Assembly (NCBI RefSeq): GCF_019091085.1
Contig: NZ_JAGXJY010000024.1
Coordinates: forward strand, 1-64,000
Origin: Mesorhizobium sp. GbtcB19
GTDB taxonomy: Bacteria > Pseudomonadota > Alphaproteobacteria > Rhizobiales > Rhizobiaceae
Direction: 5' to 3'
Length of the DNA: 64,000 nucleotides
A program made the translations under genes and the position numbers. The notes under the pieces were generated by a model, which worked only from the letters and a program-made list of their open reading frames with translations, was not told where the DNA came from and ran no database searches. Shown here one piece after another: positions 1 through 64,000 of the stretch (its first letter is position 1; each line of letters opens with the position of its first letter).

Positions 1-744
1 TCGGCCCACAATGCCCTGACCGCGGCCTGTCTGGCCAGCAACGGCTCCAGGGGCGCAGAACGGATACTCGAGGGAAGGAAGGGCATGGCCGCCGGCATGT
101 CCAGCGATGCTGATCCCGCCCGCCTGACTGACGGCCTCGGCAGCCGCTGGGCAACGGAAGAGACATCGTTCAAATGGCATGCCTCCTGTCGGCACACGCA
201 CCCCGCCGCCGATGCCCTCCAGCTTCTCATGCGCCGTGAAGGGCTTGGGCCTGACGACATCGCGGAAGTCGTCGCCAACGTCCACCAGGGAGCCATCGAC
301 GTGCTGGGCGCGGTCGACGTTCCGCAAACGGTCCATCAGGCCAAGTTTTCGATGGGCACGGTTCTGGGGCTGATCGTCGTCCACGGCGTCGCCGACCTCG
401 ACGCCTTCGAACACCAGGCGCTTGCCGATGCGCGGATCGCGGCTTTCCGCTCGAAGGTGCGTATGGAATTCGACATCGAGGTCGACACGCTCTATCCGAA
501 ACAATGGATCGGAAAAGTGGCCGTCGCGACCGTCGATGGCCGCAAGCTCTTCGCCCGCGTCGACGAACCCAAGGGCGACCCCGGCAACACGCTTGCCAGG
601 CAGGAACTGGAAGCCAAGGCCATGCGCCTCGCTGAATTCCGAGGAGGCGCCACCGCGGATGAGATGCGCGCCTGTATCGCCCGGATCTGGGATCTCGATC
701 GGCCAGGCAGTTTTGCGGACATACTCCGCATCGCGCCGGCCTAA
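1..744 (+). CDS. MmgE/PrpD family protein, C-terminal part
   Basis: The reading frame is open to the left edge, so this is the 3' part (about 247 codons) of a gene that starts outside the window. The protein resembles the C-terminal half of the MmgE/PrpD family, which includes 2-methylcitrate dehydratase and cis-aconitate decarboxylase; the stretch around KFSMGTVLGL and the preceding Lys/His-rich segment (SFKWHASCRHTHPAADAL) are typical. The family members act as cytoplasmic dehydratases, isomerases or decarboxylases on small carboxylic acids. The substrate cannot be read from this fragment. The first ATG inside the frame, at 85, is internal and not the start. Family assignment is fairly sure; exact function is not. 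Confidence 0.8.
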   Translation, partial: SAHNALTAACLASNGSRGAERILEGRKGMAAGMSSDADPARLTDGLGSRWATEETSFKWHASCRHTHPAADALQLLMRREGLGPDDIAEVVANVHQGAIDVLGAVDVPQTVHQAKFSMGTVLGLIVVHGVADLDAFEHQALADARIAAFRSKVRMEFDIEVDTLYPKQWIGKVAVATVDGRKLFARVDEPKGDPGNTLARQELEAKAMRLAEFRGGATADEMRACIARIWDLDRPGSFADILRIAPA

Positions 745-797
745 GCGCTTTATTGACGACCGCTTGCGCAATTGCTCCGATTGCCTATTTGAGCCGC

Positions 798-1418
798 ATG
801 CCGTCAGTCAAAAACCGAACCGCCAAGGGCGCCTTCCAGGGCGATCTCTTCGGCGCGCCCGCAAGCCTGCCGCCCGCAAGTCTGCCGGAAGGCTTCTCCT
901 ACCGGCCGGACTTGATCGCCCATGACGAGGAGCAGAATCTGGTCCAACACATCCAGAGCCTGCCCTTCAAACCGTTCGATTTTCACGGTCATCTAGCCAA
1001 CAGGCAGGTCGTGGGCTTCGGTCTGCGCTACGACTACGAGCGCCGCCAGGTCGTCGAGGCGCCGGCGATACCCGAATTCCTGCTGCCGCTTCGCGCCAAG
1101 GTCGCCGATTTCGCGGGCGTCCAAGCCGCCGCGTTCGCGCAGGTGCTGATCAACGAGTATCGCCCGGGCGCCGGCATAGGCTGGCACCGGGACAAGCCGC
1201 ATTTCGAACTTGTTGCCGGCGTCTCCCTGCTGGCGCCGTGCGGCTTCCGGCTGCGCCGCAGGAACGGCGCCGCATGGGACCGTGCAACGATCGAGGTCGA
1301 GCCCAGGTCCGCCTATCTCATGGCGGGTCCGTCGCGAAACGAGTGGGAACACTCCATCCCGCCTGTCGACCGACACCGTTATTCAGTGACCTTCCGGACA
1401 ATACGCGACTCTGGCTAG
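798..1418 (+). CDS. alkB: AlkB-family 2-oxoglutarate/Fe(II) dioxygenase
   Basis: A 206-aa protein of the AlkB superfamily, which oxidatively removes alkyl groups from damaged nucleic acid bases using Fe(II), O2 and 2-oxoglutarate. The HxD iron motif is seen in GWHRDKPHFE, the distal His in EHSIPP, and the 2-oxoglutarate-binding Arg segment in RYSVTFRT. The N-terminal 40 residues are poorly conserved. The frame is open upstream to a TTG at 753, but the ATG at 798 gives a normal-length protein and a family-like N-terminus (MPSVKNRTAKG). It follows the MmgE/PrpD gene by about 50 bp on the same strand, with no obvious functional link. Similar rhizobial proteins are annotated as alpha-ketoglutarate-dependent dioxygenase AlkB; substrate preference is unknown. 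Confidence 0.88.
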   Translation: MPSVKNRTAKGAFQGDLFGAPASLPPASLPEGFSYRPDLIAHDEEQNLVQHIQSLPFKPFDFHGHLANRQVVGFGLRYDYERRQVVEAPAIPEFLLPLRAKVADFAGVQAAAFAQVLINEYRPGAGIGWHRDKPHFELVAGVSLLAPCGFRLRRRNGAAWDRATIEVEPRSAYLMAGPSRNEWEHSIPPVDRHRYSVTFRTIRDSG

Positions 1419-1497
1419 CCGCACCGGCGACTGTCCGGGAACCATCGTCCCGCCCAGGGGGTTGTGTCGTCAGATTTCGAGATCGAAAGGAAAGACG

Positions 1498-1908
1498 ATG
1501 CGCATGTTGACGATGGTCCTGACGCTGTCGGCCATGACGCTGGCGCAGCCCGCTTCTGCTCAACGCGCCGATCCGCAGCCGCCACAAGCACCGCCTCCGG
1601 CCCAGGAGCCCATCCCCGGCCAGCCTGTCCCCGACCAGGCTCAGCCTGATCAAGGCGACGCCGCCCAGAACGTCACCAACATCGTCGTGGTGGCGATCGA
1701 GGACCTGCCTTCGGAAGTGAAGACGCAGGCCGAAGCCATAGTCACCAGGACGACGGCCAAGGAACTGGCAAAGCTGCAGAACTCCGTCGACGCCTCGCCC
1801 GAGGCGACGTCGGTCCTGCGCGCCAATGGCCTCAACTCTTCACAGGTCGTTGCCGCCAACATCGATGGCGACGGCACGCTGACGCTGATCATCCAGACGA
1901 CGGCATGA
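1498..1908 (+). CDS. Exported proline-rich hypothetical protein
   Basis: A 136-aa protein of unknown function. The start at 1498 has an AAGGAAAG ribosome site just upstream and gives a clean signal peptide (MRMLTMVLTLSAMTLAQPASA, cleavage expected after the ASA motif). The mature protein begins with a Pro/Gln/Asp-rich stretch of about 35 residues and then a small folded-looking domain with alternating hydrophobic residues (VTNIVVVAIEDLP... near residue 65, ending TLTLIIQTTA). It is therefore probably periplasmic. No catalytic motif was recognised. It stands alone between AlkB and an oppositely oriented gene. Confidence 0.7.
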   Translation: MRMLTMVLTLSAMTLAQPASAQRADPQPPQAPPPAQEPIPGQPVPDQAQPDQGDAAQNVTNIVVVAIEDLPSEVKTQAEAIVTRTTAKELAKLQNSVDASPEATSVLRANGLNSSQVVAANIDGDGTLTLIIQTTA

Positions 1909-2033
1909 CCGGTCGGACCCGACGGGTGGCCGCGCAAGCTGAAGAGGGAGCGCGGAGCAACGCGCCCAAGTCTTCATCGCTCTCCCGCCGAGGTTTCTGG
2001 ACCGGCGCGATTGCCGGCGTCGAGGCCATCGCC

Positions 2034-2152
2034 GGAGCAATTCCGGGAAACGTGCGCAGCGGTTTCTGTCCGGAATTGCGTCAAACAAACCGGAATTGCA
2101 TCAAGCAAAAAGGTAGAGCGGGTGCCGTCTCGATGCACGGCGAACCGTTCTA
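2034..2152. repeat. Interspersed palindromic repeat, family R1, copy 1
   Basis: The first half pairs GCAATTCC (about 2037) with GGAATTGC (about 2072) around a core containing AGCGGTTT. A partial extra copy of CCGGAATTGC follows at about 2090. The second half (2114-2152) is a hairpin starting TAGAGCGG and ending in CCGTTCTA. Related copies lie at 2855, 18938 and 54041. The TAG stop of the leftward gene ending at 2150 lies in the last three bases of the repeat. Confidence 0.8.
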
Positions 2153-2584
2153 ATGCATGAACACCGCTCTCAGCCAGGCGAGAATGCCTGCGCCCGGCGA
2201 GACCGCCGCGCGCACGCGCGACGCAGCCCAGCGTGCCGGCATGTTTGCGCCGACATGGCAATGGCATACGACCTCATGCAGCTGCCAGTCGCTCATTTCG
2301 AAGAAGCGCCTGGCTTCGCCGTAGCTGTCGTCCCGCAGGCCTTGCGCGCGAAAGATCGGATCCGCGAAGGCGACTGCGATCGCCGATCCGTCGGTGCGCA
2401 TTCTTTCGCGCACGTCGGGCGAGGCATATTCGGTGCCCGACAGCGCCGTCAGGCGAAGGTCGGGATTTTGTTCGAGTAGCTGCGCCCAGCGTTCGAGGCG
2501 CTGGCCGCGATTGGCGATGAGAGCCGGTGCTTCGGCTTGAACGTCGGCAACGGCGTTGATTTGGTCAAGGGTTTGGTGCTTCAC
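2150..2584 (-). CDS. Hypothetical protein
   Basis: A 144-aa protein of no recognised family. The GTG at 2584 is chosen because the minus strand there has CAGGAGA about 6 bases before GTG-AAG. The longer frame back to 2623 lacks a ribosome site. The sequence looks mostly helical and soluble, with an odd His/Cys cluster near residue 110 (HEVVCHCHVGAN) that could bind a metal; this is speculation. Upstream is a 350-bp divergent spacer. The stop codon is formed by the end of an R1 repeat, so the repeat may have replaced the original C-terminus. Confidence 0.65.
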   Translation of the reverse strand: MKHQTLDQINAVADVQAEAPALIANRGQRLERWAQLLEQNPDLRLTALSGTEYASPDVRERMRTDGSAIAVAFADPIFRAQGLRDDSYGEARRFFEMSDWQLHEVVCHCHVGANMPARWAASRVRAAVSPGAGILAWLRAVFMH

Positions 2585-2934
2585 GGCCGTCTCCTGTATC
2601 GACAGATGATCACCCGCCCGCAATGGGAATTAAGGCGCCGCCCGACGCCGGCAAGAGCCGCACAGGCGCGATAGAATCATTTGATCATTACCCGCCGCCG
2701 GCGCGCGGCGATATCATGTTGGAACCATCCGCGAGCGCGACCGTTCTGCCAGCTTGCGCCGCCGATCGCTGCCCGACAAAGCGCCGGGGCTGCGGCGATC
2801 ACTTCCACCATTTCAGGTCGCATCCCGCTTGTTGGGATCGCAACAGAGCTTGCCTAGAGCAGTTCCAGGAAAAGTGTAATCGGTTTTCCGTCAGGAACTG
2901 CGTAAAGACAAAGGCACCGAGCGGAAGGAAAACG
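2585..2934. other. Divergent intergenic spacer (350 bp) with an R1 repeat
   Basis: No credible gene was found. It must hold the promoter of the leftward gene starting at 2584 and that of the small rightward ORF at 2935. The right part contains R1 copy 2 (2855-2913), ending about 20 bases before the ATG at 2935. A forward frame open from 2623 crosses the spacer but has no ribosome site or family-like sequence. Confidence 0.6.
2855..2913. repeat. Interspersed palindromic repeat, family R1, copy 2 (first half only)
   Basis: Contains the R1 first-half hairpin with arms GCAGTTCC and GGAACTGC. Compared with the other copies (GCAATTCC/GGAATTGC) both arms changed at the paired position, so base pairing is kept. 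The downstream half-hairpin seen in copies 1 and 3 is absent. Confidence 0.8.
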
Positions 2935-3228
2935 ATGGCTATTCTCCCCAATCCGGACCCGACGCCCACGCCGGTGCCCACGCCGCCTATCCCGGAACCC
3001 AAGCCGATGCGCGAGCCGGATCCGGACCGGCTTCCCGATGAGGAGCCGATCCCCAATCCCGATGAGAATGACGCGCCGCCCAGGCATTCGGAAGCGGGTG
3101 CGGCGCTGGCTTTTGAGGGAGGGAGGCGCCGGACACGCCTCCCGTCGCCCGCTGCTCACTCCCCGCGCATCGTCGCCTGGAAGGTCGGCAGGTGCTTCTT
3201 CTGCGCCTCGATCATGCGCTCGCGGTAG
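2935..3228 (+). CDS. Small proline-rich hypothetical protein
   Basis: A 97-aa ORF starting at ATG 2935 behind a good GGAAGGA ribosome site. The first 55 residues are a regular Pro/Asp/Glu repeat (MAILPNPDPTPTPVPTPPIP, then EPKPMREPDP...), acidic and likely disordered. The last 24 codons overlap the 3' end of the opposing SIS gene (ends 3156), and the residues there look like antisense sequence, so the original stop may have been lost. No function is recognised. The ribosome site and biased composition argue for real translation; the overlap lowers confidence. Confidence 0.45.
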   Translation: MAILPNPDPTPTPVPTPPIPEPKPMREPDPDRLPDEEPIPNPDENDAPPRHSEAGAALAFEGGRRRTRLPSPAAHSPRIVAWKVGRCFFCASIMRSR

Positions 3229-3947
3229 ACGCCGTAAATGACGTCGGTGTCGTGCAGCGTCACGCCGGCAATGGTCGGCGAGGCGAAGACCGGCAGCTCG
3301 ATGCCGCGCTTCGACAATTGCTCGGCCGTGCGCGCCAAAAGCTCATGCGCCATGACCATCGCCAGCACCGTCGAGGAGCCCGACACCGGCCGGCTCCAGC
3401 CTTCGATCGGCACCACCGCGTCTTCGATCGGTGAGCAGGTGTCGATGACGACGTCCGCCGCGTCCGCCAGCCGCTTGCCGGAAGAGTGCGTGGCCGGCTT
3501 GTCGAGATTGTTCTTGCTGGTGACGGCGACGACGAAGATGCCGCGCTTCCTGGCATAGAGCGCGGTGTCGATGCCCGACGAGTTGCGGCCGCTATGGCCG
3601 AAGATGATGATGGAATCGCCCTTGTTCAGCGGCTGATGATCCAGGAACTTTTCGGCGTATTTCTCCGTCCGCTCCAGCCAGAGCAGCTCGCGCACGCCGC
3701 CGGCGCCGAGCACGTTGTGCCACATCACGCGCGGGTCGGTCAGCGGGTTGAAACCGACGAAGCTGCCATAGCGCGGGAACATCTCCTGCGCCGGCAGCAC
3801 CGAATGGCCCGAACCATAGAGATGGACCAGCCCGCCATTTTCGAGCGTGTCGGCGAAACGGCTCGCCGCCTGACTGAAGGCTTCTTCATTGGCCTTCGAT
3901 GCCTGTTCGAGCAGAGCGGTGAGGCGTGGGATATAGAGATCGGACAC
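3156..3947 (-). CDS. SIS-domain sugar-phosphate-binding protein (UPF0309-like)
   Basis: A 263-aa cytoplasmic protein with one SIS (sugar isomerase) fold. Recognisable pieces are the N-terminal helix (LTALLEQASKANEEAFSQAA), the phosphosugar loop YGSGHSVLPAQEMFPR near residue 44, and GHSGRNSS near residue 117. It resembles the UPF0309 group, related to N-acetylmuramic acid-6-phosphate etherases and to phosphosugar isomerases. It is the last gene of the operon, 22 bp after the GntR regulator, downstream of a ROK kinase, so a phosphorylated (amino) sugar is the likely ligand. The substrate and reaction (isomerase, etherase or deaminase) are not known. Confidence 0.85.
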   Translation of the reverse strand: MSDLYIPRLTALLEQASKANEEAFSQAASRFADTLENGGLVHLYGSGHSVLPAQEMFPRYGSFVGFNPLTDPRVMWHNVLGAGGVRELLWLERTEKYAEKFLDHQPLNKGDSIIIFGHSGRNSSGIDTALYARKRGIFVVAVTSKNNLDKPATHSSGKRLADAADVVIDTCSPIEDAVVPIEGWSRPVSGSSTVLAMVMAHELLARTAEQLSKRGIELPVFASPTIAGVTLHDTDVIYGVYRERMIEAQKKHLPTFQATMRGE

Positions 3948-3969
3948 TTCGGTACTCCTGTTAATCGTG

Positions 3970-4734
3970 TCAGCTTCTGGTGTTCGGGCGGCCGGCGCGC
4001 AGCGTCGAGCGGATTTCGTAGCGGTCGCCGCGCATGACCGAGACGGTGAATTCGAACGGCCCGCGCTCGTCGATGGTGATGCGCTCGACGACGAAGGCGG
4101 GACTGCCCTCCGGCAGCTCCAGCAGTTCGGCGTCCGCCGCGCTGACGGCGCCGACGCGGTAGTTCTCGCGCGCCTCGACGGGCACGATGCCGTATTGCCG
4201 CTCCAGCGCTTCGTAGAGCGAGCCCTTCAGCAGACCGGCATCGAGGAAGCCCGGCACGCGCGCTGCCGAAAGCTGCGCGGTCTGGATGCCGATCGGTTCG
4301 TTGTTGCCGAGCCGCAATCGGCGGATGCGCACGATCGGGTCGCCCTCCTCGATCTCCAGCGCGCCGGCGGCCGCGGTATTTGCGGTGGTCAGGCTGCAGT
4401 CGAGCAGGCGTGAACCGGCGACCACGCCGATATTGCCCATCTCCTGCGTGAACGAGGTAAGCTCGCGCGTGCCGGCGACCAGCGTGGTGGAGCGCACAAA
4501 GGTGCCCCTGCCGTGCTCGCGCCTGAGCAACCCGCTTTCCTCCAGATTGCGCAACGCGTGGCGCAAGGTGATGCGGCTGACGCCGAACAGCGCGCAGAGC
4601 CGGTCCTCGGCCGGGATCTGGTCGCCGGTCGCCCATTCGCCGCTCTTGACGATGGCGCGGATCGCCTCCTCGACCTGGTACCAGAGCGGCTCCGGCCGCC
4701 TGCGGTCCGGCTGCTGAAAACTTGCTTCGCTCAT
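3970..4734 (-). CDS. GntR-family transcriptional regulator, HutC/UTRA type
   Basis: A 254-aa regulator with an N-terminal winged helix (about residues 15-85, including LYQVEEAIRAI-like and FGVSRITLRHALRNLEESGLL segments; VSRITLRHAL is the recognition helix) and a C-terminal UTRA ligand domain (about 100-245). UTRA regulators usually bind the sugar or sugar phosphate of the pathway they control and repress without it. Start: ATG 4734 with GGTGGAGG on the minus strand; a GTG at 4749 is possible. The start overlaps the ROK gene stop by 4 bases (ATGA), so it is translated within the operon and probably autoregulates it. Confidence 0.92.
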   Translation of the reverse strand: MSEASFQQPDRRRPEPLWYQVEEAIRAIVKSGEWATGDQIPAEDRLCALFGVSRITLRHALRNLEESGLLRREHGRGTFVRSTTLVAGTRELTSFTQEMGNIGVVAGSRLLDCSLTTANTAAAGALEIEEGDPIVRIRRLRLGNNEPIGIQTAQLSAARVPGFLDAGLLKGSLYEALERQYGIVPVEARENYRVGAVSAADAELLELPEGSPAFVVERITIDERGPFEFTVSVMRGDRYEIRSTLRAGRPNTRS

Positions 4735-5603
4735 CGGATCTGCCTCCACCCGTTTCCAGCCTGGCCGGCAAGCGCGGCGCCCACCAGGCCGGCGCGGGAG
4801 CCGAATTCTCCAGGCTTGAGTTCGATGCCGCGCAGATGCGGCGGCAATTGGCGCCGAAGCGCCACGAGCAACGGCGGCGCGATCACTTCGAGCGCATCGG
4901 CAAGACCACCGGACACCAGGATGACGCCTGGATCGAGCAGCCCGACGGCGCCGGCAAGCGCGGTGCCGAGCTGGCGCGCCGGCACCTCGAGCAAGGTCTG
5001 CGCCGCAAGGTCGCCTGCCTTGGCGGCCGCGATCAGCTGGCGGCTGTCGGCGAGCCCGATCTGGCCGGCAAGGGCGTCGAGCGCCCGGCCGGAGGCAACG
5101 CGCTCCAGCCAGCCGCTGCGCTCCTCGCCATGGTCCTTGATGTCGGCGCAGGCCCAGCCGAACGAGCAGGCGCCGCCATGCGCGCCGGCGACGATGCGGC
5201 CATTGGCCAGCACCGCCGAGCCGATGCCTGTGCCGATCGCGAGCAGGATCGCGTCGGAGACATCCTTGGCCGCGCCCTCGGCTGCTTCAGCAAGCAGCGC
5301 GATCTGCGCATCGTTGCCGACCGCGACGCTCATGTCGGGAAACAGCGCCGCGATGTCGACGCCGTCGAGCCAGGGCAGGTTCGGGATCCAGCGGCAGACG
5401 GACCCTTCGACCAGACCCGGCACGGCAAGCCCGAGCGCTTTGGCGTTGCCCATGGCCGCAAGCGCGCCGACACGCGCGACGAAAGCGGGGAGATTGTCCG
5501 GCGCTAGCTCGCGAACCTGCTGTGCGAGTGCAGCGACATTGCCTATATGGATAGCGGCGCGCAAATTGGTGCCGCCGAGATCGATGGCTAGAACCCGCGT
5601 CAT
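4731..5603 (-). CDS. ROK-family sugar kinase
   Basis: A 290-aa protein of the ROK family (repressor, ORF, kinase), here a kinase because it lacks an N-terminal DNA-binding domain. The ATP phosphate loop is seen at the start (VLAIDLGGTNLRAAI), and the second glycine motif in LAIGTGIGSAVLANGRI near residue 115. The usual ROK zinc motif (a CxCGxxGC-type cluster) is not clear; the equivalent region reads ACSFGWACADIKDH, so metal binding may differ. Start: ATG 5603, overlapping the PIG-L stop by ATGA. It probably phosphorylates the sugar imported by the transporter encoded upstream. Confident family, unknown sugar. Confidence 0.9.
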   Translation of the reverse strand: MTRVLAIDLGGTNLRAAIHIGNVAALAQQVRELAPDNLPAFVARVGALAAMGNAKALGLAVPGLVEGSVCRWIPNLPWLDGVDIAALFPDMSVAVGNDAQIALLAEAAEGAAKDVSDAILLAIGTGIGSAVLANGRIVAGAHGGACSFGWACADIKDHGEERSGWLERVASGRALDALAGQIGLADSRQLIAAAKAGDLAAQTLLEVPARQLGTALAGAVGLLDPGVILVSGGLADALEVIAPPLLVALRRQLPPHLRGIELKPGEFGSRAGLVGAALAGQAGNGWRQIR

Positions 5604-6343
5604 GTCTCGCGGCTCCGATCCGCGGCCGGCGGCGCAAACAGTCCGCTGCCGGCATTCCAGGAATGCGAGGCGGCAGCGAAAGCTTGCGCATGGCGTGTGC
5701 CGCGCAGGCAGCCGCGCAGCCGGTAGAGCGCGCTGTAATAATCGACATAGGGAAAGCTGCTTAAGCCCCGCGCCAGCTCGTATTCCATCACCGCTTCCTG
5801 CCAGGCATCGAAGCCGGCGCTGACATCGACAAGATGCTCGGGCCGAAAACCTTCGTCGTCCTCCCAGTTCTCCCCGAACAGCAACAGCTGCGGCGTATGC
5901 GCCGGATGGGCGCGCTTCAGCGTCGGCAGCGCCGAAAAGAAGATACCGTTCTGGGTGAGATGCGCCGCCGTGCGATGGTCCTTGTGCCAGCTGCCGTGCC
6001 AGTGGGTGATGACGACCTCCGGCCGCACCTCGCGGATCACGTCGCAAACCTGCAGGGCGGTGGCGTTGTCGTTGGGCAGGAAGGCGTCGCGCAGCTTCAT
6101 GGTGCGCATTTCCACACCGAGCCGCGCGGCGGCCTTCGCCGCCTCGTCCTCCTTCTGCGCCGAATAATGGTCCGGGATCAGGCAGGGATGGCCCTGCTCG
6201 CCCATCGTCAGATGCAGGAAGGTGACCTGGGCTCCATTCCTGGCGGCGGCCGCCGCCAGCGGTCCGGCGATGACCTCGGCGTCGAAGGCATGCGCCCCGA
6301 CGACCAGGATCGAGCGCGCGGCATAGACCTTGTCCTCGATCAT
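5600..6343 (-). CDS. PIG-L family protein with altered active-site motif
   Basis: A 247-aa protein of the PIG-L (LmbE-like) fold, a zinc-dependent N-acetyl-sugar deacetylase family. The usual first motif AHPDDE is replaced by AHAFDAEV near residue 15: the metal His and second Asp are kept but the first Asp, normally the general base, is Phe. The second metal site reads HWHGSWHKDH near residue 114. Similar deviations occur in PIG-L members that are not deacetylases (for example 4-oxalomesaconate hydratase). Start: ATG 6343, overlapping the permease stop by ATGA. Its position between sugar permeases and a ROK kinase suggests it modifies the imported sugar before or after phosphorylation. Confidence 0.85.
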   Translation of the reverse strand: MIEDKVYAARSILVVGAHAFDAEVIAGPLAAAAARNGAQVTFLHLTMGEQGHPCLIPDHYSAQKEDEAAKAAARLGVEMRTMKLRDAFLPNDNATALQVCDVIREVRPEVVITHWHGSWHKDHRTAAHLTQNGIFFSALPTLKRAHPAHTPQLLLFGENWEDDEGFRPEHLVDVSAGFDAWQEAVMEYELARGLSSFPYVDYYSALYRLRGCLRGTRHAQAFAAASHSWNAGSGLFAPPAADRSRET

Positions 6344-7179
6344 TTCATGCCTCCCCCGGCGCCGACGCCCTCGCGAATCTGGCGCGCCAGCAAACAATAC
6401 ATGATCAGGATCGGCGCCATGGAGATCGCCAGCGAAGCGAACACCAGGCCCCAATCGGTGCGGAACTGGCCGACGAACACGCTGATCGCCAGCGGCACGG
6501 TCTTATAGCGATCGTCGAAGATGAAGATCAGCGGGAAGAAGAAGTCGTTCCACACCGCGATCGCCGTGAAGATGGCGACGATCGACACCGCCGGCTTCAC
6601 CATCGGCAGCACGATCTGGAACAGGATGCGCGCCTCGCCGGCGCCGTCCATGCGCGCCGCCTCGTCGAGTTCGGACGGCAGCACGCGCATGAAATTGGCG
6701 AAGATGAAGACGGCGAAGGGGATGCGGATCGCCGAATAGACCAGGATCAGCCCGGTGAGAGAATCGAGCAGGCCGAGATTGCGCATCAGCGTGAACAGCT
6801 CCACCGAGGCAAGTCGGATCGGCAGCATGATGCCGGACAGGAATAGGCCGAGCATGATGCCGTTCCAGCCGAGCCTGTAGCGGCTGAGCGGATAGGCGGC
6901 CATCGCCGAGACGACGATGGTGAGGATCACCGCGCCGCCGGTGACGATCAGGCTGTTGATGAAATTGTGGCCGAGATCGGCCCGCGTCCAGGCGCGTACG
7001 AAATTGTCGAAGGCAAAGCTTTGCGGCAGGCCGAGCCGGTTGTCGTAGATCTCGGCCGTCGTCTTGAAACAGGAGACGACGAGGATGTAGAGCGGCAGCA
7101 GCACCGCCGCGGTCCACACAGCCAAGATGATCCAGCCAGGCAGCCGCGCCAATCTCTGCGGGAAAATGACGGCGCTCAT
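6340..7179 (-). CDS. ABC sugar transporter permease, MalG/CUT1 type
   Basis: A 279-aa inner-membrane protein with six predicted transmembrane segments. The EAA loop that contacts the ATPase is seen as ELDEAARMDGAGEARILFQI near residue 190, and the C-terminus matches MalG-type permeases (WGLVFASLAISMAPILIMYCLLARQIREG). Start: ATG 7179, overlapping the upstream permease stop by ATGA. It pairs with the 7176-8156 permease to form the channel of a carbohydrate importer. No ATPase gene lies nearby, so it probably uses a shared MsmK/UgpC-like ATPase encoded elsewhere. Confidence 0.93.
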   Translation of the reverse strand: MSAVIFPQRLARLPGWIILAVWTAAVLLPLYILVVSCFKTTAEIYDNRLGLPQSFAFDNFVRAWTRADLGHNFINSLIVTGGAVILTIVVSAMAAYPLSRYRLGWNGIMLGLFLSGIMLPIRLASVELFTLMRNLGLLDSLTGLILVYSAIRIPFAVFIFANFMRVLPSELDEAARMDGAGEARILFQIVLPMVKPAVSIVAIFTAIAVWNDFFFPLIFIFDDRYKTVPLAISVFVGQFRTDWGLVFASLAISMAPILIMYCLLARQIREGVGAGGGMK

Positions 7180-8156
7180 AGCTCGACCGTCCGCTTGTCG
7201 AAGAAGCGCAACATCAGCAGCGTGCCGATGCTGAGGACCAGGAACAGCATGGTGCCGAGCGCCAGCGCCAGCCCGATATCGGTGATGCCGACGGCGCCCT
7301 CGGCGCCGAAGGCGAGCCGGTAGAAATAGGTCACCAGCGTATCGGTCGAATAGCTCGGATTGCCCTGCACGCCCTGCATCACATAGACGATGTCGAACTG
7401 GTTGAAGGTGTTGATGAAGGAGAGCGTCGTCAGCGTGCCGAGCGCCGGCATCAGCAGCGGCAGAGCGACGGAATAGAGCATGCGCGCATTGCCGGCGCCG
7501 TCGAGCTTCGCCGCCTCGAACACCTGCGGCGAGATCTGCCTGAGACCCGCCGTGTAGATCAGCACCGGCAGGCCCATCCAGTTCCAGGCGTCGACGGCAA
7601 TCAGCATGCCGAGCGCGGTATGGCTGTTGCCGAGCACGGTCAGGCTGCCCTGGTGCAGGCCGAGCCCGTTCAGCGCCCATTCGACGATGCCGCCCGGCGC
7701 GAGCAGCAGCCGCCACAGCGCGCCGACGATGACCGGGCTTAACACCGCCGGAAAGAAGAACACCGACTGGAAGAAGGCGGAGCCCCTGTTGCGCAGGAAG
7801 AGCAGCCAGGCGAACAAAAGGCCGAGGCCGTTCTGCAGCAGCATGATGCCGAAGAACCACGCGACATTGTGCCAGAGCGCGCCGTAGAGCCGCGCGCCGC
7901 TCGGAAAGACGAACAGGCGCGAGAAGTTCGCGAGGCCCGCGAACTCCTGCGTGCGCATCCCCTTCCAGGCGAAGAAGCTGCCCCACAGCGACATGAGCAG
8001 CGGATAGAGCACGAACAGCCCGTAGACGGCCAAGGCCGGCAGGATGAACAGCACCGCCATGCGCTGCTGCGTGCGCTGGAGGCTGGTCATGCGGCGGAGC
8101 TTGGTCATGCGCTGCTCTGTAGGCTGAGATACCGGCAGATGGCCGGCACTCTTCAC
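7176..8156 (-). CDS. ABC sugar transporter permease, MalF/CUT1 type
   Basis: A 326-aa inner-membrane permease. The first transmembrane segment starts near residue 33 (MAVLFILPALAVYGLFVLYP), and the EAA loop is FEAAKLDGAGNARMLYSVALP near residue 220. Start: ATG 8156, overlapping the binding-protein stop by 4 bases; internal ATGs after MTKL are possible alternatives. It is the MalF-like partner of the following permease. Confidence 0.93.
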   Translation of the reverse strand: MKSAGHLPVSQPTEQRMTKLRRMTSLQRTQQRMAVLFILPALAVYGLFVLYPLLMSLWGSFFAWKGMRTQEFAGLANFSRLFVFPSGARLYGALWHNVAWFFGIMLLQNGLGLLFAWLLFLRNRGSAFFQSVFFFPAVLSPVIVGALWRLLLAPGGIVEWALNGLGLHQGSLTVLGNSHTALGMLIAVDAWNWMGLPVLIYTAGLRQISPQVFEAAKLDGAGNARMLYSVALPLLMPALGTLTTLSFINTFNQFDIVYVMQGVQGNPSYSTDTLVTYFYRLAFGAEGAVGITDIGLALALGTMLFLVLSIGTLLMLRFFDKRTVEL

Positions 8157-9424
8157 TGCTTGGGCTTGAACCAGGTGGCGACGGCGGCCTGCATGTCGGC
8201 CGCCAGCTTCTCCGGCGCGACATTGCCTTCGACCATATCGATGATCTCGGACTGCAGCACCGACGACGCGGTCGGCGCCTGCCAGCGAAAGCCGACCAGC
8301 GTCAGGTAAGGCGTCGAGTTCTTCGCCATCTCCATCATCTTGGCAAGCACCGGATCCTTGACGGTGACGTCAGTGCGGGCCGGCGGCCAGCCGAGCTCGT
8401 CGGCGAAGGCCTGCGCGAATTCGGCCGAGGCCATGTAGTTCAGCACCTTGGTCGCCGCTTCCTTGTTCTGGCTTTCCGACACGAGGCCATAAGAGCCGTC
8501 CGAGAAGGCGGAGGTGTAGAGCTTGGTCGAGGCGTCGTCGGCCGGGAACGGGAAGAGCGAGAATTTCAGCTTCGGGTTCTGCGATTTGAAGCTGCCGTTC
8601 TCGAACGAGCCGCCGAAGAACATCGCCGCCTTGCCGCCGATGAACTGCTGCGTGGCGGTGGTGTAATCGATGCCGGCGAAACCGTCGGAATAATAGGGCT
8701 TGAGCTCGGCGAAGCGCTTCAGCGCCGCGACATAGCGCGGATCCTCGAACGTCGCCTTGCCGCTCATCATCTCGTCATAGAAGCCGGGACCGTAAAGGGT
8801 CGGCCCGATGACGCCGACGCCGATCTCCAGCTCCCAGGCCGAGCCGTTGGCGCCGCCATTGGCGATCGGCGTGACGCCCGCTGCCTTGAGCTTCTCGCAG
8901 GCGGCGACGAAATCCTTGTAGCTTTTCGGGATCTCGATGCCTTGCACGGCAAAAATGTCCTCATTGTAGAAGACGCCCATCATCGGCACCGAATAGGGCA
9001 CGCCGTAGAGCTTGCCGTCGGCGCGGCCGCGCGCGCCGCCAAGGGCTGCGTCCGGCATGTTCTTCAGTTCCGCCACGCTGTCGTCGAGCGCGTCGAGATA
9101 GCCGCCTTCGATGAAGGGCTGCAATTCGCCATAGGCCTTGAGCTGCGCGATGTCGGGTCCGCGGCCACCGCGCAACGCGGTGCTCAGGCGGTTCTGATAG
9201 TCGGCGTCGGGCGTGAACTGGATGTCGACCTTGATGCCGGGATTCTTCTTCTCGAACGCCTCGAAGATGCGGTTCATGGCGGCCTGGTCCTCGGTGCGCC
9301 AGCTCCACAGCGTCACCGTCGAGTCGGCGCGCGCCGGCAGCGTCGAAAGCGAGCCGGCGCAAGCGGCGGCGAGGCCGCCGATCAGGCCGAGCGCGGCGCG
9401 CCGGTGGATTGAAAGCATGCTCAT
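8153..9424 (-). CDS. Extracellular sugar-binding protein (CUT1)
   Basis: A 423-aa family 1 solute-binding protein, first gene of the leftward operon. The signal peptide contains twin arginine (SIHRRAALGLIGGLAAACAG) followed by an Ala-rich cleavage site (LPARADS), so either Sec or Tat export is possible; AAACAG also resembles a lipobox. The mature protein opens with TVTLWSWRTEDQAAM, typical of this family. Start: ATG 9424, behind GGGAGA on the minus strand; the frame extends to 9457 without support. It delivers the operon's sugar to the two permeases. The ligand cannot be deduced, but PIG-L, ROK and SIS neighbours favour an amino sugar or glycoside. Confidence 0.93.
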   Translation of the reverse strand: MSMLSIHRRAALGLIGGLAAACAGSLSTLPARADSTVTLWSWRTEDQAAMNRIFEAFEKKNPGIKVDIQFTPDADYQNRLSTALRGGRGPDIAQLKAYGELQPFIEGGYLDALDDSVAELKNMPDAALGGARGRADGKLYGVPYSVPMMGVFYNEDIFAVQGIEIPKSYKDFVAACEKLKAAGVTPIANGGANGSAWELEIGVGVIGPTLYGPGFYDEMMSGKATFEDPRYVAALKRFAELKPYYSDGFAGIDYTTATQQFIGGKAAMFFGGSFENGSFKSQNPKLKFSLFPFPADDASTKLYTSAFSDGSYGLVSESQNKEAATKVLNYMASAEFAQAFADELGWPPARTDVTVKDPVLAKMMEMAKNSTPYLTLVGFRWQAPTASSVLQSEIIDMVEGNVAPEKLAADMQAAVATWFKPKQ

Positions 9425-9746
9425 TGCCGGTTCTCCCATTTTTTCGGTTTGAGGCACTCAGGCGGCGGTGACTCCGCAAGAGAGTCATACGCTTTTCGGC
9501 AAAGTCATTATAACGACATGACGGCATCCGCAAGAGACCTTAACGCCATGGACTGTTTCGCGGAGGCCGCCAACCTTATTGGGTGATAAAATGCAATAGA
9601 TTGATTTATATGGATAATTTTAAAGCCGTCGCGAACGATTTTTGGCTTATAAAACGTAACCGAACATCCGCACGTAAGGGCTTGCGCGCGAGATCAAACT
9701 TGTCATAACGTCATCGCTCTTATCACGACTTGTGTGGAGGATGCCG
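9425..9746. promoter_or_regulatory. Divergent promoter region between two sugar-uptake operons
   Basis: This 322-bp spacer is strikingly AT-rich in 9560-9660 compared with the genes around it. It must hold promoters for the leftward operon (starts 9424) and the rightward one (starts 9747). Two similar elements could be GntR operators: 9504-9517 (minus strand GTCGTTATAATGAC) and 9701-9713 (minus strand TGACGTTATGACA), sharing CGTTAT and TGAC. No small gene was found. Confidence 0.5.
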
Positions 9747-11039
9747 ATGTCGCTTGCCTGGCTCTCGAAGCTGACTGTCGCCGCGGGGCTCGTCGCCCTT
9801 CCCGCGACCGGCTGGGCGCAATCGGTCAACATCTCCTATCTGACGCATTGGTCGCCGGAGACGGTGGCGCTGCTCGAGGCGGCGGCCAAGGATTTTTCCA
9901 AGCAGAATCCCGATGTCGCCATCACAGTCCGCGCGGTCCCCTTCGGCGATCTCCTGACCACGCTGCGCTCGCAGGGCGGCTCGTCCGACGGTCCGACGAT
10001 CGGCGGCATCTACGATCTGTGGCTGCCGGAACTGGCCAAGGACAAGCTTGTCGCCCCTGCCCCGGAAGCGGTTGCCGGTGAGGTGAAGAGCGCCTGGCCG
10101 GCGGGCGTCGTCAGCGCCGCCTCGGTCGGCGGCACGCTCTACGGCATCCCGAACGAGATCGACGTCTATGCGCTGAACTACAACAAGGAACTGTTCAAGG
10201 CGGCAGGCATCTCCGCCCCGCCCAGGACCTGGGCCGAATTCAAGGATGCCGCCGCCAAGCTGACCGACAAGGACAAGGGCCAGCAGGGCTTCGGCATGAT
10301 CAACTCATGGGCGGCGGGCGTGGTCCATCCCTTCGCCTCGCTGCTCGTCTCCAATGGTGGCAACCTGGTCAAGGACGGCAAGCCGGCGCTGGACAGTTCC
10401 CAGGCCGGCGAGACCTTCGCGCTCTATGAAGACTTGATAAAGTCCGGCGCGAGCAATCCGGCGATGGCGACGGCCGACGCCAACACCACCGGTCCGTTCC
10501 TCGACAATTTCGTCTCCGGCAAGACCGGCATGATCATCATGGCGAACTGGTGGGAAAGCGCGCTCAAGACCGGCATGGGCGACAAGTTCGCCAACGTCGC
10601 CACGGCGCCCATCCCCGTCGGCCCGAGCGGCGACAAGCCGCATTCGATCTCCTACTCCTGGATGACCGTCGTCAACGCCAAGGCCGGCGCGGCCGAGCAG
10701 AAGGCAGCCTGGCAGTTTCTCGCCTGGCTGAACAGCCCGAAATCCGGCAGGAACGGCGCCTCGGCCATGTCCGACATATTGATGTCGATGGGCATCCTGC
10801 CGTCGCGGACTTCCGACATCGAGGCGCACAAGGACAAGCTCGGCTCGGAGTTCCTCTCCGGCTACGTCTCCGTGCTTGCCGATGCACGGCCCTTCCCGGT
10901 CGTGCTCGGCGGTCAGGAATTCTCCGAATCCCTGCAGCAGACGCTCGAGGCGTTGCAGTACGGCCAGGTCTCGGCCAAGGATGCGCAGGCGAACGCCGAG
11001 GCCGACGCCACGTCGATCCTGGAGCGCGCGGCGAAATAG
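9747..11039 (+). CDS. Extracellular sugar-binding protein (second CUT1 system)
   Basis: A 430-aa family 1 solute-binding protein. Start: ATG 9747, six bases after TGGAGG; the ATG at 9741 touches the ribosome site and is less likely. The signal peptide runs to about residue 25 (cleavage near ATGWAQS), then VNISYLTHWSPETVALLEAA, typical of the family. It is the first gene of a rightward three-gene operon with permeases at 11078 and 11965. It is only distantly similar to the divergent neighbour at 8153, so this is not a simple local duplication. The ligand is unknown. Confidence 0.93.
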   Translation: MSLAWLSKLTVAAGLVALPATGWAQSVNISYLTHWSPETVALLEAAAKDFSKQNPDVAITVRAVPFGDLLTTLRSQGGSSDGPTIGGIYDLWLPELAKDKLVAPAPEAVAGEVKSAWPAGVVSAASVGGTLYGIPNEIDVYALNYNKELFKAAGISAPPRTWAEFKDAAAKLTDKDKGQQGFGMINSWAAGVVHPFASLLVSNGGNLVKDGKPALDSSQAGETFALYEDLIKSGASNPAMATADANTTGPFLDNFVSGKTGMIIMANWWESALKTGMGDKFANVATAPIPVGPSGDKPHSISYSWMTVVNAKAGAAEQKAAWQFLAWLNSPKSGRNGASAMSDILMSMGILPSRTSDIEAHKDKLGSEFLSGYVSVLADARPFPVVLGGQEFSESLQQTLEALQYGQVSAKDAQANAEADATSILERAAK

Positions 11040-11077
11040 GCTCGAGTCTTCGACCCGTAGCCATCGGAAGCAGGTGA

Positions 11078-11968
11078 ATGGCCAAAGCTTTTCGTGCCTC
11101 GGCGGGCATCATGCTTGCGCCCGCCGTGACATTGATCGGCGTCTTCGTGCTCGTACCGATGCTGCTGACTGTCTGGCTGTCCTTCCAGGACTGGTCCACG
11201 CAGACGCCGTTTTCCGAGGCGAACTTCGTCGGCCTCGGCAATTTCCAGGAGATCTTCGGCGCGACCTCGGTCGGGCGCGATTTCAAGGCAGCACTTTTCA
11301 ACACCGCGATCTACACCGCGTTGTCCGTCATCCTCATCCTGCCGCTGTCGGTCGTCCTCGGCCTGATGGTCTATCAGCGCGACGTCGCCGGCGGCACGGC
11401 GCTGCGCACCGTGCTGTTTTCGACCTACATGGTGCCGATGATCGCGGTGGCGCTGGTCTGGTCGAAACTCTATTCACCGAGCGAAGGCCCGTTCAACCAG
11501 TTGCTTGGCCTGATCGGCATCAGCCCGCAGCCCTGGCTCTCCTCGCCGCGCTCGGCCCTGGTCTCGATCGTGCTGCTCAATGTCTGGCAGCAGGTCGGCT
11601 ATTTCACGGTGCTGGCGATTGCCGGGCTGACGCAGATCCCCGGCAGCCTCTATGAGGCGGCGACGCTCGACGGCGCCAACCGGCGTGAGCAATTCCGCTT
11701 CATCACGTTGCCGCTGCTGCGCCGCACGCTGCTGTTCAGCGCCGTCATCGCCATCATCAACGCCGTGCAGGTGTTCGAGCCGGTGGCGCTGATCACGCAA
11801 GGCGGGCCGGTCGGCTCGACCAATGTGCTCACCTATCATATCCGCCGCGTCGGCATCGAACGCGCGCAGGGCGGGCTGGGCTCGGCCATGGCCGTGATGC
11901 TGATGCTGTCGCTGATCGTCTGCGTTTCGGCGCTGTTTGCCTTCGTCAACCGCAAGGACAGCGAATGA
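11078..11968 (+). CDS. ABC sugar transporter permease, MalF-like
   Basis: A 296-aa CUT1 permease with six membrane segments. The first begins at about residue 10 (GIMLAPAVTLIGVFVLVPM), and the EAA loop reads YEAATLDGANRREQFRFITLP near residue 192. It lies 38 bp after the binding-protein gene and overlaps the next permease by ATGA (11965-11968). It forms the channel with the 11965 product. No ATPase gene follows; a methyltransferase gene comes next. Confidence 0.93.
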   Translation: MAKAFRASAGIMLAPAVTLIGVFVLVPMLLTVWLSFQDWSTQTPFSEANFVGLGNFQEIFGATSVGRDFKAALFNTAIYTALSVILILPLSVVLGLMVYQRDVAGGTALRTVLFSTYMVPMIAVALVWSKLYSPSEGPFNQLLGLIGISPQPWLSSPRSALVSIVLLNVWQQVGYFTVLAIAGLTQIPGSLYEAATLDGANRREQFRFITLPLLRRTLLFSAVIAIINAVQVFEPVALITQGGPVGSTNVLTYHIRRVGIERAQGGLGSAMAVMLMLSLIVCVSALFAFVNRKDSE

Positions 11969-12822
11969 GCACGGCAAGATCGCTTTCCCGCAAGCGCCCT
12001 TCGGGCCGCAAGGCGCTGCTTGCGACCGCCATGTTGCTGGTCGCCGTCGCCTCCGCCTTCCCGTTGGCCTGGATGGTGCTTTCCAGCCTGAAGACGCCGG
12101 CCGAGACCATGCAGGTGCCGCCGGTCTGGATCCCGCATACGCCGAGCTTCGAGGCCTACGAAAAAGTTGCCGGCGTCATCAATGTCGGCCGGTCAATGTG
12201 GAACTCGCTTGTCATCGCCTCGGTCACCACCGCAGGCATCCTGGTCACCAGCATGATGGCCGGCTATGCCTTCGCCAAATATTCCTTCCCTGGCCGTTCG
12301 CTGCTCTTTTCTGTGCTGATCGCCACCATGTTCCTGCCGCCGATCGTGACGCTCATTCCGCTCTACCGCATGGTCGGTTCGATGGGCTTGAGCGCCAGCC
12401 TGGCCGGCATCATCGTGCCCAACCTCGCCAACGCCTTCGGCATCTTCCTGATGCGCCAGTTCATCGCCGGCGTGCCGGACGAACTGATCGACGCCGCGCG
12501 CATGGATGGCGCCTCCGAACTGCTCATCCTTTACAAGATCGTGGCGCCGAGCGTCGCGCCGGCGATCGCCGCACTGGCGCTCTTCGCCTTCGTCTATCAC
12601 TGGAACAGCTATCTGTGGCCGCTCACCGTGCTGCAGGGCAATGCCGACGCGTATCCGATCGTCATCAGCCTCAGCCGGCTGCTGAGCTACAACCGCGGCG
12701 CCGTCAACACCGGCCTGGTGATGGCCGGCGCGACGCTCGCCGTGCTGCCGCCACTGATCCTGTTCGTCTTCCTGCAGCGCTTCTTCGTCGATTCGATCGT
12801 GGGGTCGGCGATCAAGGGGTAG
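11965..12822 (+). CDS. ABC sugar transporter permease, MalG-like
   Basis: A 285-aa CUT1 permease. The N-terminus is cationic (TARSLSRKRPSGRK) before the first membrane segment; the EAA loop is DELIDAARMDGASELLILYK near residue 172. The C-terminus ends with FLQRFFVDSIVGSAIKG, the usual MalG-type ending. Coupled to the upstream permease by an ATGA overlap. It is the last gene of this transporter operon. Confidence 0.93.
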   Translation: MSTARSLSRKRPSGRKALLATAMLLVAVASAFPLAWMVLSSLKTPAETMQVPPVWIPHTPSFEAYEKVAGVINVGRSMWNSLVIASVTTAGILVTSMMAGYAFAKYSFPGRSLLFSVLIATMFLPPIVTLIPLYRMVGSMGLSASLAGIIVPNLANAFGIFLMRQFIAGVPDELIDAARMDGASELLILYKIVAPSVAPAIAALALFAFVYHWNSYLWPLTVLQGNADAYPIVISLSRLLSYNRGAVNTGLVMAGATLAVLPPLILFVFLQRFFVDSIVGSAIKG

Positions 12823-12941
12823 TTTTGTCGAGCCACCTCGCGCCGCGTCCCCTGCCATGCAGCGGATTGACGCGCCTGGCCTCTCACGGCATTGTTTATT
12901 AACCAGCTGTTAACCTTGCGGCTGAGATCGAGGGGGGCGAC

Positions 12942-13802
12942 TTGGAACCGTTTTTGGACGCGAACCTCCTGAATTGGGATGATCGGGCCGAACTGCACGC
13001 GACCGACAAAACGGGCAGTTACCGCATCGAGAACGTGCTGGCTGGTGGGTCCAATCTCTATGAGCTGGAAACGCGCGAGGTCGGGGACATTTTCGGCAAG
13101 GACATCGTCCATCTGCAATGCCACATCGGTCTTGACACGATCAGCCTGAAGAACCTCGGCGCGGGCAGCGTGACCGGGCTGGACTTTTCACCAAGGGCGA
13201 TCGCCGCAGCGCGGGATTTCGCATCCAAGGCAGGCAGCGACGTTCGCTTCGTCGAAGCGCCGCTTTATGAGGCGGTCGAAGCGCTCGACCGGACCTTTGA
13301 TATCGTCTACGTCACCTGGGGATCGGTGAACTGGCTTGACGATGTCTTCCGTTGGGCGCGGGTGGTCGCCGATCTTCTGCGGCCTGGCGGCCGGCTCTAC
13401 ATGGCCGAGGGCCATCCCTTGATGTTCCAGTGCAATCGCAAGGCTGCCGCCCTCGAATTGAAGGACGACTGGCGAACCCCGGTGACGCGACCGCTCGTCT
13501 GGAACGAGCAGCGGACCTATACCGGCGATGAGCGGACCTTGAAGCATCCTCGGTATTATGAATGGATTCATCCAATCAGCGACGTGGTGAACGCGCTGAT
13601 CGCCGCGGGGCTGACGCTCGATTTTCTCAATGAGCACGACACGGTTTCCTGGAAGCATTTTTCATTCGCGGTGAGGGCCGGCAAGGACATGTATGGCCTG
13701 CCCGAAAACGCTCCCAAGATTCCGATGGCCTATTCGATTGGCGCGACCAAGCGCGGCGTTGGGACGTATCGGATCGTCCAGAAGAAGATCGATAGTCACT
13801 AG
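12942..13802 (+). CDS. SAM-dependent methyltransferase (class I)
   Basis: A 286-aa cytoplasmic protein with a Rossmann-type methyltransferase core. The SAM glycine motif region is IVHLQCHIGLDTISLKNLGA near residue 54, followed by the acidic VTGLDFSP, and post-motifs FDIVYVTWGSVNWL and LLRPGGRLYMAEGHP. Start: the TTG at 12942 lies 6-8 bases after AGGGGGG and gives the family-like N-terminus EPFLDANLLNWDDRAELHA. The target is unknown. It follows the transporter operon by 119 bp and may have its own promoter. Confidence 0.85.
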   Translation: MEPFLDANLLNWDDRAELHATDKTGSYRIENVLAGGSNLYELETREVGDIFGKDIVHLQCHIGLDTISLKNLGAGSVTGLDFSPRAIAAARDFASKAGSDVRFVEAPLYEAVEALDRTFDIVYVTWGSVNWLDDVFRWARVVADLLRPGGRLYMAEGHPLMFQCNRKAAALELKDDWRTPVTRPLVWNEQRTYTGDERTLKHPRYYEWIHPISDVVNALIAAGLTLDFLNEHDTVSWKHFSFAVRAGKDMYGLPENAPKIPMAYSIGATKRGVGTYRIVQKKIDSH

Positions 13803-13981
13803 CTCCGCTACGTGCCGGTTCTGGTGCCATTGTCCTATGCGCCCGTGTCCGAAGGCGCAAAAATTTTAAAGACTGTGAAGGCCAAAATTAAGTTATTGCG
13901 AACTAATATTCCCTTGATGAGGCTCATCTGGAGAGCCTGACATGCACAGGGAACATCGCTTTATTGGCTCTTGTCGCCAGC

Positions 13982-16618
13982 ATGTTCGGCCGCATGAAAC
14001 GGGCCGTCTTTTCACCGGCTAGGATTCCGGCGGCGATCGCGATTGTGGTTATTGCCGTATGCGCGATATTTGCGGATCATCAGAACAAGATCGTCTCGGA
14101 TCAGGCTGTCCGCGCGGATGTCCTGGCCAAGGTCAATGTCATTCGCGCCAAGCTCGAAGGCAAGGTCAACGGCAACCTCCAGCTGGCGCGAGGACTGGTC
14201 GCTGCGGTCACGACCGAACCCTATATGGGACAGCAGCGATTTGCTGAGCTTGCCAGCAGGCTGTTCAACGAAGAGTCCCAGCTTCGCAACATTGCCGGCG
14301 CGCCTGACCTGGTCATTTCCCTGATGTACCCGATGGCCGGCAATGAGAAGGCCATCGGCCTCGACTACCGCAAGAACGACCAGCAACGCGCGGCCGCGCT
14401 GCGCGCGCGCGACGAGCGCAGGACCATTCTCGCTGGCCCGGTCGATCTGGCGCAGGGTGGACAGGCCTTCGTCGGCCGATTTCCGGTATTCGTCAAAAGC
14501 GCGGGCAATACCGACCGGTTCTGGGGCATCGTCTCCGCCGTCGTTGACGTCCAGCGCCTTTACCAAGCGAGCGGCCTCCTCGACAAGGATCTCGGGATTG
14601 ACGTCGCACTCATCGGCTATGACGCCCTTGGCGCGAACGGCGCTCAGTTCTTCGGCGACGAACGCGTTGTCAAAAGCAATCCTGTGACTGCAGATGTTCT
14701 TTTTCCGTCGGGCTCCTGGCGGATCGCCGCCATTCCCAAGAACGGTTGGCCCGCCACTCCCGCCAACGCGTGGTTGCTGAGGGCGATCATGGCGGCGGCG
14801 GCCGCTCTGATCTTGATCCCTTTCCTGGCGGCGGGCCGCCTGATCAACGAGAGGCACCGAAACTATTGGGAACTGCATCGGCTGTCGCGACGGCTGGAAC
14901 TTGCTCTGGAGGCGTCGGCCATCGGAGTATGGGAGCACGACCTCGAAACCAACGATCTCACCTGGGATGACCGCGTCAACGAAATATACGGCCGGGAGGC
15001 CGACGGCGGGCCGCGCGGATATTCGGATTGGGCCGGTGCCATTCATCCTGCCGATCTGCCTGGCGCGCTTGCGGACTTCGACAAAGCCGCGGCCGATCGC
15101 AGCACATATTCATCCGAATACCGGGTCGTTCGTCCGGACGGCGAAATTCGCCACGTCCGCTCCAGGGCGATCTTCTACCAGACCGCCAACAACTCGCCTC
15201 GAATGGTCGGCGCGGAGTGGGACGTGACGGCGGATGTTTTGCTGAACACCGATCTGGTTCGAGCAAAGCAACTGACCGAGTCGAAAAATACCGAACTTGA
15301 ATCGGCCAAGGCGCGCATAGAACACGTCGCGCTGCACGATGCGCTGACGGATCTGCCCAATCGCCGCTATCTGGATCAGGTGCTGGAAGACTACGCGGGA
15401 AGGGCCAGGCTAAATGGTGGCCACGCGGCGCTGCTTCACATCGATCTGGACCGCTTCAAGCACATCAACGATACGCTCGGCCATGCGGCAGGCGACGCTA
15501 TGCTGGTGCATGCTTCGTCCGTTCTCAAGTCCAACGTCGGCGACAGCGGTTTTGTCGCCCGGATTGGAGGAGACGAATTCATCGTGCTTTGCACAGTGCA
15601 TGGCGACGTTGGCCAGGCCGCGACGCTGGCGGACAACATTATCGAGCAGATGCGCAGACCTGTTTATTACCACGGCCATCAATGTCGGTTTGGCGTCAGC
15701 GTTGGAATTGCGATCGACAATGACAGAGATACCGATGCCAGGCAGTTGCTGGTGAACGCCGATATTGCCCTCTACCGGGCAAAGCGACGGGGCCGCAACC
15801 GCCATGAATTCTTCACTGGAGAGCTGCAAAGCGAAATCGTCAACACGAAGAGAATTGCCGACGAGATTCTGGCAGGTCTCGAGCGAGACGAATTCATCGT
15901 GTTCTACCAGCCCCAGTTTGATGCAAAGACGCTGGAGATCGTCGGCGTTGAGGCGCTGGCGCGATGGAGGCATCCAGAGAAAGGGATTCTGGCACCTGAA
16001 GTTTTCCTGAAGACCGCCGAAGAACTGAATGTCGTGTCGGTAATAGACCGGAAAATCCTCCAGCAATCGCTTCTGGATTTTGAAGCGTGGTCCGCCGACA
16101 AGATCGGCATCCCGCGCGTATCAGTCAACGTTTCGGCCCGGCGCCTCCGGGATGAGGAACTCCTGAAAAGTTTGCGCGACCTCAATATCAGGAAGGGGAC
16201 ATTTTCCTTTGAACTCGTCGAGTCGATCTTCCTCGACAACAACGATGATCTGGTCACGTGGAACGTCGAGCAGATCAAGCAACTCGGCATCGACATCGAA
16301 ATCGACGATTTCGGCACCGGCTATGCCTCCATTGTCAGCCTGCTCAAATTGCAGCCTCGCCGCCTGAAGATAGATCGCCAGCTGGTGGACCCCATCGTGA
16401 ACTCACCCCAGCAAAGGCAGGTCGTTTCGTCGATCATCGAAATCGGCAAATCCCTGGGCATCGAAATCATTGCCGAAGGCGTCGAGACGATGAAGCACGC
16501 ACGTGTGCTCAAAGGGCTTGGCTGTGACATATTGCAAGGCTATGCATTCGGGCGCGCAATGGATTCCGACGCGCTGAGGAGCTTCGTTCGAGCTCGTCGA
16601 CTGCGCGCTGCAAGCTGA
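13982..16618 (+). CDS. Membrane CHASE-PAS-GGDEF-EAL cyclic-di-GMP protein
   Basis: An 878-aa protein that may make and/or break cyclic di-GMP. Order: membrane helix (about 12-30), periplasmic CHASE-type sensor (about 35-265, including AIGLDYRKNDQQRAAAL), membrane helix (about 272-292), PAS/PAC (about 300-425), GGDEF (about 455-615) and EAL (about 625-870). The cyclase motif GGDEF is intact (ARIGGDEFIVL, near residue 528). The phosphodiesterase motifs EALARW, DDFGTGYAS and KIDRQLV are present. The inhibitory RxxD site five residues before GGDEF is missing (GDSG instead). Start: ATG 13982; a TTG at 13964 is in frame and also possible. The signal is unknown. It is monocistronic. Confidence 0.9.
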   Translation: MFGRMKRAVFSPARIPAAIAIVVIAVCAIFADHQNKIVSDQAVRADVLAKVNVIRAKLEGKVNGNLQLARGLVAAVTTEPYMGQQRFAELASRLFNEESQLRNIAGAPDLVISLMYPMAGNEKAIGLDYRKNDQQRAAALRARDERRTILAGPVDLAQGGQAFVGRFPVFVKSAGNTDRFWGIVSAVVDVQRLYQASGLLDKDLGIDVALIGYDALGANGAQFFGDERVVKSNPVTADVLFPSGSWRIAAIPKNGWPATPANAWLLRAIMAAAAALILIPFLAAGRLINERHRNYWELHRLSRRLELALEASAIGVWEHDLETNDLTWDDRVNEIYGREADGGPRGYSDWAGAIHPADLPGALADFDKAAADRSTYSSEYRVVRPDGEIRHVRSRAIFYQTANNSPRMVGAEWDVTADVLLNTDLVRAKQLTESKNTELESAKARIEHVALHDALTDLPNRRYLDQVLEDYAGRARLNGGHAALLHIDLDRFKHINDTLGHAAGDAMLVHASSVLKSNVGDSGFVARIGGDEFIVLCTVHGDVGQAATLADNIIEQMRRPVYYHGHQCRFGVSVGIAIDNDRDTDARQLLVNADIALYRAKRRGRNRHEFFTGELQSEIVNTKRIADEILAGLERDEFIVFYQPQFDAKTLEIVGVEALARWRHPEKGILAPEVFLKTAEELNVVSVIDRKILQQSLLDFEAWSADKIGIPRVSVNVSARRLRDEELLKSLRDLNIRKGTFSFELVESIFLDNNDDLVTWNVEQIKQLGIDIEIDDFGTGYASIVSLLKLQPRRLKIDRQLVDPIVNSPQQRQVVSSIIEIGKSLGIEIIAEGVETMKHARVLKGLGCDILQGYAFGRAMDSDALRSFVRARRLRAAS

Positions 16619-16666
16619 TCCTGTTCGAAACCTCCGGTATCTCGTGGCGGCAAGATTTTGCGTGCC

Positions 16667-17851
16667 TCAGCGAAACCGCGCCGCCGTCCAGGCCCCACCC
16701 GTCGCGTTCGACTCCACCGCCGCCGCCACGAACTTCACGCCGCGCGCGCCGTCGACGACATCGGGTACCTGCGCCGCCCGCGCGGCATCGACCGTTCCGC
16801 CCGACCGATGCGCGCGAATGATGTCGGCAGCGTCGCGGTAGAAATTGGCGAAGGCCTCGATATAGCCCTCGGGATGCGCCGCAGGCATGCGCGACACGCG
16901 CCGGGCTTCCGCCGTCGAGCCATGGCCGCCGCGCAGCAGTGTGCGGGTTTCCTCGCCATAGGGCGAGAAGCGCAGTTCCTCCGGCCGCGAACCCGACCAT
17001 TCGAGCCCGGCCTTCTCGCCATAGATGCGCACCAAAAGATCGTTGTAATGGCCGGGTGAGGTCTGGCTGGCAAGGATAGTGCCGCGCGCGCCGCCCGTCC
17101 AGCGTAAGAGCACATGCGCGTTGTCGTCGAGCCGCCGTCCGGGCACGGCGGTGAACAGGTCGGCGGAAACCGCTTCGGCCTCGAAACCGGAGATGAAGCT
17201 CGCCAGATTGAAGGCGTGCACGCCGATATCGGCGAGCACCGCGGATTGCCCTGCCCGCGCCGGATCGGTGCGCCATTCCGCCTGCTTCTGGCCGTCGGCG
17301 TCGATCGGCTTGGTCAGCCAGTCCTGGATATAGGCGCCATGCACCGACACGATGCGGCCGAGCTCGCCCGCCGCCACCATTTCGCGCGCCTGGCGCACCA
17401 TGGCGTAGCCGGTGTTGTTGAGCGTGACGACGAAGCGGCGCTTCCTCGCCTTGGTCAGCGCCACCAGCGCTTCGGCCTCGCCAAGCGTCGTCGAAAGTGG
17501 TTTGTCGCAGATCACGTCGATGCCGGCCTCGAGGAAGGCCGTCGCGATCGGCGCATGCAAATGGTTGGGCGTGACGATGACCACCGCCTCGATGCCGTCC
17601 GGCCGCGCCGCCTCGGCCTTCGCCATGGCATGATAGTCGGCATAGCTGCGCTCGGGCGCGATGCCGATCTCGGCGGCTGAGGCGGCGGCGTTTTTCGGAT
17701 CGGAGGACAGCGCGCCGGCGACCAGCGCGATCTGGTCGTCGAGCCGCATGGCAAGGCGATGCACGGCGCCGATGAAGGCATTGCGGCCGCCTCCGACCAT
17801 GCCGACCCGCAGGCGTTGGCGCGAGATTCCGTCAGCGGTTGCATAGACCAT
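16667..17851 (-). CDS. Gfo/Idh/MocA family oxidoreductase
   Basis: A 394-aa NAD(P)-dependent dehydrogenase of the Gfo/Idh/MocA family. The N-terminal Rossmann motif is RVGMVGGGRNAFIGAVHRLA near residue 13; the sugar-dehydrogenase lysine lies in the CDKPLSTTLGEA motif near residue 106; the C-terminal half is the substrate-binding alpha/beta domain. Related enzymes oxidise cyclitols or sugars such as inositol. Start: ATG 17851 with AGGGAGG upstream; the frame is open to 18037 without ribosome sites. It is divergent from the RpiR regulator and so probably part of the same regulon as 19109-27224. Confidence 0.9.
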   Translation of the reverse strand: MVYATADGISRQRLRVGMVGGGRNAFIGAVHRLAMRLDDQIALVAGALSSDPKNAAASAAEIGIAPERSYADYHAMAKAEAARPDGIEAVVIVTPNHLHAPIATAFLEAGIDVICDKPLSTTLGEAEALVALTKARKRRFVVTLNNTGYAMVRQAREMVAAGELGRIVSVHGAYIQDWLTKPIDADGQKQAEWRTDPARAGQSAVLADIGVHAFNLASFISGFEAEAVSADLFTAVPGRRLDDNAHVLLRWTGGARGTILASQTSPGHYNDLLVRIYGEKAGLEWSGSRPEELRFSPYGEETRTLLRGGHGSTAEARRVSRMPAAHPEGYIEAFANFYRDAADIIRAHRSGGTVDAARAAQVPDVVDGARGVKFVAAAVESNATGGAWTAARFR

Positions 17852-17910
17852 GATTGCGATTATCCTCCCTGATTGGCGACCCGTTGCCGATGCCGCCTGC
17901 CATAATTTTT

Positions 17911-17924
17911 CGAATGATATTTCT
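17911..17924. promoter_or_regulatory. Weak RpiR-type operator candidate
   Basis: CGAA-TGATAT-TTCT in the AT-rich divergent spacer between the Gfo/Idh and RpiR genes. It matches the GGAA-N6-TTCC pattern except for the outermost base on each side. Offered only because two full matches occur upstream of 19109. Confidence 0.3.
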
Positions 17925-18035
17925 ATTTTTAATTTTGTAAAACTCTTGTGCCGCGATAGCGTTCTCGTGGTCCGGCCGATGGGCCGCATCCGGAGGGAGG
18001 TTCGGGGTGTTTCAAACCGTCTTTGGGTACGACGC

Positions 18036-18935
18036 ATGAGCGGCCGGCGTGAAGTGGCCGACGAAGCGTCTGCACGCAGCCTGGAGACGGCGGCAAGAAA
18101 GCGGAGCCGATCGCTGGCGGCGCTTGGCTATACCAAGCCACAAACCTACGAAGAACTGCGCGCCGTGCTTTCCTCCGGCACCGTGCATTTCCCGAAGCGG
18201 CTTCGCCAGGTCGCGATCTTCCTCTGGCAGCATCCGAGCGAAGTGGCGCTGGGCACGATCGCGCAGGTGGCGGACCAGGCCGGTGTGCAACCCTCGACCC
18301 TGGTGCGTTTCGCGCAGATCTTCGGCTATTCCGGCTTTTCCGATTTCCAGGCCCTGTTCAAGGATCGCATGAAAGGCTCCTGGCCCGAAACCCAGGGAAG
18401 TCCGGAAAAAGCGGTGGAGCCCAACGCGCACCTGCATTTCCTCAACGGCCTGGTCGGCGCCTCGCAGGCCTCGCTCGGCCGCATCGGCAATACATTCGAC
18501 ATCGGCAGCTTCGAGACGATGATCGATCATCTGGCGGCGGCGGAGCTGATCTATGTCATCGGCAGCAAGCGCGCCTTCCCGGTCACCACCTATCTGTCGC
18601 TGACGCTGTCACAGCAGGGCGTGCGCAACGTGCTGGTCGACAATGTCGGCTCGACCGCGCTCGACCAGGTCGGCTGCATCACGCCGCGCGACGCCGTGCT
18701 CGCCGTCTCCTTCAGCCCCTATAATTCGATCACGCCGGACCTCGTCGCCGTCGCGCATGAGCGCAAGGCACGCATCCTCACCATCACCGACAGCACCTTT
18801 TCGCCGCTGGTGAAACTCTCCGACACCTGGCTGGAAGTGGTCGAGCAGGACTTTGGCGGTTTCCGCTCGCTTGCCGCCTCGCTGGCCGTCGGCATGGCCT
18901 TGGTCCACGGCGTCGTTGCACAGCGGACAGGCTGA
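18036..18935 (+). CDS. RpiR/MurR-family transcriptional regulator
   Basis: A 299-aa regulator with an N-terminal RpiR-type helix-turn-helix (about 45-120; TIAQVADQAGVQPSTLVRFAQIFGYSGFSDFQALF) and a C-terminal SIS domain (about 150-295; AELIYVIGSKRAFPVTTY) that binds a phosphosugar effector. The start is uncertain: ATG 18036 gives the usual family length, but ATG 17979 is in frame. It is transcribed away from the Gfo/Idh gene and towards the SDR-to-transporter operon. The two GGAA-N6-TTCC elements at 19057 and 19085 are its likely operators. Confidence 0.9.
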   Translation: MSGRREVADEASARSLETAARKRSRSLAALGYTKPQTYEELRAVLSSGTVHFPKRLRQVAIFLWQHPSEVALGTIAQVADQAGVQPSTLVRFAQIFGYSGFSDFQALFKDRMKGSWPETQGSPEKAVEPNAHLHFLNGLVGASQASLGRIGNTFDIGSFETMIDHLAAAELIYVIGSKRAFPVTTYLSLTLSQQGVRNVLVDNVGSTALDQVGCITPRDAVLAVSFSPYNSITPDLVAVAHERKARILTITDSTFSPLVKLSDTWLEVVEQDFGGFRSLAASLAVGMALVHGVVAQRTG

Positions 18936-18937
18936 CA

Positions 18938-19040
18938 AGAGCAATTCCAGGAAAAGTGTGGAGCGGTTTTTCGTCCGGAATTGCGCAAGACAAGGAGATA
19001 GAGCGGTTCACCGGTTCCATGAAAACGGTGAACCGCTCTA
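18938..19040. repeat. Interspersed palindromic repeat, family R1, copy 3 (complete)
   Basis: The most complete copy. The first half pairs GCAATTCC with GGAATTGC. The second half (about 18999-19040) is a near-perfect hairpin with arms AGAGCGGTTCACCG and CGGTGAACCGCTCT. It sits just after the RpiR stop and before the promoter of the SDR operon. Confidence 0.85.
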
Positions 19041-19056
19041 GCGAGGTTGACTATCG

Positions 19057-19070
19057 GGAACTCTCGTTCC
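19057..19070. promoter_or_regulatory. Putative RpiR operator 1 (GGAA-N6-TTCC)
   Basis: GGAA-CTCTCG-TTCC, 39 bp upstream of the SDR start. The pattern equals the GGAA-N6-TTCC motif reported for the RpiR-family regulator IolR of Sinorhizobium. A second match lies 28 bp downstream. Confidence 0.55.
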
Positions 19071-19084
19071 ATATTTGAAAAAAT

Positions 19085-19098
19085 GGAAACTTTGTTCC
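19085..19098. promoter_or_regulatory. Putative RpiR operator 2 (GGAA-N6-TTCC)
   Basis: GGAA-ACTTTG-TTCC, ending 10 bp before the SDR ATG and just before its GGGAGGAGG ribosome site, where bound protein would block transcription. It also forms part of a larger inverted repeat TTCCAT...ATGGAA (19067-19088) that joins the two sites. Confidence 0.55.
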
Positions 19099-19108
19099 GG
19101 GAGGAGGA

Positions 19109-19891
19109 ATGGAGGTTCGTCTCGACGGCAAGGTGGTGCTGGTTACCGGCGCGACGCAAGGCATCGGCCGGGCGATTGCCGAGATGCTTGCGCGCTCGGG
19201 TGCTGCCGGACTGCTGATCACCGGCCGGGACCAGAAGCGCGGCGATGCGGTTGCCGCCGAGCTGTCGGCCATGGGCACCGCCACAATCTTCGCTGCCGCC
19301 GATCTCGGCGATCCCAAAGCCCCGGCGCGACTGGCTGGGGCCTGTATCGAACGCTTCGGCCGCATCGACGGCCTGGTCAACGCCGCCGGCCTGACCGACC
19401 GTGCCTCCTTCGTCGACGCCACGCTCGACGATTGGGCATCGCTGTTTGCCGTCAACGCCCGCGCGCCGTTCTTCCTGATGCAGGCGGCGATTGCCGATAT
19501 GAAGAAGCGCGGCCAGGGCGGCGCCATCGTCAATATCCTGTCGATCAACGCGCATTGCGGCGCGCCGGAGCTTGCCGTCTATTCCGCCACCAAGGGCGCG
19601 CTGGCGACGCTGACCAAGAACGCCGCCAATGCCCACCGCTTCGACCGCATCCGCGTGAACGGCATCAATGTCGGCTGGACCGACACCCCGGCCGAACGCG
19701 TCATGCAGGCCGAGACGCTGGGTCACGGTCCGGGCTGGCTCGACGCCGCCAACGCTGCCCAGCCTTTTGGCCGGTTGCTTTCAGTCAACGACATCGCCAA
19801 CCTTGCCGTCTTCCTGCTTTCCGATGCTGCCGGCCCGATGACCGGTGCCGTGATCGACCAGGAACAGGCTGTGATCGGAGCCAACCGGTGA
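19109..19891 (+). CDS. Short-chain dehydrogenase/reductase (SDR)
   Basis: A 260-aa classical SDR, NAD(P)-dependent. The cofactor motif TGATQGIG is at residue 14, the NAG-type motif reads NAAG near 90, and the catalytic Ser and Tyr-x3-Lys are in ILSINAHCG and YSATKGA (near residues 145 and 159). It probably oxidises a polyol or sugar acid together with the next gene. Start: ATG 19109 after GGGAGGAGG. Its stop overlaps the GTG of the mannitol-dehydrogenase-family gene (GTGA). It is the first gene of a seven-gene operon ending at 27224. Confidence 0.93.
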   Translation: MEVRLDGKVVLVTGATQGIGRAIAEMLARSGAAGLLITGRDQKRGDAVAAELSAMGTATIFAAADLGDPKAPARLAGACIERFGRIDGLVNAAGLTDRASFVDATLDDWASLFAVNARAPFFLMQAAIADMKKRGQGGAIVNILSINAHCGAPELAVYSATKGALATLTKNAANAHRFDRIRVNGINVGWTDTPAERVMQAETLGHGPGWLDAANAAQPFGRLLSVNDIANLAVFLLSDAAGPMTGAVIDQEQAVIGANR

Positions 19892-21417
19892 GGCGGTCCG
19901 AAAGCCTCGCACCTGCCCTGCTCGGCCGCCTTCCGTCGGCAGTTCGAAAGCCGGCTTACGATCGCGCGGCGCTCAAGCCCGGCATCGCGCATATCGGCGT
20001 CGGCGCCTTCCATCGCTGCCATCAGGCCGAATACACCGACGACCTGCTGGAGAACAGTTTCGACCGCTGGGGGCTGATCGGTATCAACATCCGCCCGCCT
20101 TTGCTTGCGGGGACGCTCGGCCGGCAGAACGGGCTCTACACGCGGCTCATCCGCGAGAACGACGAGGTCGAAGCGCGCATCATCGGCAGTATCGTGCGCG
20201 TTGTCGACAGCCAGGACGGCGCGGCGCCCGCGCTGGACGTGCTCGCCTCGCCCGAGATCGAAATGGTCACCATGACGGTGACCGAAAAAGGCTATTGCCA
20301 CATCCCCTCGAGCGGCGCGCTCGACCTCGACAACCCCGATATCGCGCACGATCTCGCCAGTCCCGAGGCGCCGCGCAGCGTGCCGGGCATTCTGGCACGG
20401 GCGCTGGAACTGCGCATGGCCTCGCATGGCCGGCCGGTGACGCTGCTGTCCTGCGACAACATCCCGACCAACGGCGTCATCCTCGGCAATGTGGTGCGCG
20501 CCTTCGCCGAACGGCGCGGCGGGAAGCTGGCCGACTGGATCGAAGCCAATGTCGCCTTCCCCTCGGCCATGGTCGACCGCATCGCGCCGGCGACGAGCGC
20601 GGCCGATATCGGCACGGTCGAGCAGCGCTATGGCTATCATGACAGCGCCGTCGTCGTCGGCGAGCGTTTCCGCCAATGGGTGATCGAGAACCGCTTCGCC
20701 GGCCGCGTGCCGCGCTGGGATCGCGTTGGCGCGACCTTCATCGACGACGTCACCCCCTTCGAGCATCTCAAGATGCGGGTGCTGAACGGCGCCCAGACGA
20801 CGCTCAGCTATCTCGGCGTTCTAGGTGGCTTCGAGCACACATCGGATGCTATCGCAAACTCGCTGCTGGCGAATTTCGTGCGCCGCATGCTGACCGAGGA
20901 AACGCTGCCGACGCTGATGGCCGTGCCCGGCATCGTGCCAGCGGCCTATGTCGAGCAGAGCCTTTCTCGCCTCGCCAACACCGCGATCCGCCACCGCAAC
21001 CACCAGATCGCCACCGACGGCTCGCAGAAGATCGTGCAGCGCCTGCTGAACCCGATCCGCGACCGCCTGGCCAAGGGCGCCAGCATCGAACTCCTGTCGG
21101 TCCCCGTGGCCGGCTGGATGGCCTATCTGGTCAAGGCTTCGACGCGGTTCGGCCGCGCCTGGCAAGTGTCCGACCCGTTCGCAGAAAGAATTGCGGCGAT
21201 TGCCGACCGCATCGGTTCTGACGGCAACGCACTCGCCGACGCAATCCTCGCCATCGACGCCATCTTCGATCCGCAACTGGCCGCGAACGCCAAATTCCGC
21301 GCGCATGTTGTCGCCGGCCTCGACGGCCTGCTCTCGAATGATCCGATGGGCTTGGTCAGACAAGTCTGTTCTGGGCCAACAGATGCGCGGTTGAAGCAGT
21401 CGGCTCGATCTGCATAG
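19888..21417 (+). CDS. Mannitol dehydrogenase/fructuronate reductase family protein
   Basis: A 509-aa polyol-specific long-chain dehydrogenase. The N-terminal cofactor region contains GIAHIGVGAFHRCHQAEYTDDL near residue 30; the C-terminal catalytic segment includes MRVLNGAQTTLSYLG near 295 (family Lys/Asn region with NG..) and KIVQRLLNPIRDRL near 385. Members interconvert polyols and ketoses (mannitol/fructose, fructuronate/mannonate and similar). Start: GTG 19888, overlapping the SDR stop by GTGA; the frame is open far upstream but inside the SDR gene. The substrate is unknown; the CUT2 importer downstream suggests a sugar alcohol. Confidence 0.9.
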   Translation: MRRSESLAPALLGRLPSAVRKPAYDRAALKPGIAHIGVGAFHRCHQAEYTDDLLENSFDRWGLIGINIRPPLLAGTLGRQNGLYTRLIRENDEVEARIIGSIVRVVDSQDGAAPALDVLASPEIEMVTMTVTEKGYCHIPSSGALDLDNPDIAHDLASPEAPRSVPGILARALELRMASHGRPVTLLSCDNIPTNGVILGNVVRAFAERRGGKLADWIEANVAFPSAMVDRIAPATSAADIGTVEQRYGYHDSAVVVGERFRQWVIENRFAGRVPRWDRVGATFIDDVTPFEHLKMRVLNGAQTTLSYLGVLGGFEHTSDAIANSLLANFVRRMLTEETLPTLMAVPGIVPAAYVEQSLSRLANTAIRHRNHQIATDGSQKIVQRLLNPIRDRLAKGASIELLSVPVAGWMAYLVKASTRFGRAWQVSDPFAERIAAIADRIGSDGNALADAILAIDAIFDPQLAANAKFRAHVVAGLDGLLSNDPMGLVRQVCSGPTDARLKQSARSA

Positions 21418-21436
21418 TTTGCCCCTGGGAGGCATC

Positions 21437-22348
21437 ATGAAACTTGGACTGCTCACAGCACCATTTCCGGATACTCCGCTGAACGAGGTCGTCGACTGGG
21501 CGCGCTCGGTCGGCTTCGAAGCGCTGGAAATCGCCTGCTGGCCGAAGACTTCGAGCGCTGGCAGGCGCTATGCCGGCACCAGCCATATCGACGTGGACAT
21601 CCCGGCCTCCGCGGCGAAGGACCTCGCCGCCGAGCTTACCGGCAGGGGCATAACCATCTCCGGTCTCGGCTTCTACCCCAACCCCCTGCATCCGGACCAG
21701 GCGCATCGCGAGGCTGTGATCGATCACCTGAAAAAGGTAGTCGTGCTGGCGAGCCGCATGGGGGTGACGCTGGTCAACACCTTCTGCGGCGGCGACGCCT
21801 CGAAGACCGTCGACGCCAATTGGGAGGACGCGCAAAAAGTCTGGCCGTCGATCATCGCCCATGCGCGCGAGCATGGCGTGAAACTCGCCTTCGAGAACTG
21901 CCCCATGATCTTCAGCTATGACGAATGGCCGGGCGGGCACAACATCGCCTACTCGCCTTACGTCTGGCGCCGCATCCTCGAAGCCTGGGGCGGCGATGTC
22001 GGCATGAATTTCGACCCTTCGCATCTCGTCTGGCAGATGATCGACAAGGAGCGCTTCATCCGCGAGTTCGGCGCAAACATGCTGCATGTGCATGCCAAGG
22101 ACCTGATGATTGATCATGATGGTTTGTACGAGCGCGGAATCCTTTCCGCCGGCATAGGCTGGCAGGTGCCGCGCATGCCGGGGCTTGGCGACATCGACTG
22201 GAGCAGGATTTTTTCGGGCCTCTACCGGGCCGGATATGACGGGCCGGTCATCATCGAGCATGAGGACCGGCGCTTCGAGGGGACGGATGAAAAGGTGAAG
22301 CGCGGCTTCCTGCTGGCCCGCGACGTGCTGCGCCCCTTCATCAAATGA
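21437..22348 (+). CDS. Sugar phosphate isomerase/epimerase family protein (TIM barrel)
   Basis: A 303-aa xylose-isomerase-like TIM-barrel protein. It starts MKLGLLTAPFPDTPL, with metal-ligand-type residues in LAFENCPM (near 155), MNFDPSHLVWQ (near 195), LHVHAKD (near 220) and VIIEHEDRRFEG (near 275). Such enzymes isomerise or epimerise ketoses with a divalent metal. Start: ATG 21437 after CTGGGAGG; an ATG at 21419 is in frame but lacks a ribosome site. It lies 19 bp after the dehydrogenase and likely acts in the same pathway. Confidence 0.9.
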   Translation: MKLGLLTAPFPDTPLNEVVDWARSVGFEALEIACWPKTSSAGRRYAGTSHIDVDIPASAAKDLAAELTGRGITISGLGFYPNPLHPDQAHREAVIDHLKKVVVLASRMGVTLVNTFCGGDASKTVDANWEDAQKVWPSIIAHAREHGVKLAFENCPMIFSYDEWPGGHNIAYSPYVWRRILEAWGGDVGMNFDPSHLVWQMIDKERFIREFGANMLHVHAKDLMIDHDGLYERGILSAGIGWQVPRMPGLGDIDWSRIFSGLYRAGYDGPVIIEHEDRRFEGTDEKVKRGFLLARDVLRPFIK

Positions 22349-22439
22349 CGAAGAGCTTGGCCCCGATAGCTTCGGCGCCCTGGAACTGAACTGAAAAATC
22401 GAACTGAACTGAAAAAAATCAATGTGGAGGAGTACTGAC

Positions 22440-23474
22440 ATGAAGAAACATCTGACCGTGGCCTCGCTGCTTGCCGGCGCCGCCTTGCTTGCCTCGGTGG
22501 GCGCCTCGGCCGCCGCCGGCAAGTACACGATCGGCATTTCCAACACCGTGCAGGGCAATGGCTGGCGCGAGGAGATGATCTGCGCCATGAAGGCACAGGC
22601 GCTCGCTTCCGGCGAAGTGGCGAAGCTCAACATCGCCCACCGCAACACCGACGCGGCCGGCCAGCTCGAGGACATTCGCAACCTGATCAGCGCCAAGGTC
22701 GACGCCATCGTCGTCAACCCGGCTGATCCGGCCGGCATCAAGGCGGGTCTGGAAGAAGCCACCAAGGCCGGCATCGTCGTCGTCGCCGTCGACCAGGCGG
22801 TGACCGAACCCTCCGCCTACATCATCTCCAACAACCAGGAACAATACGCCTATCTCGGCGCCAAGTGGCTGTTCCAGCAGATGGGCGGCAAGGGCGAGGT
22901 GTTCTATATGCGCGGCGCCGCCGGCGCTTCGGCCGACAGCGACCGCGACAAAGGTTTTAAGAAGGCGCTGGCCGAATTCCCCGACGTAAAGGTCGCACAG
23001 GAGGTCTTCACCGGCTGGCAGCAGGACCAGGCCAAGCAGCAGATCCTCTCCTTCCTCGCCACCGGCACGCCGATCAACGGCATCTGGACCTCCGGCATCG
23101 ACAACGTCATCGTCGACGCGCTGGTCGAGCAGCAGGCGCCGATGGTGCCGGTCGTCGGCGCCGACAATGCCGGCTTCGTCGGCCAGCTGAACACGGTCAA
23201 GGGTCTGGTCGGCGCTGCCGTCACCAACCCCGGCTCGATCGGCGGCGCCGGCGTCACGCTCGCCTTGCAGATCCTCGACGGCAAGAAGCCAGCGCAGCAG
23301 ACCGTGCTGGTCAATCCGGAACTCTGGGAAAACGCCACCGACGCAGGCAAGGCCAAGCTGAAGTCCGCCGCCGACCCGTCGCTCAGCCCCGAATGGCCGG
23401 TCTCGATCTCGATCCCGGACTGGACCACCTACACCAAGGACCAGATCGTCGCCTGCAAAGGCCCGGGCGAGTAA
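22440..23474 (+). CDS. Periplasmic sugar-binding protein, CUT2 (RbsB-like)
   Basis: A 344-aa binding protein of the periplasmic-binding-protein-like (RbsB) family. The signal peptide is MKKHLTVASLLAGAALLASV with cleavage near SAAAG; the mature part starts KYTIGISNTVQGNGWREEM. A hinge/ligand segment reads DAIVVNPADPAGIKAGLEEA, and YMRGAAGASADSDR is near 160. Start: ATG 22440 after TGGAGGA. It feeds the ATPase and two permeases encoded at 23699-27224. The ligand is unknown; context favours a polyol or aldopentose-like sugar. Confidence 0.93.
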   Translation: MKKHLTVASLLAGAALLASVGASAAAGKYTIGISNTVQGNGWREEMICAMKAQALASGEVAKLNIAHRNTDAAGQLEDIRNLISAKVDAIVVNPADPAGIKAGLEEATKAGIVVVAVDQAVTEPSAYIISNNQEQYAYLGAKWLFQQMGGKGEVFYMRGAAGASADSDRDKGFKKALAEFPDVKVAQEVFTGWQQDQAKQQILSFLATGTPINGIWTSGIDNVIVDALVEQQAPMVPVVGADNAGFVGQLNTVKGLVGAAVTNPGSIGGAGVTLALQILDGKKPAQQTVLVNPELWENATDAGKAKLKSAADPSLSPEWPVSISIPDWTTYTKDQIVACKGPGE

Positions 23475-23493
23475 GCGTCGAGACGCCCTTCTG

Positions 23494-23639
23494 CCTTCTC
23501 CCCTTGTGGGAGAAGGTGGATCGGCGCGCTAGCGCCGAGACGGATGAGGGGTGTTCCAGGGAACGCCAACGTCTCATTCCGCTGGAACACCCCTCATCCG
23601 TCGCCTCCGGCGACACCTTCTCCCACAAGGGGAGAAGGT
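23494..23639. repeat. Large palindromic repeat, family R2, copy a
   Basis: Nested inverted repeats between the binding-protein and ATPase genes of one operon. The outer arms are CTTCTCCCCTTGTGGGAGAA and its complement at the right end. The inner arms carry CGGATGAGGGGTGTTCC and GGAACACCCCTCATCCG. The same modules recur at 57479. As transcribed RNA it would fold into a very stable structure and could lower expression of downstream genes relative to the binding protein. Confidence 0.85.
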
Positions 23640-23698
23640 AGAAGCCACCTGGCTTCATCCGGCGCCTGCATTAGTTTCTGGAACGAGAACCACACGAT

Positions 23699-25258
23699 TT
23701 GACAACAAACCCATTGCCGCAAAATCCTCTCCTCGACGCCACCGGTGTCGCGAAAAACTACGGTGCGGTTGCAGCGCTGCGCAACGCTTCGCTGTCCGTG
23801 TTGCCGGGCGAGGTCCATGCGCTGATGGGCGCCAACGGCGCCGGCAAGTCGACGCTGGTGAAGATCCTGACCGGAGCGATCAACGCCGATGCCGGCCGCA
23901 TCCTGATCCGAGGCCAGCAGCTTGATGTCCGCTCGCCTGCCGCAGCCCGCCGCGCCGGCCTGCTGCCGGTCTACCAGGAACCTTCGCTGATCCCTGATCT
24001 CGATGTCTTGTCCAACCTCAGGCTGACCAGGACGCCGGTCGAGCCGTTCCGCGCCTGGGTGCGCGAGCTCGGCATTCCGAACCTCGACATCCGCGACACC
24101 GCGCGCGACATCCCTTTGGCCATCCTGCGCGTGCTCGACCTGGCGCGCGCGCTCGCCGTCGAACCCGACGTGCTCCTGCTCGACGAGATGACTGCCGCAC
24201 TTCCCGCGAACCTTGCCGAAAAGGTGCTTGAAGTGGTGCGCCGCCAAGGTGACGCCGGCCGCTCCGTCATCTTCATCTCGCACCGTTTCGTCGAGATCTC
24301 AGCGCTCTGCGACCGCGCCACCGTTCTGCGCGACGGCTCGACGGTCGGCGTCGTCGACATCGAACCGGGCGTCGAGGAAAGAATCGTCGAGATGATGCTC
24401 GGCACGCGCATCGAGAAGACACGCGTTGGGGCGCGCACGGCAAATGATGTCGCTGCTGCCAGCGGCGGCCGCCCGCGCCTGTCGGTCCGCAACTTGCAGC
24501 TCGGCACCAAGCTCAACGATGTCTCCTTCGATCTCGCCAATGGTGAAGTCGTTGGTGTGTTTGCGCTCGAGGGCCAGGGCCAGGACGAGCTCTTCGCCGC
24601 CCTTGCCGGCTCGATCCGTCCGACCGGCGGCACCATCGATGTCGATGGCGCACCGGTGAAATTCTCGCATCCGAGCGATGCCATTCAGGCCGGCATCGCC
24701 TACGTACCTGGCGACCGCACCGAGGCCTTGGCCATGCAGCGCTCGGTGCGCGAGAACATCGCGCTGCCTTTCAGCGCGGGGCTGCGCAAATGGGGACCGA
24801 TCCGCATGCGGCGCGAGCAGGTGGTCGTCTCCGGCGCGATCGGCAGATTGCAGATCGACACCCGCGCCCAGGGCGAGGTGCAGCGCCTCTCCGGCGGCAA
24901 CCAGCAGAAAGTGACCATTGCCCGCTGGATTGCGGCCAACGCCCGCACCATCCTTTGCTTCGACCCGACGCGCGGCATCGATGTCGGCACCAAGCAAGAG
25001 ATCTACAAATTGCTGCGCGAGCTCGCCGGCCAGGGCAAGTCGGTGCTGTTCTACACATCCGAAATGGAAGAGGTGCAGCGTGTCTGCGACCGCGTCATCG
25101 TCATTTTCGGCGGCCGCGTCGTCGACACTTTTTCGGTCGAAGAGGCCGACGAGCCGGCGCTGATGCGGGCCGCCTACGGCCTGCCGCGCGGCGCCAGGGC
25201 GGATGTCGGCATCCTTGCCGACGTCAGGCCCGCCTCCGATGCGGAGGCCGCGTCATGA
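23699..25258 (+). CDS. Sugar ABC transporter ATPase, CUT2 (RbsA-like), variant first domain
   Basis: A 519-aa protein with two nucleotide-binding domains. Domain 1 has Walker A GANGAGKST (near residue 45) and Q-loop VYQEPSL, but its signature region reads IPLAILRVLDLARAL rather than LSxGQ, is about 25 residues shorter than in RbsA, and Walker B continues DEMTAAL instead of DEPTAAL. Domain 2 has the RbsA-type degenerate Walker A (EGQGQDEL) and a canonical LSGGNQQKVTIARW plus DPTRGIDVG. The start is uncertain: TTG 23699 has only weak ribosome support and TTG 23714 is possible. It overlaps the next permease by ATGA. Confidence 0.9.
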   Translation: MTTNPLPQNPLLDATGVAKNYGAVAALRNASLSVLPGEVHALMGANGAGKSTLVKILTGAINADAGRILIRGQQLDVRSPAAARRAGLLPVYQEPSLIPDLDVLSNLRLTRTPVEPFRAWVRELGIPNLDIRDTARDIPLAILRVLDLARALAVEPDVLLLDEMTAALPANLAEKVLEVVRRQGDAGRSVIFISHRFVEISALCDRATVLRDGSTVGVVDIEPGVEERIVEMMLGTRIEKTRVGARTANDVAAASGGRPRLSVRNLQLGTKLNDVSFDLANGEVVGVFALEGQGQDELFAALAGSIRPTGGTIDVDGAPVKFSHPSDAIQAGIAYVPGDRTEALAMQRSVRENIALPFSAGLRKWGPIRMRREQVVVSGAIGRLQIDTRAQGEVQRLSGGNQQKVTIARWIAANARTILCFDPTRGIDVGTKQEIYKLLRELAGQGKSVLFYTSEMEEVQRVCDRVIVIFGGRVVDTFSVEEADEPALMRAAYGLPRGARADVGILADVRPASDAEAAS

Positions 25259-26241
25259 GCCGGTTCTTGCGCAACCAGGGTTGGGTCGCCGGCCTGTTCG
25301 CCCTGCTGATCTTTCTCTTCGTCGTCACCAAGCTGATCCAGCCGGCCTATGGCAGCGGCGACTTCGGCTCGCTGGCGCGGGCGGTTCTGCCTTACGCTTT
25401 CGCCGTCGCCGCCCAGACCGTCGTCGTCATCGCCGGCGGCATCGATCTCTCCGTCGCCGCCATGATGGCGCTGACCAGCGTGACCGCGGCCTCGATGATG
25501 AACGGCGCCAGCGAGGAGTATGCGCTCTTCGTCGTGCCCTTCGTGCTCGCCATGGGGTTCGTGCTCGGCGCGCTGAACGGCGTCCTCATCGTCGTCACCC
25601 GCGTGCCGGACATCGTGGTCACGCTCGCGACGCTGTTCGTGCTGCAGGGCGCGGCACTGCTCGTGCTCGGCGCTCCCGGCGGCGCCGCCGCCGAATGGCT
25701 GAAGGCAAGCGTCATCGGCACGGTGCCGATCCCCGGCCTGCCGGATTGGGCCGACGCCTGGGTTCCAAAAGCGCTGGCGCTGCTCGTCGTCTGCCTCTGC
25801 ATCATCTGGATTCCGCTCAGGCGCTCACGCCTCGGCCTCTCGATCTACGCGATCGGCAGCAATGAGCTCGCCGCCTTTCGCAGCGGCGTGCCGGTGGCGC
25901 GCACCAGGATCATCGCCTATGCGCTGTCCGGCCTGTTCGCCGCGATGGGCGGACTGTCGCTCACCATCAGCACCGGCATCGGCGCGCCCATCCCCGGGCC
26001 CTATCTGCTCGCCAGCGTCGCCGCCGTGGTGCTTGGCGGCGTCGCGCTCGGCGGCGGCAAGGGCGGCCTGCTCGGGCCGATCATCGCCGTCTTCGTGCTG
26101 CGGCTGGTACGCACCGACCTGACGCTTCTGGCCATCGATCCGAACGTCACCGCCATCATTGAGGGCCTGATCATGGTTGCGGTGGTGATGTTCGGCGCCT
26201 TCATCACCATCCGCGGCCGCCCGGTGGGAGCAACGCCATGA
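25255..26241 (+). CDS. Sugar ABC transporter permease, RbsC-like
   Basis: A 328-aa membrane permease of the branched-chain/RbsC type with about eight to ten membrane segments. Recognisable features are VIAGGIDLSVAAMMALTSV (near residue 58) and the cytoplasmic coupling loop YAIGSNELAAFRSGVPVART near 200. Start: ATG 25255, overlapping the ATPase stop (ATGA). It works with the next permease as a heterodimer; ribose-type systems usually have one permease, so the two-gene form is a mild peculiarity shared with some CUT2 systems. Confidence 0.92.
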   Translation: MSRFLRNQGWVAGLFALLIFLFVVTKLIQPAYGSGDFGSLARAVLPYAFAVAAQTVVVIAGGIDLSVAAMMALTSVTAASMMNGASEEYALFVVPFVLAMGFVLGALNGVLIVVTRVPDIVVTLATLFVLQGAALLVLGAPGGAAAEWLKASVIGTVPIPGLPDWADAWVPKALALLVVCLCIIWIPLRRSRLGLSIYAIGSNELAAFRSGVPVARTRIIAYALSGLFAAMGGLSLTISTGIGAPIPGPYLLASVAAVVLGGVALGGGKGGLLGPIIAVFVLRLVRTDLTLLAIDPNVTAIIEGLIMVAVVMFGAFITIRGRPVGATP

Positions 26242-27224
26242 CCGACATCGCGACCATGCCCCAGCCGGTCTCGTTCGGCCGCCGCGTCAAGCGCTTCATG
26301 GCGGACCGGCCGCTCATCCCGCTGATCATCCTTTTGATCATTCTTGTGGTGATCCTGCAGATCCTGCGCCCCGGCATCGTCAACGAGCGCTGGCTCGCCA
26401 ACACGGCGAAATTCGCCATCCCGCTGGCGATCCTCGCCGGCTGCCAGACCATGACCATGCTCACCGGTGGCATCGATCTTTCCGTCGGCACAGTGGCGAC
26501 GATGAGCGCCTTCATCATGGCGACGCAGATCGTCAACCAGGATCCCACGGTGGCCTTCCTGCTCGCCATGCTGCCCGCCGTGCTGATCGGCCTCGTCAAC
26601 GGCATCGGCGTCGGCGTGTTCCGGGTGCATCCGCTGATCATGACGCTCGGCACCAGCCTGATCGGCACCGGCTTCCTGCAGGTCTATCAGCGCACGGTCA
26701 TCGCGTCGGGCGCCAAGATCCCGGATTTCCTCAACTGGCTGGGCACCGGCGTCACTTACGGCTTTCCCAACGCGCTTCTGCTGTTCGTGCCGGTGGCGGT
26801 GCTGATCGTCTTCACGCTCAACCGCACCGGCTTCGGCCGCCTGCTCTACGCCGTCGGCGACAATGAACGCGCGGCGCGCCTGTCCGGCGTGCGCTACTGG
26901 CAGGTGATCACCGCGCTCTACGTGCTTTCCAGCCTGCTCGCCGGCATCACCGGCCTGCTCTATATCGGCCTGATCAAGGCCCCGTCGCTGTCGCTGGCCG
27001 AACCGCTGGTGCTGCCTTCGGTGGCCGCAGCCGTCATCGGCGGCACCTCGATCTTCGGCGGCCGCGGCGGTTACACCGGCACCATCATCGGCGCGCTGAT
27101 CCTGACCGTGCTGACGACGCTGCTCACCATCCTGCAGATGCCCGAAGGCGGCCGCCGCATCCTGTTCGGCTTCATCGTGCTGTTCGTGACGGCGGCGTAT
27201 TTGCGGATTGTCGAAGACCGGTAG
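26238..27224 (+). CDS. Sugar ABC transporter permease, RbsC-like (second)
   Basis: A 328-aa permease, a paralogue of the preceding one. It has MLTGGIDLSVGTVATMSAF near residue 75 and the coupling loop YAVGDNERAARLSGVRYWQ near 210. Start: ATG 26238, overlapping by ATGA. It is the last gene of the operon, ending tail-to-tail 12 bp from nasA; a short CCGGT/ACCGG hairpin covers the stop but has no U tract. Confidence 0.92.
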   Translation: MTDIATMPQPVSFGRRVKRFMADRPLIPLIILLIILVVILQILRPGIVNERWLANTAKFAIPLAILAGCQTMTMLTGGIDLSVGTVATMSAFIMATQIVNQDPTVAFLLAMLPAVLIGLVNGIGVGVFRVHPLIMTLGTSLIGTGFLQVYQRTVIASGAKIPDFLNWLGTGVTYGFPNALLLFVPVAVLIVFTLNRTGFGRLLYAVGDNERAARLSGVRYWQVITALYVLSSLLAGITGLLYIGLIKAPSLSLAEPLVLPSVAAAVIGGTSIFGGRGGYTGTIIGALILTVLTTLLTILQMPEGGRRILFGFIVLFVTAAYLRIVEDR

Positions 27225-27236
27225 AACCGGCGTGAC

Positions 27237-29906
27237 TCACTCCGCCGCCTGCACGTGACGGGCGTCGATGATCGCCCGGATCTCGGAGCGGCAGGAGCCG
27301 CAATTGGTGCCCGCGCGCAGTGTCGAGCCGATCGCTTCGAGGCTGTCGCATCCCGAAGCGACCGCTGACGCGAGCTGGTTGGCGCCGATGTGGAAGCATG
27401 CGCACACGACGCGGCCGATGGCCGGCATCGGCACGGGCGAGCGCCCGGACAGAAGCGCGTGGCGATCGGCCGTCGACAGCTTCTGGCGTGTGGCAAGCAG
27501 CGACACCAGCCAGTCCCGCACCGGCAGCTGATCCGGGGCGGCAACCAGCAGCGCCTCAGCCATGGCGCCGGCGTCGTCGATGGCTGCGGCACGATAGGCA
27601 AGCCCGCGGCGATCGGTGTATTCGAGCAACTGGTCCCGCCGCTGGACGGCGAGCAGCTTGCGCGCCAGGAGAATGCCCTGGTCCGGCGGCTCGGTTCCGG
27701 TCAGATCGTAAACCCAGCCGCCCTCGACCGCATGCCGGCTCCAGTGGACGAAACCCGTCGGCCTGAGATCGCGGCGGGTGACGAGCACGCCTGCCCAGCC
27801 CGTGTTTTCGCGCACGATCCTGACCGGAACATGCTTGAGCTCCGGCTGACCGGAATACGGATCGGTGACCGGCGATGACAACAGGCCGGCGGAAGCCTTG
27901 GCCGCGAACTGGCCACTCCAATGCATGGGCAGGAAAGCCTGGCCGCGCCGCTGCGCCTCGGCCACGCGCACCCTGGCGCGGACGAAACCGAAGCGGGTCG
28001 AAAGATGGGCGAGGTCCCCCTCCTTGAGGTGGTGCGCTGCCGCATCGGCCGGATGGAGATCGACCGTCGGCTCCGGCGCGTTCGCCATCAGGCGCGGCAC
28101 GTTGCCGGTGCGCGTCATGGTGTGCCACTGGTCGCGCAGCCGGCCAGTGTTCAAGGCGAGCGGATAGTCGGCGTCGACGGCGAAGGCCGTAGCCTCCTGC
28201 CGCACCGGCACGAAACGCGCGCGGCCGTCGGACGTGGGGAAGCGGCCGTCGGCGAACAATCTTGTCGGCTGCTCGCGGCGGCCCGAAGCGGGCCAACGGC
28301 GTGGCGCGAAGGCACCGTAGTCCGTGTCGCTGAGGTCTGCCAGTCCGCCAAGGTCGAACAGCCGCTCGCCATTGTTCTCGAAGGCGGAAAGCGCGGCATG
28401 CTCGCGGAAGATCTCGGCCGGTGACTGGTAGGCGAAGGCACCGCGGTAACCCATGCGCGCGGCGACCTCGCAGATGATGCGCCAGTCGGCTCTCGCTCCG
28501 CCCGGCGAGGGCAGGAATGACCGCTGGCGCGAGAGGCGCCGCTCAGAATTGGTGACCGTGCCGTCCTTCTCGCCCCAGCCGGCGGCCGGCAGCAGCACGT
28601 CGGCATAGCGCGTAGTGTCGGTGCGGGTCACATCCGAGACGACGACGAACTCGCATTTGGACAAAGCAGCCCGCACCCGCGCTGCATCCGGCATGCTGAC
28701 GGCGGGATTGGTGCCCATCACCCACAGCGCCTTGATGCGGTCGTCGGCGACCGCCTGGAACATATCCACGGCCTTCAGGCCGGCACGCCGCGCGATGTTG
28801 GGCGCGCTCCAGAAGCGGGACACGCGATCGATGGCGGACGGATCCGCGAAGTCCATATGCGCGGCAAGCTGGTTGGCCAGCCCTCCCACCTCGCGCCCGC
28901 CCATGGCGTTCGGCTGGCCGGTCACCGAGAACGGCCCCATGCCGGGCTTGCCGATGCGGCCGGTGGCGAGGTGGCAGTTGATGATGGCGTTGACCTTGTC
29001 GGTACCATGCGCGGACTGGTTGACGCCCTGGCTGTAGACGGTGACCGTACGCTCGATCTCGGCGAAGAGATCGTAGAATGCCTGAACATCGGCGGCCGCC
29101 AATCCGCAGCCTTTCGCGACGCGCGCGATCGACGGTGCATCGGCGCCAGCGAGCGAGGCTGCGGCCTCGAAGTCCGAGGTGCTGTCCCGGATGAAGGCTG
29201 CATCGACCTTCCCCGCTTGCGCGAGATGCGCGAGCAGCCCGTTGAACAACAGCACATCCGTGCCCGGATCGAGCGCCAGATGCAGGTCGCATTCGTCGGC
29301 CGTGGCGGTACGGCGCGGATCGATGACGACGATTTTCGTCCCACGCTCCCGGCGTGCCGCGAGCATGCGCTGGTAGAGCACGGGATGGCACCATGCGGTG
29401 TTGGAGCCGGTGAGCACGATGAGATCGGCGTGCTCGAAATCCTCATAGACGCCCGGGACGATGTCCTCGCCGAAGGCGCGGCGATGGCCGGCGACGGACG
29501 ACGCCATGCAGAGCCGCGAATTGGTGTCGATATTGGCCGAGCCGACAAAACCCTTCATCAGCTTGTTGGCGACGTAGTAATCCTCGGTGAGCAATTGGCC
29601 CGAAACGTAGAAAGCGACCGAGTCGGGCCCGTGCTCGGCAATCGCGCGCGAGAATTTTTCGGCCACGAGATCGAGCGCGTCGTCCCAATCGGCTTGCTTG
29701 CCAAGAACCTCCGGCTGGAGCAGCCGACCTTCAAGGCCAAGCGTCTCGCCAAGCGCAGCGCCTTTCGAACACAGCCGGCCGAAATTGGCCGGATGATCGG
29801 GATCGCCGCGGACGGTTGTCGTGCCGTCCGCGGCGACCTTGGCCAGCACGCCGCAGCCCACCCCGCAATAGGGGCAGGTGGTCCTCACCTCGCGCGCTTC
29901 CTCCAT
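27237..29906 (-). CDS. nasA: Assimilatory nitrate reductase catalytic subunit
   Basis: An 889-aa cytoplasmic molybdopterin enzyme reducing nitrate to nitrite for assimilation. N-terminus: [4Fe-4S] motif CPYCGVGCGV plus the fourth Cys in LCSKGAAL. The central region matches bis-MGD oxidoreductases (MGTNPAVSMPDA near 400), followed by a molydopterin dinucleotide-binding domain. C-terminus: a BFD-like [2Fe-2S] domain (VVCACFHIGANQ and NCGSCRSEI), typical of NasA rather than periplasmic Nap. No Tat signal. It is the last gene of the nitrate operon, 3 bp after nirD. Expression is set by the leader at 34246-34415. Confidence 0.96.
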   Translation of the reverse strand: MEEAREVRTTCPYCGVGCGVLAKVAADGTTTVRGDPDHPANFGRLCSKGAALGETLGLEGRLLQPEVLGKQADWDDALDLVAEKFSRAIAEHGPDSVAFYVSGQLLTEDYYVANKLMKGFVGSANIDTNSRLCMASSVAGHRRAFGEDIVPGVYEDFEHADLIVLTGSNTAWCHPVLYQRMLAARRERGTKIVVIDPRRTATADECDLHLALDPGTDVLLFNGLLAHLAQAGKVDAAFIRDSTSDFEAAASLAGADAPSIARVAKGCGLAAADVQAFYDLFAEIERTVTVYSQGVNQSAHGTDKVNAIINCHLATGRIGKPGMGPFSVTGQPNAMGGREVGGLANQLAAHMDFADPSAIDRVSRFWSAPNIARRAGLKAVDMFQAVADDRIKALWVMGTNPAVSMPDAARVRAALSKCEFVVVSDVTRTDTTRYADVLLPAAGWGEKDGTVTNSERRLSRQRSFLPSPGGARADWRIICEVAARMGYRGAFAYQSPAEIFREHAALSAFENNGERLFDLGGLADLSDTDYGAFAPRRWPASGRREQPTRLFADGRFPTSDGRARFVPVRQEATAFAVDADYPLALNTGRLRDQWHTMTRTGNVPRLMANAPEPTVDLHPADAAAHHLKEGDLAHLSTRFGFVRARVRVAEAQRRGQAFLPMHWSGQFAAKASAGLLSSPVTDPYSGQPELKHVPVRIVRENTGWAGVLVTRRDLRPTGFVHWSRHAVEGGWVYDLTGTEPPDQGILLARKLLAVQRRDQLLEYTDRRGLAYRAAAIDDAGAMAEALLVAAPDQLPVRDWLVSLLATRQKLSTADRHALLSGRSPVPMPAIGRVVCACFHIGANQLASAVASGCDSLEAIGSTLRAGTNCGSCRSEIRAIIDARHVQAAE

Positions 29907-29909
29907 GCC

Positions 29910-30239
29910 TCAGGCCGCTTTCGAAGCCAGCGCTTCGAGCGCGATGAACAGCCGTTCGCCGTCGACCCTGACCGGGATCGTCCTGACCGCGCCTTCATCC
30001 GCGCCGAGCGCCTTCCCCGTCTCCAGCGAGATCACCCAATTGTGCAGCGGGCAGGTCACCGCCACGCCATGCACGATGCCTTGGCTGAGCGGTCCGCCCT
30101 TGTGCGGGCAGTGATCCTCGATGGCAAAGACCTGGTCGTCCGCCGTTCGGAAGACCGCGATCTTGCCTTGCGGGGTTTCAACGCAGCGCGCGCCACGGCG
30201 TGGGATGTCGGCGATGGCGCCGATGGCGATCCAGTTCAT
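29910..30239 (-). CDS. nirD: Nitrite reductase [NAD(P)H] small subunit
   Basis: A 109-aa Rieske-fold protein that accompanies NirB in reducing nitrite to ammonium. It keeps both Rieske ligand pairs, CPHKGG and CPLHNW, so it probably carries a [2Fe-2S] cluster; enteric NirD lacks these residues. Start: ATG 30239 after AGGAAAGAG; an upstream ATG at 30263 would overlap nirB. It lies between nirB and nasA. Confidence 0.95.
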   Translation of the reverse strand: MNWIAIGAIADIPRRGARCVETPQGKIAVFRTADDQVFAIEDHCPHKGGPLSQGIVHGVAVTCPLHNWVISLETGKALGADEGAVRTIPVRVDGERLFIALEALASKAA

Positions 30240-30259
30240 GCCGTCTCTTTCCTGTCGAT

Positions 30260-32710
30260 TCACTCCGCCGCCTCCGCGAACCCGACCGATGCCATCGGCC
30301 GGAACTCATGCTTGTCCTTGCCGGAGACGCGCTCCGACCACGGATCGACCTGGGCGAATTTCTGGCTGAAGACGAAGCGCTCGTAATAGGCTTTGCGCTT
30401 GCTCGTATCGTCCAGGATCTGCCGTTTGATCTCGGCGGTGCCGATGCGCTTGGCCCATTTATAGATGCGCTCGAGGTAGCGGGCCTGCTCGCGATACATC
30501 TGCACGAGCGCCACGATCACCTCGAGCGCCTCGTCCTCGGTCTTCACCAGGCCGAGCACTTCCGTGCCCTTGATGTCGAGGCCGGCCGCACCCGCGAAAT
30601 GGATCTCGTAGCCAGAGTCGACGCACACCACGCCGACATCCTTGCAGGTCGCTTCCGCGCAATTGCGCGGGCATCCCGACACCGCCATCTTCACCTTGGC
30701 CGGCGTCCAGGAACCCCACATGAACTTCTCGATGCGGATGCCGAGCCCGGTCGAATCCTGCGTGCCGAAGCGGCACCAGTCGGTGCCGACGCAGGTCTTC
30801 ACTGTGCGCAGGCCCTTGGCATAGGCATGGCCGGAGACGAAGCCGGCCTTGCCGAGATCGGCCCACACCGCCGGCAGATCTTCCTTGCGGATGCCCAGCA
30901 TGTCGATGCGCTGGCCGCCGGTGACTTTGACCATCGGGATTTCGAACTTGTCGACCACATCGGCGATGGCGCGCAATTCGCCGGCGCTGGTCACCCCGCC
31001 CCACATGCGCGGCACCACCGAATAGGTGCCGTCCTTCTGGATGTTGGCGTGCACGCGCTCGTTGATGAAACGCGACTGATAGTCGTCGGCATATTGATCC
31101 GGCCAGTCGCAGACGAGGTAGTAATTGAGCGCCGGCCGGCACTTGGCGCAGCCGCAGGAAGTCTTCCATTCGAGCTCCTGCATGATGGCGGGGATCGTCT
31201 TCAGGCCCTTCGCCTTGATCAGGCGCCGCACATCGTCATGGCCGAGGCTCGTACAACCGCACATCGGCTGCACCGCCGCCGGATTGTAGGCTTCGCCTAG
31301 CTTGAGCTTCAGCAGCTGTTCGACGAGGCCGGTGCACGAGCCGCACGAGGCCGAGGCCTTGGTGTGGGCGCGCACGTCGTCCAGGCCGGTCAGCCCCTTG
31401 CCGGTGATCGCGCCTGTGATCTTGCCCTTGCAGACGCCGTTGCAGCCGCAGATTTCCGCATCATCCGCCAGTGCCGCAACGGCCGCCAAAGGGTCCGAGG
31501 AAACGCCTCCCTGAAACGCCTGGCCGAAGATCAGCGTGTCGCGCATCTCCGAGATGTCGGTCGCCTTCTTCTTGAGGTCGTTGAACCAGGCGCCGTCGGC
31601 CGTCTCGCCGAACAGCACCGTGCCGATGATGCGGTTGTCCTGCAGCACGACGCGCTTGTAGATGCCGGCGGACGCGTCGCGCAGGATGATCTCCTCGCGA
31701 TCCTCGCCGTCGGCGAAGTCTCCCAGCGAATAGAGGTCGATGCCGGTGACCTTGAGCTTGGTCGGCGTGTCGGAGTGAACGAAGCGCCTGTCCTCGCCGT
31801 CCGCCAGCCTGGCCGCCGCGATGCGCGCCATCTCGTAGAGCGGGGCGACCAGTCCGTAGACATGGCCGCCGACCTCAGCGCATTCGCCAAGCGCCATGAT
31901 CGCCGGATCGGACGTTCGCATACGATCGTCGACGACGATGCCGCGATTGACTTCGAGCCCGGCCTCCTTGGCCAATGTTATGCTGGGGCGGATGCCGACC
32001 GCCATCACTACCAGCGTCGCCGGGATGATCGTGCCGTCCATGAGCTCAACCCCCTCGACCTTGCCATTGCCGAAAATGGCCTTGGTGTTGGCCTTGGTCA
32101 TGATCTTGATGCCGCGCGCCTCGACCGCCTTCTGCAGCAGATAGCCGGCGGCCGGATCGAGCTGGCGCTCCATCAGCGTCGGCATGACGTGCAGCACCGT
32201 GACGTCCATGCCGCGCTCCTTCAACCCGGCTGCGGCTTCGAGCCCGAGCAGGCCGCCGCCGATGACCACCGCCTTGGCGCGCGACTGCGCCGCAAGCAGC
32301 ATGGCGTTGACGTCGTCGAGATCGCGATAGGTCAGCACGCCCGGCAGGTCCTTGCCGGGCACCGGAATGATGAAGGGCACAGAGCCGGTGGCGATGACGA
32401 GACTGTCATAGCTCTCGGTCACGCCGTGGTCCGAAGTGACGGTCTTGGCCTCTCTGTCGATGGCGACGATCCGGTGCCCCTTGTAGAGGGTGATGCCGTG
32501 CTTGATGTACCAGCCGTCGCCATGGATGACGATCTCCTCGAACGCCTTCTCGCCCGACAGCACCGGCGACAGCATGATGCGGTCGTAGTTCACGCGCGGC
32601 TCGGCGTTGAAGATGATCACGGCGTAGCGGTCGGGCGCTGCCTCCAGCAGGTGCTCCAGCATCCTGCCCGGCGCCATGCCATTGCCGATGATGACGAGTT
32701 TTTCGGTCAT
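30260..32710 (-). CDS. nirB: Nitrite reductase [NAD(P)H] large subunit
   Basis: An 816-aa cytoplasmic enzyme reducing nitrite to ammonium with six electrons from NAD(P)H. Domains in order: FAD/NAD-binding pyridine-nucleotide disulphide oxidoreductase (1-about 400; GNGMAPGRMLEHLLEA, VIGGGLLGLEAA), BFD-like [2Fe-2S] (CGCNGVCKGK, CGSCTGLV), a second BFD-like segment (MCGCTSLGH, SCGCAKCRPAL), and the sirohaem/[4Fe-4S] sulfite/nitrite reductase domain (TCVGTDWCRFG; SGCPRNCAEATCKD). All ligand cysteines are visible. Operon neighbours are narK upstream and nirD and nasA downstream. Confidence 0.97.
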   Translation of the reverse strand: MTEKLVIIGNGMAPGRMLEHLLEAAPDRYAVIIFNAEPRVNYDRIMLSPVLSGEKAFEEIVIHGDGWYIKHGITLYKGHRIVAIDREAKTVTSDHGVTESYDSLVIATGSVPFIIPVPGKDLPGVLTYRDLDDVNAMLLAAQSRAKAVVIGGGLLGLEAAAGLKERGMDVTVLHVMPTLMERQLDPAAGYLLQKAVEARGIKIMTKANTKAIFGNGKVEGVELMDGTIIPATLVVMAVGIRPSITLAKEAGLEVNRGIVVDDRMRTSDPAIMALGECAEVGGHVYGLVAPLYEMARIAAARLADGEDRRFVHSDTPTKLKVTGIDLYSLGDFADGEDREEIILRDASAGIYKRVVLQDNRIIGTVLFGETADGAWFNDLKKKATDISEMRDTLIFGQAFQGGVSSDPLAAVAALADDAEICGCNGVCKGKITGAITGKGLTGLDDVRAHTKASASCGSCTGLVEQLLKLKLGEAYNPAAVQPMCGCTSLGHDDVRRLIKAKGLKTIPAIMQELEWKTSCGCAKCRPALNYYLVCDWPDQYADDYQSRFINERVHANIQKDGTYSVVPRMWGGVTSAGELRAIADVVDKFEIPMVKVTGGQRIDMLGIRKEDLPAVWADLGKAGFVSGHAYAKGLRTVKTCVGTDWCRFGTQDSTGLGIRIEKFMWGSWTPAKVKMAVSGCPRNCAEATCKDVGVVCVDSGYEIHFAGAAGLDIKGTEVLGLVKTEDEALEVIVALVQMYREQARYLERIYKWAKRIGTAEIKRQILDDTSKRKAYYERFVFSQKFAQVDPWSERVSGKDKHEFRPMASVGFAEAAE

Positions 32711-32723
32711 GTCGGTCTCCGGT

Positions 32724-34025
32724 CTATTCGGCGGCGTAGGAAAGCGGCGCGGTCTTGACCTCGGCCGCGCGCTCCATCCGGCGGATGGTGATATGCATCC
32801 AGACCAGGCACGAGACGACGATCACGAAGAGCAGCATGAAGCAGCTCGACCAGACGCCGGTAAGGTCGTTCAGCGCGCCGAAGGCGATCGGCAGGATGAA
32901 GCCGCCGAGGCCGCCGATCATGCCGACGACACCGCCGACCGCGCCGACGCTCTGCGGGTAATAGGCCGGGATGTGCTTGTAGACGGCAGCCTTGCCGAGG
33001 CTCATGAAGAAGCCGAGCACGGAGGCGACGGCGATGAAGGCGAGCGGGCCGATCTCGAAATGGAAGGGGATCGGCCCGCTGATGCCGCGCACGACATAAT
33101 CTGCCGAGGGGAGAGACAGAACGAGCGTGGCGACGGCAGAGACACTGAAGGTCCAGTAGAGCACGGTTCGGGCGCCGATGCGGTCGGAAAGCACGCCGCC
33201 ATAGGCGCGGAATATGCTGGCGGGGATCGAATAGGCGGCGCCGATCATGCCGGCGGTGGCGATGCCGAAACCGTAGACGCCGATCAGATAGCGCGGCAGC
33301 CACAGCGACAGCGCCACGAACGCGCCGAAGGCGAAGAAATAGTAGAAGGCGAAGCGCCAGACCTGCAGGTTCTTCAGCGGCGCGAATTCCTGCCAGAAGC
33401 TTCTCGCCGGCGTCGCCTTGCCGGCGCGGCGCTCGCGGATGACCGGATCGTCGCCGGTGGTGAACCAGAAAATGGCAGCCATGACGGCCAAGGCCGCCGC
33501 CCAGATCAGCGCCACCGACTGCCAGCCCCAGGCAAGCAGCACGAGCGGCGCCAGGAACTTGGTGACCGCAGCGCCGACATTGCCGACGCCGAAGATGCCG
33601 AGCGCCGTGCCCTGTTTGTCGGCCGGGAAGAACCGCGAGACATAGGCGACGCCGACGGCGAAGGAGCCGCCGGCGAGCCCGACGCCGAGTGCTGCGACCA
33701 GCATCTGTCCATAGGTGTGCGCGAAGGCGAGCAGGAAGGTCGCGACCGCCGCCGCGAGCATCGTCATCGTATAGACCAGCCGGCCGCCATAGCGGTCGGT
33801 CCAGACACCGAGCACCATGCGCACGAGCGAACCGGTCAGGATCGGCGTGCCGACCAGCAGGCCGAACTCGGTCTCGTTCAGGCCGAGCTCCTGCTTGATG
33901 CGCACGCCGATGATGGAAAAGATCGTCCACACCGCGAAGCAGACGGTGAAGGCGATGGTGGACATGACGAGCGCCTGCCGGGGAGCACTGTCCTGGCTGG
34001 GCGCGGCTGCGAGATTTGCGGTCAT
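32724..34025 (-). CDS. narK: Nitrate/nitrite transporter, MFS (NarK family)
   Basis: A 433-aa major facilitator protein with 12 predicted membrane segments, of the NarK/NasA nitrate-nitrite porter type. Signature-like stretches include FAVWTIFSIIGVRIKQELGL in helix 1 and GLAGGSFAVGVAYVSRFFP and GNVGAAVTKF in the glycine-rich helices. It supplies nitrate to NasA; no nitrate ABC transporter genes are in the operon. Start: ATG 34025. It sits 53 bp after a 55-aa membrane-peptide gene, the first gene behind the regulated leader. Confidence 0.95.
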   Translation of the reverse strand: MTANLAAAPSQDSAPRQALVMSTIAFTVCFAVWTIFSIIGVRIKQELGLNETEFGLLVGTPILTGSLVRMVLGVWTDRYGGRLVYTMTMLAAAVATFLLAFAHTYGQMLVAALGVGLAGGSFAVGVAYVSRFFPADKQGTALGIFGVGNVGAAVTKFLAPLVLLAWGWQSVALIWAAALAVMAAIFWFTTGDDPVIRERRAGKATPARSFWQEFAPLKNLQVWRFAFYYFFAFGAFVALSLWLPRYLIGVYGFGIATAGMIGAAYSIPASIFRAYGGVLSDRIGARTVLYWTFSVSAVATLVLSLPSADYVVRGISGPIPFHFEIGPLAFIAVASVLGFFMSLGKAAVYKHIPAYYPQSVGAVGGVVGMIGGLGGFILPIAFGALNDLTGVWSSCFMLLFVIVVSCLVWMHITIRRMERAAEVKTAPLSYAAE

Positions 34026-34077
34026 GGCTGGCTCCGGTTTGCGGCGTGGGAGGCGCCGCGTGTGGTGTTGATCTTGG

Positions 34078-34245
34078 TCAGCGCGGCGGCACCTGGGCGG
34101 TCACTTGCGGACCCGTGCTTTCGGCTTCGTGGCTGGCGGGAAACAGTAGAAGTGCCGCGGCGAACAGCACCGCCGTCAGAAGGCTGCTCGCCAGGAAATC
34201 GCGGCGGGTGAAATCCTTAAGCGAAGGTCCGATCCGTTTGGTCAT
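34078..34245 (-). CDS. 55-aa single-span membrane peptide in the nitrate operon leader
   Basis: A short ORF directly after the leader terminator (start ATG 34245, behind CGGAGACG) and 53 bp before narK. It reads MTKRIGPSLKDFTRRDFLAS at the N-terminus, then a hydrophobic segment of about 16 residues (SLLTAVLFAAALLLFP) and a polar tail ending QVTAQVPPR. TRRDFLAS resembles a Tat signal motif, but only about 20 residues follow the hydrophobic part, so it is either a tiny membrane protein or a remnant of a longer exported protein. It was too short for usual gene finding; position and ribosome site make translation likely. Confidence 0.55.
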   Translation of the reverse strand: MTKRIGPSLKDFTRRDFLASSLLTAVLFAAALLLFPASHEAESTGPQVTAQVPPR

Positions 34246-34266
34246 CGTCGTCTCCGGTCCAAAACG

Positions 34267-34337
34267 AAAAAAGCTGCCGTCCAGGCCCTCTCGCGTCCGT
34301 ACATCCGGGATCGCGTGGTGACCTGAGCGGCAGCTTT
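34267..34337 (-). terminator. Leader terminator of the nitrate operon (attenuator)
   Basis: On the minus strand the arms AAAGCTGCCG (34337-34328) and CGGCAGCTTT (34279-34270) pair over 10 bp, with extra inner CAGG/CCTG pairing, and are followed directly by a run of six T. The roughly 48-nt loop is long. The 5' arm overlaps the ANTAR-type hairpin P2, so the two structures exclude each other. It lies 22 nt before the first ORF of the operon. Confidence 0.8.
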
Positions 34338-34363
34338 GCCTGTGGCGCCCGCCATTGGACGCC
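34329..34363 (-). promoter_or_regulatory. ANTAR-type tandem hairpin RNA (NasT target)
   Basis: On the minus strand, P1 (34363-34344) has a 7-bp stem GGCGTCC/GGGCGCC closing the hexaloop AATGGC. After a 3-nt linker, P2 (34340-34329) has GGC/GCC closing the hexaloop AAAGCT. Both loops carry A at position 1 and G at position 4, the hallmark of RNA bound by ANTAR antiterminators. P2's loop and 3' arm form the 5' arm of the terminator. The partner NasT is encoded just upstream. Confidence 0.75.
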
Positions 34364-34399
34364 TGTTCTGTTGCCCGCGAACGGGCTCGATTATTTCAA

Positions 34400-34415
34400 A
34401 GCACGAAGCGTGCCA
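34400..34415 (-). promoter_or_regulatory. Sigma54 promoter of the nitrate operon
   Basis: The minus strand reads TGGCACG-CTTC-GTGCT, against the consensus TGGCACG-N4-TTGCW: one mismatch, with GG and GC at the required 12-base spacing. Transcription would start near 34389, about 26 nt before hairpin P1. Confidence 0.75.
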
Positions 34416-34512
34416 GTTTTGCGAGAAATCTGAATTTCAATCAAAATCAATACGATAGGAGAATTGACCCGCAACCGAGCCAAGCGGCAACGCGGTCAAA
34501 CATTGGTCAACA

Positions 34513-34558
34513 GCACAGGTACGGCGCATAAATTTTGTGCAATGCACAAGAATGGCGC
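34513..34558. promoter_or_regulatory. Two tandem NtrC-like enhancer sites
   Basis: GCAC-AGGTACG-GCGC (34513-34527) and GCAC-AAGAATG-GCGC (34544-34558) both match the NtrC half-site layout GCAC-N7-GTGC with one identical mismatch. Their centres are 31 bp apart (three helical turns) and lie about 131 and 162 bp upstream of the predicted sigma54 start, the usual enhancer geometry. Confidence 0.55.
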
Positions 34559-34566
34559 GCAAATGA

Positions 34567-35793
34567 TCAGGCATTCTTCTGGCCGGCAATATAGGCGTCG
34601 ATCCGGTCGGGATCGAAAATCTGGCCGTCGAAGAATCCGTCAGGGCCAAGCACGAGGCTCGCCCCGGCGGAACCAACCGGCGTCGCGACCTTCAGCGCCC
34701 CCTCGACCTTGGCATTGGCGCCCGGCAGCGCCACGCCGAGCGGCTTCAGCGCCGAGCGATAAAGGTCGGGCCGATAGCAGTCGCGGGCGATGGCGAGGTT
34801 TTGCGGCGTATGCGGCAACTGCCCCCAGCGCACCATCTGCGTGTAGAACCACAGCGCATGGCTCTTCCAGGGAAAGTTGGCCGCCTTGTCGAAGGGCAAG
34901 AAGAAATCCTCGACGCTCCGCTCCACGCCGCCGCCCAGTTGAAGGCGTCCGGTGAGCGCCGGCATTTGGATCGCCTCCGGCTGACCGAGAAAACCGGGCC
35001 TTGCCATCAGCGCGGCCAGCTCGCCGCGGTTCGCCGGATCCTGGCACCAGCGTGCGGAATGATAGAGCGCCCTCAGCAGCGCCGCCAGCGCATCCGGGTG
35101 CTCCTCCGCCCAGGCCTTGCGGACACCGAGCACCTTTTCCGGGCTGTTGCGCCACAGCAGCGCCTTGACGGTGACGATGCGACCGGTGCCCGCCGCGACC
35201 GAGGCGCTGTTCCACGGCTCGCCGACGCAATAGCCGTCGATGCGGCCGGCGGAGAGCGCATCGGCCATGAAGGGCGGCGGCACGATGACGATCTCGATGT
35301 CGCGATCCGGGTCGATGCCGCAGGCGGCGAGCCAGTAGCGCAGCTCGTAATTGTGCCCCGAATGCGGATGGACGACGGCGAAGCGCAGCGGCTCGCGGCC
35401 GCTGGCCGCCCGCTCGCGCACAAGCGCGCCGAGAGCGGTCCCGGCACGCGCCGGATCGAGGTCGGCCACGGCGCCATGCGCCGCCATGCCGTCCCAGACG
35501 GCGTTGGAGACAGTGATGCAATTGCCGCCGAGCCCGAGCGAAAACGGCACGATGGTGTCGGACGCAAGCGGCGTCAGCCCGAGGCTGCAGGCAAGCGGCA
35601 TCGGCCCCAGCATATGCGCGACATCGAAATGACCGATGGCGATGCGGTCGCGGATGTTGGCCCAGGACGTCTCGCGCTGCAGCTTGAGCTCGATTCCCTC
35701 GCGTGCGGCAAAGCCCATCTCGCCGGCCGCGACCAGCACCGCGCTGTCGAAGAGCGGCATGAAGCCGGCCGTGATTTCGTGCGCCATGCTCAT
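34567..35793 (-). CDS. nasS: Nitrate sensor of the NasST antitermination system
   Basis: A 408-aa protein of the NrtA/CmpA nitrate-binding family but without any signal peptide (starts MSMAHEITAGFMPLFDSAVL), so it stays in the cytoplasm. NasS binds NasT and releases it when nitrate or nitrite binds. Family features include IGHFDVAHMLGPMPLACSLG near residue 55, DGYCVGEPWNSASVA near 190 and FPWKSHALWFYTQMVRWGQ near 305. Start: ATG 35793, behind GGGGGAGGG; it overlaps the nasT stop by ATGA. Together with nasT it forms a two-gene unit upstream of the operon it controls. Confidence 0.93.
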   Translation of the reverse strand: MSMAHEITAGFMPLFDSAVLVAAGEMGFAAREGIELKLQRETSWANIRDRIAIGHFDVAHMLGPMPLACSLGLTPLASDTIVPFSLGLGGNCITVSNAVWDGMAAHGAVADLDPARAGTALGALVRERAASGREPLRFAVVHPHSGHNYELRYWLAACGIDPDRDIEIVIVPPPFMADALSAGRIDGYCVGEPWNSASVAAGTGRIVTVKALLWRNSPEKVLGVRKAWAEEHPDALAALLRALYHSARWCQDPANRGELAALMARPGFLGQPEAIQMPALTGRLQLGGGVERSVEDFFLPFDKAANFPWKSHALWFYTQMVRWGQLPHTPQNLAIARDCYRPDLYRSALKPLGVALPGANAKVEGALKVATPVGSAGASLVLGPDGFFDGQIFDPDRIDAYIAGQKNA

Positions 35794-36386
35794 TCGCCCT
35801 CCCCCAGCAATCCCGCCGCCGTCACCAGGCTCTGGGCGATGTCGGCGATCTTGCGGTTCTGGTTCATGGCGGTCTTGCGCAGAAGCGTGTAAGCCGCCTC
35901 CTCGCTCAAGCCGCGCGACTTCATCAAGATGCCCTTGGCCCGGTCGATGACCTTGCGGTTCTCCAGCTCGCTGCGCGCCTCCTCCAGTTCGCGCGCCATG
36001 CGCGAGAAGGCATTGAAGCGGCTGATCGCCATGTCGAGGATCGGCTTGATGCGCTCCTTCTTCAGCCCGTCGACGACATAGGCGGACACGCCGGCATCGA
36101 CCGCCGCCTCGATCGAAGCCTGGTCGGAACGGTCGACGAACATGGCGATCGGCCGCTTCACCGCGCGCGACAGCTGGAACATGTTCTCCAGCATGTCGCG
36201 ATTGGGATTTTCCAGGTCGATGACGATGACGTCCGGCTCGATCTCGGCGATGCGCCGGGCAATGCCGGCCACGTCGTGGACCACCGTGACATGGCGATGA
36301 CCGGCGTCCCGCAAGCCGGCCTCGATGATCGAGGCGCGGATGCGGTTCTCGTCGATAACAAGGATGGTCAACGAACCGGTGGACAT
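35790..36386 (-). CDS. nasT: ANTAR-domain antiterminator
   Basis: A 198-aa response-regulator-like protein. Residues 10-125 form a receiver-like domain (ILVIDENRIRASIIEAGL; the phosphoacceptor region reads DVIVIDLENP), and residues about 135-190 form the ANTAR RNA-binding domain (IDRAKGILMKSRGLSEEAAY). NasT binds tandem hexaloop hairpins in leader RNA and prevents termination. Start: ATG 36386 (MSTGSLTILV); a longer frame to 36470 is unlikely. It is co-translated with nasS. Its target RNA is identified at 34329-34363. Confidence 0.94.
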   Translation of the reverse strand: MSTGSLTILVIDENRIRASIIEAGLRDAGHRHVTVVHDVAGIARRIAEIEPDVIVIDLENPNRDMLENMFQLSRAVKRPIAMFVDRSDQASIEAAVDAGVSAYVVDGLKKERIKPILDMAISRFNAFSRMARELEEARSELENRKVIDRAKGILMKSRGLSEEAAYTLLRKTAMNQNRKIADIAQSLVTAAGLLGEGE

Positions 36387-36488
36387 GCGCCTATTGTGCA
36401 GGCGGACCGCAATTGTGCAATGCGGTAGTCGATCGGAAGCGAATTCGGCCCGACGTTTCCAAGTCGTCAAGGACCGCCGGCCTCGGCC

Positions 36489-37307
36489 TCACCAAAACCC
36501 GACAAGCGACCTCAGCATCGCTCTGGCGCCAATTGCGTCGCGGCAGGTTTTGCGAAAACCCGCTCGTCCCGTTGCCTCGAGCACGTCGTCATCGATACCG
36601 CGCAGAATGACGCTCGCATTGCGCCAGCCGATCCTGGCAAGCGCCGATGCCAGCTCCGCGCGGGCGGGATCGAACCGGCTCTGATCGATGGTCGGGCTCT
36701 CGCCGCGGTCGATGTCGTTGCTCGCACCGAGCTTGTGGTCCGGCATCGTCACGACGGTGCCGGCGTCGAAAGCTATCGAAGGATCGAGAAAACGGGAGAT
36801 CGAATTCAGGCAGGAGGCCGGCTCCGCGACGAGCTGCTCGTAGCGCAGGAAATGCACCGGGATACCGGTGCGCCGAAGCGCATCCATGGCGAAGTAGAAC
36901 TGGTTCCAGTAGTCCGCCGGCGTTCGGAACCTGTATTCCATCTTGCGTGGTTCGGTAAAATCCTGCCTGAGCTCGAACGGCCTGCTCAGGAAGGCCGCGA
37001 GACTTCTGCTCGGCTTGAAGAGCGTGTCGTTCCTCGCCTGTCGGTACCATGACAAAAGCTGCGTCACCGGGTCCTTGCTGACGACGACGATCGGCAGGTT
37101 GCCATATCGCATGTCGCGGCCGTCCATCAGCGCCGGGAAAATCCCGTGCTTCCAGAAGCCCTGATCGAAGACGACCGGCATATCGAGGTAGCGTTCGATC
37201 AGGTATTTCGCGAGATTTGTTCCGGATCTCGGCGTCCCCATGACCCGCACGCCGACGGTGTGGTGGCCGAGGCGCGTCGGGGAACCGATGGGCGTCGAAA
37301 TAGTCAT
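36489..37307 (-). CDS. Sulfotransferase-like protein
   Basis: A 272-aa protein with the sulfotransferase PAPS-binding loop near its start (VRVMGTPRSGTNLAKYLIER, about residue 20) and a plausible second PAPS segment, VVVSKDPVTQLLSWYRQARN, near residue 73. Members transfer sulfate from PAPS to carbohydrates or other hydroxyl groups, in bacteria often on polysaccharides or lipids (Nod factor, LPS). Start: ATG 37307; a GTG at 37316 that overlaps the glycosyltransferase stop (GTGA) is equally possible. It is co-transcribed after the glycosyltransferase, suggesting a sulfated glycan product. The acceptor is unknown. Confidence 0.8.
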   Translation of the reverse strand: MTISTPIGSPTRLGHHTVGVRVMGTPRSGTNLAKYLIERYLDMPVVFDQGFWKHGIFPALMDGRDMRYGNLPIVVVSKDPVTQLLSWYRQARNDTLFKPSRSLAAFLSRPFELRQDFTEPRKMEYRFRTPADYWNQFYFAMDALRRTGIPVHFLRYEQLVAEPASCLNSISRFLDPSIAFDAGTVVTMPDHKLGASNDIDRGESPTIDQSRFDPARAELASALARIGWRNASVILRGIDDDVLEATGRAGFRKTCRDAIGARAMLRSLVGFW

Positions 37308-37312
37308 GATGG

Positions 37313-38776
37313 TCACGGTTCCGCCCGCCGAAAAGCCGGCTGCTCGGCCACCAGGTCGCCCGCTCGCGAAACCGTCCGCGTCGCCGGGCGCCGCGGCCGG
37401 CGGATCATGGGTCCAGGATCGCTGCAATCGAGCGCGGCGAGGCCGACTATGGTCGTGAAGAAATCCCGCTCGCGGATCGGCCGGTAGCGCGACGCGATCG
37501 TTGCACGCAATTCGGCGAGCCAGCCCGGATCTGTGCAGGCTTTGGCGACGGCGGCGCACCAGGCTTCGACATCGTGCGCGGGAAGCGTCGGCATCAGCCC
37601 TTGCGTCGCCTCGGCCAGCGACGGGGCGTCGGAGATCAGCACCGGCAGGCCGAAATCGAGGCACTCGGCGGCCCCCAGGCCCCAGCCTTCCACCGCCGAC
37701 GGGTAGACGCTGAATTCGGCATCCCGGTAGAGTTCGGCGAGCTGCCGATCGGCGAGATTGGAGCGGAACTGAACACGGTCGCGAAGCTGCGGATTGGCCT
37801 CCATGAAGGCCACCAGCTCGTCATACATCCACCCCCAGCGGCCGCAGAAAACCAACGTGGGCAACCGATCGCCCAGCACAGGCAGAAGCCGGTGCCAGAC
37901 CTTGAGCAGCAGGATGTGGTTCTTCCTGATCTCGATCGTCGAGCAGTAGAGAACAAACTTCCGGCTCGGGTTCTGTCTCTCCGGGCGCGTCAGCCGATCC
38001 GCCAGGCCTTCCTTGAGAAAGGCGCCGGGTGACGCGACCGCCACTTCCGGAACCCGATCGGGATTGGAGGCCCTTGCGTGGCATCTAACCCTGCCGGCCG
38101 TGTATTTCGACACGCAGACGAGCAGATCGGAATTCTCCAATTGCCACGCCGTGTTGCGGACGAAGCCGCGCGCATGATGAGGCCCGACGAAGTGCGGAAA
38201 ATCGATCGGGATAAGGTCGTGCATGATGGTGAAGATGCGGCAGCCGATATTTCCCGCGAGCTTCTTCGCGGCAATCTCGTGCACGCTTGCGCTCGACAGG
38301 AAGCAGATGGCGCTGTCGTCCTTCAGCGGATCCTTTGTCTCGGTCCGCCTCGCGCGCAGGCATGATTTCGCGGCCTTGAAGACGCGAATGGCCGTCTTGG
38401 ACAGTTGGAACTTGATCCCGCGCCTTTTCTCCGAGCCGGAGACGAAGATCGCCGCCACGCGGTCGAACTCGCGGCCGAAGTCGAATGGTGCGTCCCGCAG
38501 GATCGATAGCACCTTCCAGAGGCGAGCCAGATACGGCCTCTCCGCCTCGCCGACGACTTGCGGCAACTCACCCTCGACCAGCCGCTTCAGATAGCGAAGC
38601 TCCGCTTCGCCCAGCATCCGGCCCAGCCCATGCGCGTCGACGATGAAGAAGCCGACCGGCGAGGCGCGCCATCGGAGCGCCTGGCGGACAAGCGCCGTCT
38701 CGACTCGCGGAATGCCTACGGGCGGATGAGGCCCCCACCGAAAAGGCAAGCTCGCGTCGATGTACAGTTTCTTCAA
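37313..38776 (-). CDS. Family 4-type glycosyltransferase (GT-B)
   Basis: A 487-aa cytoplasmic glycosyltransferase. The N-terminal half opens KKLYIDASLPFRWGPHPPVGIPRVE and includes IFTIMHDLIPIDFPHFVGP near residue 205. The C-terminal donor-binding domain has KFVLYCSTIEIRKNHILLL (near 300) and the E-x7-E motif in SAVEGWGLGAAECLDFGLPV (near 400). It probably builds a surface polysaccharide or glycolipid. Start: TTG 38776 after GAAGGTAA; the frame is open to 38989, but that stretch holds a palindromic operator. Overlaps the sulfotransferase start. Confidence 0.85.
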   Translation of the reverse strand: MKKLYIDASLPFRWGPHPPVGIPRVETALVRQALRWRASPVGFFIVDAHGLGRMLGEAELRYLKRLVEGELPQVVGEAERPYLARLWKVLSILRDAPFDFGREFDRVAAIFVSGSEKRRGIKFQLSKTAIRVFKAAKSCLRARRTETKDPLKDDSAICFLSSASVHEIAAKKLAGNIGCRIFTIMHDLIPIDFPHFVGPHHARGFVRNTAWQLENSDLLVCVSKYTAGRVRCHARASNPDRVPEVAVASPGAFLKEGLADRLTRPERQNPSRKFVLYCSTIEIRKNHILLLKVWHRLLPVLGDRLPTLVFCGRWGWMYDELVAFMEANPQLRDRVQFRSNLADRQLAELYRDAEFSVYPSAVEGWGLGAAECLDFGLPVLISDAPSLAEATQGLMPTLPAHDVEAWCAAVAKACTDPGWLAELRATIASRYRPIRERDFFTTIVGLAALDCSDPGPMIRRPRRPATRTVSRAGDLVAEQPAFRRAEP

Positions 38777-38923
38777 TGGATTACCTTCAATTCTATGTCG
38801 ATTTCGTCGGCAAAACCGTAGGGCAAAGGCCGGCCGCAGCTCGGCATTGCGAACTTGCACCGGGCGAGACCCGCGCCTGATCTTTGGATCGGTCAGACAA
38901 TCAATTTCTGATGGCGAGTTTCT

Positions 38924-38944
38924 ACGTGGGAAAATTGCCCACGT
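38924..38944. promoter_or_regulatory. 21-bp palindrome site A (GTGGG-N7-CCCAC)
   Basis: Arms ACGTGGG and CCCACGT are perfect inverted repeats separated by AAAATTG. It lies about 150 bp upstream of the glycosyltransferase start. Related sites are at 39003, 41321 and 41457. Confidence 0.75.
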
Positions 38945-39002
38945 CAAGAGATCGATATGAAAACACTGCTTGGCCGCGCCCGCGTCCAACGAGTCGCTTG
39001 AC

Positions 39003-39023
39003 TTGTGGGTAATTTTCCCACAA
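39003..39023. promoter_or_regulatory. 21-bp palindrome site B (GTGGG-N7-CCCAC)
   Basis: Arms TTGTGGG and CCCACAA are perfect inverted repeats separated by TAATTTT, 79 bp from site A. It is upstream of the glycosyltransferase and downstream of the DUF5666-like gene. Confidence 0.75.
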
Positions 39024-39332
39024 ATGTTCGATCGTCGATTTCAAGCCGCTTCGACCGGGCTTGCCGCGCGCAGGTCCGGACGGAATTTCGGCGGATCACC
39101 TGCCCCCCGCATGATCCGCGGAAAAGCAGCCGTACCGAAAAAGCTCGAACCACCCACCCCGGTAAAAGAGCCAGTGCGACTGCGCCGGCCGGTTCTGTCC
39201 CTCGCAAAAGACAGACCGGCCGGATCCCCTCGCCACCGCGAGGCAGCGATGATTTCGCAAGGCGGCAATCAAAGCTGGAAAACGCTGCCGGCGGCGAAGC
39301 CCCCGGCGACCATTGCGCTTTATCCGAAATCC

Positions 39333-40400
39333 TTAAGGCGCACCTGGACCGCCCGGCCCACCGGGGCCGCCAGGCCCGCCCGGTCCGCCATTGGGTGCGC
39401 CACCGGGCACCCCGGGAACTCCGGGAGCACCGTTCGGTGGAGAACCTGGCGGCTGGCCGGGCATGCCGGGTCGGCCCGGCGAGCGCGGACCGGCATCGGC
39501 CTGGCGCGAGGCCGATACGATATTGCCCGACCGGTCGAATCCGACCGCAAGAAACGCGCGCACGGCAGTTGTCGATTGCGAATCGTCGCCTTGGTCGTCA
39601 ACGGAGACCCCCAGACCCGATTCCAGCCGATGTCCCCGACGCCGCAGGAAGGTTTCGTAGAGCACGCTCGTGACATCGGCCTGTGGAACCGGTGCCTCCG
39701 CCTTGATGCTCACCACTTTGTAGCCGCCGGTGGCCTTGACCAAGGTCAGTTCCACGCGGCGGTTCGCAAGCTGCGATGATCTCGGCCCGACATTCAGCCG
39801 CCCCACCTGCAGCGAGCCTGACTTCACCACCGCGAGGCCGCGAACCAGGTAACGTGTCGTGGAAGGCCTGGCCTCTACCAGGCTCGCGACGATTTTCCCG
39901 TCCGGCCGGCGAATGCCTTGGACGGCCACGATATCGCCCTTCCTGATCGGCGGCATCGCCGGAACGCCGCCGGTGTCCACGCTCTGTCCCAGAACCAGGA
40001 TCGAGCCCGGGCTTGCGCGCTCGACAGGCCCGACGACCTCGCTGGTGACATGGATTTGCCGTGTGACGATGCGATCCGCGTCCCGCGTCACCACCACGCG
40101 CACGACCTGTCCTATCTTGATGCTGCTTGCGGTGGCGGCGACGCCGTCTATCCAGACCGGCACATCCGGACCGTAGGCGACCCGCACGTCGTTGACGAAG
40201 ATGCTGCCGAAGCGCTGTATTGTTCCCACGATGCCGGTGCCGCCGATGCCGTGATCGTCCCCCGTTCCGGCCGTCCAGCCGGTGCCGCCGATACCCCGGT
40301 CGCCCGAATTGTCCGTCGCCCTTGCGAAGGCACTGAGCAGCACTGCGGGGAAGGCGGCGCTGAGCGTCAGGAAACTCCGCCTCGTCAACCTCCAGCCCAT
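39333..40400 (-). CDS. Exported DUF5666-like protein with collagen-like tail
   Basis: A 355-aa protein with a Tat-type signal (MGWRLTRRSFLTLSAAFPAV, cleavage near FARA). After a Gly/Thr-rich linker, residues about 55-210 contain repeated small beta-barrel units resembling DUF5666 (GTIQRFGSIFVNDVRVAYG, IKIGQVVRVVVTRDADRI, IRKGDIVAVQGIRRPDGKI). The last 50 residues are Gly/Pro-rich with GGPGGPGGPGGPGGPG and GMPGQPPG triplets like collagen. It is probably periplasmic or surface-exposed. Start: ATG 40400, sharing one base with the stop of the preceding gene (TGATG). Function unknown; always translated together with the DUF6502-like protein here. Confidence 0.8.
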   Translation of the reverse strand: MGWRLTRRSFLTLSAAFPAVLLSAFARATDNSGDRGIGGTGWTAGTGDDHGIGGTGIVGTIQRFGSIFVNDVRVAYGPDVPVWIDGVAATASSIKIGQVVRVVVTRDADRIVTRQIHVTSEVVGPVERASPGSILVLGQSVDTGGVPAMPPIRKGDIVAVQGIRRPDGKIVASLVEARPSTTRYLVRGLAVVKSGSLQVGRLNVGPRSSQLANRRVELTLVKATGGYKVVSIKAEAPVPQADVTSVLYETFLRRRGHRLESGLGVSVDDQGDDSQSTTAVRAFLAVGFDRSGNIVSASRQADAGPRSPGRPGMPGQPPGSPPNGAPGVPGVPGGAPNGGPGGPGGPGGPGGPGAP

Positions 40401-41260
40401 CAAGCGTCTCCGCCGGCAGGCGTGGAAGATTCTTCGCCGGCAAACGATGCGCCGTCGGCGGTGAGGATGTAGACACCGCAATTCCACCGGCTTGTCCCGC
40501 CGGGATCGCTTTTCACCGCCTGGTTCGCATGCTTGTTGAGATGGAGCAGCGTCTCAACCACGACCTTGCGGCTGTAGGCTTCGAGCGACCTGGCAAGCTC
40601 TTCCGAGAGTCCGTCATAGTGGACGGCCCGCTCGATGAAAGGCGGTTTGTCCGCCAGGATGTTCGCGACGGCGGCGGCAGCATGGTCCTGGAGATTGCGG
40701 GCAAAGTAATAGAGCCGGACCTCGCCGTCGTCGCGCGGCGCCATCGCCGCTTCCATCAGGACGATGCGATCCTGTTCATCGGTCTCCACCAGCTTGCGAT
40801 CGAGCCAATCGTCGAGAACCGCCCTCGGCCGCAAATCGCGCGTCACCGACTCCACCAGGCCGGCGAACGACGCCTCTCCGGTCTCGGCCATTCGCGGCAA
40901 GGGCAATGGCGCGCCCTTGGCGTCGGTGAACATCGGATCGGCAAGCCAGCGCGCGACGATCGCGCTCGTCCTTGAAACGGAGTCGGGTATGATCCGGACC
41001 GGAGCGCCGGCGCCGCGCAGACGGCTGACCTCCTTGCGATGGACGCCTGTCAACAGGCTTACCCTGCTGTCCGTCTGCGGCTTTTCGGCCAGCGCGAATT
41101 CATGCTCCGCCACGTTGACGTAGATCTGCCGCAACAGGTCGACGAAGGTGGGAAACGTCACCCCGCACTTGATCGCCAGCCGCACCAACGGGCGAAGCAC
41201 CCGGTTCAACGCGCTCTGGACGCCCGCGGCATCCAGATATTGTTCCGCCGATTTGCTCAT
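40400..41260 (-). CDS. DUF6502-like protein
   Basis: A 286-aa cytoplasmic protein resembling the uncharacterised DUF6502 family. The N-terminal third has a winged-helix look: ALNRVLRPLVRLAIKCGVTF, LLRQIYVNVAEHEF, then SRVSLLTGVHRKEVSRLRG near residue 70, which reads like a helix-turn-helix. The remainder (DDWLDRKLVETDE..., HANQAVKSDPGGTSRWNCGVY) has no catalytic motif I recognise. Start: ATG 41260 after AAGGACGG; a GTG at 41263 is in frame. Palindrome site D lies about 60 bp upstream. It may be a regulator of its own cluster; this is inference. Confidence 0.75.
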   Translation of the reverse strand: MSKSAEQYLDAAGVQSALNRVLRPLVRLAIKCGVTFPTFVDLLRQIYVNVAEHEFALAEKPQTDSRVSLLTGVHRKEVSRLRGAGAPVRIIPDSVSRTSAIVARWLADPMFTDAKGAPLPLPRMAETGEASFAGLVESVTRDLRPRAVLDDWLDRKLVETDEQDRIVLMEAAMAPRDDGEVRLYYFARNLQDHAAAAVANILADKPPFIERAVHYDGLSEELARSLEAYSRKVVVETLLHLNKHANQAVKSDPGGTSRWNCGVYILTADGASFAGEESSTPAGGDA

Positions 41261-41320
41261 CACCGTCCTTCACCCGTCAATCAATTCACCTATGCCCCGA
41301 AAATTCCTGCCGAAAATAGC

Positions 41321-41341
41321 CCGTGGGAAATGCTTCCACAA
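41321..41341. promoter_or_regulatory. 21-bp palindrome site D
   Basis: CCGTGGG and TCCACAA around AAATGCT; one arm differs from the GTGGG-N7-CCCAC core by one base. Located about 60 bp upstream of the DUF6502-like gene in the divergent spacer. Confidence 0.65.
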
Positions 41342-41456
41342 TAGATGGGTCGGTAACGCCGGCTGTCCACCCCGCCATGCTGAATGGCCATGTGCGGGTT
41401 CACGTTCATTCGTCGACTCCCGGTTTCGGCGAGTCCATTGGTCACCTCCGGTTGAC

Positions 41457-41477
41457 ACGTGTGAAATTTTCCCACAG
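41457..41477. promoter_or_regulatory. 21-bp palindrome site C
   Basis: ACGTGTG and CCCACAG around AAATTTT; the left arm has one change from ACGTGGG. Located about 45 bp upstream of the MucR-like gene, 136 bp from site D. Confidence 0.6.
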
Positions 41478-41521
41478 TATTTTACGACGAAGCAGAATCT
41501 CGTGTCCATCGCCGCCAGAGC

Positions 41522-42082
41522 ATGACCGGCAAGAGGAGAAGACTTTTGAAGAGGCCTTATGTGAAGCCGGCCATAAACAGGGCCTCGGATGGGTTCGACC
41601 GGCCGGCGGGCAATGGCGACCGCATCGACCTTGCGCATCGCAACGGGAAGAACCTTTCAGACCAGGGCGGCATCGTCTCGGGCAAGGAAGGCGTCGATTC
41701 AGCCGTCTCCCTGACTGCAAGCGTCGTATCCGCCTATGTCTCGAACAACCCGCTGCCCGCGGCCGAGCTGCCGGAATTCATCGGCAAGATATTTGCCTCG
41801 ATCAAGCTGATCTCGATCGGATCGCTCGACGTTCAGCCCGACGAGATCAAGGGCGTGGCCCGCGCGAAAAAATCCGTCACGCCCGAATTCATCATCTGCC
41901 TGGAAGACGGTAAGCGCTTCAAATCGCTGAAGCGGCACATCAAGGCCCAATACGGCCTTACGCCGGACCAGTATCGGGCGAAATGGAACCTGCCGTCCAA
42001 CTACCCGATGGTGGCGCCGAACTATTCGGCAACCCGCTCCAAACTGGCGAAATCCATGGGCCTCGGCCGAAGGATAAAATAG
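41522..42082 (+). CDS. MucR/Ros-family regulator with degenerate zinc finger
   Basis: A 186-aa regulator. The MucR core is clear: VSAYVSNNPLPAAELPEFIG near residue 65, and KSLKRHIKAQYGLTPDQYR then WNLPSNYPMVAPNYS near 130-165. In Ros the zinc ligands are Cys-x2-Cys...His-x4-His; here they read CLEDG (second Cys is Asp) and HIKAQY (second His is Tyr), so only two of four remain. Mesorhizobium Ml proteins show similar losses yet still bind DNA. Start: ATG 41522; a TTG at 41546 behind GAGGAGAAG is an alternative. MucR proteins often control exopolysaccharide genes, fitting the neighbouring glycosyltransferase. Confidence 0.87.
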   Translation: MTGKRRRLLKRPYVKPAINRASDGFDRPAGNGDRIDLAHRNGKNLSDQGGIVSGKEGVDSAVSLTASVVSAYVSNNPLPAAELPEFIGKIFASIKLISIGSLDVQPDEIKGVARAKKSVTPEFIICLEDGKRFKSLKRHIKAQYGLTPDQYRAKWNLPSNYPMVAPNYSATRSKLAKSMGLGRRIK

Positions 42083-42152
42083 GCTTCTCGGCACGGGCTG
42101 CGACGCTACGAGCGTTGCTGGCGGGCGACAGGGACACTATAGCTGTTCCATC

Positions 42153-42875
42153 GTGCGCGAAGACATTCACACGGCAGGCGTCCCGGTGCTCTGCGCCTCA
42201 TGCGAGGCGCGGCATCGCGGTATATGCGGCGCGCTCAACTCCGAGCAGCTTGCTGCCCTTGCCAGGTCGACGAAACGGCACAAGGCCGAGGCCGGCAAGG
42301 AGTTGATGGGCGATTCCAGGAGTGTCGAGCGCTTCTCGAACGTGCTTTCGGGCGTCGTGAAGTTGACCAAGACGCTTTCCGACGGCCGCCAGCAGATCGT
42401 CGGCCTGCAATTCGCTCCCGATTTCCTCGGCAGGCCTTTCCAGAGCGAGAGCACGCTCACCGCCGAGGCCGCAACCGACGTCGAATTGTGTTCGTTCCCG
42501 CGCCAGGCGCTGGAACGCATGATGAAGGAGCAGCCGAATCTGGAGCACCGCCTGCTCGAACAGAAGCTGCGCGAGCTCGACCAGGCGCGCGACTGGATGG
42601 TGGCGCTCGGTCGCAAGACCGCCTCCGAGAAGATCGCGAGCTTTCTTTTGATGATCGTGCATAACATCGATCCGGCCGCCGGACCCGAGCGGCGCCGCGC
42701 CGCTTTCGATCTGCCGCTGTCGCGCGCGGAGATCGCGGATTTCCTGGGCCTCACCGTCGAGACGGTAAGCCGGCAGATCACCCGCCTGCGGGGCGAGAAC
42801 GTCATCCGTATCGAGAACAACCGACACGTCATCGTCGACGATATCGGGCGCCTGGCCGCGCGGGCCGGGGATTGA
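42153..42875 (+). CDS. fnrN: Fnr/FnrN-type oxygen-sensing regulator (Crp family)
   Basis: A 240-aa Crp/Fnr protein with cluster-binding cysteines at 14, 17, 25 (LCASCEARHRGIC) and 113 (VELCSF), the set expected for an oxygen-labile [4Fe-4S] cluster. A cyclic-nucleotide-like beta-roll spans about 30-130, the dimer helix about 130-165, and the helix-turn-helix 188-212 (LSRAEIADFLGLTVETVSRQ) with the E-xx-SR recognition residues that read TTGAT half-sites. Start: GTG 42153. It probably activates the cyd and hemN genes under low oxygen: a perfect FNR box is at 46300. Confidence 0.9.
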   Translation: MREDIHTAGVPVLCASCEARHRGICGALNSEQLAALARSTKRHKAEAGKELMGDSRSVERFSNVLSGVVKLTKTLSDGRQQIVGLQFAPDFLGRPFQSESTLTAEAATDVELCSFPRQALERMMKEQPNLEHRLLEQKLRELDQARDWMVALGRKTASEKIASFLLMIVHNIDPAAGPERRRAAFDLPLSRAEIADFLGLTVETVSRQITRLRGENVIRIENNRHVIVDDIGRLAARAGD

Positions 42876-42887
42876 TCGCCGCTCCCT

Positions 42888-43331
42888 TTATTGATCGCCG
42901 AGAACCTCGGGCAGCACATGGTCGTGCTCGAAGGCGATGTGACGGCGCACCGATTCGAAGAAGGCGCGCAGCATGTAACCGAACGCCTCCGGGTTCTCGA
43001 TCGGCCGGCCGTGGCCATAGGCCAGCAGCGCATCGCTGAGGTCGGCCGCCGCGCTTTCGTCCTCCAGATGCTCGAGCTTCAGCCTCGCAACCGTGTCCTC
43101 CTCGCCGGTTCGTCGCGCAAAGGCTGGGAAGACGACCTCTTCCTCGAAGCGGTGGCACTCACGCAGCAACGGCAACAGGTCGGCCGCCACGGCGAGACAT
43201 TGGAGCCGGTCGACGCGCGACGGCAGATCGTCGGCGATGCCTTCGAGCATGTGGCAGAGCGCGAGCTTCTCTACATGCGCCCGCCTCATATCCGCCGGGC
43301 TGTGCAACGGCTCCGATTTTGCGCCCGTCAT
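42888..43331 (-). CDS. Hemerythrin-domain protein
   Basis: A 147-aa hemerythrin HHE-type protein with ligand-type residues in HVEKLALCHMLE (near 18), ECHRFEEEVVFPAF (near 60), LKLEHLEDE (near 85) and HIAFEHDHVLPEV (near 133). Such proteins bind a di-iron centre and act in oxygen or nitric oxide handling. Start: ATG 43331 after GGAGGAGCG; the frame extends upstream inside cydX. It is 25 bp after cydX on the same strand, so probably part of the cyd operon. Confidence 0.88.
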   Translation of the reverse strand: MTGAKSEPLHSPADMRRAHVEKLALCHMLEGIADDLPSRVDRLQCLAVAADLLPLLRECHRFEEEVVFPAFARRTGEEDTVARLKLEHLEDESAAADLSDALLAYGHGRPIENPEAFGYMLRAFFESVRRHIAFEHDHVLPEVLGDQ

Positions 43332-43356
43332 GATCGCTCCTCCGTCGCGCCCGGCC

Positions 43357-43488
43357 TCAAGGCGTGGGCAAGGTGACGGTGTCCTCGACGGGTTCTTCGC
43401 GGACGGTGCGCAGCTCATACCAGAGCGCATTGAGGATACCGACGGAGGCGGCCAGTCCGAGGCCGAGAATCCAGGAAAAATACCACAT
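43357..43488 (-). CDS. cydX: Cytochrome bd oxidase small subunit
   Basis: A 43-aa single-span membrane protein starting MWYFSWILGLGLAASVGILN, the hallmark of CydX, followed by a charged tail (YELRTVREEPVEDTVTL). It stabilises the haem environment of the CydAB oxidase. It lies about 20 bp after cydB on the same strand and is the third gene of cydABX. Short enough to be missed by routine gene calling. Confidence 0.93.
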   Translation of the reverse strand: MWYFSWILGLGLAASVGILNALWYELRTVREEPVEDTVTLPTP

Positions 43489-43508
43489 GGTCAGAAACTC
43501 CGGTTGGA

Positions 43509-44663
43509 TCAGTAGGCCGACGAGCCCGCTTTCTCGATGCTCTTCTCGCCGACCTTGCCCCACAGCACGCTGTAGACCCAGGCGGTATAGGCAAGGATCA
43601 GCGGCATGAAGATCACCGTGGCGATCAGCATGTTGCGCAGCGTGGCGCGGCTCGACGAGGCGTCGAAGACCGCCAGCGAATGGCCAGGGTTGCTGCTCGA
43701 CGGCAACAGGATCGGAAACATGGCAAGCCCCACCGTTGCGATGATCGTCACCACGCCGACCTTCGAGGCAATGAAGGTCCACCCTTCGAGCCGCGCCTGG
43801 AAACCGGCTGCGGCGAGCAAAGGTGCCGCGATGCCGAGCGCGGGCACGATCCAGAGCAAGGGGTGAGCGTGGAAATTCGCCAGCCATGCGCCGCCGTCGG
43901 CCACCACCGTCTTGACCAGCGGATTGGAGGGCCCGTCCCAGACGATCGGCGACGTCACGCGGTAGCCGCCGAGCAGGCCGAGCCAGACCAGCACGCCGCC
44001 GCCGGCAAAGAGCGCCGACGTGACGATTGCCGAGCGGGCGCCGACGGCGCGGGCGCGGTCGGCGACCGTGCCTTCCGCCTTGAAGGTCAGCCAGGCCGCT
44101 CCGTGCGTCACCAGCATGGCGAGCGAAACCAGGCCGCAATAGAGTGCCAGCGGGTTGAGCAGCCCGAAGAGCGAGCCCTCATAGATCGGGCGCAGGTCCG
44201 GCGTGAAATGGAACGGCACGCCCTGCAACGTGTTGCCGACGGCGACGCCGAAGATGAGCGCCGGCACCGCGCCGCCCACGAACAGCGCCCAGTCCCAACG
44301 CGTGCGCCAGGCCGGATCCGGCCGCTTCGACCGGTACTTGAAGCCCACCGGACGCATGATCAGCGCCAACAGCACCAGGAACATGGCGAGGTAGAAGCCG
44401 GAAAAGCTCATCGCATAGAGCGCCGGCCATGCGGCGAAGATGGCGCCGCCGCCGAGGATGAACCAAACCTGGTTGCCTTCCCAGACCGGGCCGATGGTGT
44501 TGATCGCCACGCGCCGCTCGGCATCTGTCTTGGCGACGAAGGGCAGCAGCGCGCCGACGCCCATGTCGAACCCGTCGGTCGCGGCGAAGCCGATCAGCAG
44601 CACACCGAGCAGGATCCACCAGATCACGCGCAGCGTTTCATAGTCGAAGAGAAATTCGATCAT
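43509..44663 (-). CDS. cydB: Cytochrome bd ubiquinol oxidase subunit II
   Basis: A 384-aa inner-membrane protein with about nine membrane segments. Family features: MIEFLFDYETLRVIWWILLG at the N-terminus, GFDMGVGALLPFVAKTDAER near 35, and GPVWEGNQVWFILGGGAIFAAWP near 55. It forms the bd oxidase with CydA, which reduces oxygen at high affinity using quinol. It is 12 bp after cydA and followed by cydX. Confidence 0.96.
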   Translation of the reverse strand: MIEFLFDYETLRVIWWILLGVLLIGFAATDGFDMGVGALLPFVAKTDAERRVAINTIGPVWEGNQVWFILGGGAIFAAWPALYAMSFSGFYLAMFLVLLALIMRPVGFKYRSKRPDPAWRTRWDWALFVGGAVPALIFGVAVGNTLQGVPFHFTPDLRPIYEGSLFGLLNPLALYCGLVSLAMLVTHGAAWLTFKAEGTVADRARAVGARSAIVTSALFAGGGVLVWLGLLGGYRVTSPIVWDGPSNPLVKTVVADGGAWLANFHAHPLLWIVPALGIAAPLLAAAGFQARLEGWTFIASKVGVVTIIATVGLAMFPILLPSSSNPGHSLAVFDASSSRATLRNMLIATVIFMPLILAYTAWVYSVLWGKVGEKSIEKAGSSAY

Positions 44664-44675
44664 CGTCGTGATCCT

Positions 44676-46247
44676 TCATTCTGCCGGTTGCATTGCGGGG
44701 TCGGCGCTCGGGCGCAGGTCATCGATGACCTTCGCCACCTCCGGCCCCTTGCGGATGGCGGCCAGCATCAGCCTGACCTCGATGACGGCGAGCACGCCAT
44801 AGACGAGCGTGAAGCCGGCGATGGTGAGCAGAAGGTCGCTGACACCGAGCTCCGAGGTGGCGAGGAAGGTCGGCAGCACGCCGTCGATGATCCAGGGCTG
44901 GCGGCCGAACTCGGCTACGAACCAGCCGACTTCGATGGCGATCCAGGGCAGCGGCATGGCGATGAGCGCGGCGCGAAACAGCCAACGCGGCGCTTCGGTC
45001 TCCCGCGTCGTATGCCAAAGCGATACCGCGAACAGCGCCAGCAGCGTGAAGCCGCACGCCACCATCAGGCGAAAGCCGAAGAAGAGCAGCGGCACGTAAG
45101 GCACCGTCGACCAGGCGGCGTCCTTGATCTGCTGCTCGCTCGCCTGCCTCGGATCGGGCAGATACCGCTTGAGCAGCAGCGCGTAGCCGAGATCCTTCGA
45201 GCTGGCATCGAACACCGCGCGGGCGGCGGTGTCGCCGCGGTCCGCCTTGATCTTCTCCAGCGCGTCATAGGCGACGATGCCGTTGCGGATGCGGGCTTCG
45301 GCATGGGCGACAAGCTCGTCGATACCGGCGATCTGCCTGTCGAAAGAGCGCGTGCCGATAATGCCCATCACCCATGGAATGTGGATGGCGAAATGCGTCT
45401 GGCGATCGCTGTGGCTCGGGATGCCGAACGCCGTAAACGAGGCCGGCGCCGGCTCGGTTTCCCACATGGCTTCGATGGCTGCGAGCTTCATTTTCTGGTT
45501 GTCGGTCAGCGCGTAGCCGCTCTCGTCGCCGAGCACGATCACCGACAACGCCGATGCCACGCCGAAGGCCGAGGCGATCACGAACGAGCGCTTGGCAAGC
45601 TCGACATGACGTCCCCTGAGCAGATACCAGGCTGATACGCCGAGCACGAAGGTGGCGGCGCAGACATAGCCGGCCGAAACGGTGTGGACGAACTTCGCCT
45701 GCGCCACCGGGTTGAAGATCACCGCCATGAAGTCCGTGACTTCCATGCGCATCGTGTCCGGGTTGAAGGCCGAGCCGACCGGGTTCTGCATCCAGCCATT
45801 GGCGATCAGGATCCAGAGCGCGGAAAAATTGGTGCCGAGCGCCATCAGCCAGGTCACGATCATATGCGCGCGCGGCGACAGCCGATCCCAGCCGAAGAAG
45901 AACAGCCCGACGAAAGTGGCTTCCAGAAAGAAGGCCATCAGCCCCTCGATGGCCAGAGGCGCGCCGAACACGTCGCCGACATAGTGCGAGTAATAGGCCC
46001 AGTTCATTCCGAACTGGAATTCCATGGTGATGCCGGTGGCGACGCCGAGGGCGAAATTGATGCCGAACAGCACGCCCCAGAATTTCGTCATGTCGCGCCA
46101 GATGGTGCGGCGGGTCATGACATAGACGGTCTCCATCATGGCGATCAGGATGGAGAGGCCGAGGGTCAAAGGCACAAACAGGAAATGATAGAGGGCCGTC
46201 AGCGCGAACTGCAGCCGCGACAGATCGACGAGTAGAAAGTCGGACAT
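44676..46247 (-). CDS. cydA: Cytochrome bd ubiquinol oxidase subunit I
   Basis: A 523-aa membrane protein carrying haems b558, b595 and d. Visible landmarks: the haem-ligand His21 in ALYHFLFVPLTLG, the quinol-loop region KLAAIEAMWETEPAPASF, and the conserved GWFVAEFGRQPWIIDGVLPT near 445. Start: ATG 46247; a longer open frame to 47033 runs antisense through cydD and is an artefact. The promoter region shares a perfect FNR box with divergent cydDC. Confidence 0.97.
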   Translation of the reverse strand: MSDFLLVDLSRLQFALTALYHFLFVPLTLGLSILIAMMETVYVMTRRTIWRDMTKFWGVLFGINFALGVATGITMEFQFGMNWAYYSHYVGDVFGAPLAIEGLMAFFLEATFVGLFFFGWDRLSPRAHMIVTWLMALGTNFSALWILIANGWMQNPVGSAFNPDTMRMEVTDFMAVIFNPVAQAKFVHTVSAGYVCAATFVLGVSAWYLLRGRHVELAKRSFVIASAFGVASALSVIVLGDESGYALTDNQKMKLAAIEAMWETEPAPASFTAFGIPSHSDRQTHFAIHIPWVMGIIGTRSFDRQIAGIDELVAHAEARIRNGIVAYDALEKIKADRGDTAARAVFDASSKDLGYALLLKRYLPDPRQASEQQIKDAAWSTVPYVPLLFFGFRLMVACGFTLLALFAVSLWHTTRETEAPRWLFRAALIAMPLPWIAIEVGWFVAEFGRQPWIIDGVLPTFLATSELGVSDLLLTIAGFTLVYGVLAVIEVRLMLAAIRKGPEVAKVIDDLRPSADPAMQPAE

Positions 46248-46299
46248 GGGAGCATCCTTTCTGGATACCGTCTCATAGCGCCGGACGAACGCCGGCGAC

Positions 46300-46313
46300 T
46301 TGATCTGGATCAA
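46300..46313. promoter_or_regulatory. Perfect FNR box between cydABX and cydDC
   Basis: TTGAT-CTGG-ATCAA matches the FNR/FixK consensus in all ten defined bases. It is centred 60 bp upstream of cydA and 41 bp upstream of the cydD ATG, so one site could serve both divergent operons. The FnrN-type regulator at 42153 is the obvious ligand. Confidence 0.85.
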
Positions 46314-46347
46314 TTCCTTTCCTCTCCGCGCATGCGAAAACCTGCGC

Positions 46348-47964
46348 ATGAGACCGCCAGCCGCTTCCGCCTCAGCCCACGACCCGGCCGCCTCGGCGCC
46401 GGACGCTTTCCAGGCACTCGCCACCGCCCAGCGTCTGGCAAAACGCGGGTTGCGCCGCTTGCTCTGCCTGCAAGTCGCCCGCACGGCGCTGCGGCTGGGT
46501 TTTGCCGCGACGGCAGCCATGGCGGTGGGCCGGCTCGTCATGGGCGAGCCTGTCGCCTCCTGGCTTGTCCCGCTCATGATCGTTTTTCTCTTGGCTGCCT
46601 GCGTCGCCGGATTTGCCGCCGACGGGGCGCAAGCCTCCGCGGAGACTGCCGTGTCGATCGGTCTGCGCGAGCTGGCGGGCAAGCGGCTGGACGAGATGCC
46701 GGCTCGCCGGCTGCAGTCGCTCTCGGTCGGCAGCGTGATCGTATCGATGCAGCGCCACCCCGAAGCGGTCGCCGCCCTCGTCGTCGGCCACCGCGCGGCA
46801 AGCACCATGATGGCGGCCGGGCCGCTGCTGGCGGCGGCGGCACTTTTCCTCGTCTCCTGGCAGGCAGCCCTGCTGGTCATCTGCCTGACGCCGGTAATGA
46901 TCCTGTTCTTCGCGCTGATCGGCGATGCCATCCGCCGGCGCGCCGATGCGCAGGAACGCGCCTTCGGCCGGCTGGCCGGCCAATTCGCCGACCGCATCCG
47001 CACCTTGCCGACGATCCTCGCCAACCATGCCACGAGCAGCGAAGAGGCAAAGCTGGCGCGGCGCCTCGAAGCCTACGCGGACAACACGATGGGCGTGCTG
47101 CGCATCGCCTTCGCCAATGCCGGCATCATCGACTTCTTCGCCTCGCTCTCGATCGCCATCCTTGCCGTCTTCCTCGGCCTCGGCCACCTCAAGCTCGCGA
47201 TGATCCCCGGCTTCTCCAATCTCGAGCTCTGGCAGAGCCTGTTCATCCTGATGACCGCGCCGGAATATTTCGCGCCGTTCCGGCGCTTCTCGGAGCAGTA
47301 TCACGCCAAGGCGGAAGGGTTGGCAGCGGCCGACGCGCTCGACCGGCTGCTCGACGCCGAGCCGCTCAGGGCAAAGGTCTTGCCGGTGCTCGACCGGCTG
47401 TCCGTCACGCTGCCTCCGCATGGTCTTGTCGCCATCATCGGGCCTAGCGGCTCAGGCAAATCGACTTTGCTGCGCCGTCTTGCCGGTCTCGAGCCGGGGA
47501 GAAAACCGGGACTGGGTCCCCATCGGTTAGCCGCTGAAGACATCGCCTGGGTTTCGACGGACGCTTACGTGCCCGAAGGAACGCTGGCCGAGGCCATTTC
47601 ATGGAACGCTGGCGCGGTGGACCGGACCCGGCTGGAAGATGCCGCCAGCGCGATCGGGCTACTCGACGACGCGCTGCTGCCAGACGGCCTCGATGCCAGA
47701 CTGGACAAGGGCGGCGCCAATCTTTCAGGCGGCCAGCGGCTCCGCATCGCTGTCGCCCGCGCGCAGCTTTCAGGAGGAACCGTGCTGGCCGACGAGCCGA
47801 CGGCCAAGCTCGACCACGAGACGGCCGAGGCGGTGCGGCGCATGCTGCTTGAGATGTCAAGGACGCGGCTGGTCGTTGTGGCGACACATGACCGCAATCT
47901 GGCTGCCGCCGCCCACCTGACTGTCGATCTCACCAACAGCGATGCCGTCGAGGTGGCGGCATGA
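46348..47964 (+). CDS. cydD: Thiol/haem ABC exporter subunit CydD
   Basis: A 538-aa ABC half-exporter needed for assembly of cytochrome bd (exports cysteine/glutathione). Membrane domain about 20-310, ATPase domain about 345-535 with Walker A GPSGSGKSTLLRRL, signature LSGGQRLRIAVARA and Walker B VLADEPTAKLD. Start: ATG 46348, because the longer frame begins inside the FNR box. It overlaps cydC by ATGA and forms the heterodimer with it. Confidence 0.93.
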   Translation: MRPPAASASAHDPAASAPDAFQALATAQRLAKRGLRRLLCLQVARTALRLGFAATAAMAVGRLVMGEPVASWLVPLMIVFLLAACVAGFAADGAQASAETAVSIGLRELAGKRLDEMPARRLQSLSVGSVIVSMQRHPEAVAALVVGHRAASTMMAAGPLLAAAALFLVSWQAALLVICLTPVMILFFALIGDAIRRRADAQERAFGRLAGQFADRIRTLPTILANHATSSEEAKLARRLEAYADNTMGVLRIAFANAGIIDFFASLSIAILAVFLGLGHLKLAMIPGFSNLELWQSLFILMTAPEYFAPFRRFSEQYHAKAEGLAAADALDRLLDAEPLRAKVLPVLDRLSVTLPPHGLVAIIGPSGSGKSTLLRRLAGLEPGRKPGLGPHRLAAEDIAWVSTDAYVPEGTLAEAISWNAGAVDRTRLEDAASAIGLLDDALLPDGLDARLDKGGANLSGGQRLRIAVARAQLSGGTVLADEPTAKLDHETAEAVRRMLLEMSRTRLVVVATHDRNLAAAAHLTVDLTNSDAVEVAA

Positions 47965-49562
47965 GCACGGCTGTTCAATCATCGAGCCGAAAATCATGGC
48001 GGCTGGCGACGGGCTTCGCCTTCGTCGCGCTGGGCTGCGCCATATTGCTGGGCGGCGTTTCCGCCTGGCTGCTCGGGTCGGTGGCGATCGCCGGCCTGTC
48101 CGCCGCCGCCTTCACCTTCAATTTCCACATCCCGGCGGCGCTGATCCGGCTGTTCGCGGTCGGCCGCACCGCCGCCCGCTATGGCGAGCGCCTGGCCGGC
48201 CACAAGGCGGCGCTCGCCGATCAGGTCGCGCGTCGCGCCGAACTCTTCGCCGCCATGGCGGCGGCGCCGGCGGTGCGCCAGGCGGGATGGCAGCTCGGCG
48301 ACGATTCACGTCTCGCCGACTATCTCGACGACGTCGAGGACCTCGACTACGCCAGGCTGCGCGCCGGCCTGCCGGCGCTGACGCTCGGATGCGGCCTCGC
48401 GGTCCTGATCGCAGGCTCGGCGGTGCTGGCGCCTTTATCCCTTCTGCCGATCACCCTCTTGCTGCTTGCCATCCTGTTCGCGGGGAACCGGGTGGCCGAG
48501 GCTGGCGCCATGGCGTGGGGTGAGACCAGGTCGCTGCGTCGCGGGGGCGCGAGCCGGCTTGGCGCGGCCATGGCGTCAGCCGTGCCTTTGAAGGCGGAGG
48601 GCGCCTGGAACCGTGAATGCGCAGAAGCCCTTGCCGCGCTCTCCCGCGCCGATGGCGCGCAGCTTGCGCTTCGCCGGCTGCAGGCCATGCCGGACATGAT
48701 CGGCGCGGCCTTCGGACCGATCGCCGGCGTCAGCGTGACGGCGGCTGCCTGGCATGCCGGCAGGCAAGGTACCGAGCTTCTCGCGCCCATGCTGCTCGCC
48801 TTCTCCTGGCTGGCACTGGGCGAAGCCATGAATGGCGCATCGCGCATGCTGGTTGCCGTGCTTCGCCGCAACGCGGCGCGGACCGAGATCGGCCAATGGA
48901 CGCGCGTCGCCGTCGCGGCCGACAGGCGCGAACCCGCACCGGACGACATCGCTCCCGGCCTGCTGCGCCACGGCGCGCTGCAGCGCCGCGCGCCCGACGG
49001 CCGGGCAATCGGAACACCTACCGCCCTGCTCCTCGCGAAAGGCCATCCGACGGTGCTCGTCGGGGCGAGCGGCTTGGGCAAGACCAGCCTGCTCAAGCAG
49101 ATCGCCGGCTGGATCGGCGACGACGCCTTTGCCGCCGGCGGCCGCATCCTGTCGGTCGGCGAACGGCGCGCGCTGGCGTCGCTCGTGCTGCACGATGCGG
49201 TCATCCTCGAAGACACCGTCCGCGCCAATCTCTTCGCCGGCGATGCCCCGGACGCGGCGCTCTGGCGCGCGCTGGAAGCCGTCGAGATGGGCGGTCGTAT
49301 CCGCGAGGCCGGCGGGCTGGACGCCTGGATCAGGCAGGACCGGTTCTCGCTTGGCGAGGTGCAGCGCATCAACCTCGCCCGCGCGTGGCTGTCATCCCTG
49401 CCGCTTGTCCTGCTCGACGAGCCGACCGAGCATCTCGACGAAGAACAAGGCCAGCGCATCCTCGAACGTCTGATGGCGCATCTCGGCGACAGGATCGTCG
49501 TCATCTCCACCCACCGCGCGTCGTCGCTTCGCGGCGCCCGCACCATCGAGTTGCAGCCATGA
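47961..49562 (+). CDS. cydC: Thiol/haem ABC exporter subunit CydC
   Basis: A 533-aa partner of CydD. Membrane domain about 15-310; ATPase domain with Walker A GASGLGKTSLLKQ, a divergent signature FSLGEVQRINLARA and Walker B LVLLDEPTEHLDE. The altered signature (SLGE rather than SGGQ) suggests an asymmetric ATP-site pair with CydD. It overlaps hemN by ATGA. Confidence 0.92.
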   Translation: MSTAVQSSSRKSWRLATGFAFVALGCAILLGGVSAWLLGSVAIAGLSAAAFTFNFHIPAALIRLFAVGRTAARYGERLAGHKAALADQVARRAELFAAMAAAPAVRQAGWQLGDDSRLADYLDDVEDLDYARLRAGLPALTLGCGLAVLIAGSAVLAPLSLLPITLLLLAILFAGNRVAEAGAMAWGETRSLRRGGASRLGAAMASAVPLKAEGAWNRECAEALAALSRADGAQLALRRLQAMPDMIGAAFGPIAGVSVTAAAWHAGRQGTELLAPMLLAFSWLALGEAMNGASRMLVAVLRRNAARTEIGQWTRVAVAADRREPAPDDIAPGLLRHGALQRRAPDGRAIGTPTALLLAKGHPTVLVGASGLGKTSLLKQIAGWIGDDAFAAGGRILSVGERRALASLVLHDAVILEDTVRANLFAGDAPDAALWRALEAVEMGGRIREAGGLDAWIRQDRFSLGEVQRINLARAWLSSLPLVLLDEPTEHLDEEQGQRILERLMAHLGDRIVVISTHRASSLRGARTIELQP

Positions 49563-50904
49563 ATGCCGTGCCCAGTCACAGGCTGATCGAAGCCAACGTG
49601 CCGCGCTACACCAGCTACCCCACCGCGCCGCATTTCCATGCCGGCGTCGATGCCGCCACGGTCGCCGGCTGGCTCGACTCGGTTGGCGAAGACGAAGCCG
49701 TCTCGCTCTATATCCATGTCCCCTACTGCGACCGGCTGTGCTGGTTCTGCGCCTGCAACACCAGGCAGACGCTGCGATATGAACCAGTGGCGGCGTATCT
49801 CGTTGCGCTCTACCGGGAGATGGAGCTTGTCGGCGGCCGCATCGGCAAACGGGCAAGCATCGTGGCGATCCATCTCGGCGGCGGTTCGCCGACGATGCTT
49901 CGACCCGACGACCTGCGGATCTTGCGTGAACTGCTGGAGGCGAACTTCACACTGGCGCCGGATGTCGGCCTCAGCGTCGAGATCGATCCCAACGACATGG
50001 ACGAGGCGCGGCTCGACGCGCTGGCGGCGATCGGGCTCACCCGCGCCAGCCTCGGCATCCAGGACTTCGATCCGCGCGTCCAGAAGGCGATCAACCGCGA
50101 GCAGAGTTTTGAGATGACCGCCCGGGTGCTGGAAGGGCTGCGGGCACGCGGCGTCGGGTCGGTCAATCTCGACCTGCTCTACGGCCTGCCTTTCCAGACG
50201 GCGGAGACGCTGGGCGCAACGATCGAGCAGGCGCTGTCGCTGCGCCCCGAACGCCTTGCGCTGTTCGGCTATGCGCATGTGCCGTGGTTCAAGAAGCACC
50301 AGACGATGATCGACGAGCAGGCATTGCCCGATCTTGCGGCGCGCCTCGAGCAGGCGGTGGCCGCCGCAGGCTTGATCCGCTCCGCCGGCTATCGGCCGGT
50401 CGGCATCGATCATTCGCCTTGCCGGACGACGGTCTCGCGATGGCCGCTAGGGACGGCCGCCTCAGGCGGAACTTCCAGGGCTACACCGACGACCCGTGCG
50501 AGACATTGATCGGTCTCGGCCCGTCCTCCATCAGCCGCTTTCGCCAGGGCTATGCGCAGAACACGCCCTCGACGGGCGGCTATCGCAGGATGGTCGAGGC
50601 ATCCGGCCTCGCCACGATGCGTGGGCGCGCCCTCACCGAGCAAGACCGGGCACGCGGCTGGGTGATCGAGCGCCTGATGTGCGACTTTTCCTTCCCGGTG
50701 ATGGAGATGCGCTCAAGGTTCGGCGCAACAGCCGATGCGGTCCTGCGGGAGGCGGCGCTGCTGACCCAGCGATCGCCGCATTTCAGCCGGATAGGCGATC
50801 GTTTCGTCATCGGCGAGGACGGGCATCTCCTGGCCAGGACGATCGCCTCGCATTTCGACGCTTACCTGGCTTCGGGCGGCGCTCGCCATTCAAGCGCGAT
50901 CTGA
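49559..50904 (+). pseudogene. hemN: Oxygen-independent coproporphyrinogen III oxidase, frameshifted
   Basis: A HemN radical-SAM gene of about 448 codons interrupted by a one-base frameshift. The 5' part has the cluster motif in YCDRLCWFCACNTRQ (near residue 57), GGGSPTML and a family-typical sequence up to GIDH. At 50413 the frame must move for the expected continuation FALPDDGLA...NFQGYT to be read; this equals loss of one T (CATTC instead of CATTTC). The in-frame product ends at 50509 with about 30 nonsense residues; the rest is intact to 50904. Either a real null allele or a sequencing error. It overlaps cydC, so it belongs to the low-oxygen operon. Confidence 0.88.
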
Positions 50905-50937
50905 AGCTCAATCGCTCAAAGTCGAGGCTCCTGCGCG

Positions 50938-52431
50938 TCACGCCGCCGAGCTGTCCTGCTCCGTGGCATTCGGGTCGCCAGGTGCCGTCGCCCAGGCGAG
51001 TTCGACCAGCGTCACTGTGCGCCGGCCGGTGCCGTCGACCTGGCAGACGATGAGGCCCTGCTCCTCGATATAGTCGAGCAGCCGCCGCGCGCGGCGCAGC
51101 GAATGCGAGCCGTAGGCGCGCGCGATCGCCGCGTCGCTTGGGCAGGGCCAGCCTTCCTTGGCCGCCCGGGCGATCATCATGAACACGCCCTGCATGTCCT
51201 CCGGCAGCAGCGAGGCACGCACGGACACGTCGCGCCAGGCGTCGTCCTCGGCCATGTCGGAGCCGACGCCGGCGCGGGCGCGCGTCAGCATGCGGCGGAA
51301 TTCCGAGAGATCGGGCACGGTCGAAGCAAGCCCTTCGATGCGGCAGCGGACCACGAACTCCTGGTAGAGCACGCCGATGACGCGGAACCCGGCATCCGGC
51401 TCGGCCAGGATGGCGCGTAGGATGCGGTCCATGCGCTCGCGGCGCTCTGCCAGGTCCTCGGCGCTGGGCTGCGGCTCCGCCGGCTCAGGGCGGATGTCCA
51501 GCGGCGCGGCCTTGGCCGCCATCAGTTGATCGAGCAGATCCGGCGAAGGCCGGCGTTGCGGCCTGACCGTCTCCGGCGGCGGCGCCGCCAGGATGACCGC
51601 GCGGGCATCCTCGAGTGCCGCCCCAGGCATCGGCATTAGCCGCGGCGTACCGTTGCGCGGGCTGGTTTCGGTCTGGCCGATGCGCACGCCGAGCGGACGG
51701 CGCGACAAGGCAGGGCCGAGCGCCATGAAATGCCCGCGCTCCAGGTCGCGAAACGCCTCGGCCTGTCGCCGTTCCATGCCGAGCAGATCGGCCGCGCGCG
51801 CCATGTCGATGTCGAGGAAGGTGCGGCCCATCAGGAAATTGGAAGCCTCCGCCGCGACGTTCTTGGCGAGCTTCGCCAATCGCTGCGTGGCGATGATGCC
51901 GGCAAGCCCGCGCTTGCGGCCGCGGCACATCAGATTGGTCATCGCGCCCAGCGAAAGTTTTCGCGCTTCGTCCGACACTTCTCCAGCAGCTGCTGGCGCG
52001 AAAAGCTGCGCTTCGTCTACGATCACCAGCATCGGATACCAATGGTCGCGCGCGACCTCGAACAGCCCGCCCAGGAAAGCCGCGGCACGCCGCATCTGGT
52101 TCTCGGCGTCGAGCCCTTCGAGGTTGAGCACCGTCGAGACGCGGTGGATGCGCGCACGCTCGCCCGCGGCCTGCAGGCCGCGCTCGGTATGCTCCTCGGC
52201 ATCGATCACCAGATGTCCGAAGCGTTCGCCGAGCGACACGAAGTCGCCTTCCGGGTCGATGATGGTCTGCTGCACCCACGGCGCGCTCTGTTCGAGCAGC
52301 CGGCGCAGCAGATGCGACTTGCCGGAGCCCGAATTGCCCTGCACCAGCAGGCGGGTCGCCAGCAATTCCTCAAGGTCGAGGGCCGCCGGCGCGCCTGCGC
52401 TCGTCTGCCCCATCTCGATTGCAACGGTCAT
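50938..52431 (-). CDS. HerA-like/DUF87 ATP-binding protein
   Basis: A 497-aa cytoplasmic P-loop ATPase. Walker A is LVQGNSGSGKSHLLRRLL (near residue 28), Walker B MLVIVDEAQLFAPA (near 135), and a later GRTFLDIDMARAADLLGMER segment is typical of HerA/FtsK-like helicase-type ATPases. The C-terminal third (about 330-490) carries helical and winged-helix-like stretches (DAAIARAYGSHSLRRARRLL). Similar proteins are widespread in rhizobia without known role; partners such as NurA are not encoded here. It is convergent with hemN. Confidence 0.82.
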   Translation of the reverse strand: MTVAIEMGQTSAGAPAALDLEELLATRLLVQGNSGSGKSHLLRRLLEQSAPWVQQTIIDPEGDFVSLGERFGHLVIDAEEHTERGLQAAGERARIHRVSTVLNLEGLDAENQMRRAAAFLGGLFEVARDHWYPMLVIVDEAQLFAPAAAGEVSDEARKLSLGAMTNLMCRGRKRGLAGIIATQRLAKLAKNVAAEASNFLMGRTFLDIDMARAADLLGMERRQAEAFRDLERGHFMALGPALSRRPLGVRIGQTETSPRNGTPRLMPMPGAALEDARAVILAAPPPETVRPQRRPSPDLLDQLMAAKAAPLDIRPEPAEPQPSAEDLAERRERMDRILRAILAEPDAGFRVIGVLYQEFVVRCRIEGLASTVPDLSEFRRMLTRARAGVGSDMAEDDAWRDVSVRASLLPEDMQGVFMMIARAAKEGWPCPSDAAIARAYGSHSLRRARRLLDYIEEQGLIVCQVDGTGRRTVTLVELAWATAPGDPNATEQDSSAA

Positions 52432-52648
52432 GTCTCGACTCGGATCGTCTCCCTGCGCCGGATCGGGTTATCAATCCGTGCGCAAGGCGTCGAGCACGCC
52501 ACGGCCATTTGCCGGGTGTTCCACAGCTACTCGCCCCTTTGGCGGGAGCCTGTCGCCAGTCCTTCTGGTCGGACCACCATTTCGCTGGCGCCGGTTGGCC
52601 ATTGGCGTATCATCATCGCGGGACAGGGTTCATGGCAGGAGGAGGCCG

Positions 52649-52921
52649 ATGGACGTCGCTGCCGAAGTGCCCGTTGCCGAGTTGACGGTGCAAGACCTTG
52701 TTGCGTCTGCCCTTTCCAAGTTTCGCGCCGGCGATACGGTCTCGACGCGCGCCATGCTCGATGCCATCCGCCGTTCCGGTCCAGCCTGCGACGACAGCGA
52801 CGATCATCTCGTCGAACTGATCGTCATGGCGGCAATTGGTAAGACCATGGGCGTCGTCTTCGACCACCGCTCGCCGGACGAGCGGCTGCCGCTTTCCGAA
52901 GGTATTTCCCTGCGGGCCTAG
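52649..52921 (+). CDS. Small hypothetical protein (90 aa)
   Basis: A 90-aa acidic, probably helical protein (MDVAAEVPVAELTVQDLVAS... ending PLSEGISLRA). Start: ATG 52649 after AGGAGGAGG. No membrane segment, cysteine cluster or known domain is visible. It stands alone, with 217 bp of spacer upstream shared with the divergent ATPase gene. Confidence 0.65.
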   Translation: MDVAAEVPVAELTVQDLVASALSKFRAGDTVSTRAMLDAIRRSGPACDDSDDHLVELIVMAAIGKTMGVVFDHRSPDERLPLSEGISLRA

Positions 52922-52987
52922 AAGTCGCCAAGCCCTAAATCCGTTGAGATTCGGGTCAGGCCGGCCTCACCCGAATATCGGCACGCC

Positions 52988-53470
52988 TTAGCCGAGCGGA
53001 TGCGGCATGTAACCTACAAAGCCGGCGATCTTCCAGCGGCCGCCGACTTTGCGGCAGAAATAGAGCGTCTGCCATTTGAGCCGGTCGACGCTGCCGTCGG
53101 CCTTGGCGATCGAGCCGTCGAACTTCTTGTGCAGCACCGCACGATCGCCATCGACGTCGATGTCGCGCATGTTGGTGACGCGGAAAATCGCCTCGCGCAG
53201 CGGCTCGGCGAATTCCGTCGCGGCTGTCTCCTTGGCCTGGCGCAGCCATTCGTCGCGATAGACGTCCAGCCTGGGAAACTGCAGCCGCCAGGCATCGGCA
53301 TTGGACAGGAAATGCGCATGCATGCCGAAGAAGCTCTCGGCGATGAAATCGTCCTCGACCATCGACCAATCCTGTCCGAGGAAGGCATCGATGTCGCGCC
53401 GCACCAGCATTTCCCACAGCGCGTGGCGATCGGCATCGCCTTCCGGGAAGGGATTCTTGTCGAAGGTCAT
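52988..53470 (-). CDS. SnoaL/NTF2-like protein
   Basis: A 160-aa protein of the NTF2-like cone fold (MTFDKNPFPEGDADRHALWE; WSMVEDDFIAESFFGMHAHF; AVLHKKFDGSIAKADG; WQTLYFCRKVGGRWKIAGFVGYMP). Members bind or transform small hydrophobic ligands. Start: ATG 53470; the long frame upstream is antisense to ridA. It is divergent from the RidA gene across two putative RpiR operators, so it is likely one catabolic regulon with 53669-58573. Confidence 0.8.
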   Translation of the reverse strand: MTFDKNPFPEGDADRHALWEMLVRRDIDAFLGQDWSMVEDDFIAESFFGMHAHFLSNADAWRLQFPRLDVYRDEWLRQAKETAATEFAEPLREAIFRVTNMRDIDVDGDRAVLHKKFDGSIAKADGSVDRLKWQTLYFCRKVGGRWKIAGFVGYMPHPLG

Positions 53471-53528
53471 GTTCGTTCTCTCCTGGATCGATGCCGGCGA
53501 TCGAGCGCGCGCACCATGCTGAGCTTCC

Positions 53529-53543
53529 TGTAACAAAGCAACA
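53529..53543. promoter_or_regulatory. Putative RpiR operator (second regulon) 1
   Basis: TGTAA-CAAAG-CAACA: 5-bp arms, 5-bp spacer. The complement fits TGTWR-CTTTS-YWACA. Located 60 bp upstream of the NTF2-like gene. Confidence 0.5.
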
Positions 53544-53558
53544 TCAATTCTGAAATTC

Positions 53559-53573
53559 TGTTGCTTTCCAACA
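53559..53573. promoter_or_regulatory. Putative RpiR operator (second regulon) 2
   Basis: TGTTG-CTTTC-CAACA, a perfect inverted repeat; its centre is 30 bp from the first site (three turns). Located about 95 bp upstream of the RidA start. Confidence 0.55.
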
Positions 53574-53668
53574 AGCCCTCTATGAGGATTGCGCCGAGAG
53601 GCGTAGAGGGGCACGACAAATCCGGACCGCGAAGCGGTGATCCTCAATTTCCGATCAGGAGGCCTTTC

Positions 53669-54034
53669 TTGCCCAAGCAGTGTTTTGGAACCTCGCATGT
53701 CCCGCTTTCGCCTGCCGTACGCGCCGGTGATTTCGTCTATGTCTCGGGCCAGGTGCCCGTGGGCAGCGACGGGCTCGTCGTAAAGGGCGGCATCGCCGAT
53801 CAGGCCGAACAGGTGCTGCAGAACATCAAGGCGGCGCTGGCGCTTGCCGGCTGCACCATGGATGATGTGGTCAAGACCACCGTCTGGCTGGAGGACGCGC
53901 GCGATTTCGGCACCTTCAATGCCGTCTATGCGAAGCATTTCCCAAAAGATCCGCCGGCGCGCACCACGGTCGAGTCGCGCCTGATGATCGACATCAAGAT
54001 CGAGATCGAAGCAGTCGCCTACCGGCCGGTCTGA
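53669..54034 (+). CDS. RidA/YjgF-family protein
   Basis: A 121-aa RidA-family protein, which usually hydrolyses reactive imines/enamines to ketones and ammonia or acts on related intermediates. Family features: PLSPAVRAGDFVYVSGQVPV near residue 16, QAEQVLQNIKAALALAGC near 47, and the Arg in PARTTVESRL (near 100), the usual catalytic position. Start: TTG 53669, seven bases after AGGAGG; no ATG fits. It precedes the metallohydrolase gene, with an R1 repeat in between. Confidence 0.9.
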   Translation: MPKQCFGTSHVPLSPAVRAGDFVYVSGQVPVGSDGLVVKGGIADQAEQVLQNIKAALALAGCTMDDVVKTTVWLEDARDFGTFNAVYAKHFPKDPPARTTVESRLMIDIKIEIEAVAYRPV

Positions 54035-54040
54035 TCGCCT

Positions 54041-54098
54041 GGAGCAATTCCAGGAAAAGTGCGTAGCGGTTTTCCGTCCGGAATTGCGTGAAACAAAC
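54041..54098. repeat. Interspersed palindromic repeat, family R1, copy 4 (first half only)
   Basis: GCAATTCC...GGAATTGC hairpin inside the RidA-metallohydrolase operon, ending about 20 bp before the ATG at 54118. Same layout relative to the downstream start codon as copy 2. Confidence 0.85.
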
Positions 54099-54117
54099 AC
54101 ACAACGGGGAGGCACCG

Positions 54118-55341
54118 ATGCAGTTCGATCTTTTGATCAAGGGCGGGCGCGTCATCGACCCCGCGTCGGGCCTGGACGCGCAGCGTGATGTTGCCATTGC
54201 CGAAGGCCGTATCGCTGCGATCGACGCGGCGATCGATGCCGAGGCCGCGGGTGAAGTCGTCGATGCGCGGGACTGCATCGTCACGCCCGGCCTTATCGAC
54301 CTGCACAGCCATGTCTATTGGGGCGGCACCTCGCTCGGCGTCGACGCCGACCGGCTCGCCGCCAAGAGCGGCACCACCACCTTCATCGACGCCGGCAGCG
54401 CCGGCGCCGGCAATTTTCTCGGCTTCCGTCGCCACGTCATCGAGCGCTCGACGGTCCGCATCCTCGCTTACGTCAACATCTCCTTTGCCGGCATTTTCGG
54501 CTTCGCGAACACGGTGTCGGTCGGCGAGTGCGGCGATCTCAGGCTCTGCGAGCCGCGCGAGACGGTGGCCGCGGTGCGCGAGCACGCCGATGTGGTGGTC
54601 GGCGTCAAGGTGCGCTCCGGCAAGCATGCCGGCGGCACCAGCGGCATCGCCCCGGTCGACCTCGCGCTCGAAGCCGCCGACAAGGCCGGCCTGCCGCTGA
54701 TGGCGCATATCGACGAGCCGCCGCCGGGACGCTCGGAAGTGCTGCCGAGGCTCCGCCGCGGCGACATCCTCACCCATTGCTTCCGCCCGTTTCCCAACGC
54801 TCCGGTCTTCGCCTCCGGCGCGGTGCGGCCAGACATGCGCCTCGCCCGCGAGCGCGGCGTCATCTTCGACATCGGCCACGGCATGGGCTCTTTCGACTTC
54901 GAGGTGGCGAAGGCGGTGCTGGCCGAGGGCCTGGCGCCCGACGTCATTTCCAGCGACGTGCATCTCTACTGCGTCGACGGCCCCGCCTTCGATATATTGG
55001 TCTGCATGTCGAAGCTGATGGCGCTCGGCATGCCGCTGGTCGAGGTGCTGCGTGCCGCGACCGTGAACCCAGCGCGGGCGATTGCCCGGCCCGAGCTCGG
55101 CGCGCTGAAGGTCGGCGGCATCGGCGATGTCGCGGTGCTGAGGCAGCAACCTGGCCGCTTCACCTTCGTCGACGCTGTCGGGGCGTCCTTGGTTTCGGAT
55201 CGACGGCTGGTCTCCAACGGCATCGTCATCGGCGGCAAATGGTGGCCGAACGACGCGCCCGACCACAACGAGACCGAGCGCTTCGAGCCGCATGCGGGTC
55301 ATACGCATGTGGATGTGGTGGCCAGGCATCTTGGAAAGTGA
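54118..55341 (+). CDS. Amidohydrolase/deacetylase-family metallohydrolase
   Basis: A 407-aa amidohydrolase-superfamily protein of the dihydroorotase/D-aminoacylase-like branch. Metal motif LIDLHSHVYWGG near residue 60; further ligand candidates in VGVKVRSGKH (Lys near 163), LMAHIDEPP (His near 195), LTHCFRPF (near 215) and ISSDVHLYC (Asp near 280). It should hydrolyse a cyclic or N-acyl amide. Start: ATG 54118 after GGGGAGG. RidA upstream suggests a reactive nitrogen intermediate in the pathway. Substrate unknown. Confidence 0.9.
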   Translation: MQFDLLIKGGRVIDPASGLDAQRDVAIAEGRIAAIDAAIDAEAAGEVVDARDCIVTPGLIDLHSHVYWGGTSLGVDADRLAAKSGTTTFIDAGSAGAGNFLGFRRHVIERSTVRILAYVNISFAGIFGFANTVSVGECGDLRLCEPRETVAAVREHADVVVGVKVRSGKHAGGTSGIAPVDLALEAADKAGLPLMAHIDEPPPGRSEVLPRLRRGDILTHCFRPFPNAPVFASGAVRPDMRLARERGVIFDIGHGMGSFDFEVAKAVLAEGLAPDVISSDVHLYCVDGPAFDILVCMSKLMALGMPLVEVLRAATVNPARAIARPELGALKVGGIGDVAVLRQQPGRFTFVDAVGASLVSDRRLVSNGIVIGGKWWPNDAPDHNETERFEPHAGHTHVDVVARHLGK

Positions 55342-55350
55342 TTGGCCAAT

Positions 55351-55624
55351 CTCCCCCCTCGTGGGGGAGATGCCCGGCAGGGCAGAGGGGGGCGCGAAGG
55401 AACGCAGCGCCTGCAGGATCAGGTTCCTCGCCCCACGAAGTGGGGAGAGGTGGCTCGGCGAAAGCCGAGACGGAGAGGGGAGCGCCCTACGAAGGCCCCC
55501 TCTCCGTCCGCTTCGCGGACACCTCTCCCCCGCCTCTGGCGGGGGCGAGGAACCTTAGTTGGAGACGTCGGCGGGACAGCGCCCCCTCTGGCCTGCCGGC
55601 CATCTCCCCCACAAGGGGGGAGAT
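55351..55624. repeat. Nested palindromic repeat, families R2/R3, copy c
   Basis: Outer arms (CTCCCCCCTCGTGGGGGAGA... and ...TCTCCCCCACAAGGGGGGAG, with CCGGCAGGGCAGAGGGGG opposite CCCCCTCTGGCCTGCCGG) enclose a second complete palindrome at 55422-55554 that begins GGTTCCTCGCCCC and ends GGGGCGAGGAACC. It looks like one element inserted into another. It fills the convergent gap between the metallohydrolase and monooxygenase genes. Confidence 0.8.
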
Positions 55625-55631
55625 CGCAGCT

Positions 55632-57422
55632 TCAACGCCTTGCGTTGCTCGGCTCGCCATAAACCGGCGTCGCTATTCCCTCCATCCGCGCCTTGAGCTG
55701 CAGCGCCACATATTTCGAATAAAACCGCGACAGCGCCAGATTGCCGCCGTGGAACCACAGCGCTTCCTGCGCCGTCGGCTTCCACATGTTGCGCAACTCA
55801 CCCTGCCACGGTCCGGGATCGCCCTTGACGCCGGAGCCGAGGCCCCAGCACGGGCCGACCTTGTCGGCGACCTCGCGCGAGACGATCCCCGCCACCGTCT
55901 CGTTCATCGACTGGTAGCCGGTGCAGCAGACGATCGCATCGACGGCTAGTTCGCTGCCGTCCTCGAACAGGATGCCGCTCGGCGTCAGCGACTTGATGCC
56001 GACGCCGCTCTTCACCTTGATCTCGCCGTTCAGGATCAACTCGCAGGCGCCGACATCGATGTAGTAGCCCGAGCCGGTGCGGTAGGCCTTCATCAACAGC
56101 CCTGTCTCGTCGTCGCCGAAGTCGATGGCGAAGCCACTGTCGCTGAGGCGCTTGTAGAAATCCGCATCGCGCGCCCTGATCACGTCGTAGACCGCTCGCT
56201 GGCCCTTCGGCACCAAGGCGAAGGGTGTCGAGGCGACGATCATGTCGGCCTTGTCGGTGGTGATGCCGCGCCCCAGCGCCTTCTCCGAAAAGATCTCGAA
56301 GCCGACCTCCATCAGCGTGTCGGACTTCACCACGGTCGTCGGTGAGCGCTGCACCATGGTCACATTGGCGCCTGCTTCCCACAGATCGACACTGACATCG
56401 TGGCCTGAGCTTGCAGCACCGATCACGGCGACGCGTTTGCCGCGGAATTTCTCGCCGGTGGCATACTGGCTGGAATGCAAAAGCTCGCCCTTGAAGCTGC
56501 CCGCGCCCGGCAACTCGATCTGCCGCGGCGGCCCGTAAGCGCCGGTGGCGAAGACGATATGCTTCGGCTTCAGCGTGATGCGCTGGCCGACGCGGTCGAC
56601 CACCACGGTCCAGACTTTTTCGGCTTCGTCATAGGCGGCGCTGATGCATTTGGTGGCGACCCAATAGTTCAGCTCCATGACGCGCGTATACATTTCCAGC
56701 CAGTCGCCCATCTTGTCCTTGGGCGTGAAGACCGGCCAGTTTTCCGGGAACGGAACATAGGGCAGATGGTCGTACCAGACCGGATCGTGCAGCACGAGCG
56801 AGCGATAGCGGTTGCGCCAGGAATCGCCGGCGCGCGCATTCTTCTCGATGACGAGAGTCGGCACGCCGAGCTGCCGCAGCCGGGCGCCCAGCATGATGCC
56901 GCCTTGCCCGCCGCCGATCACCAGGCAATAGGGTTGCTCGTGCACGCCGAGATCGCGCGCCTCACGCGCCCGTGCTTCCGCCCAGGTCTCGCGCTTGGGG
57001 TCTGCCTTGTGGCGGATGCCGAGCGGACGGGCCAGGCCCTTCTGCTCCTCGAAGCCCTTGAGCTCGCTCATCGCCGTGAACAGCGTGCGGCAGCGGCCGT
57101 CCTTGAGCCGCAGGATGCCCTCGCCCCGCGCCACTGCCGTCTCGAAGCCGAACCAGGCTTCGACGATGCCGTCATCGACGCTTGGCTCCCCGGAGAGCCG
57201 CCAATGCGACGGCTGCGCCGAGGACAGCGTCGCCCGCAGCATCTCACGGATCGCGCCCTGTCCCTCCATGGTCTTGATGTTCCAGGTGAAGGTCAAAAGA
57301 TCGCGCCAGTAGCAGTCCTCGACGAAAAGGCCGGTCGCCGCCTCGACGTCGCCGGCCTCGAGCGCCCGGCTGAATGAGCCGAGCCAGGTTGCCGCCTGTT
57401 GCGATGGTGCGATGTCGAGCAT
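55632..57422 (-). CDS. Flavin-containing monooxygenase with NTF2-like N-terminus
   Basis: A 596-aa FAD/NADPH monooxygenase. Residues about 1-120 form an NTF2/SnoaL-like domain (FSRALEAGDVEAATGLFVED, WNIKTMEGQGAIREMLRA). The FAD motif is CLVIGGGQGGIMLGARL near 168, the FMO fingerprint FKGELLHSSQY near 320, and the NADPH motif VIGAASSGHDVSVDL near 342. Similar proteins oxidise heteroatoms or ketones. It lies between two repeats and 204 bp downstream of the RpiR gene on the same strand. Substrate unknown. Confidence 0.88.
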   Translation of the reverse strand: MLDIAPSQQAATWLGSFSRALEAGDVEAATGLFVEDCYWRDLLTFTWNIKTMEGQGAIREMLRATLSSAQPSHWRLSGEPSVDDGIVEAWFGFETAVARGEGILRLKDGRCRTLFTAMSELKGFEEQKGLARPLGIRHKADPKRETWAEARAREARDLGVHEQPYCLVIGGGQGGIMLGARLRQLGVPTLVIEKNARAGDSWRNRYRSLVLHDPVWYDHLPYVPFPENWPVFTPKDKMGDWLEMYTRVMELNYWVATKCISAAYDEAEKVWTVVVDRVGQRITLKPKHIVFATGAYGPPRQIELPGAGSFKGELLHSSQYATGEKFRGKRVAVIGAASSGHDVSVDLWEAGANVTMVQRSPTTVVKSDTLMEVGFEIFSEKALGRGITTDKADMIVASTPFALVPKGQRAVYDVIRARDADFYKRLSDSGFAIDFGDDETGLLMKAYRTGSGYYIDVGACELILNGEIKVKSGVGIKSLTPSGILFEDGSELAVDAIVCCTGYQSMNETVAGIVSREVADKVGPCWGLGSGVKGDPGPWQGELRNMWKPTAQEALWFHGGNLALSRFYSKYVALQLKARMEGIATPVYGEPSNARR

Positions 57423-57478
57423 TCTTTGTCGTTCCCTTCAGTTCGAATTCTTTATCGAAGCCGGCGGCGGCGCCTTCC

Positions 57479-57618
57479 CCTTCTCCCCTTGTGGGAGAAG
57501 GTGTCGCCGAGACGGATGAGGGGTGCTCCAGGGAACGCCAACGTTTCACTCCGCTGGAACACCCCTCATCCGTCTCGGCGCTGTCGCGCCGATCTACCTT
57601 CTCCACAAGGGGAGAAGG
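57479..57618. repeat. Large palindromic repeat, family R2, copy b
   Basis: Same modules as copy a: CTTCTCCCCTTGTGGGAGAA on the left, CGGATGAGGGGTG and CACCCCTCATCCG inside, and TTCTCCACAAGGGGAGAAGG on the right (one C shorter than copy a). It separates the RpiR and monooxygenase genes. Confidence 0.85.
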
Positions 57619-57625
57619 GACTCTG

Positions 57626-58573
57626 CTAATCCCCGAGCGGCTCCATCTCCTTGCCTGTCCGGTGGATCTGCGCGTTGTATTTGATCCGGCGCACGGTCTC
57701 GCGCGCCGGGCCGTCAATCCTGTAAGCGGTCGCCACAGCAAGAAGATCGATGGCCGCAAGGAAGGCGTAACGCGACGCGGTCGGCTTCAGCGTGTCGGGA
57801 TATTCAGGCACGGCAACCGTCAGCCGCACGTCGCAGACCCGTGTCAGCTCTGTATCCGGAGCCGTCACGCAGATCGCGTTGGCGCGGTAGTGCTTGGCGA
57901 GCTCCACCGCCTCGATCACCTCACGCGTGCGGCCGGTCGCCGAGATCGCGATCACCAGGTCGCCGGGCTTCAGCGTCGAGGCCGTCATGCGCATCAGATA
58001 AGGATCGCATTGCGCGCTGATGGTGATGCCGTAGCGAAACAGGCGGTATTGCGTCTCCTGCGCCAGCGCCGACGAGCTGCCGCCGAGGCCGAACACCGTC
58101 ACTTGCCGCGCCTTGGCGATCAGCTCCGCCGCTTTCTGCAACTGCCCCGGATCGATCTGCCGCTCCGCCTCCTGCAGCGCCCGCCGCGCTTCGCCGAACA
58201 CGGCGTTCCAGAACGGCATGCCGCTGTCGCTGTTCGTGGGTTGCGGCTTGGTGGCGAGATAGAGCGCGCCGACGACCAGGCTCTGCGCCAGCTTCAGCTT
58301 GAAGTCGCGCACGCCGTCGCAGCCGATGGCACGGCAGAAGCGGGTCACCGTCGGCTCGCTGACCCCGGCGCGCTGGGCAAGCGCGGCGTTGGACGCATCG
58401 ACCGCATATTTGACGTCGTCGAGCACGACATCGGCGACGCGGCGCTCGGCCGGCCGCAGTTCTGCATAGCTGTCCTTCACCTGCGAGATGATATCGGGAA
58501 TGCGCCTGACATGGTCATGCCGGTCGCCGTCCTCTTCCGTCGTTCGCAGCACCTGGTTGTCAGCTTCGGTCAT
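57626..58573 (-). CDS. RpiR/MurR-family transcriptional regulator (second)
   Basis: A 315-aa regulator. The N-terminal helix-turn-helix (about 25-100) contains DASNAALAQRAGVSEPTVTR and FCRAIGCDGVRDFKLKLAQ; the SIS effector domain (about 145-280) contains VTVFGLGGSSSALAQETQYR and DLVIAISATGRTREVIEAVE. Start: ATG 58573. It likely binds the 15-bp inverted repeats found at 58660 and 58772 upstream of itself and at 53529 and 53559 in the RidA promoter, forming an autoregulated catabolic regulon. Confidence 0.92.
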   Translation of the reverse strand: MTEADNQVLRTTEEDGDRHDHVRRIPDIISQVKDSYAELRPAERRVADVVLDDVKYAVDASNAALAQRAGVSEPTVTRFCRAIGCDGVRDFKLKLAQSLVVGALYLATKPQPTNSDSGMPFWNAVFGEARRALQEAERQIDPGQLQKAAELIAKARQVTVFGLGGSSSALAQETQYRLFRYGITISAQCDPYLMRMTASTLKPGDLVIAISATGRTREVIEAVELAKHYRANAICVTAPDTELTRVCDVRLTVAVPEYPDTLKPTASRYAFLAAIDLLAVATAYRIDGPARETVRRIKYNAQIHRTGKEMEPLGD

Positions 58574-58659
58574 TGGCCAGTCCTCCCCAGCCCGCTTCTG
58601 GAGCCATCATCTTCGCGATTATCCGCCCGCTGGCCATAGGCAATCAACCGGTCCGAGTA

Positions 58660-58674
58660 TGTAGGAAAGTAACA
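58660..58674. promoter_or_regulatory. Putative RpiR operator (second regulon) 3
   Basis: TGTAG-GAAAG-TAACA, 87 bp upstream of the rpiR-type start; complement TGTTACTTTCCTACA. Confidence 0.5.
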
Positions 58675-58771
58675 GACATCGCAAGCGAACAAAACACTGG
58701 AGAATCATGCCTTTAGATAACAAAATATTTGAGCCGAATTGCTCCCATGCTTCACCCTTTTTGCTCGGCAA

Positions 58772-58786
58772 AGTAGGATAGTTACA
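58772..58786. promoter_or_regulatory. Putative RpiR operator (second regulon) 4
   Basis: AGTAG-GATAG-TTACA, a slightly weaker copy 112 bp from the third site; the 14 bases GTAGGATAGTTACA differ from site 3 at two positions. Confidence 0.45.
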
Positions 58787-59107
58787 GATCGATTCTGCGG
58801 ATTTCCAAGAGGGGAATCCCGTCCGCTTTCATACGTCATTGCTTGCCACGCCTGACCCCAGCGAAGGCGGTTGAATTGGCCGACCAGGCGATCCCATCGG
58901 AGGGAGGCGCTTCCACCCAAAACCCCTATAAAATTCCTATATCTTTCCTGTCCGCCCCGTCTCGATCCTTTATGGCGGTCGGGTCCATATTTTACATCGA
59001 GCAGAAGCTTTGAGCGCCGTCGCCGGCAAGGTGACGCGCGCCTTTTGCGCTGATTTTGGGTCCGCGTCTTGTGGCCCGCAGATGGAATGAAAACAAGGAA
59101 CGCACTC

Positions 59108-59188
59108 ATGGACATAATTGTTCTCGGGATCGAAGTTTTATTCTTCGTCCTGTCCCTGGCCTACATCAAAGTCTGTGACAGAATCTGA
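59108..59188 (+). CDS. 26-aa membrane peptide at the head of the kdp operon
   Basis: A tiny ORF, MDIIVLGIEVLFFVLSLAYI followed by KVCDRI: one hydrophobic helix with a cationic end. It starts 7 bases after CAAGGAACG and ends 17 bp before kdpF. It is too short for standard gene calling. Its size, single span and position next to KdpF suggest a second KdpF-like stabilising peptide; this is inference. Confidence 0.6.
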   Translation: MDIIVLGIEVLFFVLSLAYIKVCDRI

Positions 59189-59205
59189 GGCGGAAGGATC
59201 GGACC

Positions 59206-59295
59206 ATGCTTCTCGATTATTTTCTTGGCGGCGCTGTGACCTTGTTCCTGCTCGTCTACCTGACCTACGCCCTCATCCGCCCAGAACGTTTCTGA
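59206..59295 (+). CDS. kdpF: K+-transporting ATPase small subunit KdpF
   Basis: A 29-aa single-span peptide, [20 protein letters not shown] followed by YALIRPERF; the ending YALIRPERF is diagnostic for KdpF. It stabilises the KdpABC complex. Start: ATG 59206 after GGAAGGA. kdpA begins 31 bp downstream. Confidence 0.9.
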
Positions 59296-59326
59296 CCTCT
59301 GGCGCCTGGCACGGAAAGCTATTCCC

Positions 59327-61030
59327 ATGACTCTCAACGGATGGATACAGATCCTTCTCTACTGCGTGATCGTCCTTTTGCTCGTGAAGCCGCTCGGCGG
59401 CTACATGTACCGCGTCTTCAATGGCGATCGCACCTTCCTCTCTCCGATCCTTAGCCCCGTCGAGCAGGCTCTCTACCGCATATCGGGAACCAGTGAGAAC
59501 GAGGAGCAGCACTGGACCGCTTACGCGGCCGGCATCATCTTCTTCAGCCTGGCCAGCTTCCTCGCGGTCTATGTCCTGCAGCGTCTGCAGGGCGTTCTGC
59601 CCTACAATCCGGCGGGGATGCCGGCGGTAGAGCAAGGGCTTGCCTTCAACACCGCCGTCTCTTTCGTCACCAACACCAACTGGCAGAATTACGGCGGCGA
59701 GAGCACGATGTCCTATCTCGTGCAGATGGCCGGCCTGACCGTGCAGAACTTCATGTCCGCCGCGGTCGGCATCGCCATCGCGGTCGCGCTGATCCGCGGC
59801 TTCGCCCGGGCTTCCGGCAAGTCGATCGGCAATTTCTGGGTCGATATCACCCGCTGCACGCTCTACGTGCTCCTGCCGATCTGCATCGTGCTGACGCTCG
59901 CCTATGTCTGGCTCGGCATGCCGCAGACGCTTGGGCCATATGTCGACGCCACCACGCTCGAAGGCGCCAAGCAGACCATCGCGCTTGGGCCCGTCGCTTC
60001 GCAGGTCGCGATCAAGATGCTAGGCACCAATGGCGGCGGCTTCTTCAACGCCAATGCCGCGCATCCGTTCGAGAATCCCAACGCCATCTCCAACCTGATC
60101 CAGATGGTGACGATCTTCGCGCTCGGCGCCGCGCTCACCAACGTCTTCGGCCGCATGGTCGGCAACCAGCGCCAAGGCTGGGCGATCCTCGCCTCGATGG
60201 GCGTGCTGTTCGTCGCCGGCGTCGCCATCTGCTATTGGGCCGAGGCCGCGGGCAACCCGCTGGTGCATGCGCTGGGCATCGACGGCGGCAATATGGAAGG
60301 CAAGGAGAGCCGCTTCGGGATCGCCGCCTCGGCGCTGTTCGCGGTCATCACCACGGCCGCCTCCTGCGGCGCCGTCAACGCCATGCATGACAGCCTCACA
60401 GCACTTGGCGGCCTGATCCCGCTGATCAACATGCAGCTTGGCGAAGTCATCGTCGGCGGCGTCGGCGCCGGCTTCTACGGCATCGTAATGTTCATCGTCG
60501 TCGCCGTCTTCGTCGCCGGCCTGATGGTCGGCCGCACGCCGGAATATCTCGGCAAGAAGATCGAGGCCAAGGAAGTCAAGATGGCGATGCTCGCCATCCT
60601 CGCTTTGCCCTTGGTCATGCTGACCTTCACAGCCATCGCGGTTGTGCTGCCGAGCGCCGTGGCCTCGATGGCCAATGGCGGTCCGCACGGCTTCTCCGAG
60701 GTGCTCTATGCTTACACCTCGGCGGCCGCGAACAACGGCTCGGCCTTCGGCGGCCTTTCCGGCAACACGCCCTGGTACAACCTGACGCTTGGCATCACCA
60801 TGTGGGTGGGTCGCTTCTTCGTCATAATTCCGGCTTTGGCCATCGCCGGCTCGCTGGCGGCGAAGAAGACGGTTCCGGCCTCCGCCGGCACGTTCCCGAC
60901 CGACGGTCCCCTGTTCGTCGGACTGCTGGTCGGCGTCATCCTGATCGTCGTCGGCCTCACCTTCTTCCCGGCCCTGGCGATCGGCCCGGTCGTCGAACAC
61001 CTGGCGATGGTCCATGGCCAGACCTTCTGA
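59327..61030 (+). CDS. kdpA: K+-transporting ATPase subunit A
   Basis: A 567-aa membrane protein forming the potassium channel-like subunit of the Kdp pump. Selectivity-filter-like glycines appear in [15 protein letters not shown] (near 110), [20 protein letters not shown] (near 230), [15 protein letters not shown] (near 345) and [20 protein letters not shown] (near 465). Length matches the family. Part of kdpFA-orf-BC. Confidence 0.97.
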
Positions 61031-61031
61031 G

Positions 61032-61268
61032 ATGATCATGCCCCGCCTCAACGACATTTATCGGAACGATCCTCACCAGCCCGGTGACGGAGCCCCCGAC
61101 AACGGAAAGGACGAGAAGCCTCGTCCTTTCCCGACCCTCTCAACCTTCCTCGGCATGGCAGCCGTGCTGCTCGTGCTGTGGCTGCTGGCCACCGGCCTTC
61201 CACATTTATTTCCGAAGACCGAACACCCGGCGCCGTCCAACATCACCGATACTGGAGTCTCGAAATGA
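61032..61268 (+). CDS. 78-aa membrane protein inserted between kdpA and kdpB
   Basis: A small protein with a hydrophilic, Asp/Pro-rich N-terminus ([20 protein letters not shown]), one strong membrane helix ([20 protein letters not shown], about residues 41-60) and a short polar tail. Start: ATG 61032 or 61038. It begins one base after the kdpA stop and overlaps kdpB by ATGA, so it is translationally coupled to both. E. coli kdp has no such gene; it may be an accessory subunit of some rhizobial Kdp pumps. No known domain. Confidence 0.75.
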
Positions 61269-63358
61269 GCTCGTCCAAATCCGCTGTTATCATGGATGCC
61301 CGCATCCTGGTGCCCGCCATCGGCGGCGCCTTCCGCAAACTCGATCCGCGCACGCTGGTCAAGAACCCGGTGATGTTCGTCGTCGCCGTCGTCTCGCTGC
61401 TCACCACCGTGCTTTTCATTCGCGACCTGATCACCGGCGGCGGCGATCTCGGCTTCACCCTGCAGATCATCATCTGGCTGTGGTTCACGGTGCTGTTCGC
61501 CAATTTCGCCGAAGCGGTCGCCGAAGGCCGTGGCAAGGCGCAGGCCGACTCGCTGCGCAAGGCGCGCACCGAAACCCAGGCCAAGCTGCTCAACGGCGAG
61601 GACCGCACCAAGTTCAAGCTCGTGCCCGGCACCAGCCTGAAGGTCGGCGACATCGTGCTCGTCGAAGCCGGCGACATCATCCCGTCGGACGGCGAGGTGG
61701 TCGAAGGCGTGGCCTCGGTCAACGAGGCGGCGATCACCGGCGAGTCCGCGCCGGTCATCCGCGAATCCGGCGGCGACCGCTCCGCCGTCACCGGCGGCAC
61801 GCAGGTGCTGTCCGACTGGATCCGCGTGCGCATTTCCGCCGCGTCCGGCCACACCTTCCTCGACCGCATGATCTCGCTGGTCGAAGGCGCGGAACGCCAG
61901 AAGACCCCGAACGAGATCGCGCTCAACATCCTGCTCGTCGGCATGACGCTGATCTTCGTGCTGGCGACCGCGACCATCCCGAGCTTCGCCGCCTATTCGG
62001 GCGGCTACATCTCGGTGACGATCCTCGTCGCGCTCTTCGTGACGCTGATCCCGACCACGATCGGCGCGCTGCTGTCGGCCATCGGCATCGCCGGCATGGA
62101 CCGCCTGGTGCGCTTCAACGTGCTTGCCATGTCCGGCCGCGCCGTCGAGGCCGCCGGCGACGTCGATACGCTGCTCCTCGACAAGACCGGCACGATCACT
62201 CTCGGCAACCGCCAGGCGACCGAGTTCCGCCCGGTCAAGGGCGTTACCGAGCAGGAGCTGGCCGATGCGGCGCAGCTCGCCTCGCTCGCCGACGAAACGC
62301 CGGAAGGCCGCTCGATCGTCGTGCTGGCCAAGGAGAAATACGCCATCCGTGCCCGTGACATGGGAGCCTTGCATCCGACCTTCGTGCCTTTCACCGCGCA
62401 GACCCGCATGAGCGGCGTCGATGTCGACGGCTCCTCGGTGCGCAAGGGCGCGGTCGACGCGGTGCTGGCCCATGTCAACCAGGCGACTTTAGCGGCCCAC
62501 GGCACGCGGCCGACGAGCGACACGATCCGCGATCTGCAGGCCATCGCCGACGAGATCGCCAAGGCCGGCGGCACGCCGCTCGCCGTCGAGCGCGACGGCC
62601 GTCTGCTCGGCATCGTCCACCTCAAGGACATCGTCAAGGGCGGCATAGCCGAGCGTTTCGCCGAGCTGCGCAAGATGGGCATCCGCACGGTGATGATCAC
62701 CGGCGACAACCCGCTGACCGCGGCGGCGATCGCGGCGGAAGCCGGCGTCGACGACTTCCTCGCCCAGGCGACGCCCGAGAACAAGCTGTCGCTGATCCGT
62801 GAGGAGCAGGCCAAGGGCAAGCTGGTCGCCATGTGCGGCGACGGCACCAATGACGCGCCCGCACTTGCCCAGGCCGATGTCGGCGTCGCCATGAACACCG
62901 GCACGGTCGCCGCGCGCGAAGCCGGCAACATGGTCGACCTCGACTCCGACCCGACCAAGCTGATCGAGATCGTCGAGATCGGCAAGGCGCTTTTGATGAC
63001 GCGCGGCTCGCTGACGACCTTCTCGATCGCCAACGACGTCGCCAAGTACTTCGCCATCATCCCGGCGATGTTCGCAGTCTTCTATGTCGCGCCCGGGCAG
63101 AAAAACGGACCGCTCGAAGCGCTCAACATCATGCATCTGGCAACGCCGCAGAGCGCCATCCTGTCGGCCATCATCTTCAACGCGCTGATCATCATCGCGC
63201 TGATCCCGCTGTCGCTGAAAGGCGTCAAATACCGCGCCATCGGCGCCGGCGCCCTGCTCAGCCGCAATCTTCTCATCTACGGCCTCGGCGGCATCATCGT
63301 GCCGTTCGTCGGCATCAAAGCGATCGATCTGATCGTCACCGCCCTCGGCCTCGCATAA
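61265..63358 (+). CDS. kdpB: K+-transporting ATPase subunit B (P-type ATPase)
   Basis: A 697-aa P-type ATPase. Phosphorylation motif [11 protein letters not shown] (Asp about residue 306), actuator motif ITGESAPV near 160, hinge motif [16 protein letters not shown] near 535. It powers uptake of K+ through KdpA at low external potassium. Start: ATG 61265, overlapping the 78-aa ORF. kdpC follows after 11 bp. Confidence 0.97.
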
Positions 63359-63369
63359 GGATAACTCCG

Positions 63370-63933
63370 ATGCTCAAGCAACTCAGACCCGCTTTGGTCA
63401 TGATCGTCTTCTTCACGGTGCTGACCGGCCTGATCTATCCGATCGGCATGACCGGCATCGCCCAGGCGCTGTTCCCGAGCCAGGCCAATGGCAGCCTGAT
63501 CACCAGGGACGGCAAGGTCATCGGCTCCGAGCTGATCGGCCAGGCCTTTGCCAATGACCGTTACTTCCATGGCCGGCCGTCGGCTGCCGGCAACGGTTAC
63601 GATGCCAGCTCCTCCGGCGGCTCCAATCTCGGCCCGACCAATCCGAAGCTCATCGAGCGCATCAAGGGCGATGCCGAGAAGCTGAAGGCGGAGAACCCGA
63701 ACGCGCCGGTGCCGATGGGCCTGGTGACCACGTCCGGCAGCGGCCTCGACCCCGACGTCAGCCCCGAGGACGCCTATTTCCAGGTGCCGCGGGTGGCCAA
63801 GGCCCGCAACATCGACGAAGCCAAGGTGAAGTCGCTGGTCGACAGCCATGTCGAGGGCCGCGAGCTCGGCGTCCTTGGCGAGCCGGTGGTCAATGTGCTG
63901 GCGCTCAACCTCGCCCTCGATGACCTGAAATAA
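63370..63933 (+). CDS. kdpC: K+-transporting ATPase subunit C
   Basis: A 187-aa protein with an N-terminal membrane helix ([20 protein letters not shown]) and a periplasmic domain with family motifs FHGRPSAAG near 78, NLGPTNPKL near 98 and [20 protein letters not shown] near 115. It is thought to assist K+ binding. Last complete gene of the operon. Confidence 0.96.
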
Positions 63934-63943
63934 TCCCAACCGC

Positions 63944-63972
63944 GCGCCGGGGATCGACACGACCCCCGGCGC
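63944..63972 (+). terminator. GC-rich hairpin after kdpC
   Basis: Perfect 9-bp arms GCGCCGGGG and CCCCGGCGC around an 11-nt loop, 10 bp after the kdpC stop. Only AATTAT, not a T run, follows, so it may be a partial terminator or mRNA-stabilising hairpin; an ATG at 63990 could begin kdpD, but only three codons remain in the window. Confidence 0.5.
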
Positions 63973-64000
63973 AATTATGATTGGACGTGATGCCCGACGA

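Follow-up and report, generated by a model that had tools for sequence, protein, structure and literature searches.

A short leader RNA in front of the narK-nirB-nirD-nasA operon of Mesorhizobium sp. GbtcB19 is very likely an antitermination switch operated by the ANTAR protein NasT. It lies between the nasT-nasS genes and the operon, within a 64,000-nucleotide stretch of contig NZ_JAGXJY010000024.1 that was analysed as a whole (hereafter the window), and carries two hexaloop hairpins, P1 and P2, the second of which overlaps an intrinsic terminator (Table 1). The initial annotation had read it as a NasT-responsive leader, and this reading is supported by the motif itself, the conservation of its loops, covariation and the nasTS neighbourhood; the mutual exclusivity of P2 and the terminator and a promoter-like site upstream were also observed. 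NasS/NasT-ANTAR antitermination is a kind of regulation already known, of which this leader is a well-supported, ordinary case.

Table 1. Features of the leader region and its neighbourhood in the window.
Feature	Coordinates	Strand	Description
nasT	35790..36470	minus	receiver + ANTAR protein; Pfam PF03861 (78.7 bits), PF00072
nasS	34567..35793	minus	NrtA-like nitrate sensor; Pfam NMT1_2 (257 bits); nasT-nasS order as in a Shinella plasmid
Two NtrC-like sites	34558-34544, 34540-34526	minus	each one mismatch from GCAC-N7-GTGC
Sigma54-type -24/-12 promoter (putative)	34415-34399	minus	TGGCACG-N4-GTGCTT; start predicted near 34389
5' hairpin	34386-34373	minus	GCCCG-UUCG-CGGGC; from fold
P1 hairpin	34363-34344	minus	GGCGUCC-AAUGGC-GGGCGCC; 7 bp including one U.G; loop AAUGGC
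Spacer P1-P2	34343-34341	minus	ACA
P2 hairpin	34340-34329	minus	GGC-AAAGCU-GCC; 3 bp; loop AAAGCU
Intrinsic terminator	34337-34267	minus	5' arm = P2 loop + P2 3' arm; from fold and covariation
Terminator 5' arm	34337-34328	minus	AAAGCTGCCG
Apical motif within terminator hairpin	34310-34296	minus	UCCCGGAUGUACGGA
Terminator 3' arm	34279-34270	minus	CGGCAGCTTT
Terminator T-run	34272-34267	minus	six T
55-aa ORF	34078..34245	minus	between leader and narK
narK	32724..34025	minus	nitrate/nitrite MFS transporter
nirB	30260..32710	minus	
nirD	29910..30263	minus	Rieske_2
nasA	27237..29906	minus	nasA-type assimilatory nitrate reductase

As the initial annotation had stated, nasT and nasS are found directly upstream on the same strand, so that an ANTAR-domain NasT, a receiver-ANTAR protein by Pfam, and an NrtA-like NasS are encoded beside the operon. 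The nasT ORF was listed from a TTG at 36470, and translation probably begins at residue 29, a Met. Lys143 and Met172 of EutV, named in the EutV-RNA structure paper (PMC8934654), correspond to K173 and M202 of NasT when numbered from the TTG, assuming an offset between the chain index and the numbering of the paper. The gene order was identical in an annotated Shinella plasmid, where our covariance model of the leader, R1, matched in the corresponding gap (68.2 bits); R1 also matched a Rhizobium sullae plasmid (74.1 bits) and Nitratireductor indicus (53.9 bits). A second ANTAR gene of the same genome (contig C35:132588-132743; loci L002 and L085) lies near genes that by eye resemble those of a peptide ABC transporter. 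Elsewhere in the window, positions 39333-41263 of the minus strand encode a DUF5666 protein whose tail is rich in Gly and Pro, beside a DUF6502 protein.

A coordinate check on the minus strand confirmed P1, P2, their loops and their 3-nt spacing, together with the overlap of P2 with the 5' arm of a terminator with 10-bp arms and six T, all as initially described. Two properties that had been called unusual did not prove to be so. The 3-bp stem of P2 has the length required of each stem (at least 3 bp) in a published screen for ANTAR RNAs, as described there, in which linkers of 2-25 nt were seen (PMC8164766); the leader has stems of 7 and 3 bp and a linker of 3 nt. The terminator loop of about 48 nt is itself folded, the 48 nt between the 10-bp arms forming a second helix of 7 bp together with an apical hairpin in the minimum-energy fold. 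Both hexaloops, AAUGGC and AAAGCU, have A at position 1 and G at position 4 (A1 and G4), the positions used in the dual-hexaloop rule described for ANTAR targets (PMC3369931), and both are conserved.

The fold of the 191-nt leader region was more stable than that of all 200 dinucleotide shuffles (z -3.8). A descriptor requiring two stems with ANNGNN loops, the first of 5 bp or more and the second of 3 bp or more, a spacer between them and an overlapping terminator found one site in the window and none in 20 shuffled windows, and in 864 kb of loci from the same genus it found 65 sites, every one at the leader position. When the terminator was left out of the descriptor, each shuffled window yielded about one two-hairpin match; the hairpins alone are therefore unremarkable, and it is the terminator overlap that makes the site exceptional. 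Apart from the leader itself, a search of the same genome for further copies at E<=10 gave just one overlapping antisense match and two others, at E 5.5 and E 7.9. An alternative switch, in which the 5' arm of P1 would pair with the apical GGACGC, was set aside, as many relatives keep P1 yet lose the apical stretch.

The leader was present in 53 of 61 genus genomes, a count that includes the genome under study, and the genus alignment comprised 68 rows, that is 67 places with one place counted twice. P1 and P2 hardly vary within the genus, so that no covariation is possible there. For a wider comparison we used R1, built from P1 and the terminator, which had matches in 47 of the 151 family genomes and in 39 of 109 genera. 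Seven of 49 R1 matches represented a different element devoid of P2, and six genomes (five genera) contained only this element, which leaves the nas-type leader in 41 of the 151 genomes and in 34 genera. A second alignment, of 49 leaders from 48 sources, combined 9 leaders of the genus with 40 of other genera; its rows are the 61 model matches minus 5 antisense matches and 7 sources with the P2-less RNA, and P1 and the terminator, but not P2, guided its fitting. That relatives keep the hexaloops, a point on which the initial annotation had staked its reading, was found at both scales: A1 and G4 of both loops were kept in 68/68 genus rows, and among the 49 leaders A1 was kept in 49 and G4 in 48 for loop 1, and A1 in 48 and G4 in 49 for loop 2.

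The 49 leaders also showed the compensatory changes in P1 and the terminator that the initial annotation had proposed to look for, all counts below being of sequences and not of independent events. P1 and P2 together had two-sided changes in 6 of 10 pairs (22 cells; 0 of 500 shuffles as high) and were 97.8% paired, and in controls with slid positions at most one pair had two-sided changes. P1 alone had such changes in 5 of its 7 pairs, and P1 with the terminator in 20 of 28 pairs (139 cells; 0 of 500 shuffles), the alignment having been fitted to these very helices. In P2 every cell was paired, and the outer pair had two-sided changes in 6 sequences; since its two inner pairs never vary, the case for P2 rests on one covarying pair and the loop. 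The last base of P2, which is shared with the terminator, retained a pairing partner in each of the two helices in 49/49 rows, including the 7 rows with changes; the triplets of P2 partner, last base and terminator partner were G/C/G (42), A/U/A (5), G/U/G (1) and U/G/C (1). Judged from the alignment, such dual pairing is the mark expected of mutually exclusive structures. The nearest upstream match was NasS for 45 leaders and an NrtA-type protein for one, with none for three; downstream it was NarK for 19, a NasS- or NrtA-type protein for 28 and NasA for one, with none for one.

Upstream of the leader lies the sequence TGGCACG-N4-GTGCTT, which we take to be a -24/-12 element. Its TGGCA and TGC were invariant in 68/68 genus rows, and TGGC[AG][CT]N7GC occurred at most 70 nt upstream of 40 of the 49 leaders (0.021 expected). 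GCAC-N7-GTGC is an NtrC-like site; with up to one mismatch it was found within 255 nt of 66 of 67 genus leaders (background 17.7%), and without mismatch, over the same distance, of 26 of 67 (background 1.7%). General nitrogen control combined with nitrate-specific antitermination has been described for Klebsiella and Paracoccus (PMC5424462).

Taken together with published work on NasS/NasT, NasR and EutV, these elements suggest how the switch may operate. When nitrogen is short, NtrC and sigma54 would start transcription, as the conserved sites indicate. When nitrate is missing, NasS would hold NasT, the nascent RNA would form the terminator and transcription would stop about 120 nt after its start. 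Nitrate or nitrite would release NasT, and free NasT would bind the hexaloops of P1 and P2 and hold P2 folded; because the folded P2 contains the 5' arm of the terminator, the latter could not form, and RNA polymerase would read into the operon. Release of NasT from NasS by nitrate or nitrite and binding of NasT to the nasA leader are described for Paracoccus (PMC3795266), and leader hairpin mutants have been published for the NasS/NasT system (PMC5424462).

The nasA leader of Paracoccus denitrificans and the nosR and nirA leaders of Bradyrhizobium diazoefficiens are described as likewise having nasTS upstream, two hairpins and antitermination released by nitrate (PMC3795266, PMC5424462, PMC6759348). 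Compared by such descriptions, the leader of the window differs in its operon, narK-nirB-nirD-nasA, in the 55-aa ORF that separates it from narK and in the conserved apical hairpin of its terminator. Klebsiella NasR/nasF and Enterococcus EutV/eutP likewise have two A1/G4 hexaloops, the second overlapping a terminator (PMC3369931, PMC8934654); compared with their descriptions, the sensor here differs in being a separate protein, NasS. The S. meliloti gene names looked for in PMC3616915 were not found there.

Several observations count against the NasT switch, the invariance of two of the three P2 pairs among them. In Bradyrhizobium, a nasT mutation is reported to increase and not to decrease expression of the narK operon under denitrification, despite a predicted leader hairpin, and a clear hairpin is absent from most down-regulated genes in the same work (PMC6759348). 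The nas-type leader is limited to the 41 family genomes, and the Sinorhizobium americanum stretch that was searched had no R1 match.

Two other explanations of the leader as a whole were considered. A strong terminator sited between two gene blocks could simply end the transcription of nasTS and shield narK from it, the hexaloops being incidental. We consider this highly improbable, as A1 and G4 are nearly invariant while neighbouring loop bases vary, P1 covaries although it lies outside the terminator, P2 and the terminator change together, and a promoter-like site stands upstream of the terminator. Even less probable is a riboswitch or another ligand-binding leader, an idea to which a structured and conserved leader ahead of a transporter operon lends itself; conservation falls on the bases of ANTAR hexaloops, NasS is the nearest upstream match of nearly all leaders, and the window had no match to any Rfam family at gathering score. 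Weak Rfam matches (microRNA, lncRNA, ar35 and others) seem to reflect chance or the symmetry of hairpins, apart from that to RF03032, the 'narK RNA'.

Scoring 17.4-17.5 bits where the gathering score is 43.2, the leader is not a member of the RF03032 model. The two nevertheless appear to work alike. The 3' end of the model consists of P1 (loop AACGGC) followed by ACGACAAAGACGUCGC, a P2-like hairpin, and Rfam pairs P1 and not P2. Among 398 genomes of the phylum, 21 had RF03032 matches with E no higher than 0.001, and 16 of these genomes exceeded the cut-off. Every one of the 21 carries an ANTAR gene, compared with 155 of the 398 overall (hypergeometric 1e-9 on the assumption of independent genomes, which does not hold, as a single family supplies 16 of the 21). 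By printed coordinates the match lies within about 1.8 kb of the ANTAR gene in 19 of the 21; the exceptions are genome G425, where it is far, and G409, where it is about 7 kb away and a second, unlisted ANTAR gene is present. In 28 of the 30 loci read (L086-L115, out of 36 matches), RF03032 starts with T and then GG-N10-GC, which is like a sigma54-type promoter. Its unpaired 3' end can fold as CGAC-AAAGAC-GUCG, the loop having A1 in 28 and G4 in all 30 loci. After merging of identical rows into 19 distinct sequences, 90.8% of P2 cells pair (10/500 shuffles as high), with two-sided changes in 4 cells (4/500) and 2 pairs (41/500), which is modest support. RF03032 is thus best read, from its sequences, as the sigma54 promoter and dual hexaloop (P1 and an unannotated P2) of NasT-type leaders. 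Neither RF03032 nor 'narK RNA' appeared among the matches listed in the literature searched, a search that did not extend to the original description of the family.

The apical hairpin of the terminator has a distribution of its own. Its motif TCCCGGATGNACGGA was found at 32 sites in 31 of the 151 family genomes and at none in a reversed control. By context, 14 of these sites are nas leaders (including the two in G530 and G470), 8 are RNAs adjoining mrp, 3 are similar sigma54-linked RNAs elsewhere and 7 look like chance or coding sequence. Among the nas leaders, CCCGGATGNACGG is carried by 16 and absent from 33 of the 49, and the apical motif is thus not needed for NasT control.

The RNAs beside mrp (apbC) are sigma54-linked, related to the nas leader and mostly preceded by LuxR-type genes; their P1 is degenerate, and P2 was looked for in them and not found. 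Seven of the eight (not L194) share with the nas leaders L143 and L145 a 5' hairpin, GUCCAGAGGGGAC (mrp-linked loci L144, L151, L152, L161, L163, L166 and L167; named loci L225, L228, L243 and L268); the score of 'mrp' in L144 is at the cut-off of the ApbC model. In Neorhizobium galegae, Xaviernesmea oryzae, Metarhizobium album and Rhizobium oryzicola this hairpin is flanked by a LuxR-type gene on one side and mrp on the other. A contig search with the 5' hairpin lacked stringency: it gave at least 118 stretches, most of the matches listed being chance by title, and filtering for a sigma54-like site or a rhizobial title left at least 10 stretches. Seven loci with the P2-less RNA had no Rfam match at E 0.01.

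One candidate role for the P2-less RNA is that of a NasT decoy: an ANTAR gene was present in 11/11 genomes that have it (10 at E <1e-18, one at 6.7e-12), but A1 and P2 are missing from it. A further, rather doubtful possibility is that the nas leader itself doubles as a nitrogen-stress RNA, beside and independently of NasT antitermination. When nitrogen is limiting and nitrate absent, the terminated RNA, about 120 nt long, would accumulate, and its apical hairpin UCCCGGAUGUACGGA, with a covarying stem, would act in trans on other RNAs or on a protein, the same module being kept in the P2-less paralogue of other genera. This would fit the recurrence of UCCCGGAUGNACGGA in the mrp-side RNAs, where its flanking stem covaries in the 8 members (outer pair G-C 3, C-G 2, A-U 1, U-A 1, U-G 1), as well as the 5' hairpin common to these RNAs and two nas leaders. 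It is weakened by the two thirds or so of nas leaders without the motif and by the sites that look like chance or coding sequence; CsrA, considered as a reader of GGAUGU, was discarded, its gene being absent from 13/13 genomes checked.

The leader is duplicated in 14 of the 53 genus loci (L033-L084), with copies about 0.8-3.6 kb apart. In the duplicated loci read, the first copy precedes an NrtA-type protein (NMT1-like) of about 440 aa and the second precedes narK. The ORF between the latter and narK encodes 54-65 aa in the genus, 55 in the window, and matched nothing in Pfam and NCBIfam; its start resembles the signal peptide of the NrtA-type protein (MTKRIGTG..LKDFTRRDFLASSALTA). The median dN/dS of 33 intact genus copies was 0.40 (one duplicate removed), and mean pN was 0.11 against a pS of 0.35 in the N-terminal and membrane part, compared with 0.33 and 0.43 in the tail. 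Two copies are frameshifted (L065, L067), and in three loci (L079, L081, L084) narK directly follows the leader and the small ORF is absent. From these comparisons the ORF looks like a retained NrtA-type signal peptide, and the simplest history that we can infer is that promoter, leader and signal-peptide start were duplicated between nrtA and narK and the peptide was then retained.

These results extend NasT antitermination to a narK-nirBD-nasA operon of this family, where sequence comparison speaks for the P2/terminator switch. They also suggest an identity for the orphan family RF03032, whose model appears to span the promoter and to miss the P2 pairing. The conserved hairpin common to the nas leader and another sigma54-linked RNA and the signal-peptide-like small ORF kept before narK are testable oddities; if the doubtful second role were true, an ANTAR leader would have been converted into a free-standing nitrogen-stress RNA.
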